Shown here piece after piece: positions 1 to 42,864 of a stretch of DNA of 42,864 nucleotides. Every line of letters starts with the position of its first letter. Within the stretch, counting starts at the first letter, position 1. Both the position numbers and the translations under genes were made by a program. This DNA comes from Acidisphaera sp. Lineage in GTDB: Bacteria; Pseudomonadota; Alphaproteobacteria; Acetobacterales; Acetobacteraceae. The DNA lies in assembly GCA_019240395.1 (NCBI GenBank), contig JAFAYM010000135.1, forward strand, positions 1 through 42,864, given 5' to 3'. The notes beneath the pieces are model-generated. The model worked only from the letters and a program-made list of their open reading frames with translations. It was not told the DNA's origin and searched no databases.

Positions 1-933
1 GCCGCGACGGGCAAAGCGAAGATAGTCTGGCCACTCTTCTTGAACTCGGCGGCGGCCACCATCAGGGGGCTCTCAACGGAGGATTATCACCGTTTCCCCG
101 ACCTGATCGCGCTGCAGGACGGCGAGAAGGTGCTGATCGCTGCGGCACCCGCTCCCAGTTCCGATGCCTACCGCGCCTATCTCGCCAGTGTCGCCGCTAC
201 GACGGAGGCCATGGTGGAGCGCTCAATGCCGCGCCTGCTCGCCTGGGTGGCAGCGATGCCGCCTTCGGAGGCCGCGAATAAGAAGCTGACGGCGTTCTCT
301 AGCCTCACCTTCGGCAGCGCCGGCGTGCCGGACCGGTTTGCCGAGCTTCGCACCGCCATTGCGGCCAAGCTGGCGGCGTACAACCCGGAGCACTACCGCC
401 GGCCGGACATCGTTATGTCGCTCGGCCGCCACCTTTGGCCGGAGGTGCCCACCGAGGGGTTAGAGGACCTCTCCTATTTTGCTACGGCCCTGCACCAGTT
501 GAATGAATTGTGCCCGGGCAGCCTGCCCGCCGACGGAACGCCCGAGAGTGGCGCGCTCGCCCAATACGTGTTGGGTCGGTCGTCCCGCGCGGTAAAGCGC
601 ATCATGAGCGGCCGGGTGCAGAACCAGGCAGAGGGGCAGCGCTTCGTTCTGTTGGCGCTGAACGGCATCATGAACCGGCCGGGCTGCCACGTGACGGCTT
701 ATGGCGCTATTACGAGCTGCACGACGCCCGAGGAACAGAATGAGGTCAACGAGGCCATCCTCACCTCTGGCGACGCTATCAGCGACATGGAAACGCTGGG
801 CCGGCATGGTTGCGGGAGCCGGGATGTCACGGGCTATGTAGAGGCCAGCATCGAATTTGCCCGCTACCACGCCGATCAGCCTGGTAGCCTCAGTATTGTA
901 GATGCATGGTCGGTAGCCGCAACGGGCAACTAG
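1..933 (+). CDS. Hypothetical protein, 5' end possibly outside the window
   Basis: I do not recognise this protein. The frame is open from base 1; the first usable start inside the window is a TTG at 40, giving 297 residues. The residues encoded before it are partly hydrophobic, so the real start may lie upstream of the window. The protein is Ala-rich and mostly helical in appearance, with no membrane segment, no clear nucleotide-binding motif and a few scattered Cys residues. Its base composition is less GC-rich than that of its neighbours, and it is followed directly by a transposase remnant. Both facts suggest acquired DNA, which is an inference. No function is proposed. Confidence 0.55.
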   Translation, partial: AATGKAKIVWPLFLNSAAATIRGLSTEDYHRFPDLIALQDGEKVLIAAAPAPSSDAYRAYLASVAATTEAMVERSMPRLLAWVAAMPPSEAANKKLTAFSSLTFGSAGVPDRFAELRTAIAAKLAAYNPEHYRRPDIVMSLGRHLWPEVPTEGLEDLSYFATALHQLNELCPGSLPADGTPESGALAQYVLGRSSRAVKRIMSGRVQNQAEGQRFVLLALNGIMNRPGCHVTAYGAITSCTTPEEQNEVNEAILTSGDAISDMETLGRHGCGSRDVTGYVEASIEFARYHADQPGSLSIVDAWSVAATGN

Positions 934-935
934 CA

Positions 936-1079
936 TTACAGTTGCCGCCTTGGGATGTGTGCGGCTTGAGCGGCGGCTTGGTGAGCGCGTCGCCAGAGTG
1001 ACCAGGCGATAATATGGTCGGGGTTGATCCGTCGTCGGGCGAGCCGGGTTGCTATGCGCCGAATTTCTCGAAGGGGCCA
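936..1079 (-). pseudogene. Remnant of a DDE transposase C-terminus
   Basis: Read on the minus strand, this stretch encodes PLREIRRIATRL, then AWSLWRRAHQAAAQAAH, and stops at TAA (936-938). The pattern of a Trp-Ser-x-Trp-Arg-Arg-x-His-Gln motif, then Ala-rich residues and a His, close to the C-terminus is typical of IS701-like and related DDE transposases. No catalytic domain is present, and the frame runs upstream only as far as the stop codon of the ABC-2 permease. This is a decayed fragment between two convergent genes. The family assignment rests on memory of the C-terminal motif only. Confidence 0.5.
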
Positions 1080-1109
1080 AGCGCGCTGGGCCAGCGCCGC
1101 CTGGAGCAC

Positions 1110-2237
1110 TCAGTCCAGCGTTTCGCGATACATCCGCACGGCGATCGTGCCGACCAGCAGCGCGAAGACCCCCATCGGCCACAGATCGGGCCAGATCTGC
1201 AGCAGGCCGTTGCCCTTGAGCAGGATGCCGCGGCAGATGCGCAGCGTGTGCGTCAACGGCAGCAGCTCGCCGATCGTGCGCGCCCAGCCCGGCATGCCCT
1301 GAAACGGGAACATGAAGCCCGACAGCATGATCGAGGGCAGCAGGCCGAACTGCGCGAGTTGCTGCGCCTGCATCTGCGTGCGGGCAAGCGTCGAAATGGC
1401 GAACCCGACGGATAGGTTGCAGGCGATGAACACGCCGAGCGCCAACAACAGCAGCAGCAGCGAGCCGCGGACCGGCACGTGAAACACGGTCACCGCTATC
1501 GTCAGGATGAGCGAGGTCTGCACGTAGGCGAGTCCCACGTACGGAATTATCTTCCCGAGCATCACCTCGACGGGACGGATCGGCATGGCCAGCAGGTTCT
1601 CCATCGTGCCGCCTTCGCGCTCGCGGGTGATGGCGAGCGAGGTCATGACCAGGGTGGAGATCGTCAGGATCAGGCCGATCAGCCCAGGAACGATGTTCAG
1701 CGCGGTGAGCTGCTCGGGGTTGTAGCGGGCATGCAGCACGATGTCGAAGGGCGGCTGCGGCGGCTGCACCTGCCGGTCGGCGGGCAGGTCGCGGTTGAGC
1801 ACGGTGGCATTGAGCGCCGCGACAGCCGCCGAGGCGTTGCCGATCGCCGTCGGATCCGTGGCGTCGGCATCCATCAGCACCTGCGGCCGCTCGCCGCGCT
1901 CGATGCGGCGGGAGAAATTGGGCGGGATATCGAGCACGAACATCGCATCGCCGCGCGCCAGCGCCTGCTCCGCCGCCGCCTCGGTGGCGAACGGCCGGAT
2001 GTCGAAATACCGGGTGTTCTGCAGCGCCGCCACCAGCGTGCGCTCATAGGTGGAGTGCTCGGCGGAGAGCAGGCCGGTCGGCAGATGGCGCGGATTGGCG
2101 TTGATGGCGTAGCCGAACAGGAAAAGCTGGATCAGCGGCAGCATGACGGTGATCCCGACCGTCCCCCGATCGCGCCGCATCTGCAGCGATTCCTTGCGCA
2201 GCATGGCGAGCAAACGGATCGGGGAGAAGCCGCTCAT
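1110..2237 (-). CDS. ABC-2 type transporter permease (YhhJ/YbhS-like)
   Basis: Inner-membrane permease of a multidrug-type exporter, 375 residues, the usual size for YhhJ/YbhS/YbhR proteins. One hydrophobic segment near the N-terminus (about residues 28-48) is followed by a long periplasmic region (about 50-175). Five or so further membrane segments follow, with the ABC-2 signature area TREREGGTMENLLAMPI between the first two of them. The start chosen is the ATG at 2237, which overlaps the stop of the ATPase gene in an ATGA, so translation is probably coupled. With the ATPase and HlyD protein upstream it forms a yhiI-rbbA-yhhJ-like operon. Only one permease is present, so it may act as a homodimer. 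Confidence 0.9.
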   Translation of the reverse strand: MSGFSPIRLLAMLRKESLQMRRDRGTVGITVMLPLIQLFLFGYAINANPRHLPTGLLSAEHSTYERTLVAALQNTRYFDIRPFATEAAAEQALARGDAMFVLDIPPNFSRRIERGERPQVLMDADATDPTAIGNASAAVAALNATVLNRDLPADRQVQPPQPPFDIVLHARYNPEQLTALNIVPGLIGLILTISTLVMTSLAITREREGGTMENLLAMPIRPVEVMLGKIIPYVGLAYVQTSLILTIAVTVFHVPVRGSLLLLLLALGVFIACNLSVGFAISTLARTQMQAQQLAQFGLLPSIMLSGFMFPFQGMPGWARTIGELLPLTHTLRICRGILLKGNGLLQIWPDLWPMGVFALLVGTIAVRMYRETLD

Positions 2238-3151
2238 GTCCCGGCCTCCTGCCGGTTCAGCATCTGGATGAACACGTCGTCGAGCCGCGGCTCCACCTCC
2301 TTCCAAACAAGCCCCGGCTCATCCAGGCTGTCGATGGCGCGACGCAACGCCGCCCGGTCCAGCCCGGCCAGGCGGAGGTCGCGGCCGAACACCGCGGCGG
2401 TGGCGACGCCCGGCAGATGGCGCAGCCGGCGTGCCGCCCTCTCGATGCCCGGTCCCGTCGCCTCGAACGTGACGAGATTGGCGCTATGCACGACCTCATC
2501 GGCGCTACCCTGCACGACGAGGCGGCCGCCGGCGAGATAGACGATGCGCTGGCAGCGCTCGGCCTCGTCCATGTAGTGGGTGGAGACCAGCACGGTCATG
2601 CCGTCGGCGCTCATCTCGTGGATCATGTCCCAGAACTCGCGGCGGGCTTTGGCGTCGACGCCGGCGGTCGGCTCGTCGAGCAGCAGCAGCCGCGGCCGGT
2701 GCAGCACGCAGGCCGCCAGCGCCAGCCGCTGCTTCCAGCCGCCGGAGAGCTCCTGCGCGGGCTGGCCGGCGCGGTCCGCCAGGCCGAAGCGCTGCATCAC
2801 CGCGCGCACCGCGCCGGCAAGGCCCGGCACGCGGTAGAGGCGGCCGACGAACTCCAGATTCTCCAGCACGGTGAGATCGCCGTAGAAGCTGAAGCGCTGC
2901 GTCATGTAGCCGACCTGCAGACGTATGCTAGCGGAGTCGTGGATCAGATCGAGGCCAAGGCAGGTGCCGCTCCCGCCATCGGGCCGCAGCAGGCCGCAGA
3001 GCATGCGGATGGTGGTGGTCTTGCCGCTGCCGTTGCCGCCGAGGAAGCCGCAGATCTCGCCTTCCGGCACCTGCATCGTCAGTCCGTCGATGACCACACG
3101 CGCGCCGAAACTCTTGCGCAGGTCGTGCACGTCGATCGCCAGCGCGTTCAT
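2234..3151 (-). CDS. ABC transporter ATP-binding protein (export type)
   Basis: Cytoplasmic ATPase of the exporter, 305 residues. Walker A is GGNGSGKTTT near residue 40, the ABC signature LSGGWKQRL is near 140 and Walker B is RLLLLDEPTAGVD, followed by the switch His in VSTHYMDEAERC. The last ~80 residues form the C-terminal regulatory extension seen in CcmA/YbhF-type ATPases. It is a single ATPase, unlike RbbA, which carries two ATPase domains and a fused permease. The frame is open far upstream, but the start is taken at the ATG at 3151: it overlaps the stop of the HlyD gene in an ATGA and begins the conserved domain (MNALAIDVHDLRKSFG). Confidence 0.93.
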   Translation of the reverse strand: MNALAIDVHDLRKSFGARVVIDGLTMQVPEGEICGFLGGNGSGKTTTIRMLCGLLRPDGGSGTCLGLDLIHDSASIRLQVGYMTQRFSFYGDLTVLENLEFVGRLYRVPGLAGAVRAVMQRFGLADRAGQPAQELSGGWKQRLALAACVLHRPRLLLLDEPTAGVDAKARREFWDMIHEMSADGMTVLVSTHYMDEAERCQRIVYLAGGRLVVQGSADEVVHSANLVTFEATGPGIERAARRLRHLPGVATAAVFGRDLRLAGLDRAALRRAIDSLDEPGLVWKEVEPRLDDVFIQMLNRQEAGT

Positions 3152-4131
3152 CCCGCCGCCGCGCGAAGCGGACGCACATCCACGGGCTGCCCGGGCTTCA
3201 GCCGGGCACCCTGCTCCGGCGGCGGGCGCGCCTCGATGAGATAGACCAGCTTGTCGCGGTTGCTTTCGCTGTAGATCACCGGCGGGGTGTATTCCGGTTG
3301 CGGCGCGATGAACGAAATGGCACCCGCCAGGCCCGGCGGGCAGCCGTCGCAGCCGATGGCGACGCGCTGGCCGACCTGCAGCCCCGCGAGCACCGTCTCC
3401 GGCACGAAGAAGCGCACCAGGATGTTCTGCGGCGGCAACAGCGACAGGATGGGCGTGCCGGCGGTGATGGTCTCTCCGGGTTGCGCGAAGGTGTCGGCGA
3501 CCAGCGCCGCGATCGGCGAGACGACATGGCGCTGCGCCAGCTGCCATTCCGCCTGGGCGAGCGCCGCACGGTTCTGCGCGACCACGGCGCGCTGCGCCGC
3601 GATCTCCTGCTCGCGTCCGGTCGGAGAGCGCATCTGCTCCAGCTTGGCTGCGGCGGCCTGCGCCTGCGCTGCCGCAGCCGCCGAATCGGCGCGCTGCTGG
3701 TCGACGGTCTGCCGGCTGGCGGCCCCGGTCCGCAGCAGCTCCTCATTGCGCGCGAGGTCCTTGGCGATGCGGTCCCTGCTGGCGATGAGTGCTGCGAGAT
3801 CGGCCTGCGCCTGCGCGATTTCGGTGCTGCGGCTGGCGGTCTCGAGATTGGTCAGCCGCGCCTGTGCCTCGAGCAGCTTGCCGGCGGCGGCATCGCGGGC
3901 TGCACGATCGTCGACATCGTCCTGGTCGAAGAGCCGCGCCCCCGCCACAACCTGGTCTCCCCGCGCCACCGACAGCGACATCAGCCGGCCGGTGAGGGTC
4001 GGCGAGACCCGCACGTATTCGGCGTCGACGTAGCCCTGCCAGGCCGGGTCCGACCCCGCATGGCTGCGCCACCAGAGAACGGCGGCGACACCGACCGCTA
4101 GCAGCAGAAGGGGGAGGGCGACGCGCCGCAT
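3148..4131 (-). CDS. HlyD-family membrane fusion protein (YhiI/YbhG-like)
   Basis: Periplasmic adaptor of the exporter, 327 residues. An N-terminal membrane anchor (about 5-20) is followed by a biotinyl-lipoyl half (VDAEYVRVSPTLTGRL). A long Ala/Gln-rich coiled-coil hairpin spans about residues 80-200, then the second lipoyl half and a beta-barrel region (PETVLAGLQVGQRVAI). HlyD proteins of this type link the inner-membrane permease to an outer-membrane TolC channel; no tolC-like gene lies in the window. It is the first gene of the three-gene operon. It is divergent from the FAD oxidoreductase gene with 147 bp between them, which should hold both promoters. Confidence 0.92.
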   Translation of the reverse strand: MRRVALPLLLLAVGVAAVLWWRSHAGSDPAWQGYVDAEYVRVSPTLTGRLMSLSVARGDQVVAGARLFDQDDVDDRAARDAAAGKLLEAQARLTNLETASRSTEIAQAQADLAALIASRDRIAKDLARNEELLRTGAASRQTVDQQRADSAAAAAQAQAAAAKLEQMRSPTGREQEIAAQRAVVAQNRAALAQAEWQLAQRHVVSPIAALVADTFAQPGETITAGTPILSLLPPQNILVRFFVPETVLAGLQVGQRVAIGCDGCPPGLAGAISFIAPQPEYTPPVIYSESNRDKLVYLIEARPPPEQGARLKPGQPVDVRPLRAAAG

Positions 4132-4278
4132 ATTGCTCCATTACCATCTTGTCCCATCCTGGTCCGGGATTGTGCGCGTTTTGCGGCGGCCCCGCATCGT
4201 CGGGCCGTTCGGGGCCGTAGCCATCCCTTCGGGGCTACGTTAAAGCTGGCTTGCTGCGTCGGAGGGAAAGCGGAAACC

Positions 4279-5874
4279 ATGCCCACGGGATACGACGCGA
4301 TCGTCATCGGGGGCGGCCATAACGGACTGACCGCGGCGGCCTATCTCGGCCGCGCCGGGATCAGGACACTCGTTCTCGAGCGGCGGCACGTCGTCGGCGG
4401 CGCCGCGGTGTCGGAAGAATTCCATCCGGGCTACCGCAACTCGATAGCCTCCTACTCGCTCGGGCTGATGCGCTCCGAGGTGATCCGCGACCTCGATCTG
4501 AAGCAGTACGGCCTCGAGGCCATTCCCTATCGCGGCTCGCTCGAACTGCTGAGCGACGGCCGCGCCATCCTGTTCACCGGCGACGCGGCGCACGACCAGG
4601 CGGTGGTCGGGCGGTTCTCCAACCGCGACTATCAGGCGATCCTCGATCTGCGGGCGCGCTTCCTGCGCATCGGCGACATCGTCCGTGACCAGTATCTGCG
4701 CGAGCCGCCCGATCTCGCCGGCGGCCTCGACACCGTGCTCGGGGCGCTGCGCATCGGCGGCAAGCTGCACCGGCTCAGCGCCGAGGACCGGGCGTTCCTG
4801 ATGCGCATGTTCACCTCCAGCGCCTACGATCTGGTGACGGGCTGGTTCGAGAGCGACACGATGCGCCAGATCTACGCCGTGCATTGCGTCGGCAGCAATT
4901 TCGCCAGCCTGCACGGGCCGGGCTCGGCGGTGCCGTTCTTCCTCAACGTGCTCGGCGAGCTCGACGGCGTGCGCAACAAATGGGGCATCGCCCGCGGCGG
5001 CATGGGCTCGGTCAGCCAGGCGATGGCGGCGGCGGCACGCGCGCATGGCGCCGAGATCCGCACATCATCGCCGATCGCCAAGGTGCTGGTGCATGGCGGC
5101 CGCGCCGAAGGCGTGCGCCTGGAAAGCGGCGAGGAGATCCGCGCACGCGTGGTGCTCGCCAACACCGACCCCAAGCGCACCTTCCTGCAGCTCGTCGGAC
5201 GCGAGCATCTCGATGCCGAATTTGCCGGCGGCATCGAGCGCTTCCGCATGGGCACCGCATCGCTGCGCATGAACCTGGCGCTGAACGCCGCGCCGGAGTT
5301 CTCCGGCCTCGCCGCCGAGGAGGCGGAACTGGCACGCGGCACGATCATCCACATGCTGCCCGACATCCGCACGGCGGAGCGCAACTATGAGCGGGCGCGC
5401 GACGGGGAGACCTCCGAGGAACCCTACGTGACGATCCAGATCGCCTCGGCGCTCGACGACAGCCTGGCACCACCCGGGCACCATGTCATGGCCCTGCTCT
5501 GCAAATACTACCCCTATCAGCTCTCCGGCGGGCGCGACTGGGACAGCGTGAAAGACGAAGTCGCCGACGCCATCATCGCCAAGGCGGAGCGGCACTTCCC
5601 GAACCTGCGGCGCATCATCGTCGGCCGCCAGGTGCTGTCGCCGCTCGACATCGAGCGGGTGTTCGGCCTGACGGAAGGCGACGTGTTCCAGGGACGCCAC
5701 GAGCTCGACCAGATTTTCAGTTTGCGCCCGCACCCCGAGGCGGCGCGCTACCGAACGCCGATCGCCGGGCTCTATCTCTGCGGCGCCGGAGCGCATCCCG
5801 GCGGCGGCGTGACCGGCGCGCCAGGCCACAACGCGGCGAAGCGCGTCATCAAGGATTTGCGGCGGCGGCGATAG
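4279..5874 (+). CDS. NAD(P)/FAD-dependent oxidoreductase, phytoene-desaturase/PYROXD2-like
   Basis: FAD-binding amine-oxidase-type protein of 531 residues. The dinucleotide-binding motif VIGGGHNGLTAAAYLGRAG lies at about 9-27, followed by the acidic residue of VLERR that contacts the ribose. The C-terminus carries the second FAD-contact motif (GLYLCGAGAHPGGGVTGAPG). These mark the CrtI/PYROXD2 superfamily; the substrate cannot be read from the sequence. No carotenoid genes are nearby, so a carotenoid role is not supported. The start follows a GGAGGGAAA ribosome site at 4261-4269. The gene lies 23 bp upstream of the peptide-importer genes and is probably co-transcribed with them, which suggests that its substrate or product is imported by that system. 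Confidence 0.88.
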   Translation: MPTGYDAIVIGGGHNGLTAAAYLGRAGIRTLVLERRHVVGGAAVSEEFHPGYRNSIASYSLGLMRSEVIRDLDLKQYGLEAIPYRGSLELLSDGRAILFTGDAAHDQAVVGRFSNRDYQAILDLRARFLRIGDIVRDQYLREPPDLAGGLDTVLGALRIGGKLHRLSAEDRAFLMRMFTSSAYDLVTGWFESDTMRQIYAVHCVGSNFASLHGPGSAVPFFLNVLGELDGVRNKWGIARGGMGSVSQAMAAAARAHGAEIRTSSPIAKVLVHGGRAEGVRLESGEEIRARVVLANTDPKRTFLQLVGREHLDAEFAGGIERFRMGTASLRMNLALNAAPEFSGLAAEEAELARGTIIHMLPDIRTAERNYERARDGETSEEPYVTIQIASALDDSLAPPGHHVMALLCKYYPYQLSGGRDWDSVKDEVADAIIAKAERHFPNLRRIIVGRQVLSPLDIERVFGLTEGDVFQGRHELDQIFSLRPHPEAARYRTPIAGLYLCGAGAHPGGGVTGAPGHNAAKRVIKDLRRRR

Positions 5875-5897
5875 AACGAAGCACGAAGGAGAAGACG

Positions 5898-7457
5898 ATG
5901 CCGGAGAACAGCAGACGTACCCCAGGAGCACTGACCCGCCGCGCATCGCTGATCGGCGGCCTGGCGCTGGCCGGCGGCGGCGCGCTGATCGGCGCGAAGC
6001 CGGTGCGCGCCGCGCCGAGCAAAGGCGGGCTGCTGCGCCTGGCGACGCACTCGCAGAGCACCAACGACACCTTCGATCCCGCGAAATACATCTACGGCAA
6101 CGACTATATCAGGGGCACCTGCGTCTATAATTCGCTGACCTATCTGGACGAGCAGGGGCAGGCGAATCCCGAGCTCGCCGAGAGCTTCGAGCCGAACGAC
6201 ACGGCGACGCGCTGGGTGTTCAAGATCCGCAAGGGCGTCACCTACCAGGACGGCGCGCCCCTCTCCATGGACGACATCGTCTTCTCGATCATGCGCCACA
6301 AGGACCCGAAGCTGGCATCGAGCGCCAAGCCGCTGGTCGCCAACATCAAGGAGGTCAAGGCCGACGGTCCCGACACCATCATCGTCGATCTCAACGGGCC
6401 GGATGTCGACCTGCCGATCATGATCGGCACCTTCCAGTTCATGGTCGTCAAGAACGGCACCACCGATTTCTCCAACCCGGTCGGCACCGGGCCGTTCAAG
6501 ATGAAGTCGTTCACCCCCGGCGTCGGCACCTCGTTCACGCGCAATCCGAACTACTGGAAGGAAGGACGACCCTACGTCGACGAGGTCGAGATGTTCCACG
6601 TGCTCGATCCGGTGGCGCGCGCCAACGCACTGCTGTCCGGCGACGCGCAGATGGTGACCGAGCTCAAGGGCACCGCCATCGAGCAGGTCAGCACCTCCGC
6701 CAACGCCGCGGTCTTCACCACGCCTTGCCCGCGCTACACCTCGATACAGGCCGCCGTCGACCGCGCGCCATCGAACAACCCCGATCTCGGCCTCGCCCTC
6801 ACCTATCTCATCGACCGCAAGCGGCTGCTCGACACCGTGCTCAAGGGCCAAGGGGTGATCGGCAACGACCACCCGATCATGCCGACCAGCCAGCTCTACG
6901 ACCATGACCTGCCGCAACGCACGCTCGACCTCGACCGCGCCAAGTACCATTTCGGCAAGTCCGGCTTCGGCACGTCGACGCTCGAGATCCATGTCAGCGA
7001 CGCCGCGCCGTTCAGCGCCGATATCGGCCAGCTGCTGCAGCGTGAGGCGAGCCGCATCGGGCTGACCATCGAGCTGAAGCGCGATCCCGCCGACAGCTAT
7101 TGGAACGCCGTCGCCGGCCAGCGGCCGTATACCTCCATCACGTTCAATCCGCGGCCGACCTACAACATGCTGCTCAACCTCGCCTACCGGTCAGGCGCCG
7201 CCTGGAACTTCTCGCACATCAACGACCCGAGCCTCGACAAGCTGATCGATGATGCACGGTCCACACCGGACAAGACTCAGCGGCTGCAGGTCTATGCCGA
7301 TATCCAGAAGAAGATCTATGATTCCGGAAGCATGACCCTGCCGTGCTTCGAGAACTACGTCGACGGCATCTCCAAGAAAGTGAAGGGGCTGGTGCCGGTG
7401 CCGGTCGGCAATCTCGCCGGATTCAACTTCGCCGATCGCGTGTGGCTCGAGACCTGA
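5898..7457 (+). CDS. ABC transporter substrate-binding protein, family 5, Tat-exported
   Basis: Periplasmic solute-binding protein of 519 residues in the dipeptide/oligopeptide/nickel family (SBP_bac_5). The N-terminus has a twin-arginine signal (LTRRASLIGG, then a hydrophobic stretch ending in VRA-APS), so it should be exported folded. Family landmarks include the region around LAESFEPNDTATRWVFKIRKGVTYQDGAPL and the later YLIDRKRLLDTVLKGQG. It starts 23 bp after the oxidoreductase gene behind an AAGGAG site at 5886. It delivers ligand to the two permeases and double ATPase that follow. Ligand identity (peptide, opine, amino-sugar or other) is not determinable from the sequence. Confidence 0.92.
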   Translation: MPENSRRTPGALTRRASLIGGLALAGGGALIGAKPVRAAPSKGGLLRLATHSQSTNDTFDPAKYIYGNDYIRGTCVYNSLTYLDEQGQANPELAESFEPNDTATRWVFKIRKGVTYQDGAPLSMDDIVFSIMRHKDPKLASSAKPLVANIKEVKADGPDTIIVDLNGPDVDLPIMIGTFQFMVVKNGTTDFSNPVGTGPFKMKSFTPGVGTSFTRNPNYWKEGRPYVDEVEMFHVLDPVARANALLSGDAQMVTELKGTAIEQVSTSANAAVFTTPCPRYTSIQAAVDRAPSNNPDLGLALTYLIDRKRLLDTVLKGQGVIGNDHPIMPTSQLYDHDLPQRTLDLDRAKYHFGKSGFGTSTLEIHVSDAAPFSADIGQLLQREASRIGLTIELKRDPADSYWNAVAGQRPYTSITFNPRPTYNMLLNLAYRSGAAWNFSHINDPSLDKLIDDARSTPDKTQRLQVYADIQKKIYDSGSMTLPCFENYVDGISKKVKGLVPVPVGNLAGFNFADRVWLET

Positions 7458-7492
7458 CCGGGAGGCGAACGGGCCCGACGCAGGCCTGAGCG

Positions 7493-8470
7493 ATGCACCC
7501 GGTCCTGCGCTTTGCGATCGGGCGGCTGGGCGTCGCCCTGATGATCCTGGTGGCGGTGTCGCTGCTGATCTTCATCGGCTGCGAGGTCCTGCCGGGCGAC
7601 GTCGCGCAGGTCTCGCTCGGCCAGTTCGCCACGCCGGAAAGCATACGCGCGCTGCACCAGCAGTTCGGCCTCGATCGCCCGGCTGGCTTGCGCTACCTCG
7701 ATTGGCTCCTCGGCATCCTGCGCGGCGACTGGGGCATGTCGATCACCACCAGGGTGCCGGTCTCGCGCCTGCTCGCCGAGCGCCTCTCCAACACCGCGAG
7801 GCTCGCCGGGATCACCACCCTCGTCGCCGTGCCACTGGCCTTGATGCTCGGCCTGCTGATGGCGCTGCGCGCCGGCGGCCGCTTCGACCGCGTCGCCAGC
7901 ATCGTCGTGCTGGCCCTGTCGGCGACGCCGGAGTTCCTGATCGGCACGCTCGCCGTGCTGATCTTCTCGGTGAAGCTGCGATGGCTGCCGGCGGTCGCCC
8001 ATGTCTCGAACGGAGCCGGCCTGCTGCAGTTCGCCCGCGCCCTGCTGCTGCCGATCGGCACGCTCGCCATCGTCGTCACGGCGCAGATCGCACGCATGAC
8101 CCGCGCCACGATCGTCAACCAGCTCGACTCTCCTTTCATCGAAATGGCGACCCTGAAGGGTGTCGCGCGCCGGCGCATCGTGCTGGTCCACGCTCTCGTC
8201 AACGTCGTCGGCCCGGTCGCCAACGTCGTCGCGCTCAACATCGCATATCTCGTCAGCGGCGTCGTGGTGGTGGAGACCATCTTCGCCTTTCCCGGAGTGG
8301 CGCGGCTGATGGTCGACGCCGTGCAGGCCCGCGATCTTCCCGTCGTGCAAGCCTGCGCCATGGTTTTCTGCTTCGCCTACGTCCTGCTGATCCTGGCCGC
8401 CGATCTGCTGTCCGTAGTGTTCAACCCGCGGCTGCGGCGCGTCGCGCGGGTCCGCGGAGCCGGCGCATGA
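7493..8470 (+). CDS. ABC transporter permease, DppB/OppB type
   Basis: First inner-membrane permease of the importer, 325 residues, the usual size of DppB. There are about six membrane helices, with a first helix at residues 10-30 and the typical periplasmic stretch containing LPGDVAQVSLGQFATPE. The binding-protein-dependent transport (EAA) loop that meets the ATPase is near residues 225-245 (MATLKGVARRRIVLVHAL). The stop overlaps the start of the second permease gene in an ATGA. The gap from the binding-protein gene is 35 bp, so all are one transcription unit. Confidence 0.93.
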   Translation: MHPVLRFAIGRLGVALMILVAVSLLIFIGCEVLPGDVAQVSLGQFATPESIRALHQQFGLDRPAGLRYLDWLLGILRGDWGMSITTRVPVSRLLAERLSNTARLAGITTLVAVPLALMLGLLMALRAGGRFDRVASIVVLALSATPEFLIGTLAVLIFSVKLRWLPAVAHVSNGAGLLQFARALLLPIGTLAIVVTAQIARMTRATIVNQLDSPFIEMATLKGVARRRIVLVHALVNVVGPVANVVALNIAYLVSGVVVVETIFAFPGVARLMVDAVQARDLPVVQACAMVFCFAYVLLILAADLLSVVFNPRLRRVARVRGAGA

Positions 8471-9321
8471 GCGGCGCCATCGACGCCGTCGCCGCGCCGC
8501 CGCGGCCGGCACGCCGCCCGCTGTTCTGGGTCTCGCTGTCCATCGTCGCAGCCTGGGCGCTGGTCGCCTTGCTGGCGCCGATCCTCATGCCGCACGATCC
8601 GACCGACTTCGTCTCCGACGATCCGTTCGCGGCGCCGGACCGCATCGCCTGGCTCGGCACCGACTATCTCGGGCGCGACCTGCTGGCCCGACTGATCGGC
8701 GGGGCACAGATCACGCTCGCCATGGCCTTCCTCGCGACCTTGCTGGCAAGCCTGCTCGGCGGCACGCTCGGCCTGCTGGCGGCGATCGCCGGCGGCTGGC
8801 TTGACGCGGTGCTGAGCCGCATCGTCGACATCGTGCTGTCGTTGCCGAAGATCATCGTCGGCCTCGTCGTCGTCGCCGCGGTCGGCCCGTCGATGGCGGC
8901 GCTCATCGCCATCGCCGGCGTGGTCTATGCCGCCGGCGTGTTCCGCATCGCCCGCGCGCTCGGCGCCGACATTGCCGTGCTGGACTTCATCCTTGCCGCA
9001 CGCGCCCGCGGCGAGGGAGCGCGTTGGCTGGTCTTCGGCGAGATCCTGCCGAACATCGTCATGCCGCTCGCCGCCGATTTCGCCATCCGCATGAGCTTCG
9101 CCATCCTGTTCATGAGCAGCCTGAGCTTCATCGGGCTCGGCGTGCAGCCGCCGCGCGCCGACTGGGGCGGGCTGGTGCGCGAGAACCTGTCCGCCCTCTC
9201 CGCCGGGTCCTGGGCGCCGATCTTCCCGGCGCTCGCCATCGCCTCGCTGGCGATCGCGCTGAACCTCCTCGTCGATGCCGTCGGCGATCGCCGCCAGGCG
9301 GTGCGGGCGCGCGATGAATGA
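8467..9321 (+). CDS. ABC transporter permease, DppC/OppC type
   Basis: Second inner-membrane permease, 284 residues, the usual length for DppC. A short cytoplasmic N-terminus precedes a first helix (about 20-40), then the family motif WLGTDYLGRDLLARLIGGAQ that precedes the transport domain. The EAA-type loop is around ILAARARGEGARWLVFGEIL, and the C-terminus carries FIGLGVQPPRADWGGLV, a DppC hallmark. The start chosen is the ATG at 8467 in the ATGA overlap with the upstream permease; a longer open frame upstream is not coding. Its end overlaps the ATPase gene by 8 bp. Confidence 0.93.
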   Translation: MSGAIDAVAAPPRPARRPLFWVSLSIVAAWALVALLAPILMPHDPTDFVSDDPFAAPDRIAWLGTDYLGRDLLARLIGGAQITLAMAFLATLLASLLGGTLGLLAAIAGGWLDAVLSRIVDIVLSLPKIIVGLVVVAAVGPSMAALIAIAGVVYAAGVFRIARALGADIAVLDFILAARARGEGARWLVFGEILPNIVMPLAADFAIRMSFAILFMSSLSFIGLGVQPPRADWGGLVRENLSALSAGSWAPIFPALAIASLAIALNLLVDAVGDRRQAVRARDE

Positions 9322-10969
9322 CACGCCGGTCCTCGCCGTCGAGGCGCTCGTCGTGGCGCCGCAGGCCGGCGGCGCGCCGGTGGTGGACGGCATCTCCCTC
9401 ACCCTCGCCAAGGGCGAGGTGCTGGCACTGATCGGCGAGTCCGGCTCGGGCAAGACCACCCTGGCGCTGTCGGCACTCGGCCGCGTGCGACCCGGCCTTG
9501 CCGTGCGCGGCGGCCGTGTCCGGCTCGGCGCGACCGACGTGCTCTGCGCCGGGGAGACAGTCCTGCGCGACCTGCGCGGCCGCCGCGCCACCTACGTCGC
9601 GCAGAGCGCCGCGGCGGCGTTCAACCCCTCGCTGCGCCTCGACTTCCAGGTGACCGAGCCGTCGCGCGTGCATCGCCTGCGCCCGCTCGCCGAGGCCCTG
9701 GCGATGGCGCACAGCCTCTACCGCCGGCTCGATCTGCCGGACAGCCGGCGCATCGGCAAGCGCTTTCCGCACGAAGTCTCCGGCGGCCAGCTGCAGCGCT
9801 TCATGGTGGCGATGGGGCTTATCGAGGGACCGGAGCTCGTGGTCTGCGACGAGCCGACCAGCGCGCTCGATGTGACCACGCAGGTCGAGGTGCTGAAGGC
9901 GTTCAAGGCGGTGATCCGCGACGGCAACACCGCCGCATTGTTCGTCAGTCATGACCTCGCCGTGGTCGCGCAGATCGCCGACCGCATCGCCGTCCTCAGC
10001 CGCGGCAGGGTCGTCGAGCAGGGCACGACCGGTGAGATACTGTCGTCTCCGCAGCAGCCCTACACGCAGGAACTGGTGGCGGCCTGCCGACGGTGGGACA
10101 GGTCCCGCAGGCCACGACCGGCGCGCGCCGGCAGCGGACCGGCGCGGCTGGAGGTCGCCGGCATCATCGCGGGATACGGCCCACGCAATCGGGTCACCGG
10201 CCGGCCTTCGGTGCTCGCGGTGAACGGCGTGACGCTGTCGGTCGCGGCGCGCGAGGTGGTCGCCGTCATCGGTGAATCCGGCTCCGGCAAGAGCACGCTC
10301 GCCCAGGTCATCGCCGGGCTGCGCCCGCCCACGGCGGGGGAAATCCGCCTGGCCGGCCGGAGGCTCGCCCCTGATGTGGCGCGGCGCAGCCTCGAGGAAC
10401 GGCGGCGCGTGCAGATGGTCTTCCAGATGGCCGACACCGCGCTCAATCCCCGCCACACAATCGGCCGCATCCTCGGCCGCGCGCTCGACTTCTTCGGCCG
10501 CGAGCGCCGCAGCGCCGAGCTGCTGGAGATGGTGCGCCTTCCCGCGAGCTACGCGCGCCGGCGCCCGGGCGAGCTGTCCGGGGGCGAGAAGCAGCGCGTG
10601 AACCTCGCCCGCGCACTCGCCGCCGAGCCCGAGGTGCTGATCTGCGACGAGATCATCTCGGCGCTCGACACGGTCGTCGCCGCGGCGATCGTGCGGCTGG
10701 TCGAAGACCTGCGCGACCGGCTCGGCCTGGCCATCGTCTTCATCAGCCATGATCTCGCGACCGTCGCGACCCTCGCCGATCAGCTCGTGGTCATGCGTCG
10801 CGGCGAGGTCGTCGAGCGCGGTTCGGTCGACCAGATCCTGGCCAACCCCGGCCACCCCTACACGCGGCTGTTGCTCGCCTCGGTCCCCGAGCTGCGGATC
10901 GGCTGGCTGGAGGATGCCGCGGAGCGCGCGAAGGTTGCAACGGCGGAGCCGGTGGAATTGCCCGCCTAA
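9314..10969 (+). CDS. Double ABC ATPase of a peptide-type importer (DppD-DppF fusion)
   Basis: Cytoplasmic ATPase of 551 residues with two complete nucleotide-binding domains, equal to DppD and DppF joined as in GsiA. The first domain has Walker A GESGSGKTT, signature VSGGQLQR and Walker B VVCDEPTSALD. The second has GESGSGKST, LSGGEKQR and LICDEIISALD. In the second the usual Pro-Thr after the Walker B Glu is Ile-Ile; the catalytic Glu is kept. Each half ends with an oligopeptide-type C-terminal stretch (QQPYTQELVAACR; HPYTRLLLASVP). The ATG at 9314 is chosen because it starts the domain and overlaps the upstream stop. This is the last gene of the operon. Confidence 0.93.
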   Translation: MNDTPVLAVEALVVAPQAGGAPVVDGISLTLAKGEVLALIGESGSGKTTLALSALGRVRPGLAVRGGRVRLGATDVLCAGETVLRDLRGRRATYVAQSAAAAFNPSLRLDFQVTEPSRVHRLRPLAEALAMAHSLYRRLDLPDSRRIGKRFPHEVSGGQLQRFMVAMGLIEGPELVVCDEPTSALDVTTQVEVLKAFKAVIRDGNTAALFVSHDLAVVAQIADRIAVLSRGRVVEQGTTGEILSSPQQPYTQELVAACRRWDRSRRPRPARAGSGPARLEVAGIIAGYGPRNRVTGRPSVLAVNGVTLSVAAREVVAVIGESGSGKSTLAQVIAGLRPPTAGEIRLAGRRLAPDVARRSLEERRRVQMVFQMADTALNPRHTIGRILGRALDFFGRERRSAELLEMVRLPASYARRRPGELSGGEKQRVNLARALAAEPEVLICDEIISALDTVVAAAIVRLVEDLRDRLGLAIVFISHDLATVATLADQLVVMRRGEVVERGSVDQILANPGHPYTRLLLASVPELRIGWLEDAAERAKVATAEPVELPA

Positions 10970-10983
10970 GGAGAGTCCTCGCC

Positions 10984-12477
10984 TTACCCCGCCGCCACCA
11001 TCGCGGGGCGCGCATACATGGCCGGCTCGAAGAAGCGATAGCTGCTGCCCTCGTCGAGCTTGGCGCGATAGAGTGCGATGTCGGCGTGCTTGAGCAGCGC
11101 TTCCGGCGAGTTCCCGTCATGCGGGGTGACGGCGATGCCGAGGCTCACCCCGATCGTCAGCGGATGGCCGTGCAGCTCGTAGGGCTGGCTGAGGGTCCGC
11201 ACGATGCGCTGCGCCACCTCGGCGGCGTCGTCGGCCTGTTCGATGCCGGCGAGCACGACGGCGAATTCGTCGCCGCCGAGCCGCGTGACGGTGTCGACCT
11301 CGCGAACGCACGCCTGCAGCCGCTCCGCGGTGCCGATCAGCAGCGCGTCGCCGGTCGGATGACCGAACGTGTCGTTGACTGCCTTGAACCGATCCAGGTC
11401 GAGACAGAGGAGGGCACAATCCCGTCCCCGCCCGGCCTGCGCGAGCGCCTCTTCCAGGCGTTCGCGGAACAGCACCCGGTTGGCCAGGCCGGTGAGTGCG
11501 TCATGCCGCGCCAGATAGGCGATGCGGGTCTCGGCGCGGCATCGCTCGGTGATGTCCTCGTGGGTGGAAACCCAGCCGCCATCTGGCATCGGTCGGTGAT
11601 GGATGGCGATGGTTTTGCCGTTCAGCAGCTCGACGACGGTGTCGGTCGGCCGATCGGATACCTGGATGGTTTCGCGCCATTGCAGATAGTTGTCGGGCGG
11701 CATCACCGGACCCGCGCCGGCTGCATAGCGCAATTCGACGATTTCCGGCAGCGACTGGCCGGGGCGGATCAGACCGGCGGAAATACCGTAGATCTCGCTG
11801 TATCGGCTGTTTGCCATGATGAGGTTTCGGTTGCCGTCGAAGAAGCACACGCCTTGGGAGACATTGCTCAGCGCGGCGTCCAGACGATCGTTGGCCTGTT
11901 CCAGGCGGAGCAGCACGGCCTCGTGCTGCATGGCAAGCGCGCAGAGATGCACGCTTCTGGTGACGATCCGGCGGTCCAGCCGGCTCGGCGGCCGGCCGGA
12001 CCGGTAATAGAGCGCGAATGTCGCGATGACGCGCCCGTCCTGACCCCGGATCGGGTTCGACCAGCAGGCGCGAAAGCCGAGCGCGCAGGGAATCGCCCGG
12101 AAGCGCTCCCATTTCGGATCGGTGGCGATGTCCCGCGTTTCGACCGGCACGCCATAGTAGGCGGAGCTGCCGCACGATCCCACATCCGGGCCGATTTCGA
12201 CGCCGTCGAGAATATGCGCGTAGGCCGGCGGCAGGCTCGGCGCAGCCAGCGGACGCAGCCGGTGTTCCGCGTCCACCGCGACGATCGAGCACACCGCGAA
12301 TTGCGCCAGCTCTTCGATCCGCCGGCAAAGCAGGTCGGCCAACTGCTCCAGGCGCTGGCCGCCGGCGATCGCCTCCAGCACCTCGCAGTGCATGGCCTGC
12401 AGGGTCGGACGTCTGCACGAGGGCGCACGCTCGCGCCTTCGCCTGATCCGTGCCGGCAGGGTGGCCGCCGCACTCAT
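10984..12477 (-). CDS. Diguanylate cyclase with GAF and PAS sensor domains
   Basis: Predicted cytoplasmic diguanylate cyclase, 497 residues, making cyclic di-GMP from two GTP. A GAF domain (about 30-170, including DVGSCGSSAYYGVPVETRDI) is followed by a short coiled linker and a PAS domain (about 190-320, starting LDAALSNVSQGVCFFDGNRN). A GGDEF domain then covers about 335-490. The active-site GGDEF is intact at 401-405, and the product-inhibition I-site is present as REVD five residues before it. There is no EAL domain and no membrane segment, so the signal should be cytoplasmic. The start is the ATG at 12477, with GAGGA upstream. Monocistronic and convergent with the importer operon, with 14 bp between the gene ends. 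Confidence 0.92.
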   Translation of the reverse strand: MSAAATLPARIRRRRERAPSCRRPTLQAMHCEVLEAIAGGQRLEQLADLLCRRIEELAQFAVCSIVAVDAEHRLRPLAAPSLPPAYAHILDGVEIGPDVGSCGSSAYYGVPVETRDIATDPKWERFRAIPCALGFRACWSNPIRGQDGRVIATFALYYRSGRPPSRLDRRIVTRSVHLCALAMQHEAVLLRLEQANDRLDAALSNVSQGVCFFDGNRNLIMANSRYSEIYGISAGLIRPGQSLPEIVELRYAAGAGPVMPPDNYLQWRETIQVSDRPTDTVVELLNGKTIAIHHRPMPDGGWVSTHEDITERCRAETRIAYLARHDALTGLANRVLFRERLEEALAQAGRGRDCALLCLDLDRFKAVNDTFGHPTGDALLIGTAERLQACVREVDTVTRLGGDEFAVVLAGIEQADDAAEVAQRIVRTLSQPYELHGHPLTIGVSLGIAVTPHDGNSPEALLKHADIALYRAKLDEGSSYRFFEPAMYARPAMVAAG

Positions 12478-12707
12478 GCCTGGAAGTCCTCGATGCCCAC
12501 GCCGAAAGCAAGGAATGGCGCGTGACTCTAGGCCGCGAGAAACTGCTGCCGGGTTAACCGGACGTGCATGCTGCGCCGCGCCGGCGGTTTCGTACCATTC
12601 CGGCCACGCGCCCTGGCAGCGACCGGTGAAGAGAAAGCGGCGCCAGCCTCTGAGTGCCGCGCGATCACGGGCGACGGGGCAGCTCAATTCAAGCCGCCGA
12701 ACCCTCG

Positions 12708-14594
12708 CTAATGCTGGTGCGGATGCCCGCCGCCGCCGATGTCGGCAACGATGGGTGCGGCGCGGATGCGCGCGATCGTCTCGCGCTCCTGCGCATCCCC
12801 GGCATGCAGCCGCCCGCGCAGCCAGCCATTCGCGTCTACCAGGAACACCGTGCCCGCCAGTTGGTCCGGCGCCACCCCGGCGACGATCGCATACGCCGTC
12901 CAGATGGTCGGGCCGAGCGCGATGCAGGCGTTCTCCTCGGCGTGGCGGGCGCCGGGACCGGCGAGCTCCAGGGTCACGTCCTCGCCCGCCGGCGGATCAG
13001 TCGCATCGGCGACGATGCGCACCACCCGGCCGCGCAGCTCGTGCAGCACCACGGCGCGACCATCGGCACAGGTGGCGGCGAAATCCGGCGCGGCCACCGG
13101 CTGCGTCCAGGCGCCGCTCGCGGCCACCTCGGCGCCGGCCTCCCGGGCCAGCAGCAGGTCGATGACATCCCAGCGCTCGTCTTCGGTCAGCACCGTCTCG
13201 AAGCCCGGCATCGCGACCGCCCCGGACGGCGCGGCGAAGCCATGCGAGACGTACCAGAACAGCTCGCCGATGGTGTGCCCGCGCAGATGCGCCGCCGTCA
13301 GATCCGCCGGCGGCACCGGAAGCTGCCGGGCCATCGGCCCGTCGCCGCGGCCGCCCTCGCCGTGGCACACTGCGCAGTTCGCGGCGAAGATGCCGGCGCC
13401 GCGGGCGATCGAGGCGGCAGCGAACCCGGTCGGCGAGCGCCAGAACGTCGTCGGAACCGCCTCGATGAACAGCGGCGAGGTACCGGCGACCGCCACCGGC
13501 AACAGCAGCACCGCGCCGACGACGGCAAGCCGGCGGAAGGCCGGGCGCACTATCGCGGCGGCGATGAGCAAGGCGGCAAACGCGGCGCAGCCCGCAGCGG
13601 CCAGCAGCAGCGGCCGCGCCGCCGGATCGGCGAGCGCGACCAGGCTCGGACGCACCGGGAACGGCCAGTCCGGCTGCGCATGGATGCCCGGCATGACCGA
13701 GGCCAGCCGGCCGGCCACCAGCACCACGGTGAGGCCGAGTACGGTTTCCAGCGCGACGCTCAGGCGCAGTTTTCCCTTTGCACGCTCCGGCTCGCCGCCC
13801 GAAAGCGCGGCCGTCAGCCCCAGGCGATTCACCGCCGCCAGCGTCACCAGGATCGCGAACAGCAGCAGCTTGGTCAGCGCCAGGCGGCCATAGAGCGTGC
13901 CGATCAGCGCGGGGACGCTGCCGATCAGCTCCAGCGCCTGCACGAGCGCCGTGCCCGCCAGCACGACGACGCAGGCGAAGCCCAGCGGCGAGAACCGCAG
14001 CGACAGAGCTCGCGCCTGCGCCGCCGGCAGCACGCCCACCGCCATGAACAGCGGCACCAGCGAACCAAGCCAGGCGCCGGCGGCGAGCAGATGCAGCGCC
14101 TCGGTTCCCCCCAGCCACGTCCCTTCGGCGCCGCCCATCGCCGCGGCGTGGCCCATTCCCGCCTGCGTCACCACCGCCATGCCGGCAAGAACACAGGCCG
14201 CCGCCAGCCGGCCGAAATCGGCCGTCATGCCGAAACAGGCGATCGCGGCGAGCAGGACGATCGTGCGCAACAGCAGCAGATGGCCGAAGCGGGTTTGCAG
14301 CAGCACCGGCATCAGCGCCGACAGCAACTGCCCCGTGGTCTCCGCCTCGGCCATGTCCACCGCCTCGCCGGCGAGCCAGAGCCCGCCCGCCAGCAGCGCG
14401 ACCGCGGTGCTGATCCAGACCAGCCGGCGCAAGCCCCGCTCGATGCGCACCGCCGCTGCACCCGCCACGGCCAGGATCGGCAGCAGCACGACAGCACGGA
14501 ACACCAGTGCGCCGAATACCGACAGCACCGCCGCCATGTCGACGCCCCGCCCGATCGCCCGCAGATCCCCGGCATGGCGGACCAGCATGTCCAT
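12708..14594 (-). CDS. copD: CopD-family copper protein fused to cytochrome c and a thioredoxin-like tail
   Basis: Large inner-membrane protein of 628 residues. Residues about 1-370 hold 8-9 membrane helices typical of CopD, with His residues in TRFGH, GMGHAAAMG and EALHLLAAGAWLGSL as likely copper ligands. Residues about 390-490 form a class I cytochrome c domain, heme motif CAVCH at 407-411 and likely Met ligand in AMPGF near 462. Residues about 500-628 resemble a thioredoxin fold (APDF, LRGRVV, GTVFLVDANGWLRG) without the redox CxxC. The C-terminus is His-rich (GGGHPHQH). The ATG at 14594 lies 2 bp past the copC stop. CopD proteins move copper across the membrane; the cytochrome suggests an added electron-transfer step, which is inference. 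Confidence 0.88.
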   Translation of the reverse strand: MDMLVRHAGDLRAIGRGVDMAAVLSVFGALVFRAVVLLPILAVAGAAAVRIERGLRRLVWISTAVALLAGGLWLAGEAVDMAEAETTGQLLSALMPVLLQTRFGHLLLLRTIVLLAAIACFGMTADFGRLAAACVLAGMAVVTQAGMGHAAAMGGAEGTWLGGTEALHLLAAGAWLGSLVPLFMAVGVLPAAQARALSLRFSPLGFACVVVLAGTALVQALELIGSVPALIGTLYGRLALTKLLLFAILVTLAAVNRLGLTAALSGGEPERAKGKLRLSVALETVLGLTVVLVAGRLASVMPGIHAQPDWPFPVRPSLVALADPAARPLLLAAAGCAAFAALLIAAAIVRPAFRRLAVVGAVLLLPVAVAGTSPLFIEAVPTTFWRSPTGFAAASIARGAGIFAANCAVCHGEGGRGDGPMARQLPVPPADLTAAHLRGHTIGELFWYVSHGFAAPSGAVAMPGFETVLTEDERWDVIDLLLAREAGAEVAASGAWTQPVAAPDFAATCADGRAVVLHELRGRVVRIVADATDPPAGEDVTLELAGPGARHAEENACIALGPTIWTAYAIVAGVAPDQLAGTVFLVDANGWLRGRLHAGDAQERETIARIRAAPIVADIGGGGHPHQH

Positions 14595-14596
14595 GC

Positions 14597-14953
14597 TCAG
14601 GGCTCCACGGTAAAGCCGTAGCTGCCCTGGGTGCGGTGCGTATCCACCGACAAGGCCCGCCAGGTCACGGTGTAGCCACCCGGCGACAGCGGCCGGAGGC
14701 TGACGCTGACATGCTTCGCATCGTCGGGCGCGGCATGCAGGTCGGCCTTGTCGACGCGGTTGCCCTGGGCGTCGCGCACCTCGATGCTGGAAAAGCCCGG
14801 CTCCAGTGCCTCGGTGAAGTCGATCGAGACTTCGCTCGGCGCCTTCACCGTCGATCCCACCGGCGGCGACGCCGCGCGCAGGAAGGCGTGCGCCGACGCC
14901 GCACCCGGCATCCCGAGCAGCAGGCAGGCAACCAGCAGACGCGAGGTTCTCAT
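14597..14953 (-). CDS. copC: Periplasmic copper-binding protein CopC
   Basis: Small periplasmic copper chaperone, 118 residues, the family's usual size. A signal peptide ends at about residue 21 (ASA), so the mature protein begins with His (HAFLRAASPP), the N-terminal Cu(II) ligand of CopC proteins. The rest of the Cu(II) site is visible as the Asp and His of SVDTHRTQGSYGF. A beta-sandwich of the expected pattern lies between. The Met-rich Cu(I) loop of Pseudomonas CopC is not evident, so this looks like the Cu(II)-only type. It overlaps the upstream gene by 4 bp and is 2 bp from copD, which it probably supplies with copper. Confidence 0.93.
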   Translation of the reverse strand: MRTSRLLVACLLLGMPGAASAHAFLRAASPPVGSTVKAPSEVSIDFTEALEPGFSSIEVRDAQGNRVDKADLHAAPDDAKHVSVSLRPLSPGGYTVTWRALSVDTHRTQGSYGFTVEP

Positions 14954-15906
14954 CGGAAGATCGGCCTGCCGATGCTGTTCGGGAACAGGTCATCGAGGAA
15001 CACGTGGAATTGCGTGATCACGCCGACATTGCTGCCGGAGGCCTTGTTGCCGGGGATCAAGGCCTCGATGCCGAGCTGGTAGGTGTCGCCGGAATAGATC
15101 ACGCCCGGCGCGAAGACGAGCTGCGTGCCGAGGTCGCTGGGCGAGGTGGCGGGCGAGGAATAGGCCAGTTCGACGAGCGGCGTGAGCCGGGCGACGAAGT
15201 CCGGGATATTGAGGTGCCGCACCTGCGACTGCAGATAGGGGATGCTGTACTGCAGCGAGAGACCGCCCACCCAGCGGTTGGCGTAGCCGTTGTTGAACAG
15301 CATCGAGGTGAGGCCGGTATCCGGGTCGACGGTCTGGCCGGTCACCTTCAGCTCCCGGTCGGCGATGGCGAAGCCGCCGGTGCCGGTGATCGCCAGCGGC
15401 CGGAGCCAGCCGATCGGCAGGTCGCCGAGCCCCTTGCCGAAATAGACCGTCGGCGTGGTGGAGCCGTACTGGTCGGCCCCGATATGCGTCGTGCCGGTGT
15501 GTCCGAACTCCCGGATCACGCCGAGCGACATCATGAACTCGTGCTCGGCGTTGACATAGACCTGGTATTTGGCGGTCACCGTCAGATCCTGCCAGCCGAT
15601 GCGGGTCTTGTCGTGGGCGGTGTCGAGCACGGTGTAGCCGTCATTGATGGCGAAGCCGAAATTGCGCGTGATCGTCTTGTCGAACTCGCCGGTGATGTCG
15701 GTCTCGTAGGTCGGGCCGGGTCCGCCATCGGCCCCATGCCGGAGATAGGTGATCGTCGGAAAGGACGCCTCGTCGGAGACGGCCGGGTCGTCGATGGTGA
15801 GCGTGGCGACGAAGACGCGCGCGCCGGCGATGCCGTGCGCCAGTGCCGCCATTGACGGTGCCAGGCAGGCGCCGGCGGCGGCGCAGCCGAGAACAAAACG
15901 GTTCAT
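14950..15906 (-). CDS. Exported envelope protein in a copper operon, probable outer-membrane beta-barrel
   Basis: Secreted protein of 318 residues with a clear signal peptide (hydrophobic to about residue 21, then LAHGIAGARVF). The mature part is rich in Gly, aromatic residues and alternating polar/hydrophobic stretches, as in a beta-barrel, and it shows some likeness to the MetA/phenol-degradation transporter-like barrels. It has few Cys or His, so it is not an obvious metal store. The start is the ATG at 15906 with AAGGGAA upstream; the stop overlaps the copC start in an ATGA. Its place between a small Cys/His protein and CopC suggests a part in copper passage or envelope protection. Function not established. 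Confidence 0.7.
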   Translation of the reverse strand: MNRFVLGCAAAGACLAPSMAALAHGIAGARVFVATLTIDDPAVSDEASFPTITYLRHGADGGPGPTYETDITGEFDKTITRNFGFAINDGYTVLDTAHDKTRIGWQDLTVTAKYQVYVNAEHEFMMSLGVIREFGHTGTTHIGADQYGSTTPTVYFGKGLGDLPIGWLRPLAITGTGGFAIADRELKVTGQTVDPDTGLTSMLFNNGYANRWVGGLSLQYSIPYLQSQVRHLNIPDFVARLTPLVELAYSSPATSPSDLGTQLVFAPGVIYSGDTYQLGIEALIPGNKASGSNVGVITQFHVFLDDLFPNSIGRPIFR

Positions 15907-15967
15907 GGAACCGATTCCCTTGCAGATCATGAGCTGAACGAGGGTCACGCCCGGTGTGGGCGAAGGT

Positions 15968-16315
15968 TCAGCCGATCGGCGGCGCGCGCGCCCGATTTGC
16001 CAGCGAGACAAGACGCGGCAGGAGCGGCGCCGCAGCGGTCTCGACCGGCCTTGCGTCGGAATAGACGAACGGCTCCGGCACCCGCACGGCCGGCGGCACC
16101 GCCGCGGTGGCGAGGCCCTGGCAGACCGGACACACAGAGTGCGCCTTCTCCGGGGCCGGGCCGTGATGCGGCATCGGCATGCCGGGCATCGCCGCGTCGC
16201 TGCAAACGGGCTGGGAAAGTTCCGTCAGCGCCAGGCAATGGGAGAACAGGGTGCCCCACTGCACGAACAGCAGCAGGGCCAGCACGCGCACCAGCACGTT
16301 TCTCCCGCGGCGCAT
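15968..16315 (-). CDS. Small membrane-anchored Cys/His protein (DUF2946-like) at the head of a copper operon
   Basis: Protein of 115 residues with one N-terminal hydrophobic segment (about 8-28), which is a signal or anchor, and the rest probably periplasmic. The visible metal-type motifs are FSHC at the end of the hydrophobic segment, MPGMPMPHHGP, and HSVCPVCQG near residue 65. Placement of HxxCPxC after a short hydrophobic N-terminus resembles DUF2946 proteins, which often accompany metal-handling genes. The ATG at 16315 is preferred over an upstream TTG because AGGAT sits about 11 bases before it. It is 61 bp upstream of the envelope-protein gene and probably first in the copC-copD operon. 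Confidence 0.7.
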   Translation of the reverse strand: MRRGRNVLVRVLALLLFVQWGTLFSHCLALTELSQPVCSDAAMPGMPMPHHGPAPEKAHSVCPVCQGLATAAVPPAVRVPEPFVYSDARPVETAAAPLLPRLVSLANRARAPPIG

Positions 16316-16369
16316 GAATTCATCCTGCGCCGGAGCGGCCCGGCTGCGCAAGTGCCGGAACTGTAACGA

Positions 16370-17698
16370 TCAGCTGGGGGCGCGCTTCTCCGCCAGGAAC
16401 GCCTCGACGCGGTCGCTCGCCAGCTTGGCCTGCGCCGCCGGGCCGTCGAACACCTCGTGCGAGCGCTGGATCAGCGCCTGCTTGGTGGCGGGATTGTCGA
16501 TCCGGGTCTCGAGGAAGTGGCTGAAGCCGAGCAGCGCGTTCTGCTGCGCATTGAGGTCCTGCTGAGCGATCGGCGCCGCCGCCGCGAACGCCGGCAGTTC
16601 CGGCATCGTCCGCGGCGTGCTGCGCAGCGTGAGCAGCGGGCCGAAATCTTGCGCGCTCGCCACTCGCGCGCCGAGCTGGTTGCGCGCCAACCCCCAGCCG
16701 TCGATCAGGAAACGCAGCAGGCTGGTATGATCGAACGTCGCGGAGAGGACGCCCGCATCGAGCATCGGCGAGACCAGCACCGCCGGCACCCGCACGCCGA
16801 GGCGATTGAACGCAAACCGGTCGACGTTGCCGTCCGGCGGTGTCGCCTCGGGCGGCGGCACGTGGTCGTAGAACCCGCCATGCTCGTCGTAGAGAATGAC
16901 CAGCAGCGTCTTCTCGAATACCGAGGGGCTGGCTTTGAGGAAATTGTATGCATTGGCGATCAGCGCCTCGCCGCGCAGCACGTCGTGCGGCGGATGCTGG
17001 TCGTTCTGGCCGTTGCTGGCGAAGTAGATCGGCTCGATGAAGGTGTAATTGGGCAGGCGCCCGGCCGCGACATCGCCGGCGAAATCCGCCATCTTCTTGT
17101 AGGCGCCGAGATAGCGCTCGTCCTGGTGCAGCAGCACCAGCGACTGCGGAACGTCGCCGTAATAGATGGCGAAACCCTTTCCCGCCTCGTGCAGCAGGTC
17201 GTAGATCGTGTTCTGGTCATAGACGTGCAGACCGGGGTTGAACACGCCCTCGGGCATGTCGACGTGACCGAGCGAGGTGCCGCTGTGCACGAAGAAGCGG
17301 TTGGGCCAGGTCGGGCCGGGCAGCGAGCTGAACCAGTGATCGCAGATGACGAAATGCTCCGCCAAGGTGTGCAGGGCGGGGAGCGCGCCGCGCGGGTAGT
17401 AGGCCATGATCTCGGGCCGCTCGGCGGTCTTGCTGGGGTAGTGGTGGGCGAAGTTCTGCACGAAGCCCTGCATGCTGCCGGTGCTGATCTGCTGCAGCAC
17501 GTCATCTAGATCATGGCCCGGGTCGTCGGCGATGCCTCGGGAATCGGTGACGGACTGGCGCAGCACCGGGGCCCCCGGCGTGACGTCCGGATTGGTCATC
17601 AGATTATCCGGGTCGATCCCGTTCACCCCGGGGAGGGCTCCGAGCATGCGGTCGAAGGAGTGGTTCTCCAGCATCAGGACGACGACGTGTTCGAACAT
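16370..17698 (-). CDS. Phosphoesterase of the phospholipase C / AcpA acid phosphatase family
   Basis: Hydrolase of 442 residues in PF04185. The N-terminal metal-site motif MLENHSFD sits at 9-16, with the Glu, Asn and catalytic Ser expected for the family. Further motifs are PTWPNRFFVHSGTS near 130, QHPPHDV near 235 and YDEHGGFYDHVPPP near 270. These enzymes cleave phosphate mono- or diesters, often phospholipids. Unlike secreted PlcC and AcpA, no signal peptide is visible before the first beta strand, so it may be cytoplasmic or use another route. No neighbour shares its strand closely; the next upstream gene is divergent, 142 bp away. Confidence 0.9.
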   Translation of the reverse strand: MFEHVVVLMLENHSFDRMLGALPGVNGIDPDNLMTNPDVTPGAPVLRQSVTDSRGIADDPGHDLDDVLQQISTGSMQGFVQNFAHHYPSKTAERPEIMAYYPRGALPALHTLAEHFVICDHWFSSLPGPTWPNRFFVHSGTSLGHVDMPEGVFNPGLHVYDQNTIYDLLHEAGKGFAIYYGDVPQSLVLLHQDERYLGAYKKMADFAGDVAAGRLPNYTFIEPIYFASNGQNDQHPPHDVLRGEALIANAYNFLKASPSVFEKTLLVILYDEHGGFYDHVPPPEATPPDGNVDRFAFNRLGVRVPAVLVSPMLDAGVLSATFDHTSLLRFLIDGWGLARNQLGARVASAQDFGPLLTLRSTPRTMPELPAFAAAAPIAQQDLNAQQNALLGFSHFLETRIDNPATKQALIQRSHEVFDGPAAQAKLASDRVEAFLAEKRAPS

Positions 17699-17840
17699 GG
17701 TGATCTCCTGCCCGCCTTTTCCGGCACCGGCGTGGACGCGGCCGCTTGGACCAGGCCGCCTCTTGCGCTAGGCTCGGCGCTCGCCGATTGCAATCCCTGA
17801 TTGCCGAAATCGTTACGCTTCGTCAACTCACGAGCCGTTC

Positions 17841-19952
17841 ATGCCACCCGACCAGCAAACCGGCCAGCCGCCCGCCCGCAGTGTCCGCTCTTCGGTCTGC
17901 CCGCATGACTGCCCCTCGACCTGCGCGCTGGAGGTGGAGGTCCTGGATGGGGTGCGGATCGGCCGGGTGGGGGGCGCGGCGGCAAACAGCTACACGGCCG
18001 GCGTGGTCTGCGCCAAGGTCGCCCGCTACGCCGAGCGCATCCACCATCCCGGCCGGCTGACCCGGCCGCTGGCGCGCAGCGGGCCGAAGGGCTCGGGGCG
18101 CTTCGTGCCGATCGGCTGGGACGAGGCGTTGGACCGCGTAGCGGGCGCCTTCACCGAGACCACGGCGCGGCACGGCGCGGAAGCGGTCTGGCCGTATTTC
18201 TTCGCCGGCACCATGGGCCTGCTGCAGCGCGACGGCATCAACCGCCTGCGGCACGCCATGCGCTATTCCCGCCAGAAGGGCACGATCTGCTCGGCGGTCG
18301 CGCAGGCCGGCTGGATGGCGGGGGTGGGGCGCTTCACCGGCCCCGATCCCAGGGAGATGGCGAAGTCCGACCTGCTCGTGGTCTGGGGCGGCAATCCCGT
18401 CGCCACCCAGGTGAACGCGATGGCCCACATCACCCGCGCCCGCAAGGAGCGCGGCGCCAGGCTGATCGTGGTCGACCCGTATCGCACCGGCACCGCGGCG
18501 GTGGCCGACACGCATATCGCGCTGCGCCCCGGCACCGACGGCGCGCTCGCCTGCGCGGTGATGCACGCGGCGTTCCGCGACGGGTATGCCGATCGCGCCT
18601 ACATGGCGCAATACGCCGACGAGCCGGCGGCGCTGGAAGCGCATCTGCGCACCCGCGATCCCGCCTGGGCGGCGTCCATCACCGGCCTGCCGGAAGCCGA
18701 GATCGAGGCCTTCGCGCGCGCCTACAACACGACGCAGCGCAGCTTCATCCGGCTCGGCTACGGGTTTTCGCGACTGCGCAACGGCGCCGCCAATCTGCAC
18801 GCCGTGAGCTGCCTGCCGACGGTGACCGGCGCCTGGCGGCATGAGGGCGGCGGCGCCTTCTGGGACAACCGCAGCATCTATCACTGGGACAAGACGCTGA
18901 TCGAAGGCCTCGATATGCAGGACCTCTCGGTGCGCGAGATGGACATGAGCCGGCTCGGCGCGGTGCTGACCGGCGATCGGACCGAGCTCGGCAGCGGGCC
19001 GCCGGTGCACGCCATGCTGATCCAGAACACCAACCCGGCTGTGGTGTGTCCGGACAGCAACCGGGTGCGGCGCGGTTTCCTGCGCGACGATTTGTTCGTC
19101 TGCGTGCACGAGCAGTTCATGACCGAGACGGCGCGGCTCGCCGACATCGTACTGCCGGCGACGATGTTCATGGAGCATGACGATCTCTATCAGGCCGGCG
19201 GGCACAGCCACCTCCAGATCGGCCCGAAGCTGATCGAGCCGCCCGGCGAATGCCGCTCCAATCACGCCGTGCTGCAGGGTCTGGCGAAGCGGCTGGGTGC
19301 GCGCCATCCCGGCTTCGAGATGACGGAGATGGAGATCATCGACGCGACGCTGCGCGCGTCGGGCTGGCCGGACGCGGCGACGGTGCTGGAACGGCGCTGG
19401 ATCGACGCGCAGCCGGACTTTGCCGAGAGCCATTTCCTCAACGGCTTCGGCCATGCCGACCGGCGTTTTCATTTCGCCCCGGATTGGAGCCGGATCGGGC
19501 CCGACCACGCGCGCATGCCGCGCCTGCCCGACCACATGGCGGCGATCGACGAGAGCACGCATGACCGTCCGTTCCGCCTGGTCGCGGCGCCGGCGCGGCA
19601 ATTCCTCAACACCAGCTTCACCGAGACGCCGACCAGCCGCAAGCGCGAGGACCGGCCGACGGCCCTGGTGCATCCCGACGACGCGGCGCGCCTCGGGCTG
19701 ATCGAAGGCGGGATGGTGCGGCTGGGCAATGCGCAGGGCGAGGTGGCCGTGCATGTGCGGCTGTTCGACGGCCTGCAGCCTGGGGTGGTGATCGTCGAGA
19801 GCGTCTGGCCGAACGCCGACTTCGTCGGCGGGGTCGGCATCAACGTGCTGACCAGCGACGACCCTGCGCCCCCGAACGGCGGCGCCGTGTTCCACGACAC
19901 CGCCGTCTGGATGCACGCCATGCAAGCGGAGCTTCCCGTCGCTGCGGAGTAA
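17841..19952 (+). CDS. Molybdopterin-dependent oxidoreductase with N-terminal [4Fe-4S] site
   Basis: Catalytic subunit of the DMSO-reductase superfamily, 703 residues. The cluster site CPHDCPSTC (Cys 20, 24, 28) with Cys57 binds one [4Fe-4S]. The bis-MGD domains follow (WGGNPVATQVN near 190; LIQNTNPAVVCPD near 395; ADIVLPATMFMEHDDLYQAGG near 435). The C-terminal cofactor-binding domain starts near 590 (FRLVAAPARQFLNTSF). Cys150/Ser151 lie where the Mo ligand is expected; which one ligates is not certain. No Tat signal, no FeS or membrane subunit and no maturation chaperone is adjacent, so it is probably a cytoplasmic single-subunit enzyme. Substrate unknown. Confidence 0.9.
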   Translation: MPPDQQTGQPPARSVRSSVCPHDCPSTCALEVEVLDGVRIGRVGGAAANSYTAGVVCAKVARYAERIHHPGRLTRPLARSGPKGSGRFVPIGWDEALDRVAGAFTETTARHGAEAVWPYFFAGTMGLLQRDGINRLRHAMRYSRQKGTICSAVAQAGWMAGVGRFTGPDPREMAKSDLLVVWGGNPVATQVNAMAHITRARKERGARLIVVDPYRTGTAAVADTHIALRPGTDGALACAVMHAAFRDGYADRAYMAQYADEPAALEAHLRTRDPAWAASITGLPEAEIEAFARAYNTTQRSFIRLGYGFSRLRNGAANLHAVSCLPTVTGAWRHEGGGAFWDNRSIYHWDKTLIEGLDMQDLSVREMDMSRLGAVLTGDRTELGSGPPVHAMLIQNTNPAVVCPDSNRVRRGFLRDDLFVCVHEQFMTETARLADIVLPATMFMEHDDLYQAGGHSHLQIGPKLIEPPGECRSNHAVLQGLAKRLGARHPGFEMTEMEIIDATLRASGWPDAATVLERRWIDAQPDFAESHFLNGFGHADRRFHFAPDWSRIGPDHARMPRLPDHMAAIDESTHDRPFRLVAAPARQFLNTSFTETPTSRKREDRPTALVHPDDAARLGLIEGGMVRLGNAQGEVAVHVRLFDGLQPGVVIVESVWPNADFVGGVGINVLTSDDPAPPNGGAVFHDTAVWMHAMQAELPVAAE

Positions 19953-19965
19953 TCGCGACACCTCG

Positions 19966-22626
19966 ATAGCGACCTACAAGGCGAAGCGCGACTTCAAGGT
20001 CACCGCCGAGCCCGAGCCCGTCATGCGGGGAGCTCGCACGGCTTCCCCGATGTTCGTCGTGCAGAAGCATCATGCGCACCGCGCCGGCCTGCACTGGGAT
20101 TTCCGGCTGGAGCATGGCGGCGTGCTGTGGAGCTGGGCGGTGCCGAAGGGCCCGTCCCTCGATCCAGCGGACCGCCGGGTGGCGATCCATGTCGAGGATC
20201 ACCCCATCGACTACGCGGATTTCCAGGGCACCATCCCGGACGGCCACTATGGTGCGGGGAAGGTGGAGACCTGGGATCGCGGCGACTGGGAGCCGCTGGA
20301 GGACCCGGACGAGGGCATGCGCCGGGGCAATCTGCGCTTCGTCCTGCACGGGCAGCGCCTGGCCGGCCGGTTCACGCTGGCCCGGCTGAGCCGGCGCGAT
20401 CCAAAGAAGCAGGAAGGGTGGTTCCTGATCAAGGGGCACGACGAGCGGGCTCGCGAGGGTGTCGACGCGCTCGTGCTCGAGCGGGAGGTGCCTCTCTCCA
20501 AGCCCGCCAAGGCGTCGCCGAAGAGGAAAGCCTCCGGTGCGCCGGCAAAAGGCGCGGTGCGCGGCCCGTTGCCGCTGCGTCCGGAGCCGCAGCTCTGCAC
20601 CATCGCCGACGAGCCGCCGGACGGCGATGACTGGGTCTGCGAAATCAAGTTCGACGGCTATCGCCTGATCGCCGCCATCGAGGACGGAAAAGTCCGCCTG
20701 CTCACCCGCAACGGCCACGACTGGACGGAGCGGATGCCGGCGCTGGCGGCCGCCGTCGCGCAGCTCGGCCCGCGCTCGGCGATGGTCGACGGCGAGCTCG
20801 TCGCCCTGCGCGAGGACGGCGTCTCCAGCTTCGCCGGCTTGCAGACGGCGTTGCGGGCCGGCCGCGACGACACGCTGTTCTTCTATGTCTTCGACCTGCT
20901 GCACCTGGAGGGCTGGGATCTGCGGCCCTGCGCCTTGCTGGAGCGCAAGCGGGTGCTGGCCGGACTGACGGGCTGGACCGGCATGCTGCGCTACAGTGAC
21001 CATCACCAGGGCCGCACGCATGACATGCGCCGCAACGCCTGTCGGATGCACCTCGAAGGGATCATCTGCAAGCGGGCCGACGCCCCCTACCAAAGCGGCC
21101 GCAGCCCGGCCTGGCTCAAGGTGAAATGCGGCGGCCGCGAGGAATTTCTCGTGCTCGGCTGGACGCCGCCCGCCGGCAGCCGGGTGGGCATCGGCGCGCT
21201 GCACGCCGGCTACTACGACCCCGCAGGTCGGCTGCACTACGCCGGCGGCATCGGTACCGGCTTTTCCGACCGGGAGCTCGCATCGTTGCGAAAGCGGCTC
21301 GAACCGCTCAAGGCGGACATCCCCGACGGCCTGCTCGTCTCGGGCGACCCGATCGATCCCGCGGTGACCTGGGTGCGGCCGGAGCTCGTCGCCGAAATCC
21401 AGTTCACCGGCTGGTCCGGGGCCGGGCGGGTGCGCCACGCCGTCTATCTCGGCCTGCGCGAGGACAAGCCCGCCCGCGACGTGGTCCGCGAGGTGGCCGA
21501 CCCGGATGCCGAGCGGACGCAATTGCCGCCGCCTCGCTCGACCGCCACCGTGGTGAGCGCGCGAAAGGGCTGGCACGGCGCGGTGCCGCCATTGCGGCGC
21601 GCCGTAGAGGGACCATCAAGACCCTCCGGCGCCGCCAAACCCGCCAGCGCAATCGTCGTGGCGCGCCCGCCCAAGCGCGCCGCCGTCACCATCGCCGGCG
21701 TCACGCTCAGCCACGCCGACCGGCAGCTCTGGCCCGGCATCACCAAGCAGGACCTCGCGGAATACTGGCAGGCCGTCGCGCCAGCCGCCCTCCCCGGCCT
21801 CGCCCGGCGCCCGCTCTCCATCCTGCGCTGCCCTGACGGCATCGACGGGCGGGAAAAGTTCTTTCAGAAGAACGGCCACGGCATCATGCCGCCGGCGGTG
21901 CGCGAAGGCAGCGTCGCCAGGCAGCCCTACCTCGCCATCGACGACGTCGAGGGGCTGATCTCCATGGCGCAGATGTCTGCCATCGAGCTGCATCCCTGGG
22001 GCGCCGCCGAGGCCGATCCGATGCACCCGGACCGCCTGGTGTTCGACCTCGACCCGGGCGAGGGCGTGAAATGGCCTGAAATCACCCGGGCCGCCCACCT
22101 CGTGCGCGAACGGCTGCAGCGCCTCGGGCTCGTGTCCTTCTGCCGCACCACCGGCGGCAAGGGCCTGCACGTCGTGGTGCCGCTCACCCCCGAAGCGGAC
22201 TGGGAGCGGGCGAAGCCGTTCTGCCGGGCGTTTGCCGAAGCCCTGGCGCAGGAACGGCCGGAACGCTACCTCGCCCACCTCAAGATCGCCGACCGCAGCG
22301 GCCGCATCCTCGTGGACTGGCTGCGCAACGGCCTCGGCGCGACCGCGGTCGCCTCGTTCTGTCCCCGCGCTCGCCCGGGCGCCACCGTCGCCACCCCGGT
22401 TGCGTGGGAGGAAGTCACGCCGAAGCTCGACCCTTCGGCCTTCACCGTGCGCACCGTGCCTGACCGGCTGGCCCGTCTGCGCAAGGACCCCTGGGCGGAG
22501 TTCGAGGCGGTGAACCAGCGCCTGCCGGACCTCGCCGCAAGACCCGCCGCCGGGGCAGGCAAGCCCAAGCCGGCCAAGGGCAAATCCTCGATCGTCATCG
22601 CGTCGCGGCCGCGGCCGCGCAGATGA
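19966..22626 (+). CDS. ligD: Multifunctional DNA ligase D (phosphoesterase-ligase-polymerase)
   Basis: Non-homologous end-joining enzyme in PE-LIG-POL order. From the first ATG (20023) it has 867 residues: PE domain about 1-150 (LHWDFRLE, HVEDHP, IPDGHYGAG), ATP-dependent ligase about 180-500 (active-site Lys209 in EIKFDGYR), and an archaeal-primase-like polymerase about 555-850 (VFDLDPGEG metal Asp pair; RTTGGKGLHVVVPL). In-frame sequence before that ATG encodes TYKAKRDFKVTAEPEP, the usual LigD beginning, yet no ATG, GTG or TTG exists between the stop at 19849 and 20023. I extend the gene to an ATA at 19966, where an ATG would be expected. No ku gene is in the window. It may be co-transcribed with the oxidoreductase gene upstream. 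Confidence 0.9.
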   Translation: MATYKAKRDFKVTAEPEPVMRGARTASPMFVVQKHHAHRAGLHWDFRLEHGGVLWSWAVPKGPSLDPADRRVAIHVEDHPIDYADFQGTIPDGHYGAGKVETWDRGDWEPLEDPDEGMRRGNLRFVLHGQRLAGRFTLARLSRRDPKKQEGWFLIKGHDERAREGVDALVLEREVPLSKPAKASPKRKASGAPAKGAVRGPLPLRPEPQLCTIADEPPDGDDWVCEIKFDGYRLIAAIEDGKVRLLTRNGHDWTERMPALAAAVAQLGPRSAMVDGELVALREDGVSSFAGLQTALRAGRDDTLFFYVFDLLHLEGWDLRPCALLERKRVLAGLTGWTGMLRYSDHHQGRTHDMRRNACRMHLEGIICKRADAPYQSGRSPAWLKVKCGGREEFLVLGWTPPAGSRVGIGALHAGYYDPAGRLHYAGGIGTGFSDRELASLRKRLEPLKADIPDGLLVSGDPIDPAVTWVRPELVAEIQFTGWSGAGRVRHAVYLGLREDKPARDVVREVADPDAERTQLPPPRSTATVVSARKGWHGAVPPLRRAVEGPSRPSGAAKPASAIVVARPPKRAAVTIAGVTLSHADRQLWPGITKQDLAEYWQAVAPAALPGLARRPLSILRCPDGIDGREKFFQKNGHGIMPPAVREGSVARQPYLAIDDVEGLISMAQMSAIELHPWGAAEADPMHPDRLVFDLDPGEGVKWPEITRAAHLVRERLQRLGLVSFCRTTGGKGLHVVVPLTPEADWERAKPFCRAFAEALAQERPERYLAHLKIADRSGRILVDWLRNGLGATAVASFCPRARPGATVATPVAWEEVTPKLDPSAFTVRTVPDRLARLRKDPWAEFEAVNQRLPDLAARPAAGAGKPKPAKGKSSIVIASRPRPRR

Positions 22627-22632
22627 AACGGG

Positions 22633-22729
22633 TCATACCAGTTCTCGGGCGCGCTGACTCATGGCCGTCATATCAGCAAAGCGGGATCCCATGTGCCGCG
22701 TGGACCCCCGCTTTCGCGGGGGTGACGAT
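22633..22729 (+). repeat. Dispersed 123-bp repeat, copy A (3' tail missing)
   Basis: First of two tandem direct copies between the convergent ends of ligD and the greA-like gene. It matches copy C at 29845-29967 (opposite strand) over its first ~97 bases and contains the hairpin CCCCCGCTTTCGCGGGGG (7-bp perfect stem). The last ~26 bases of the full element are absent. Confidence 0.85.
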
Positions 22730-22760
22730 CTTGCAGCCGAACCAAGGAACATCCGTCAGG

Positions 22761-22904
22761 TCATGCCAGTTCTCGGGCGCGCCGGCTCATGGCCGTCATA
22801 TCAGCGAAGCGGGAATCCATGTGCCGCGTGACCCCCGCTTTCGCAGGGTGACGATACCTTTCGCGGGGGTTGACGATAATGGGTGGCGCTCTGTGGGACC
22901 TCGT
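22761..22904 (+). repeat. Dispersed 123-bp repeat, copy B (with internal duplication)
   Basis: Second direct copy, 31 bp after copy A. It carries the complete 3' tail (ending GGGACCTCGT) but has about 25 extra bases where the hairpin region and TGACGAT are partly duplicated. It ends 8 bp from the stop codon of the greA-like gene, on the facing strand, as copy C does beside aspA. Confidence 0.85.
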
Positions 22905-22911
22905 ATAAGCG

Positions 22912-23388
22912 TCAGTCGCCCACGCCGATCGCTTCCACGGTGACGGCGGGGCGGCCGGGAACCTCCACCACCTCGCCCATCCGCGCGCCCAGCAGCGCCT
23001 GGGCCAGCGGCGCCGTCCAGCCCAGCAGGCCTTTTGCCGGATCGGCCTCGTCCTCGCCGACGATCCGATACCGCCCGGCCTCGCCGTTCGCCTTGCGGAT
23101 GGCCACCGTCGTGCCGAAAGCGACCTCTTCGGGCGGCGCCGTGGGCGCGTCCATCAGCCGGGCGCTGGCCCGCCGCGCCTGCCAATAGCGCAGGTCGCGC
23201 GCCAGCCTCGGTCGATCGAGGTCGTCCTGCGCCGCCGCCGCGAGCAAGCCCTGCAATCGCGAGACCTGGTCCTCGATGAGCTTCAGGCCGTTCGGGGTGA
23301 CCAGGTTCGGGTGCGTGCTGACCGGCCGTTCGGGCAGCACCGCCGCGTTCGCCTCGGCAGCCTCCTCGGAGACGAAAGCGCGGCTCAT
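22912..23388 (-). CDS. GreA/GreB-family transcription elongation factor
   Basis: RNA-polymerase secondary-channel protein of 158 residues that should stimulate transcript cleavage or a related activity. It starts MSRAFVSEE, as GreB-like proteins do. An N-terminal coiled-coil follows (about 30-75, THPNLVTPNGLKLIEDQVSRL), and a C-terminal FKBP-like domain starts near 85 (EVAFGTTVAIRKANGEAGRY). The acidic tip pair of the coiled-coil needed for cleavage falls near QDDLDRPR and looks present but shifted from classical GreA, so activity may differ. It lies 6 bp after the DUF2934 gene in the same operon, downstream of an EcfG-like promoter. It may be a stress-time second GreA, which is inference. 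Confidence 0.85.
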   Translation of the reverse strand: MSRAFVSEEAAEANAAVLPERPVSTHPNLVTPNGLKLIEDQVSRLQGLLAAAAQDDLDRPRLARDLRYWQARRASARLMDAPTAPPEEVAFGTTVAIRKANGEAGRYRIVGEDEADPAKGLLGWTAPLAQALLGARMGEVVEVPGRPAVTVEAIGVGD

Positions 23389-23394
23389 CGCACG

Positions 23395-23592
23395 CTAGCT
23401 GGTCGCCCCGGACAGGACGGGCAGGACGCCCGGCACGAGAGGCGAGGTCGGGTCATCGGCCTCCGCTTCGAGCTCGGCACGGGCGCGGTTCCAGTAGTCC
23501 TCGGGGCGGCCCTCGGGGCGGCCATCCTCCTCCCACAGCGCGTAGGCGCGTTCCCGGATCCGATCTTCCGGCGGCTTCTCGTCGATCGACAT
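23395..23592 (-). CDS. DUF2934 domain protein
   Basis: Small cytoplasmic protein of 65 residues. The DUF2934 pattern is clear: RIRERAYALWEEDGRPEGR at about 11-29, followed by DYWNRARAELEAE. No catalytic residues are known for the family, and its molecular role is unknown; it is often found near general-stress genes. The start is the ATG at 23592, after which the domain begins at once. It is the first gene of the operon with the GreA-like factor (6-bp gap), and an EcfG-like promoter lies 31-55 bp upstream. Confidence 0.85.
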   Translation of the reverse strand: MSIDEKPPEDRIRERAYALWEEDGRPEGRPEDYWNRARAELEAEADDPTSPLVPGVLPVLSGATS

Positions 23593-23622
23593 TCCGCGTC
23601 TCCTCGTCTGCCCTTCGACCGT

Positions 23623-23647
23623 AACGCGCAGCAGCGGCGGCTGTTCG
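23623..23647 (-). promoter_or_regulatory. EcfG-like general-stress promoter for the DUF2934-greA operon
   Basis: On the minus strand the sequence is CGAAC-N16-CGTT, one mismatch from the alphaproteobacterial EcfG consensus GGAAC-N16/17-CGTT. The -10 end lies 31 bases before the ATG at 23592. A second such site on the other strand lies 16 bases away. Confidence 0.5.
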
Positions 23648-23662
23648 ATGCCCCGGTCACCG

Positions 23663-23688
23663 GGAACTCCGGCATCCGGTGTCCTGTT
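23663..23688 (+). promoter_or_regulatory. EcfG-like general-stress promoter for the DUF6328-like gene
   Basis: GGAAC (23663-23667), 17 bases, then TGTT (23685-23688), one mismatch in the -10 from the EcfG consensus. It lies 58 bases before the ATG at 23747 and is divergent from the minus-strand site. Confidence 0.5.
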
Positions 23689-23746
23689 TCCCTCGACGAC
23701 CGTCCATGGCGAACGATGAAAGGTCGGTGCAGCAGGCGCGGAGCGG

Positions 23747-24679
23747 ATGGCGTCCATCGACGAACGACTGAAAGACGTGCTGGACGAGACGCGGCTGGCG
23801 ATGCTGGGCACCCAGCTGCTGATGGGCATGCAATACCGGGCGGCATTCTCGCCGATCTTCGACTCCCTGCCGCACCCTTTCCGGCTGCTGGACTGTGCCG
23901 CGCTCCTGCTGATCCTCGGGACGACCGGCCTGCTGCTCGCGACACCGCTGTTCCACCAGATCGCCGAGGCGGGCCACGCCACGCCCCGCATGCTGCACCG
24001 CGCCTCCGGCCATCTGCAGGCCGCCCTTCTGCCGCTGGCGACCGGCCTCGGGATCGACGTCGCGATCGGCTTTGCGCCGGTGACTGGAGCTTTGGGCGCC
24101 GCCGGAGCCGGCGGGCTCTTCGTCCTGGGTTCGCTGGCGGCCTGGTATATGTGGCCGCTGCTGTCGCCGCTGCGGCGCAAACCCCGCGAGGCGCCGAGGG
24201 AGAGCAAGCAGCAATCGCTCGAGACCCGCATCGGGCAGGTGCTCACCGAGCTGCGGGTCATCCTTCCCGGCGCGGCGGCGCTGTTCGGTTTCCAGTTCGC
24301 CGCGGCCCTGACCCAGGCCTTCGCACGGCTGCCGACAGTGTCGAAGGCCGTGCATCTCGCCAGCCTCGGGGCGGTGGCGCTGGCGGTGATCATGCTGATC
24401 GCCCCCGCCGCCTATCACCGGATCGCCGCCGGCGGCGACGCCGGGGAGGGCGTGCTGCGCTACGCCGTGCGCCTGATGATCCCGGGGGTGGGACTGCTGG
24501 CGCTCGGCCTGGTCGGGGATTGCTACGTCACGGTGCAGATGGTCATCGGCCGTCCGTTTCTGGCGCTGGCGATCAGCGGTGCCGCCTTCTTCGCCCTCGC
24601 CGCGCTGCTCTATGGGGTTCCGTTAGCGAGCCGGCGGCGCGGCGAGCGCGCTGCTCTGCAGCTCGGAGCCGCTTCCTGA
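23747..24679 (+). CDS. Membrane protein with two tandem DUF6328-like domains
   Basis: Inner-membrane protein of 310 residues with about eight hydrophobic segments. It consists of two related halves: residues 7-110 (RLKDVLDETRLAMLGTQLL, ATPLFHQIAEAG) and 162-260 (RIGQVLTELRVILPGAAAL, APAAYHRIAAGG). Both halves share the amphipathic start, four membrane segments and the A-P-x-x-[YF]-H-[RQ]-I-A motif. The pattern fits DUF6328, usually a single-domain protein of ~150 residues with no known role, so this is an internal duplication. A basic linker (PLRRKPREAPRESKQQ) joins the halves. The start at 23747 lies downstream of an EcfG-like promoter. The SDR gene follows 86 bp later on the same strand. 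Confidence 0.75.
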   Translation: MASIDERLKDVLDETRLAMLGTQLLMGMQYRAAFSPIFDSLPHPFRLLDCAALLLILGTTGLLLATPLFHQIAEAGHATPRMLHRASGHLQAALLPLATGLGIDVAIGFAPVTGALGAAGAGGLFVLGSLAAWYMWPLLSPLRRKPREAPRESKQQSLETRIGQVLTELRVILPGAAALFGFQFAAALTQAFARLPTVSKAVHLASLGAVALAVIMLIAPAAYHRIAAGGDAGEGVLRYAVRLMIPGVGLLALGLVGDCYVTVQMVIGRPFLALAISGAAFFALAALLYGVPLASRRRGERAALQLGAAS

Positions 24680-24765
24680 AGTCATTGGGTTCCGTTCACT
24701 AAGCCGAGCGGCGCAAACCCCGTCCGAACCCCGCTGTTAGCGGCAGACAAATATGGAGATAGCCA

Positions 24766-25638
24766 ATGCCGCAGGATCCGCAGACCGCGCACGCCACGCC
24801 GCCGCAGCCCGACCAGAAGCAGCCGCCACCCGGCAGCACCGGCGAGATGACGCCGAAACCGGACCACGGCGAGGAAAGCTATCGGGGATCCGGGCGGCTG
24901 GCCGGGCGCGCGGCCATCATCACCGGGGCAGATTCCGGCATCGGTCGCGCCGTCGCCATCGCTTACGCCCGGGAAGGCGCCGACGTGCTGATCTCCTATC
25001 TCGAGGAGCACGACGATGCCGCCGAAACCGCACGCTGGATCGAGCAGGCCGGCAGGCGCGCCATTGTCGTCGCCGGCAACGTCGCAGAGGAAAGCCACTG
25101 CAAGGAGCTGGTCGATCGCGCGGTCCGCGAGTTCGGCCGCCTCGACATCCTGGTCAACAACGCCGCCATGCAGCGGACCCACGAGAGCATCGAGGAAATC
25201 AGCTCGGAAGAGTGGGACCAGACCTTCCGCACAAACATCTACTCGCAATTCTACCTGTGCAAGGCAGCGATCCCGCACATGAAGCCCGGTTCGGCGATCG
25301 TCAACACGACCTCGATCAACGCCAAGAACCCCTCACCCCAGCTCCTGGCCTACGCCACGACGAAGGGGGCGATCGCCAACTTCACCGCCGGCCTGGCGCA
25401 GCTCGTGGCCGAGAAGGGCATTCGGGTGAACTGCGTGGCGCCCGGGCCGATCTGGACCCCGCTGATCCCCTCGACGATGCCCGAGGAGGCGGTGAAGAAT
25501 TTCGGCAAGAACACGCCCATGGGCCGCGCCGGCCAGCCTGCCGAACTCGCCCCGGCCTACGTCATGCTGGCGTCCGGGGAGGCCAGCTACATCACCGGTG
25601 CCCTCATCCCGGTGACCGGCGGGCGCCCCATGCTGTAG
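24766..25638 (+). CDS. SDR-family oxidoreductase (YdaD/YhdF-like general stress protein)
   Basis: Short-chain dehydrogenase of 290 residues with the ~45-residue Pro/Gln-rich N-terminal extension typical of the YdaD/YhdF group (PDQKQPPPGSTGEMTPKPDH). The NAD(P)-binding motif is TGADSGIGRAV at about 53-63, then NNAA near 130. The catalytic triad is Ser of TSINAKN, Tyr of LAYATTKGA and the Lys four residues on. Substrate is unknown; related proteins are induced by general stress. The ribosome site GGAG is at 24755. It sits directly after the DUF6328-like gene and may share its EcfG-type promoter. Confidence 0.9.
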   Translation: MPQDPQTAHATPPQPDQKQPPPGSTGEMTPKPDHGEESYRGSGRLAGRAAIITGADSGIGRAVAIAYAREGADVLISYLEEHDDAAETARWIEQAGRRAIVVAGNVAEESHCKELVDRAVREFGRLDILVNNAAMQRTHESIEEISSEEWDQTFRTNIYSQFYLCKAAIPHMKPGSAIVNTTSINAKNPSPQLLAYATTKGAIANFTAGLAQLVAEKGIRVNCVAPGPIWTPLIPSTMPEEAVKNFGKNTPMGRAGQPAELAPAYVMLASGEASYITGALIPVTGGRPML

Positions 25639-25741
25639 GCTGACATTCACTCTCGGGGAAAGCTCGCGCATGCGTGACCGCCGCCTGCCGGGCGAGTAGC
25701 GTCGTGTCCAGCCGACTCGCGACGCTTCCCGGGAGACATCG

Positions 25742-27055
25742 ATGCCGTTGAGAGTGTTTTTCGCGACCCAGAATCACCGGGACGACGCGTTCTGCGCCAC
25801 CCTGATCCGGGAGGCCATGGAACAGGCGGCCCGCGAAATCGGCCAGAGCCTGGAAATCGAGGCCGTCGACCGGCCGCCGCCCGGGCGAATAAACCAGCCG
25901 CCCGCCATCCGCGGCGGCCTCGGCCCGGTGGTCCTGGACCGCATCCGCGAGGCGGATGTCTTCCTGGCCGACCTCACCCTCACCGGGCCCGGCGCTGCAG
26001 CGACCACCCCCTGCCCCAACGTCATGCTCGAATACGGCTACGCGCTCGCCGCCCTGGGTGAGCAGCGCACGCTCGCGGTGATGAACGAGGCCTTCGGTGC
26101 GCCCGCCACCCTGCCCGCCGACCTGCAGCTGAAGAACTGGCCCATCCTCTACAGCGCCGCCGCCCAAGCCGATCCGGAAGCCGGCGAGCGCGCGCGACAG
26201 CAGGCGCGCGTCCTGCTGACCGGGCGCCTCAAGATGGCCCTCAAGGCGCTCGTCACCCAGTTCCCCGACGGCAGCGCCGGCGGCGCACGGCCGCACCTCC
26301 CGGCCGAGCCGATGGACGGGGTGGGGCGGTTCCTGGCACCCGGCGAAACGCTGTGCGTGCGCACCACCCTGCTGCCCGCGACGATCACCCGGCCGGTTCG
26401 CCTCGCCGAAGGGCCCTATCTCTTTCTTCGCCTGTTTCCGCATTTCAGGCGCCCGCCGCTCACCAACGCCGAGGCCCAGCGCATCACCCACGCACGGCTG
26501 CACCCGATGAGCGCCCCTCCCGCCAACGGCATCCCCACCCCGGGCCAAGGGGGGATTGCGCTGGGGCGCAACGCCCACGGGGCCGTCGCCTTCTCGCCGG
26601 CGCCAGCCCAGCCGGACCTCGCCGAGAGCGCCGTCCAGCTGTTCCTGTCGGGCGAGATCTGGGGCATCGACCTGCGGCTTCTCGAACGCGAGCGCCTGAC
26701 GCGGGCCAGCGGGATCAATACGCCCTTCATCCCGACCGGGGCGGTGGAAGAGGCGCTGGTCGACGGACTCGTCGGCTTCGCCGAGGCCGGGAGAGGCCGC
26801 CTCCAGCTCGCCCCGCCGATCCGCATCGAGGCCGGGCTGTCCGGCATCGCCGACTACACGCTGGCGATCCGCAAGGAGCGCTTCGCCGAACCGTTCGCCG
26901 GCCACGTGTTTCCGGACCACGTCGTGCACGCGGCAACCCTCGAGGGTTGGGATTTCGACCCCTACATGGTTCTCAAGCCGCTCTTCGACGCGATCTACGA
27001 CGCGGCGGGGCTGGAGCGGCCGGATTATCGGGTTTCCGGGCGGCGGCGGACGTAG
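25742..27055 (+). CDS. TIR-like nucleotide-binding protein fused to a second conserved domain; defence effector candidate
   Basis: Protein of 437 residues. Residues 1-165 show a TIR/nucleoside-deoxyribosyltransferase-like alternation: RVFFATQN, then IREADVFLADLTLTG (68-82), then PNVMLEYGYALAALGEQ (92-108), then LPADLQLKNWPILYS. Glu97 in MLEYGYA occupies the place of the catalytic Glu of NAD-cleaving TIR proteins. Residues about 200-437 form a second domain (SAVQLFLSGEIWGIDLRLL; LAPPIRIEAGLSGIADYTL; VLKPLFDAIYDAAGLERPDY) resembling the region that follows AlbA_2-type ATPase-like domains in other bacterial proteins. No signal peptide or membrane segment. GGGAG lies 10 bases before the ATG. It stands alone, convergent with the glycosyltransferase gene. 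Family matches are from memory and need a profile search. Confidence 0.6.
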   Translation: MPLRVFFATQNHRDDAFCATLIREAMEQAAREIGQSLEIEAVDRPPPGRINQPPAIRGGLGPVVLDRIREADVFLADLTLTGPGAAATTPCPNVMLEYGYALAALGEQRTLAVMNEAFGAPATLPADLQLKNWPILYSAAAQADPEAGERARQQARVLLTGRLKMALKALVTQFPDGSAGGARPHLPAEPMDGVGRFLAPGETLCVRTTLLPATITRPVRLAEGPYLFLRLFPHFRRPPLTNAEAQRITHARLHPMSAPPANGIPTPGQGGIALGRNAHGAVAFSPAPAQPDLAESAVQLFLSGEIWGIDLRLLERERLTRASGINTPFIPTGAVEEALVDGLVGFAEAGRGRLQLAPPIRIEAGLSGIADYTLAIRKERFAEPFAGHVFPDHVVHAATLEGWDFDPYMVLKPLFDAIYDAAGLERPDYRVSGRRRT

Positions 27056-27076
27056 GTTAATCGAGACCAGGCAAGC

Positions 27077-27128
27077 AAGGCCGGGGCTTTGCCCCGGACC
27101 CCACCAGGAGGCCGAAGCCTCCTGGACC
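27077..27128 (+). terminator. Double-hairpin repeat, copy 1, between convergent genes
   Basis: Two perfect hairpins in tandem: CCGGGGC-TTT-GCCCCGG (27081-27097) and CCAGGAGGC-CGAA-GCCTCCTGG (27104-27125). It fills the gap between the TIR-like gene and the facing glycosyltransferase gene. It lacks a T-tract, but either strand can form both hairpins. It is related to 29971-30026. Confidence 0.65.
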
Positions 27129-28382
27129 TCATTGAGCGCTGCGCGGCGGGGTCAGTGTCCTGATCGTCTTGCAGTAGGTCGCGAGATATTTGCTCATCGA
27201 GAGGTGCCGTTCGGCATAGGCGCGTGCATTGTCGCGGATGTGGCCGTCCAGCCAGTCGTCTTCCAGCACCTCCAGAATTGTCTCGCTCAGGGCCCGCGGA
27301 TCGAAGAAGGGCGCCAGCAATCCGTTGCGGCCGTGCCGGATGAATTCGGCGATCGGCGCGGTGTCGCTGCCCACCACGGCGCAGCCGCACGCCAGCGCTT
27401 CACGCAGCGACCACGACGCGACGAAGGGATAGCTGAGATACACATGCGCATCCGAGCGACGCAGCAGCCGCCGATAGGCGTCATGGTCGATCACGCCGAC
27501 GAAATGCACCCGGCCGGCATCATAACGGCCGCGCATCTCGTCCAGGAAGTGCTGCTTCCAGCTTCTTCCATCCTCCGGCAACGGGCCGTAACCCTCGGCT
27601 TCCGCGCCGATGACGACCACCCGGACATCCTTTCGCGCCAGCAACGCGGGGAGCGCGCGCATCATGATGTGCAGGCCGCGACAGGGCTCGAGAAACCGGT
27701 TGATATACGTCACCAGCTTCTCCGAGGGCGCGATGCACGCCGCGGACCTGAGAGCCGGGTCGCGCACTACCTCCGCGAGCGGCAGAGGCGCGTTCCGGAT
27801 CGCCGGGTCCGGTGAGAACAGGGACAGGTCGATCCCCTCGCGGATCAGCGTGATCCGCTTGCGGAACTCCGGCGGATAGGTCGAGAGCTGGAACTCCGTC
27901 GGGATCTGCCCCATGCCCGGATTGGCAAGGGCGAGATGGTTGACCGCGTTGGTGGCCCGCTGCCAGCGCCACGCGTACGGTCCGCGGTCGAACTCCGGAT
28001 CGAAGTTCACCTCCTGCGATTGATAGTAGAATTCGAAATAGCCCAGCAACGGCACGTCCGGCCAGACGTCCTGCAGATTCAGCAGATCGCCCCAGCCATG
28101 ATGGCCGAGGATGATGTCGGGCCGGTAACCCGTCTTCTTCAGTCCCGACGCCAGCCTGGCCATGGCGTCCGCACGACGCAGCGCGAGATCGTAATGCCGC
28201 GCACCGGGATGCACGTCATCGTTCATGGCCATATCGAAATCGTGGTCGACCTTGCGGACATTGTGCATCTGCTGATCGGTCGGACGGGTAATGAAGACGA
28301 CTTCATGGCCGTTGTCGCGCAGCAACCGGACGATGTGCCAGTACTGGCTGGGAAAGCTGTGATGGATGAAGAGGAATTTCAT
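27129..28382 (-). CDS. Glycosyltransferase family 4 (GT-B) protein
   Basis: Cytoplasmic GT-B glycosyltransferase of 417 residues. The N-terminal half starts with MKFLFIHHSFPSQYWHIVRLL. The C-terminal half has the sugar-nucleotide domain of family 1/4 transferases, with TYINRFLEPCRGLHIMMRALP near 235, the late motif SLREALACGCAVVGSDTAPIAE (Glu pair spaced as in E-x7-E) and GRNGLL after it. It transfers a sugar from an activated donor to an unknown acceptor, probably for a surface glycan. The ATG at 28382 is chosen, as it begins the domain; no strong ribosome site is seen. It is divergent from aspA with 54 bp between them, and no other glycan genes are nearby. Confidence 0.88.
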   Translation of the reverse strand: MKFLFIHHSFPSQYWHIVRLLRDNGHEVVFITRPTDQQMHNVRKVDHDFDMAMNDDVHPGARHYDLALRRADAMARLASGLKKTGYRPDIILGHHGWGDLLNLQDVWPDVPLLGYFEFYYQSQEVNFDPEFDRGPYAWRWQRATNAVNHLALANPGMGQIPTEFQLSTYPPEFRKRITLIREGIDLSLFSPDPAIRNAPLPLAEVVRDPALRSAACIAPSEKLVTYINRFLEPCRGLHIMMRALPALLARKDVRVVVIGAEAEGYGPLPEDGRSWKQHFLDEMRGRYDAGRVHFVGVIDHDAYRRLLRRSDAHVYLSYPFVASWSLREALACGCAVVGSDTAPIAEFIRHGRNGLLAPFFDPRALSETILEVLEDDWLDGHIRDNARAYAERHLSMSKYLATYCKTIRTLTPPRSAQ

Positions 28383-28436
28383 GCCGGGCTGCGCTACACT
28401 GGCGCCGAGAAAGCCTTGACACAAGGGAGGCCGCCC

Positions 28437-29843
28437 ATGGATCAGCCGTCAGACGGGTTCCGTCGGGAGCACGACAGCATCGGCGAGGTCGCCGTTCCGG
28501 CCTCCGCCTATTACGGCGCGCAGACCATGCGCGCGGTGCAGAATTTCCCGATCTCCGGCGTGCCGCTCTCGCACTACCCGCCTCTGCTGCGCGGCCTCGC
28601 CATGGTCAAGCTGGCCGCGGCGCGGGCCAACGCCTCGCTCGGCAAGCTTCCCCCGGAGAAGCTGGCGGCCATCGAGAGGGCTGCCCAGGAGGTGATCGAC
28701 GGGGCGCTTCACGATCAGTTCCCGATCGACGTCATCCAGGGCGGCGCCGGCACCTCGACGAACATGAACATGAACGAGGTGCTCGCCAATCGCGGCCTGG
28801 AGCTGATGGGGCATCGCCTGGGCGACTATCACGCGCTGCATCCGAATGACGACGTCAATCTCAGCCAGTCCACCAACGACGCCTATCCGACGGCGGTGCG
28901 GGTTGCCGTGCTGCTGTCCTGTGACGCGCTCGGGCGCGCCCTGGAAACCCTGGCGGCGGCGTTCGACCAGCGGGCCGAGGCGACCGCCGACATCGTCAAG
29001 CTCGGCCGCACGCAGCTGCAGGATGCGGTGCCGATGACCCTCGGCCAGGAGCTCGGCGCCTATGCCGCGACCATCCGCGAAGACGTGCAGAGGCTGCAGG
29101 AGGCCTCGCGCCTGCTGCACGAGATCAATCTCGGCGGCACGGCAATCGGCACGCGGATCAACGCCGATCCCGAATACGGCCGACGCGCGATTGCCGAGCT
29201 GGCGGAAATCAGCGGCTTCGCGGTGGTGCAGTCGATCAACCTCGTCGAGGCCAGCTGGGACATGGGCGGCTTCGTCATGTTCTCCGGCGTGCTGAAGCGG
29301 ATCGCCAGCAAGCTGTCCAAGATCGCCAATGATCTGCGCCTGCTCTCCTCGGGCCCGCGCGGCGGCTTCTGCGAGATCAGCCTGCCGGCGATGCAGCCGG
29401 GTTCGTCGATCATGCCGGGCAAGGTGAACCCGGTCATCCCCGAGGTGGTCAACCAGGTATGCTTTCAGGTGATCGGCAACGATCTGGCGGTGACGATGGC
29501 GGCGGAAGCCGGGCAGCTGCAGCTCAACGCCTTCGAGCCGCTGATCGCACACAACGTCCTGGGCTCGATGGGCTTGCTGACCAACGCCATCGTCACCTTC
29601 ACCGACCGTTGCGTGGTCGGCATCGAACCCCGGCCCGCCGACTGCCGCCGGCATGTGGAAGCGAGTGTCGGCGCGGTCACCGCGCTGGTGCCGCTGATCG
29701 GCTACGAACGCGCCGCCGAGATGGCCAAGCAGGCTCTGGCCACCGGCAGCACGATCCGCGCCCTCGCCCGCGAAGCCCTGAACATGAGCGACGAGGACCT
29801 GGACGCCATCCTGAACCCCAGCCACCTGGCGACGCTGCAGTAA
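28437..29843 (+). CDS. aspA: Aspartate ammonia-lyase
   Basis: Cytoplasmic lyase of 468 residues that converts L-aspartate to fumarate and ammonia. The superfamily signature GSSIMPGKVN is at 322-331, with the catalytic Ser in it. It is followed by PVIPEVVNQVCFQVIGND, which separates aspartase from fumarase C (the latter reads PTQ.EA there). Other conserved stretches are GGAGTSTNMNMNEV near 102 and NLSQSTNDAYPT near 141. Its length matches E. coli AspA (478). The start is the ATG at 28437, with AAGGGAGG ending 6 bases before it. The 3' end is followed at once by copy C of the dispersed repeat. Confidence 0.93.
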   Translation: MDQPSDGFRREHDSIGEVAVPASAYYGAQTMRAVQNFPISGVPLSHYPPLLRGLAMVKLAAARANASLGKLPPEKLAAIERAAQEVIDGALHDQFPIDVIQGGAGTSTNMNMNEVLANRGLELMGHRLGDYHALHPNDDVNLSQSTNDAYPTAVRVAVLLSCDALGRALETLAAAFDQRAEATADIVKLGRTQLQDAVPMTLGQELGAYAATIREDVQRLQEASRLLHEINLGGTAIGTRINADPEYGRRAIAELAEISGFAVVQSINLVEASWDMGGFVMFSGVLKRIASKLSKIANDLRLLSSGPRGGFCEISLPAMQPGSSIMPGKVNPVIPEVVNQVCFQVIGNDLAVTMAAEAGQLQLNAFEPLIAHNVLGSMGLLTNAIVTFTDRCVVGIEPRPADCRRHVEASVGAVTALVPLIGYERAAEMAKQALATGSTIRALAREALNMSDEDLDAILNPSHLATLQ

Positions 29844-29844
29844 G

Positions 29845-29967
29845 ACGAGGTCCCACAGAGCGCCACCCATTATCGTCACCCCCGCGAAAGCGGGGGTCCA
29901 CGCGGCACATGGATTCCCGCTTCGCTGATATGACGGCCATGAGTCGGCGCGCCCGAGAACTGGTATA
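29845..29967 (-). repeat. Dispersed 123-bp repeat, copy C (full length, reverse orientation)
   Basis: Complete copy of the element also seen at 22633-22729 and 22761-22904, here inverted. It begins 1 bp after the aspA stop and holds CCCCCGCGAAAGCGGGGG, a 7-bp perfect stem with a GAAA loop on this strand. It is paired here with the double-hairpin repeat that follows. Confidence 0.88.
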
Positions 29968-29970
29968 AAA

Positions 29971-30026
29971 GGGTCCAGGGGCGACGGCCCCTGGCGAAGG
30001 TCCAGGAGGCAGAGCCTCCTGGCCTT
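29971..30026 (-). terminator. Double-hairpin repeat, copy 2, between convergent aspA and glgX
   Basis: Perfect hairpins CCAGGGGC-GACG-GCCCCTGG (29975-29994) and CCAGGAGGC-AGA-GCCTCCTGG (30002-30022), in opposite orientation to copy 1 but with the same two-stem plan and the flanking AAGGCCAGGAGG. It ends 6 bp from the glgX stop and could end transcription from either side. Confidence 0.65.
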
Positions 30027-30032
30027 GGTTGC

Positions 30033-32213
30033 CTATCGTTCCGGCGCCAGCAAGGCGAGCGAGCGAGCGCTGCACTCGAACACCTGCCCCATCTGATAGT
30101 GCTGCTCGCGCGCGTCCGGCGCCGCAGTATCGAGGATCGACTTCCATTGCCAGCCGCGAGCGCCGTGCGGCAGACTGAACGACACGATATCGTGGTGTGC
30201 GTTCAGCACCATCAGCAGGGTGGCATCCGTACCGCGCCGCCGTATGCCGGTCGCCTGGGCGCGACCGTTCATCAGCATGCCGAAGCAATGCATGCTCCCG
30301 TCGCGCCAATCGCTCTGCTGCATTTCCTCACCCGAGACATTGACCCAGGTGACGTCCTTCACGCTCACCACCGGGTCGTAATCGCCGGTGAGAAAGCGGC
30401 CGCGCCGCAGAATCGGGTATTGCGCACGAAGTTCGGTCAGGCGGCGCACGAAGGCGATCAGCGCCTCGGTGTGGGTATTGGTTTCCCAGTCGATCCAGCT
30501 GACCGGGTTGTCCTGGCAGTAGGCGTTGTTGTTGCCCCTCTGGGTACGCCCGCGCTCGTCGCCGGCGAGCAGCATCGGGGTGCCCTGCGAAAGCAGCAAG
30601 GTGGCCAGCAGGTTGCGCTTCTGCTGCGCACGCAATGTCTTGATGGCGGGATCGTCGGTCGGGCCCTCGACGCCGCAGTTCCAGCTGTGGTTGTGCGAGC
30701 TGCCGTCCTGATTGTTCTCGCCGTTGGCCTCGTTGTGCTTCTCGTTGTAGCCGACGACGTCGTTCAGGGTGAACCCGTCATGCGCGGTGACGAAATTCAC
30801 GCTGGCCCAGGGCTTGCGGCCGCGGCGATTGAACAGGTCGCTCGACGCGCAGAGCCGCGCGGCCATTTCGGACGCCGGCGCGCTGCCCTTCCAGAAGCCG
30901 CGCACGGTGTCGCGGAAGCGGTCGTTCCACTCTGCCCAGCCCGGCGGGAAGCCGCCGACCTGGTATCCCCCCGGCCCGAGATCCCAGGGCTCGGCGATCA
31001 GCTTCACCGATGAGAGCACCGGGTCCTGCCGGCAGCTGTCGAGGAAGCCGCCGCCCTCGTCGAAGCCGTGCGGCTCGCGCGCCAGGATGGTCGCGAGATC
31101 GAAGCGGAAGCCGTCGACGTGCATCTCCTGCACCCAGTAGCGCAGGCTGTCGGTGACCATCTGCAGCACGCGGGGATGCGACAGGTTCAGCGTATTCCCG
31201 CATCCCGTGTCGTTGATGTAGAAGCGCCGGTCCGGCGCCAGCCGGTAATACGACGCGTTGTCGATGCCGCGAAACGAGAGTGTCGGGCCGCGCTCGTTGC
31301 CTTCGGCGGTATGGTTGTAGACGACATCGAGGATCACTTCGAGCCCGGCATCGTGCAGATGCGCCACCATCTCCTTGAACTCGGCGATCTGTCGGGTGGC
31401 GGAATAGCGGGGGTCGGGGGCGAAAAAGCCGATGGTGTTGTAGCCCCAGTAATTGGTCAGCCCGCGATCCAGCAGCACGGCGTCGTTGATGAAGGTCTGG
31501 ATCGGCAGCAGCTCGACGGCGGTGACGCCGAGGCCGCGGATGTAGTCCACCACCTCCTTGGTGCTGAGCCCGGCGAAGCTGCCGCGCAGCGCCTCGGGGA
31601 CCGCGGGGTGGCGCATGGTGAAGCCGCGCACGTGCGCCTCGTAGATGATGGTGCGGTCCCAAGGCACCCGCGGCGCCTGCTCGCGTCCCCAGGTGAAGGC
31701 CGGATCGATCACCCGGCATTTCGGCATGAACCGCGCGCTGTCGCGCGTATCGAAGCTCAAATCCTTGCCCGCGGCGCCGATCGTGTAGCCGTAGCAGGCA
31801 TCGTCCCACCGCAGGCTGCCGACATGCGCCTTGGCGTAGGGGTCGAGCAGCAGCTTGTTGGGGTTGAAGCGATGCCCGGCTTCCGGCTCATAGGGACCGT
31901 GCACGCGATAGCCGTAAACCGTACCGGGGCGGGCGTCCGGCAGATATCCGTGCCACACCTCGTCCGTGAACTCCGGCAGCTCGATGCGCGCTTCCTCGCG
32001 CTCGCCCCGGGCATCGAACAGGCACAGCTCGACGTTCGTCGCGTTCGCGGAGAACAGGGCGAAATTTGCGCCGAGGCCGTCCCAGGTGGCGCCGAGGGGA
32101 TAGGGCAGCCCCTCCGAGATGCTGGTCGAGTTGGCGGCCGGCAAGGACACATCGGCACTCCCGTCGGTTGCGGCGCCGCCGCGTGCTGGGGATAGCTCGT
32201 CATGGACTGGCAT
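30033..32213 (-). CDS. glgX: Glycogen debranching enzyme GlgX
   Basis: Glycoside hydrolase family 13 isoamylase-type enzyme, 726 residues, that cleaves alpha-1,6 branches in glycogen. An N-terminal CBM48 domain (about 35-130: GLPYPLGATWDGLGANFALFS) precedes the TIM barrel. The catalytic set is intact: nucleophile Asp372 in DGFRFDLA, acid Glu408 in KLIAEPWD and Asp479 in TAHDGF. The C-terminal beta domain ends with VFECSARSLALLAPE. The first ~30 residues are low-complexity and vary in the family, so the ATG at 32213 is a fair but not certain start. No other glycogen or trehalose genes are in the window. Confidence 0.93.
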   Translation of the reverse strand: MPVHDELSPARGGAATDGSADVSLPAANSTSISEGLPYPLGATWDGLGANFALFSANATNVELCLFDARGEREEARIELPEFTDEVWHGYLPDARPGTVYGYRVHGPYEPEAGHRFNPNKLLLDPYAKAHVGSLRWDDACYGYTIGAAGKDLSFDTRDSARFMPKCRVIDPAFTWGREQAPRVPWDRTIIYEAHVRGFTMRHPAVPEALRGSFAGLSTKEVVDYIRGLGVTAVELLPIQTFINDAVLLDRGLTNYWGYNTIGFFAPDPRYSATRQIAEFKEMVAHLHDAGLEVILDVVYNHTAEGNERGPTLSFRGIDNASYYRLAPDRRFYINDTGCGNTLNLSHPRVLQMVTDSLRYWVQEMHVDGFRFDLATILAREPHGFDEGGGFLDSCRQDPVLSSVKLIAEPWDLGPGGYQVGGFPPGWAEWNDRFRDTVRGFWKGSAPASEMAARLCASSDLFNRRGRKPWASVNFVTAHDGFTLNDVVGYNEKHNEANGENNQDGSSHNHSWNCGVEGPTDDPAIKTLRAQQKRNLLATLLLSQGTPMLLAGDERGRTQRGNNNAYCQDNPVSWIDWETNTHTEALIAFVRRLTELRAQYPILRRGRFLTGDYDPVVSVKDVTWVNVSGEEMQQSDWRDGSMHCFGMLMNGRAQATGIRRRGTDATLLMVLNAHHDIVSFSLPHGARGWQWKSILDTAAPDAREQHYQMGQVFECSARSLALLAPER

Positions 32214-32448
32214 CAGAAGACCACGGCCTGGGTTTCCGGACAGTGAGCATTCGGGGTCAGGGATGACGAAATCATGGTGGTCGAAAGGCTTTTCGGTGGG
32301 CAGGTGTTCCGCACCGGCTCCCTGCCGATGGACGCGATCGGCTGCAATCCTTCGGCCGCGAGGTCGATCCGCAGCACCCTCTCGCGCCTGAGTAGCGGAG
32401 GCGGCCGCCTGCCCCTATCTTGCGTCCACCCCTCGGAGCTGTCCGCCC

Positions 32449-33258
32449 ATGCGCCGCCTGCCGACTGCCCTGGCCGTTCTCTTGCTTGCCGCCGCCTCGG
32501 CGCAGGCCGCCACCGAGCCCGCGCCGCCCCCGGCCGTCACCCCCCTGGCGGCGCACCGCGCCACCTACACGCTCAGCCTCGACAGCGCCCGCGATGGCGA
32601 CGTGGTCGCCGCGACCGGCAACATGAACTACGAGGTGATCGACGCCTGCGACGCCTGGGCGGTGCAGCAGCGGCTCGACATGACGATCACCAATCGCGAC
32701 GGCCAGGATATCCACATGATCTCGGACTACACCACGTGGGAGGCCAAGAACGGCCTTCGGTTGCGCTTTCGCATGCGCCAGACGACCGATACCGCGGTGA
32801 CCCAGATCACCTCCGGCGAGGCGACGGTGCAGCGCGCCGGCGGCCCGGGCGAGATCCACTACGCGGAGCCGGAGGACAGCATCAAGCCGCTGCCCGCCGG
32901 CACGCTGTTCCCGATGGCCCACACGGCGCGGATCATCGAGGCCGCCGAGCAGGGCAAGAAGTTCCTCGCCCTGCCGCTGTTCGACGGCACCACCGCGACC
33001 GGGCCTGACGACACGTTCGTCATCATCACCAGCTGGAACCAGCCGGAGCCGTATCGTTTTCCCGAGCTTTCCGACCTGCCGAGCGGGCGCGTGCACGTCT
33101 CCTTCTTCGAGCATGCCAGCCAGCACCAGGTGCCGGACTACGAAGTCGGCCAGCGCTACTGGTCGAACGGGGTGGCCGACGATCTGCAGATGGATTTTGG
33201 CGATTTCGTCATGGACGGCAAGCTCGCCACCTTCAAGCTGCAGCCGCATGGCTGCTGA
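32449..33258 (+). CDS. eipB: Periplasmic envelope-integrity protein EipB (DUF1849)
   Basis: Secreted protein of 269 residues with a signal peptide (MRRLPTALAVLLLAAASAQA-ATEP). The mature part has the DUF1849 pattern: LAAHRATYTLSL near 33, NYEVIDACDAWAVQQRL near 62 and FPELSDLPSGRVHVSFFEHA near 203. EipB is a spiral beta-sheet protein needed for envelope stability in Brucella, and its fold carries a disulfide between an early and a C-terminal Cys. Here Cys of DACDAW and the very last residue, Cys269, are the only pair available, in keeping with that. The VOC gene follows 20 bp later. The 235-bp gap to divergent glgX holds no motif I can name. Confidence 0.88.
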   Translation: MRRLPTALAVLLLAAASAQAATEPAPPPAVTPLAAHRATYTLSLDSARDGDVVAATGNMNYEVIDACDAWAVQQRLDMTITNRDGQDIHMISDYTTWEAKNGLRLRFRMRQTTDTAVTQITSGEATVQRAGGPGEIHYAEPEDSIKPLPAGTLFPMAHTARIIEAAEQGKKFLALPLFDGTTATGPDDTFVIITSWNQPEPYRFPELSDLPSGRVHVSFFEHASQHQVPDYEVGQRYWSNGVADDLQMDFGDFVMDGKLATFKLQPHGC

Positions 33259-33278
33259 GAGTAACAGGGAGACGCAGG

Positions 33279-33728
33279 ATGCCGGCACCTTCGGGCTACG
33301 CCACGGTGACGCCCTATCTGATCTTCGCCGATGCGGAGGCGGCGATCGCCTTCTGCACGGCGGCGTTCGGCGCGACCGAGCGGATGCGCCTGCCCTCGCC
33401 GGGCGGGCGCATCGGCCACGCCGAGATCTGCATCGGTGATTCCGTGATCATGCTGGCCGACGAGTTCCCCGACAGGGGTGCGCGCAGCCCGCGCACGATC
33501 GGCGGCACCCCGGTGACCATCCACCTTTATGTCGACGACGTCGACGCGACGGTGGCGCGCGCCATCGCCGCCGGCGCCCAGCTCACGCGCCCGGTCGAGA
33601 ACCAGTTCTATGGCGACCGCTCCGGCGCGGTGACCGACGCTTCCGGCCATGTCTGGCACATCGCGACCCGGGTCGAAGAGGTGCCCGAGGAGGAACTGCG
33701 CCGGCGCATGGCGGCGCTGCACGGCTGA
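33279..33728 (+). CDS. VOC-family protein (PhnB/glyoxalase-like)
   Basis: Cytoplasmic protein of 149 residues with one vicinal-oxygen-chelate fold of the PhnB type. TVTPYLIFADAEAAIAFCTAAFGATE at the start is followed by GHAEICIGDSVIMLADE, TIHLYVDDVDATVARAIAAGA, and DRSGAVTDASGHVWHIAT near the end. Proteins of this group often lack bound metal, and their substrates are mostly unknown. GGGAGACGC lies upstream of the ATG. It is 20 bp after eipB and probably in the same transcript. The C-terminal tail VEEVPEEELRRRMAALHG is typical of the group. Confidence 0.88.
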   Translation: MPAPSGYATVTPYLIFADAEAAIAFCTAAFGATERMRLPSPGGRIGHAEICIGDSVIMLADEFPDRGARSPRTIGGTPVTIHLYVDDVDATVARAIAAGAQLTRPVENQFYGDRSGAVTDASGHVWHIATRVEEVPEEELRRRMAALHG

Positions 33729-33801
33729 GGGCGCGCCCACGACCCCCGCCCGTGGTCACAGCCCCGGGAGCGTCGGGAAAAAGCCACGATTTCGCCCCGG
33801 T

Positions 33802-33826
33802 GGAACGGTTCTACTAATGCGTCGTT
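33802..33826 (+). promoter_or_regulatory. Perfect EcfG (general stress sigma) promoter for the histidine-rich protein gene
   Basis: GGAAC (33802-33806), exactly 16 bases, then CGTT (33823-33826): an exact match to the alphaproteobacterial EcfG consensus. It lies 69 bases before the ATG of the histidine-rich protein and is read in the same direction. Confidence 0.75.
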
Positions 33827-33895
33827 GTCAGGATGCGGATCAGGCGCCGCCGGATGGTCCGGATTGCGCCATCAGGGTCAACCAAGGAGAACACG

Positions 33896-34219
33896 ATGGA
33901 GAAGAGTGTCGCCGCCCTGATCGGGGCCATGGGTGCGCTTGCGGTAGCCGCCCCGGCGCACGCTGCGACGGTACAGGCGTCGCTGGCGACTGCCATGCAG
34001 GTGAACAGCTATGCGGACCTGTTGAAGCCCATCCCGAACGCCACGGCGCTACGCCAGGCGCTTGCGGAATCGCGCGCTGCCGAACCGGCCGAGCCCGAAC
34101 TCCTCCCGGTGCAGTATTACTATCGCCATCATCACCACCACCATCGCTGGTACCGGCGCTACCACCACCACCATCATCACCATCATCACCGCCACGGCTT
34201 CGGCATCATCATCCGATAG
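33896..34219 (+). CDS. Secreted histidine-rich small protein under general-stress control
   Basis: Protein of 107 residues. A signal peptide (MEKSVAALIGAMGALAVAAPAHA) is cleaved after about residue 23. A short helical middle follows (YADLLKPIPNATALRQALAE), and the C-terminal third has runs of six and nine His separated by RWYRRY, then RHGFGIIIR: 16 His within 30 residues. The His codons are mixed CAC/CAT and the tract is flanked by Arg/Tyr, so it is native. It should bind Zn, Ni or Cu in the periplasm or outside the cell; that is inference. The start has AAGGAGA 5 bases upstream. A perfect EcfG promoter lies upstream, so it is probably made under general stress. No named family recognised. 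Confidence 0.8.
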   Translation: MEKSVAALIGAMGALAVAAPAHAATVQASLATAMQVNSYADLLKPIPNATALRQALAESRAAEPAEPELLPVQYYYRHHHHHHRWYRRYHHHHHHHHHRHGFGIIIR

Positions 34220-34231
34220 CAAGGGCGCCGG

Positions 34232-34936
34232 TTAGCGCTTCGAGGACTTCGCCGCGCCATAGATGCGCCGATACGTGCCGTCGAACACCGTGTCGGTCGA
34301 GGATGTCCATTGGGTGTCGGCCGATAGCGTGGAGCGGCTCGCGTAAATCCGCTCGGACTGGAGCTCACGCTCGGCCGCCTCCTCCTCGGACATTTCGGCG
34401 AGCTCGATCCGGGCGTCAGGCTCCACCACCGTCATCTGGATGAAGGGCTCGCCGGGCCGGAAGATATGCGTCGCTCCCGCCGGCGGCGTCTTGAAGACGA
34501 CGAAGTAGATCATCGGCCACCAGTGCCGAATGATCGCGGGCACGGCGATCGGCACCGTCCCGGTGGTGTCGGTGAAAAAGCGCGGGTGGGTCTCGACCTT
34601 GATTGCCAATCCCGGCTCGACCTTCAGGTCGATGAGGATCTGATAGGTGTAGTATTCGCGGCCGAAGCTGCGGAACGGCGGCGGCTCCGAGTCGGGTGCG
34701 GGCCCCCCCGTGAAGGCGGGCGCGCCGTCGCGCGTGGTGACCTGCAACGGCTCGTCATAGGGGTAGAACAGCTCGACGCCGGCCGTCGCCGCTTCGGAAA
34801 ACGGGATGCAATGCCAGGGATGCTCGTGCGAGCCGTCCGCCCGCTTCTCGTTCTCGCCCGCCCAACCCGGAACCGCCAGCCGAGTGCGCCGGGGGCAGAG
34901 CCCGGGATTGTAGAGCCGGTATTTCACCAGAGGCAT
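34232..34936 (-). CDS. Conserved hypothetical protein (possibly DUF6065-like)
   Basis: Cytoplasmic protein of 234 residues without signal or membrane segment. Visible landmarks are HEHPWHCIPFSEAATAGVELFYPYDEPL near 37-64, FGREYYTYQILIDLKVEPGL near 90 and IFRPGEPFIQMTVVE near 160. The PW-x-C-x-P / PG / F-x-x-GEPF layout loosely recalls DUF6065 proteins, but the match is not firm. The C-terminal 60 residues are charged and probably helical (AEMSEEEAAERELQSERIYA). The ATG at 34936 has GGGAG about 10 bases upstream. It is convergent with the histidine-rich gene, 12 bp between stops. Function unknown. Confidence 0.7.
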   Translation of the reverse strand: MPLVKYRLYNPGLCPRRTRLAVPGWAGENEKRADGSHEHPWHCIPFSEAATAGVELFYPYDEPLQVTTRDGAPAFTGGPAPDSEPPPFRSFGREYYTYQILIDLKVEPGLAIKVETHPRFFTDTTGTVPIAVPAIIRHWWPMIYFVVFKTPPAGATHIFRPGEPFIQMTVVEPDARIELAEMSEEEAAERELQSERIYASRSTLSADTQWTSSTDTVFDGTYRRIYGAAKSSKR

Positions 34937-35010
34937 CGATCGCTCCCACGGCTGTGCCCGCGCCTGTCGGTGAAAGGAAAGCCAGGACAACGGCAAGTTT
35001 CGGGCAACGG

Positions 35011-36270
35011 CTACGACCCCGGCCGGCGCAGTCCCCTGCCGCGGCCGATTACCGCCTCGCCGTAGCGTGCCCGTAGTGCGTCCAGAGCCGCCTGCGCCGC
35101 GGCGGCCCGCGGCGCGTCAGGGTCGGCCAGGTCTCCCCGATCGGCGAGCGTTGCCGACACCAGCGATGTGGCGCCGATGCCGATCAGGCGAAACGCCGTG
35201 CCGTCCGCCTCGCGCGCCAGCAGGCTGCGCGCCGCGCCGAACAGCCGGTCGGGCAGCACGCTCGGCGCCGGCAGGCGGGCGGCGCGGGTGCGGGTGGCGA
35301 AGCCCGCGGTCTTCAGCTTGAGCACCACGCCGCCGGCGGCCAGCGCCGACGCCTTCAGCCGGCGCGCCAGTTTTTCCGACAGCAGCCAGAGATGATGCTC
35401 GAGCTCGGCCGTGCCGGCGAGATCGGCGTCGAACGTGGTCTCGGCGCTGATCGACTTCGCCTCCCGCCCGGGGTTGACGATCCGCGCATCCGCGCCGCGC
35501 GCCCGCGCCACCAGCGCCGGCCCGTCCTCGCCAAGCCGGCGCCGCGCCGTCGTCTCGTCCAGCGCTTGCAGCTGGCCGATCCGGGTGATGCCGAGCGCTG
35601 ACAGCCGCCGCGCCTGCGCCGGCCCGACACCCGGGAGCAAGCCCACCGGCTCGGTCGCCAGCACCGACGCCGCCTCGCTGCCGAGCACGCCGAAGCCACG
35701 CGGCTTGTCGCGCCCGGCGGCGATCTTGGCGAGCATCGGATTGGTCGCCAGGCCGATCGTGACGGTCAGCCCGACCTGCCGCTCGACATCCCCGGCGAAT
35801 CTCGCCAGCACCGCCGCCGGCGGCGCCCGATGCAGCGCCTCCGTGCCGGAGAGATTCAGCACCGCCTCGTCGATGGAGAGCGGCTGCACCAAGGGCGTCA
35901 GGCGAGCCATCAGCGCGCGGATCTCACGCGCCACCGCGCTGTATTTCGTGAAATCCGGGCGGATCACGACGGCTTCGGGGCACGCCTTCAGCGCCTTGAA
36001 CATCGGCATGGCGCTGCGCACCCCATACAGCCGGGCGACATAGCAGGCCGCGGTCACCACCCCGCGCCGGCCGCCGCCGACCAGCACCGGCGCGCCCGCC
36101 AGCTCCGGCCGGTCGCGCTTCTCCACGCTGGCGTAGAAGGCGTCGCAATCGACATGCGCGATCTGCAGGGCAAACAGCTCGGCATGGCGCACGATCCGCG
36201 GCGAGCCGCACGCCGCACAGATCGCGGCGTCATCTGCCGGCCGACAGCAATCCCGGCACAGCGCGGCCAT
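35011..36270 (-). CDS. dinB: DNA polymerase IV (Y-family) with N-terminal Cys cluster
   Basis: Translesion DNA polymerase of 419 residues. The active-site carboxylates are present: Asp41 in HVDCDAFYASVE and Asp134-Glu135 in LSIDEAVLNL. The usual Tyr-Leu-Asp after SIDEA is Val-Leu-Asn here. The little-finger region follows from about 255 (KSISAETTFDADL). A 30-residue N-terminal extension has CxxCC (5, 8, 9) and CxxC (18, 21), a likely zinc knuckle found in an alphaproteobacterial DinB subgroup and absent from E. coli DinB. It starts 3 bp after the ROK kinase stop, so the two are translated together. Confidence 0.92.
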   Translation of the reverse strand: MAALCRDCCRPADDAAICAACGSPRIVRHAELFALQIAHVDCDAFYASVEKRDRPELAGAPVLVGGGRRGVVTAACYVARLYGVRSAMPMFKALKACPEAVVIRPDFTKYSAVAREIRALMARLTPLVQPLSIDEAVLNLSGTEALHRAPPAAVLARFAGDVERQVGLTVTIGLATNPMLAKIAAGRDKPRGFGVLGSEAASVLATEPVGLLPGVGPAQARRLSALGITRIGQLQALDETTARRRLGEDGPALVARARGADARIVNPGREAKSISAETTFDADLAGTAELEHHLWLLSEKLARRLKASALAAGGVVLKLKTAGFATRTRAARLPAPSVLPDRLFGAARSLLAREADGTAFRLIGIGATSLVSATLADRGDLADPDAPRAAAAQAALDALRARYGEAVIGRGRGLRRPGS

Positions 36271-36273
36271 CCG

Positions 36274-37170
36274 CTACCCCGGCCACAGCCAGGCGGCGCC
36301 GCGCACGCCCGAGGAATCGCCGTGCACGTTGCGAAGCACGGGTGTCGCGCAGACGTCGCTGAACACGTGCCTCGCCAGCAGCGGCGGCACCGCGCTGTAG
36401 AGATGGTCCAGGTTCGACAACCCGCCGCCAAGCACGATCACATCGGGATCGAGCAGATTGACCACCTGCGCCAGCGCCCGAGCCAGCCGCTCGGCGTGAC
36501 GCGCCAGGGCCGCGCCGGCCCGCGCCTCACCCGCCGCGGCGCGCGCCGCCACCGCGGCCGCATCACTGGCCTCCGGGCCGTCGCAATCCATCGCCAGGCC
36601 GGTGCCGGACAGCACCGTCTCGATGCAGCCGCATTGCCCGCACCAGCAGCGCCGGCCGGGCAGCTCCTCCGGCTTCGGCCAGGGCAGCGGGTTGTGGCCC
36701 CACTCCCCGGCGATGCGATTCCGCCCCGGCAGCACCCGCCCGTCCACGGCGATGCCGCCGCCGCAGCCGGTCCCGAGGATCACCCCGAACACCACCCGCG
36801 CCCCCGCCCCGGCCCCGTCCGTCGCCTCGCTCAGCGCGAAGCAGTTGGCGTCGTTGTCCACCCGTATCTCGCGCCCCAGCGCTGCCGCGAGATCGCGGTC
36901 GAACGGGCGGCCGTTCAGCTCGGTGGAATTGGCGTTCTTCACCAGCCCGGTCGCCGGGCTGATCGTGCCGGGAATGCCGACGCCGACGCTGCCGGTCTCC
37001 CCAAGCTCTTCCTCCGCCTGCCGCACCAGTTCGGCCAGCCCGGCGACGATCGCGGCATAGCCGCGCGGCGTGACGATGCGCCGGCGCAGAAGCTCCGCAC
37101 CGTCCGGACCGAGGGCGGTGATTTCCACCTTCGTCCCGCCCAGATCGACGCCGATGCGCGGCCGCGCCAT
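36274..37170 (-). CDS. ROK-family sugar kinase (fructokinase/N-acetylhexosamine kinase type)
   Basis: Cytoplasmic kinase of 298 residues. The N-terminal phosphate motif [11 protein letters not shown] is at 7-17. The catalytic Asp lies in VDNDANCF near 107. The ROK zinc site is complete: His159 in [10 protein letters not shown] and Cys175, 177, 180 and 182 in CWCGQCGC, followed by [10 protein letters not shown]. The [10 protein letters not shown] and CWCGxxGCIE spellings are those of Mak/NagK-like enzymes, so the likely substrate is fructose or an N-acetylhexosamine. It is a kinase, not a repressor, as there is no helix-turn-helix. It is first in an operon with dinB, an unexpected pairing. Confidence 0.9.
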
Positions 37171-37232
37171 CCACCCGGTGTACCGTCCTCCACCGGCTTG
37201 CTCAAGCCGCCCGCGCGGCGGCAGGATGCGGC

Positions 37233-37508
37233 ATGGGAGAAACCCTGCTCGACGTGAAGGGGCTGAGCTGCCCGCTCCCCGTGCTGCGCGCCAATCGCAG
37301 CCTGCGGGGCATGGCGCCGGGCGAGCGGCTCCGCGTGCTGGCCACCGACCGCGCGGCGATTGCCGACTTCCAGGCCTTCTGCCGCGAGACCGGCCACGCC
37401 CTGCTCGCCTGGAGCGAGGAGGCCGGCGTCCTCAGCTTCGTCATCCGCCGCCGGCCCGAACCGGGCGCCCAAGAGGGACCCGAGCCCGACTCGGGACCCG
37501 ACGCTTGA
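37233..37508 (+). CDS. TusA-family sulfurtransferase
   Basis: Small sulfur-carrier protein of 91 residues. The family motif [12 protein letters not shown] begins at Cys13, the persulfide-carrying residue, preceded by LLDVKGLS. A beta-alpha-beta-alpha-beta-beta fold fits the rest, ending SFVIRRRP. The last ~15 residues are an acidic, Gly/Pro-rich tail not needed for the fold. TusA proteins pass sulfur for tRNA thiolation or molybdenum-cofactor synthesis; which one applies here is not shown. The stop overlaps the TTG start of the next gene. Confidence 0.9.
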
Positions 37509-38437
37509 CCGTCACGCTGATCACCCACCCCGCCTGCCTCGAACATGATCCCGGTCCCTACCACCCGGAGTGCCCGGACCGGCTGCGCGCCGTGCTGCGC
37601 GCCCTGGAGGCGCCGGAGTTTTCCGCCCTGCTGCGCGAGCCGGCCCCGGAGGCGACAGCCGAACAGCTCGCTCGCGCCCACCCCGCCCGCTACGTCGAGG
37701 GCATACTCGACATCCGCCCCGAACCGGGCGACCGGCTGGCGCTGGACGCCGACACCGTGGTGAGCGCCGGCAGCATTGCCGCCGCCCTGCACGCCGCCGG
37801 CGGCGCCGTCGCCGCGGTCGACGCGGTGCAGGAAGGCCGCGCCGGGGCCGCCTTCGCCGCCGTGCGGCCGCCCGGCCATCACGCCGAGCCGGCCCGCCCC
37901 ATGGGCTTCTGCCTGTTCAACAACGTCGCCGTCGCCGCCCACCATGCCCGCGCTCGCTGGGGGCTCCGGCGCATAGCCGTGGTCGACTTCGACGTGCACC
38001 ACGGCAACGGCACGCAGGCGATGTTCGAGGCCGATCCCGACCTCTTCTACGGCTCCAGCCACCAGTCCCCCTGCTATCCCGGCACCGGCCACGCCGGCGA
38101 GCGCGGGATCGCCGGCAACATCGTGAACGCACCGCTGCGCCCCGGCACCGATGGTGCCGGCTTCCGCCTGGCCTGGGAGGAACGCATCCTCCCCGCGCTC
38201 GACCGCTTCGCCCCGGAGCTGCTCCTGGTTTCGGCGGGCTTCGACGCCCACCAGGCCGATCCGCTGGCCCAGCTCCTCGTCCAGACCGAGGATTTCGCCT
38301 GGCTGACCACGCGCCTGACGGCTCTGGCGGACGCGCATTGCGGCGGCCGGCTGGTTTCCGTCCTGGAAGGCGGCTACGACCTCGACGCCCTGGCCGCCGC
38401 GTCCGCCGCCCACGTCCGGGCGCTGATGCGCGCCTGA
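37505..38437 (+). CDS. Histone-deacetylase-family (acetylpolyamine/acetoin-utilisation type) amidohydrolase
   Basis: Zinc-dependent deacetylase-fold enzyme of 310 residues. Key motifs are [15 protein letters not shown] near 20, the His pair in [20 protein letters not shown] near 118, the zinc ligands in [13 protein letters not shown] near 160, [15 protein letters not shown] near 240 and the catalytic-area SVLEGGYDL near 285. Substrates of bacterial members include acetylated polyamines; the substrate here is unknown. No ATG fits: the TTG at 37505 is taken because it overlaps the tusA stop (TTGA) and starts VTLITHP, where these proteins begin. In many alphaproteobacteria this gene precedes xseB, as it does here. 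Confidence 0.9.
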
Positions 38438-38442
38438 TCCTA

Positions 38443-38569
38443 GTGTGCCGGTTCAGAAGTTCGTCGAACTCCGCGACGGGCTTCTGGACAATCGGCACGC
38501 TGAAAACAAAGGCTCTGGTGGCACGGATCTGAAGCTCGTCAGGCATGACGAACTTCAGATTCGGGACAC
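38443..38569. mobile_element. MITE-like element with ~23-bp terminal inverted repeats upstream of xseB
   Basis: The 5' end (GTGTGCCGGTTCAGAAGTTC...) and the reverse complement of the 3' end (GTGTCCCGAATCTGAAGTTC...) match at about 18 of 23 positions. Two more degenerate copies of the same unit lie inside, one inverted (about 38476-38501) and one direct (about 38519-38541), so the whole folds as two nested hairpins. No coding capacity. It ends 22 bp before the xseB ATG and may carry or disturb its promoter. Confidence 0.5.
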
Positions 38570-38591
38570 CAGCCCGCAAAGGAGGCCTGCA

Positions 38592-38843
38592 ATGTCCGAC
38601 AGCAAGACCGAACCGGCCTTTGCCGATGTCGCGGGCATGTCCTTCGAGGACGCGCTGGCCGAGCTGGAGCGGATCGTCCGCAATCTCGAGGGCGGCCAGC
38701 AGAAGCTCGAGGACGCCATCACCTGCTACGAACGCGGCGCCGCACTGCGACGGCACTGCGAAGCCAAGCTGCAGGAAGTCGAGGGCCGGGTCGCCGCCAT
38801 CGTCGAGGCCGGCGGCACACTGTCGCTCCGCACGCTCGACTGA
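38592..38843 (+). CDS. xseB: Exodeoxyribonuclease VII small subunit
   Basis: Small subunit of exonuclease VII, 83 residues, the family's usual length. The two-helix XseB pattern is clear: MSFEDALAELERIVRNLEGGQQKLEDAITCYERGAAL at about 16-52, then RRHCEAKLQEVEGRV. It binds XseA, whose gene is not in the window, to degrade single-stranded DNA in both directions. The ATG at 38592 follows GGAG at 38581. tlyA starts 2 bp after its stop. The ~22 bp directly upstream border a MITE-like element. Confidence 0.93.
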   Translation: MSDSKTEPAFADVAGMSFEDALAELERIVRNLEGGQQKLEDAITCYERGAALRRHCEAKLQEVEGRVAAIVEAGGTLSLRTLD

Positions 38844-38845
38844 TC

Positions 38846-39661
38846 ATGGCCCGCCCGCGACGCCGGGCCGACCAGCTCCTGCTCGACCGTGGCCTCGTGG
38901 AAAGCCGCGCCCGAGCCCAGGCCCTCATCCTGTCGGGCAAGGTGTTCGCCGGCGAGCGGCGCATCGACAAAGCCGGCGAGGCGCTGTCCCCCGATGCGGC
39001 CATCGAGGTGCGCGGCCGTGACCATCCCTGGGTATCGCGCGGCGGCCTGAAGCTCGACCACGCCTTGCGCCATTTCGAGGTGTCGCCGCAGGACCGCGTC
39101 TGTCTGGACATCGGGGCGTCCACCGGCGGCTTCACCGATGTCCTGCTGGCCCACGGCGCCTCGCGCGTGCACGCCGTCGACGTCGGGCACGGCCAGCTCG
39201 CCTGGAAGCTGCGCAGCGATCCCCGCGTGGTGCTGCACGAACGGACCAACGCCCGCTATCTCAGCGCCGCGGCGATCGGCGAGAGCATCGGCGCACTGGT
39301 CTGCGACGCCAGCTTCATCGGGCTGGCCACGCTCCTGCCGGCGCCGCTGTCGCTGTGCGGCCCGAACGCCTGGGCCGTGGCGCTGATCAAGCCGCAATTC
39401 GAGGCCGGCCCGGCGGCCGTCGGCTCGCGCGGCGTGGTGCGCGACGAAAGCGTGCACCGGGCCGTGTGCGCGCGGATCGGCGAGTGGTGGGCGGCGCAAC
39501 CCGGCTGGCGAGTGCTCGGGATCACCGAGAGCCCGGTGACCGGGCCGGAGGGGAACCGGGAATTCCTGATCGCGGCCAGGAAGGAAGGCCAGGGGCTCCG
39601 CCCCCAAACGCTGAAGCATGGGACCCCGCTGGGGCCGCGGGCCGCAGACCCCACTACATAG
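38846..39661 (+). CDS. tlyA: TlyA-family rRNA (cytidine-2'-O)-methyltransferase with a repeat-derived C-terminal tail
   Basis: Protein of 271 residues. An S4 RNA-binding domain (about 5-60: RADQLLLDRGLVESRARAQALILSGKV) is joined to an FtsJ/RrmJ-type methyltransferase. The SAM motif is CLDIGASTGGFTDVLLAHGA near 90, with catalytic Lys/Asp/Glu-type residues in WVSRGGLKLDHAL, LVCDASFIGL and LIKPQFEAG. TlyA methylates 16S and 23S rRNA in species where it has been studied. The family normally ends near GPEGNREFLI; here ~24 further residues (GQGLRPQTLKHGTPLGPR...) are encoded by a hairpin repeat. It lies 2 bp from xseB. dxs and ispA, often found between these genes, are absent. Confidence 0.92.
   Translation: MARPRRRADQLLLDRGLVESRARAQALILSGKVFAGERRIDKAGEALSPDAAIEVRGRDHPWVSRGGLKLDHALRHFEVSPQDRVCLDIGASTGGFTDVLLAHGASRVHAVDVGHGQLAWKLRSDPRVVLHERTNARYLSAAAIGESIGALVCDASFIGLATLLPAPLSLCGPNAWAVALIKPQFEAGPAAVGSRGVVRDESVHRAVCARIGEWWAAQPGWRVLGITESPVTGPEGNREFLIAARKEGQGLRPQTLKHGTPLGPRAADPTT
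39586..39653 (+). repeat. Double-hairpin repeat, copy 3 (diverged), inside the 3' end of tlyA
   Basis: Begins AAGGCCAGGGGCTCCGCCCC, with hairpin GGGGC-TCC-GCCCC at 39592-39604, then a second small hairpin CCCC-GCT-GGGG at 39624-39634 and a GC-rich end (GACCCC). It shares the AAGGCCAGG start and the two-stem plan with copies 1 and 2. It provides the last codons and stop of tlyA and borders the stop of the facing gene. Confidence 0.5.
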
Positions 39662-40844
39662 ACGAGGCTACGGCGGCGGCTAGCGCGGGGGCTTTGGCGT
39701 GGGGGTGGGCGGGATTGCGGAAGCGCAGCTCGCCGCCGGGGGCGCCGTCCGGCTCGCCGACGCCGAACAGCTCGAGCCGTGAGGCGCAGGTCACCGCCAC
39801 CACCACCCTGCGCGCCTCGGGATGGGTGAGGAACTGGCGCGCCTCGCCCTCCAGCTCCAGCCGCTCGCGCAGGCCACGCCACTCCACCCGGTCGGTGTCC
39901 TCGATGAACATCGCCAGGATGCCGGGCCGCTTGCCGGTGAGCCGAGCCGGCACCATCGCGTTCATCCGGCGCCGCACCGCCGCCGCGACCGCATTCTCCC
40001 GCCCGGCGCGCGCCGCCATCACGAACACCCCGCGCCCCGCGGCGGTGACCGACAGATGCGCCTCCGGCCCGAACTGATCGCGCAGCGACGACAGCAGCCC
40101 AAGCTCATCGGCCTGTGCCGCCGCCACCAGCAGCGGGTCCAGCCGCAGCACCGCTGCCTCGTCATGCTCGGCGCGGCGCTCGCCCGAGAGCATCAGGCAG
40201 ATGCGCTCGTGCAGGCCGGCCAGCGACGCATCGCGCAGCCCCTGCGGCAGCGTCATCTTCAGCAGATAGCGCCCGGGATGCGCCGCCAGCCAAGTCTGCA
40301 GATCCGGGTCGATCCGGTCGGCCAGGCGCAGCCACGCCACCCGATGCAGGTCCCGGCCCTCCTCGGCCGACACCGTCTCGCAGGCAACCTCCGCATGCTG
40401 CCCGTCGCGGGTCAGCAGAAGATCGAAGGGCGCGTCTTCCTGCAGGCCGGCGAACGCGACCTCGAACCCCCGCGAGCGCTGCAGCGCCGCTGTCCGCATC
40501 AGATGAAACACCGGCACCAGCGAGTTCTCGCCGACCATGGCACGGCCCAGCGCCTCGCGCAGGCGCCGCCGCCCGGGCCGGCCCAGTCGGCCGAATTCGC
40601 GGACCGTGGCTGCGGCGAGCATCGCGACCCGTCGCTCGAACAGGTTCGGCGCGCGGCCCGGCTGTCCCCGCAAGCGCTCGATGGCCAGCTCGAGCGCATG
40701 ACGCTGCTGCGCCGCACGGAGACTGCGCGGCCCGACGGCGCCGCGCGCCTCGATCGCCGCGATGCGGGCAGACCAGATCGGCCGCCCGACCGCCTCGACA
40801 AACGCCTCGAGCACGGCCGCGGAAGGCATGTCGCGAGGCGCCAT
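39654..40844 (-). CDS. Conserved hypothetical protein, Arg/Leu/Ala-rich
   Basis: Cytoplasmic protein of 396 residues that I do not recognise. The first ~130 residues are helical and very basic (RPGRRRLREALGRAMVG). The middle has a beta-rich stretch, FEVAFAGLQEDAPFDLLLT, followed by DGQHAEVACETVSAEEGRDL; the D-x(n)-E-x-A-C-E spacing recalls the core of a PD-(D/E)xK nuclease but lacks the Lys, so this is only a suggestion. The last part has RRVVVAVTCASRLELFGVG. The ATG at 40844 is chosen because GGAG lies ~11 bases upstream; ATG at 40877 and GTG at 40889 are alternatives. It is divergent from the next gene and overlaps tlyA by 8 bp at the 3' ends. Confidence 0.7.
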   Translation of the reverse strand: MAPRDMPSAAVLEAFVEAVGRPIWSARIAAIEARGAVGPRSLRAAQQRHALELAIERLRGQPGRAPNLFERRVAMLAAATVREFGRLGRPGRRRLREALGRAMVGENSLVPVFHLMRTAALQRSRGFEVAFAGLQEDAPFDLLLTRDGQHAEVACETVSAEEGRDLHRVAWLRLADRIDPDLQTWLAAHPGRYLLKMTLPQGLRDASLAGLHERICLMLSGERRAEHDEAAVLRLDPLLVAAAQADELGLLSSLRDQFGPEAHLSVTAAGRGVFVMAARAGRENAVAAAVRRRMNAMVPARLTGKRPGILAMFIEDTDRVEWRGLRERLELEGEARQFLTHPEARRVVVAVTCASRLELFGVGEPDGAPGGELRFRNPAHPHAKAPALAAAVASSM

Positions 40845-40886
40845 GACGATCTCCGGAGGACCGCTAATGTGTGCCATAGTACGCTT

Positions 40887-40918
40887 CACGCCGACTCAAT
40901 CCGGCGTGAGCGCTCACG
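40887..40918. promoter_or_regulatory. Overlapping inverted repeats in a divergent promoter region
   Basis: CACGCCG-N8-CGGCGTG (40887-40908) overlaps a perfect 14-bp palindrome CGTGAGCGCTCACG (40905-40918). Both sit between the divergent starts at 40844 and 40963, where an operator for a dimeric regulator would be expected. No regulator gene lies beside them. Confidence 0.45.
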
Positions 40919-40962
40919 GCGGCTGGGGTGAGCCCGCTCGTCACAGCAGAGGGGGGGTGCCC

Positions 40963-41451
40963 ATGAACAGCGGACCGATCCTGCGGCCGGGTTCCACCGG
41001 CAACGACGTCAAGCGCTTGCAGCGCATCTTCGTGATGATGAAGCAACTCGGCGGTGCCGACGACATCGACGGTGTATTCGGGCCGAACACCGAATCGGCG
41101 GTGAAAAGCTTCCAGCAGGCCGACGGCCTGACCGTGGACGGCGTGGTCGGGCCGCAGACCTGGGCGGCGCTGCCAGCCGATCCCGACACCCCCGAGATCG
41201 GCCCCGGCGCGACCGGCGCGGTCGTCTCCGCGTTGCAGAACGGGCTGACGCGGATTTTCGGCCAGGGCACGGCGGAGGCCCCGGGACCGATCGACGGCGA
41301 TTTCGGCGCGAAGACGGAAGCCTCGGTGCGGGCCTACCAGGCGCAGCGCGGCGTCGCGGTGGACGGCGTCGTCGGCGATCAGACCTGGTGGGCCCCGGCG
41401 GGCGCCGCCGGAGCGACGCTCGCCTCGCTATCGGGACTGACGACGGTCTAG
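40963..41451 (+). CDS. Protein with two peptidoglycan-binding-1 repeats
   Basis: Protein of 162 residues made almost wholly of two PG_binding_1 repeats. Repeat one, residues about 4-70: [18 protein letters not shown], then [21 protein letters not shown], then [13 protein letters not shown]. Repeat two, about 75-150: [17 protein letters not shown], then [20 protein letters not shown], then [11 protein letters not shown]. There is no catalytic domain and no signal peptide from the chosen ATG (40963, GGGGGGG upstream); the frame is open further up, but the extra residues look non-coding. How it would reach the cell wall is unclear. Its stop overlaps the aroC stop by 3 bases within a CTAG. Confidence 0.8.
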
Positions 41452-42551
41452 TTCCGCGGCAGCCGTGGCGCGTCCGGCGCGTCCGGGTTCTGCGCGCGCT
41501 GCCGCAGCAGGTGGTCGGCGAGCACGCAGGCGACCATCGCTTCGCCCACCGGCACGGCGCGGATGCCGACACAGGGGTCGTGCCGGCCGCGCGTGCTGAT
41601 CTCCACCTCGCGTCCCTGGCGATCGACGGTGCGGCGCGGGATCAGGATCGAGCTGGTCGGCTTCACCGCGAACCGCGCCACCACCGGCGCGCCCGTGGAG
41701 ATGCCGCCGAGAATGCCGCCGGCCCGGTTGGAGAGGAAGCGCACCACGCCGTCCTGCATGCGCATCTCGTCGGCGTTCTCCTCGCCGCGCAGCGACGCCG
41801 CGGCGAAGCCGTCGCCGATCTCCACGCCCTTCACCGCATTGATGCCCATGAGCGCCCCGGCGAGATCGGCGTCGAGCTTGCCGTAGACCGGCGCACCCAG
41901 ACCGGGCGGCACCCCTTCGGCGATCACCTCGACCACGGCGCCGACGGAGGAGCCCTGCTTGCGGACCTCGCCGAGATAGGCCTCCCACGCCGCCGCAGCC
42001 TCGGCGTCCGGGCAGAAGAACGGATTTTCCTCGACCTGCGCCCAGTCCCAGCGTGTGCGGTCGATGGCGTGCGGACCGACCTGGACGAGCGCGCCGCGGA
42101 TCCGCACGGCGCTGCCCAGCACCAAGCGGGCGACGGCGCCGGCGGCGACCCGGCTCGCGGTCTCGCGGGCCGAGCTGCGGCCGCCGCCGCGGTAGTCGCG
42201 GATGCCGTATTTCAGTTCGTAGGTCAGGTCGGCGTGGCCGGGGCGGAAGCGCTCGGCGATCTCGCCGTAGTCGCGCGAGCGCTGGTCGGTATTCTCGATC
42301 AGCAGCGAAATCGGCGTGCCCGTCGTAACCCCGTCGAAAGTGCCGGACAGGATGCGCACGGCGTCGGCTTCCTGGCGCTGCGTGGTGAACTTCGATTGTC
42401 CGGGACGCCGCCGGTCGAGCCAGGGCTGGATGTCGCTCTCGGCGAGCCGCAGGCGCGGTGGGCAGCCGTCGACCACACAGCCGATCGCCGGCCCGTGGCT
42501 CTCGCCCCAGGTGGTGACGCGGAACAGATGGCCGAAGCTGTTATGCGACAT
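41448..42551 (-). CDS. aroC: Chorismate synthase
   Basis: Last enzyme of the shikimate pathway, 367 residues, full length; it makes chorismate from 5-enolpyruvylshikimate-3-phosphate using reduced FMN. Family signatures are [19 protein letters not shown] near 17, [18 protein letters not shown] near 125 and [24 protein letters not shown] near 338, with the FMN/substrate stretch [21 protein letters not shown] between. The ATG at 42551 directly abuts the fabI stop with no spacer, so the two are almost certainly co-transcribed. Confidence 0.95.

Positions 42552-42864
<313 letters not shown>

Follow-up and report, generated by a model that had tools for sequence, protein, structure and literature searches.

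A putatively exported histidine-rich protein of Acidisphaera sp. belongs to a conserved gene pair and lies behind an EcfG-type promoter site

A histidine-rich protein and its relatives

The window, a 42,864-nt stretch of contig JAFAYM010000135.1 from Acidisphaera sp. (GCA_019240395.1), encodes on its forward strand a putatively exported poly-His protein of 107 amino acids (33896..34219, stop codon included). An exact EcfG-type promoter sequence, GGAAC-N16-CGTT, lies upstream on the same strand (33802..33826), and an AAGGAG ribosome-binding site (33884..33889, +) precedes the ATG by 6 nt. On the reverse strand, a gene for a DUF6065-like protein of 234 amino acids (34232..34936) meets the His gene tail to tail, with 12 nt between the stop codons.

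The initial annotation of this DNA described a 107-amino acid open reading frame with a signal peptide and two His runs, of 6 and of 9 residues; the sequence bears this out, with a start that resembles a signal peptide. Residues 1-23 (33896..33964, +) form a signal-peptide-like segment of the pattern M[DE][KR]xxxGLLGA...AxA, ending AHA|A in this protein, and residues 38-53 (34007..34054, +) form a core, SYADLLxPIPNAxxLL. The first His run covers residues 78-83 (34127..34144, +) and the second residues 90-98 (34163..34189, +); with His100 added, 16 residues in a stretch of 23 are His. Arg and Tyr lie among the runs, and Cys is absent. The start codon agrees with the homologues, which mostly open with M[DE][KR] at this position (31 of 35 have D/E and 33 of 35 K/R); another ATG at 33833, which would give 128 amino acids, sits only a few bases from the expected transcript start. 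The predicted model (pLDDT 69) has short helices only and an unstructured tail. As annotated, the protein falls in no named family, having no match at cut-off in either of the two libraries searched (Pfam and NCBIfam) and none in NCBIfam at E ≤ 0.1; in PHROGs neither it nor its partner had a match. Export and metal binding are both plausible from these sequence features.

By its sequence the protein is a member of an unnamed family with a signal-peptide-like start, the SYADLLxPIPNA core and a His-rich tail. Mean pairwise identity across 35 sequences is 0.68 in the core, 0.50 in residues 1-22, and 0.23 in both the linker (residues 24-37) and the spacer, and core residues Y39, L43, and P45 are invariant in 35/35 aligned homologues. 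Within the Acetobacteraceae, 31 of 397 genomes gave a family match at E ≤ 0.01, a count that includes at least 2 unrelated genomes (G100 and G293) and one (G015, E 0.0095) counted by score alone; matches in G012, G021, G100, and G293 lay within unrelated long frames and were dropped as homologues. Among 385 genomes of the class the family was matched at E ≤ 1e-4 in 2, including the window's own, and in the genus of G415, a Methylobacterium, it occurs in 19 of 111 genomes, 6 of them with an internal stop. A contig scan returned 17 loci in Acetobacteraceae metagenome-assembled genomes (MAGs), Acidisphaera, Methylobacterium, and Lichenifustis, 2 of them under other MAG labels. In the searches of the 397 and 385 genomes the best 12 candidates per genome were scored for the His gene and the best 7 for the partner, so distant relatives may be missed. 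The single other genome of the same genus (G001, 72% complete) has neither gene.

The nonredundant family set comprises 55 copies, one of them broken (L128). The longest His run is 7 to 19 residues in 52 of the 55, with a variable tail layout. The initial annotation had named beforehand a lack of His-run conservation in relatives as an outcome that would speak against it; a run of at least 5 is found in 52/55 homologues and missing from three: the broken L128, L059 with its 4 His, and L029, whose 12 His form no run longer than 2. Cys occurs in one homologue (L042). L029 (1498-1803, −), from Acidisphaera, has an exact N16 promoter, scattered His, and no partner gene, and is possibly a diverged or orphan form. 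L059 (3001-3279, +) also has an exact N16 promoter; its ATA in place of the ATG start and its low His content may reflect sequence error or decay in a MAG.

The EcfG-type site and the general stress regulators

The site at 33802-33826 matches GGAAC-N16-CGTT exactly, as first annotated. It is the single match in the window, and at least one match also arises in 15 of 100 shuffles of the window. The 69-nt spacing originally reported is correct when counted from the last base of the site up to the start codon at 33896, not to the ribosome-binding site at 33884-33889. In the 4.5-Mb host genome the bare pattern occurs at chance level, with 22 exact matches versus 25 for the reversed pattern, and as evidence in itself it was dropped. 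To assess placement, a simple score of codon usage served to call open reading frames near each of the 22 sites and each of the 25 reversed-control sites. Sites outside open reading frames numbered 10/22 versus 8/25, and sites both outside open reading frames and within 200 nt of a co-oriented start numbered 9/22 versus 0/25 (Fisher p = 3.7e-4). The feature that exceeds chance is placement before starts, not the pattern count. A spacer of 17 was rejected in this genome; because it gave 8 matches versus 19 in the control, a spacer of 16 is the informative one here, and the placement control covered the spacer-16 sites. Scanning 8 of the 9 genes behind placed sites (all but the His gene) returned DUF3072, CheB methylesterase, FGE-sulfatase, 2Fe-2S, and epimerase families, one weak HC2 match, and 2 genes without a match. 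DUF3072 genes are a usual target of such EcfG-type sites. The 5' leader of the His gene has no RNA structure beyond that of shuffles, and neither a sigma-70 promoter nor an intrinsic terminator was found at 33700-35100.

The host genome contains the regulators that such a site would require. Contig C112 carries a phyR-ECF-ECF-nepR-HWE kinase locus in which phyR is divergent from the 2 ECF sigma factor genes and the kinase is of the HisKA_2/HWE type, and the PhyR protein combines a PhyR_sigma2 match (9e-12) with a receiver domain. PhyR, NepR, and ECF sigma genes are all present, and either of the 2 ECF sigma factors is a candidate for EcfG. The intergenic region between phyR and the ECF sigma genes has no EcfG-type site with ≤1 mismatch; the ecfG genes of M. 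extorquens are likewise reported to have no such promoter (PMC4814048). A second, NepR-like short open reading frame, below the Pfam cut-off, lies elsewhere in the host genome, away from the phyR locus (L028:1486-1665, −).

Related sites recur upstream of the homologues. A first look at 45 copies, with spacers of 15-19 and one −10 mismatch allowed, found a site in 16, compared with 4, 3, 1, and 0 for scrambled motifs, 0 on the other strand, and 3 farther upstream. With the motif then fixed as GGAAC-N16/17-NGTT (−10 relaxed) within 150 nt, a site was found in 21 of the 55 homologues, in all 21 cases at −80 to −100. Twenty-nine permuted −35 controls averaged 0.6/55; the highest count, 14, came from GAACG, which is the motif itself shifted one base downstream, and the second highest was 2. 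The −10 element is CGTT in 4 of the 21 sites, GGTT in 5, TGTT in 11, and AGTT in 1. Published work on the Methylobacterium extorquens EcfG regulon gives a consensus of GAAC-N16,17-C/GGTT (PMC4814048), and like that regulon 9 of the 21 sites (9/55 homologues), including the window's, fit C/GGTT, the window promoter also matching GGAAC-N16/17-[C/G]GTT; unlike it, the other 12 sites begin the −10 element with T or A, the 11 TGTT sites being one base off the published form. Some upstream sites carry a partial inverted repeat after the −35 element (e.g., GGAACGATTCC, GGAACGTTCC, and GGAACGGTTC), which could serve as an additional binding site or be a chance feature. By eye, G418 and G421 show degenerate forms of the site that stands before the similar copy L059, and four loci found via the partner have no EcfG-type site.

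The site also follows the regulator across genomes. Pfam PF22233 was dropped as a test of PhyR absence because the PhyR of the host genome itself escaped it, and was replaced by a full-length PhyR profile of 3 rows, the host's own PhyR being one of them; matches to this profile include G417, with a stop inside, and the partial G056. PhyR was found in 23 of the 49 family-bearing genomes, and the site is present in 19 of these 23 versus 1 of the 26 without a PhyR match. The PhyR-containing genomes without the site are G102, G234, G056, and G735, and the one site without a PhyR match is an exact N17 site in the MAG G413. The absence of PhyR from the MAGs G413, G418, G421, and G425 may be due to assembly incompleteness. 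The 19 genomes belong to Methylobacterium, Lichenifustis, and the Acetobacteraceae (5 genomes), and represent fewer than 19 independent events because 13 of them are from one genus. EcfG control, as proposed in the initial annotation, is well supported in silico by the phyR/ECF/nepR/kinase locus, the recurrence of the promoter across lineages, and the association with PhyR, and the His gene transcript would be expected to depend on EcfG. Because 26 of the 49 carriers are without a PhyR match, stress control is a feature of certain lineages only, and the function of the protein must serve under other control too.

Pairing with a DUF6065-like gene

The initial reading of the protein as a metal-binding stress product is partly supported and was incomplete, as the His gene forms a conserved unit with a second gene. 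Across 24 enlarged loci the sole widely recurrent neighbour is the DUF6065-like gene, found in 22, the next cluster reaching 3 among the matches listed; the 2 loci without it are L136 (G007) and L144, one of two copies in G247. No metal gene appeared as a conserved neighbour in the enlarged loci, a minority of whose neighbours were scanned with Pfam. In the family set 51 copies were assessable, and 48 of them have the partner within 700 nt of the His gene. The two genes are convergent in 46 of these pairs, with gaps of −79 to 151 nt in 43, and co-directional in 2. The count of 48 includes tandem second copies and the broken pair, and sets aside 4 of the 55 copies with <900 nt of downstream sequence; treating as misses the short loci L044 (885 nt) and L038 (551 nt), where no partner is visible in the available sequence, gives 48/53. 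Assessable copies without a partner are L134, L042, and L029. A third co-directional pair is L173, the other G247 copy.

Genome-wide searches give the same picture from the partner's side. The partner gene occurs in 26 of the 397 Acetobacteraceae genomes, every one of which (26/26) carries the His gene, and among the 385 class genomes both profiles match the same 2, the window's own included. G007 and G110 have the His gene and no partner in the assembly, and in G155 the two genes are on different contigs. Searching with the partner alone matched 4 plasmid records, and the His gene adjoins the partner in 4/4 partner-first regions (3 plasmid regions and one viral-collection contig), a count that leaves out the fourth plasmid match, a second Methylocella tundrae record. 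On a Polymorphobacter plasmid (L183:3001-5065, +) the partner, the His gene, and a sigma-70 family gene follow one another on one strand. Tandem His genes, 2 copies next to one partner gene, are seen in L040, L043, and L053. In L128-L133 (6 genomes from the Methylobacterium genus of G415; the His gene matches at 1501-1758), which agree in coordinates and scores, both genes are broken, the His gene by a TAG ahead of its tail and the partner by a split between frames; this joint breakage is probably one decay event. Distances between His proteins and between partners correlate (21 pairs, Mantel r 0.745, 0/5000 permutations), a relationship for which common ancestry alone could be sufficient. An EcfG-type site precedes the partner gene in just 1 of 27 cases (L062); partner genes are thus not, as a rule, controlled by the same promoter type as the His gene.

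The partner is called DUF6065-like here because the window copy scores 24.0 bits (E 3.1e-5) against Pfam DUF6065 (PF19541), below the curated cut-off of 26.6; 19 of 27 partner proteins match this family at E ≤ 0.1, the best with E 2e-6. Partner homologues are highly conserved, sharing 53% to 74% identity with the window copy, and the motifs WHCxPF, HPR, and H-x-FR are invariant. No N-terminal signal peptide was seen by eye, and we infer that the protein is cytoplasmic and acts on the His protein. Three partner proteins had no NCBIfam match at E ≤ 0.1, the best PDB match by sequence had an E of 0.37, and no paper naming DUF6065 was found in the literature searched. The predicted model (pLDDT 69.6, pTM 0.64) is beta-rich with C-terminal helices. 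Its best solved-structure matches are trimeric dUTPases (Foldseek E 1.7e-3, for a moderate-confidence model), with alignments to 8y1q_C (VIA Z 9.7, rmsd 5.2, 130 aligned) and 8hrv_B (Z 9.5, rmsd 2.8, 114 aligned). In a viral library the top 5 matches are unnamed or uncharacterized proteins, many of those that follow being dUTPases. The partner's GEPF[MI]Q resembles, by eye, the dUTPase motif GDRIAQ. The dUTPase or beta-clip match of this predicted model is a suggestion about fold, with no function implied.

Proposed role of the pair

From the promoter, the regulators in the genome, the family with its conserved His-rich tail, and the near-obligate pairing, all observed in silico, a possible mechanism can be outlined. 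Under general stress PhyR would free an EcfG-type sigma factor from NepR, and the freed sigma factor would transcribe the His gene from 33802-33826, the gene probably being switched on by this response. The product would be exported through its Sec-type signal peptide, retaining the SYADLLxPIPNA core followed by a disordered Tyr/Arg/His tail, and in the periplasm or envelope the tail could reversibly bind divalent metals (Zn, Ni, Cu, or Co), buffering them under stress. The putatively cytoplasmic DUF6065-like protein from the convergent gene would act specifically on the His protein, either before export or on its expression. The pairing with one gene points to a stress system of two parts, possibly a metal-binding one. 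The most likely reading is an exported buffer for metal (or protons) that the partner matures or controls, and for the specific version, a two-gene stress module in which a dedicated partner accompanies an exported metal buffer, we see about an even chance.

The nearest working analogue of the pair is the bufferins, which are described as metal-buffering RiPP precursors with Sec signal peptides that are modified by MNIO enzymes, with sigma-factor genes in the clusters of one subfamily (PMC12452194). As in bufferins, a small precursor with a signal peptide, metal buffering under stress, and dedicated partners are (here as predictions) found together. Unlike bufferins, the window protein is His-rich without Cys, which excludes membership, and its partner is DUF6065-like; none of 6 window proteins scanned is an MNIO (DUF692) or a DUF2063 protein. 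A His-rich tail is shared with other His-rich metal-binding proteins, namely Hpn, SmbP, and the His-rich part of ZrgA (PF10986), and to our knowledge neither the SYADLLxPIPNA core nor the partner is part of those families. At E ≤ 0.1 the ZrgA model weakly matches 10 of the 35 family members (best E 8.6e-4), most likely through their His composition, and does not match the window protein; one homologue has weak NCBIfam matches to ZrgA, HypB, and ZnuA, far under cut-off. Among the matches listed, the family does not appear, by titles and abstract starts, in literature on His-rich proteins, EcfG/PhyR stress, or metal buffers, and no description of the pair of His gene and DUF6065-like gene was found.

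Other explanations account for parts of these observations. The conservation of the signal peptide above the linker, the near-obligate pairing of a small, putatively exported precursor with a protein lacking a signal peptide, and the 2 precursor copies next to one partner in L040, L043, and L053 could all be expected of a Sec-exported modified, RiPP-like peptide, for which bufferins provide a precedent of RiPP precursors carrying Sec signal peptides (PMC12452194). Signal peptide and core would then form a leader to which the DUF6065-like protein binds in the cytoplasm, and the partner would modify the Tyr/His tail or hold the precursor before export, comparable to MNIO enzymes and bufferins with other chemistry. 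We consider this unlikely: the partner's best fold matches are dUTPases with no catalytic motif identified, the convergent layout (46/48) is unlike a biosynthetic operon, and a few copies have no nearby partner, 2 genomes having none at all. Its fuller version, a new class of such peptides, is distinctly speculative; in it a DUF6065-like partner of dUTPase fold would recognize the conserved signal peptide/SYADLLxPIPNA segment in the cytoplasm and modify or load the Tyr/His tail, the product would be exported as a stress-induced metallophore or buffer, and the two genes would have spread between alphaproteobacterial orders, also on plasmids.

It is also doubtful, if conceivable, that the tail serves as an acid-related polycation or proton buffer. 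His residues protonated near pH 6 and below would let the protein buffer protons or coat the envelope in acidic habitats, metals being incidental. Carriers do include Acetobacteraceae and Acidisphaera, source fields record Sphagnum peat, tundra wetland, and lichen, presumably acidic habitats, and the Arg and Tyr interspersed with the His runs of the window protein are compatible with this role; yet His runs as long as those of the family (7 to 19 in 52/55) are also expected of a metal ligand, and the carriers also include Methylobacterium, which we do not know as acidophiles. Finally, the closeness of the two genes, with 12 nt between stop codons in the window and, in 43/46 convergent pairs, gaps between −79 and 151 nt, and the lack of a detected intrinsic terminator at 33700-35100 could mean that the partner acts as a regulator or as an antisense neighbour, the convergent transcripts overlapping and tuning each other. 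This seems very improbable, as the pairing is kept in the co-directional L045, L049, L173, and Polymorphobacter plasmid loci, where convergent overlap is impossible.

A small hypothetical open reading frame thereby becomes half of a well-defined, testable two-gene module, whose control is readable from an EcfG-type site that occurs mostly where PhyR is found. The DUF6065-like gene, on which no paper was found in the literature searched, gains a specific partner. Individual effectors of the alphaproteobacterial general stress response are, as far as we know, often uncharacterized, and if the metal or the modification reading is true, the pair would add an exported buffer to that response.
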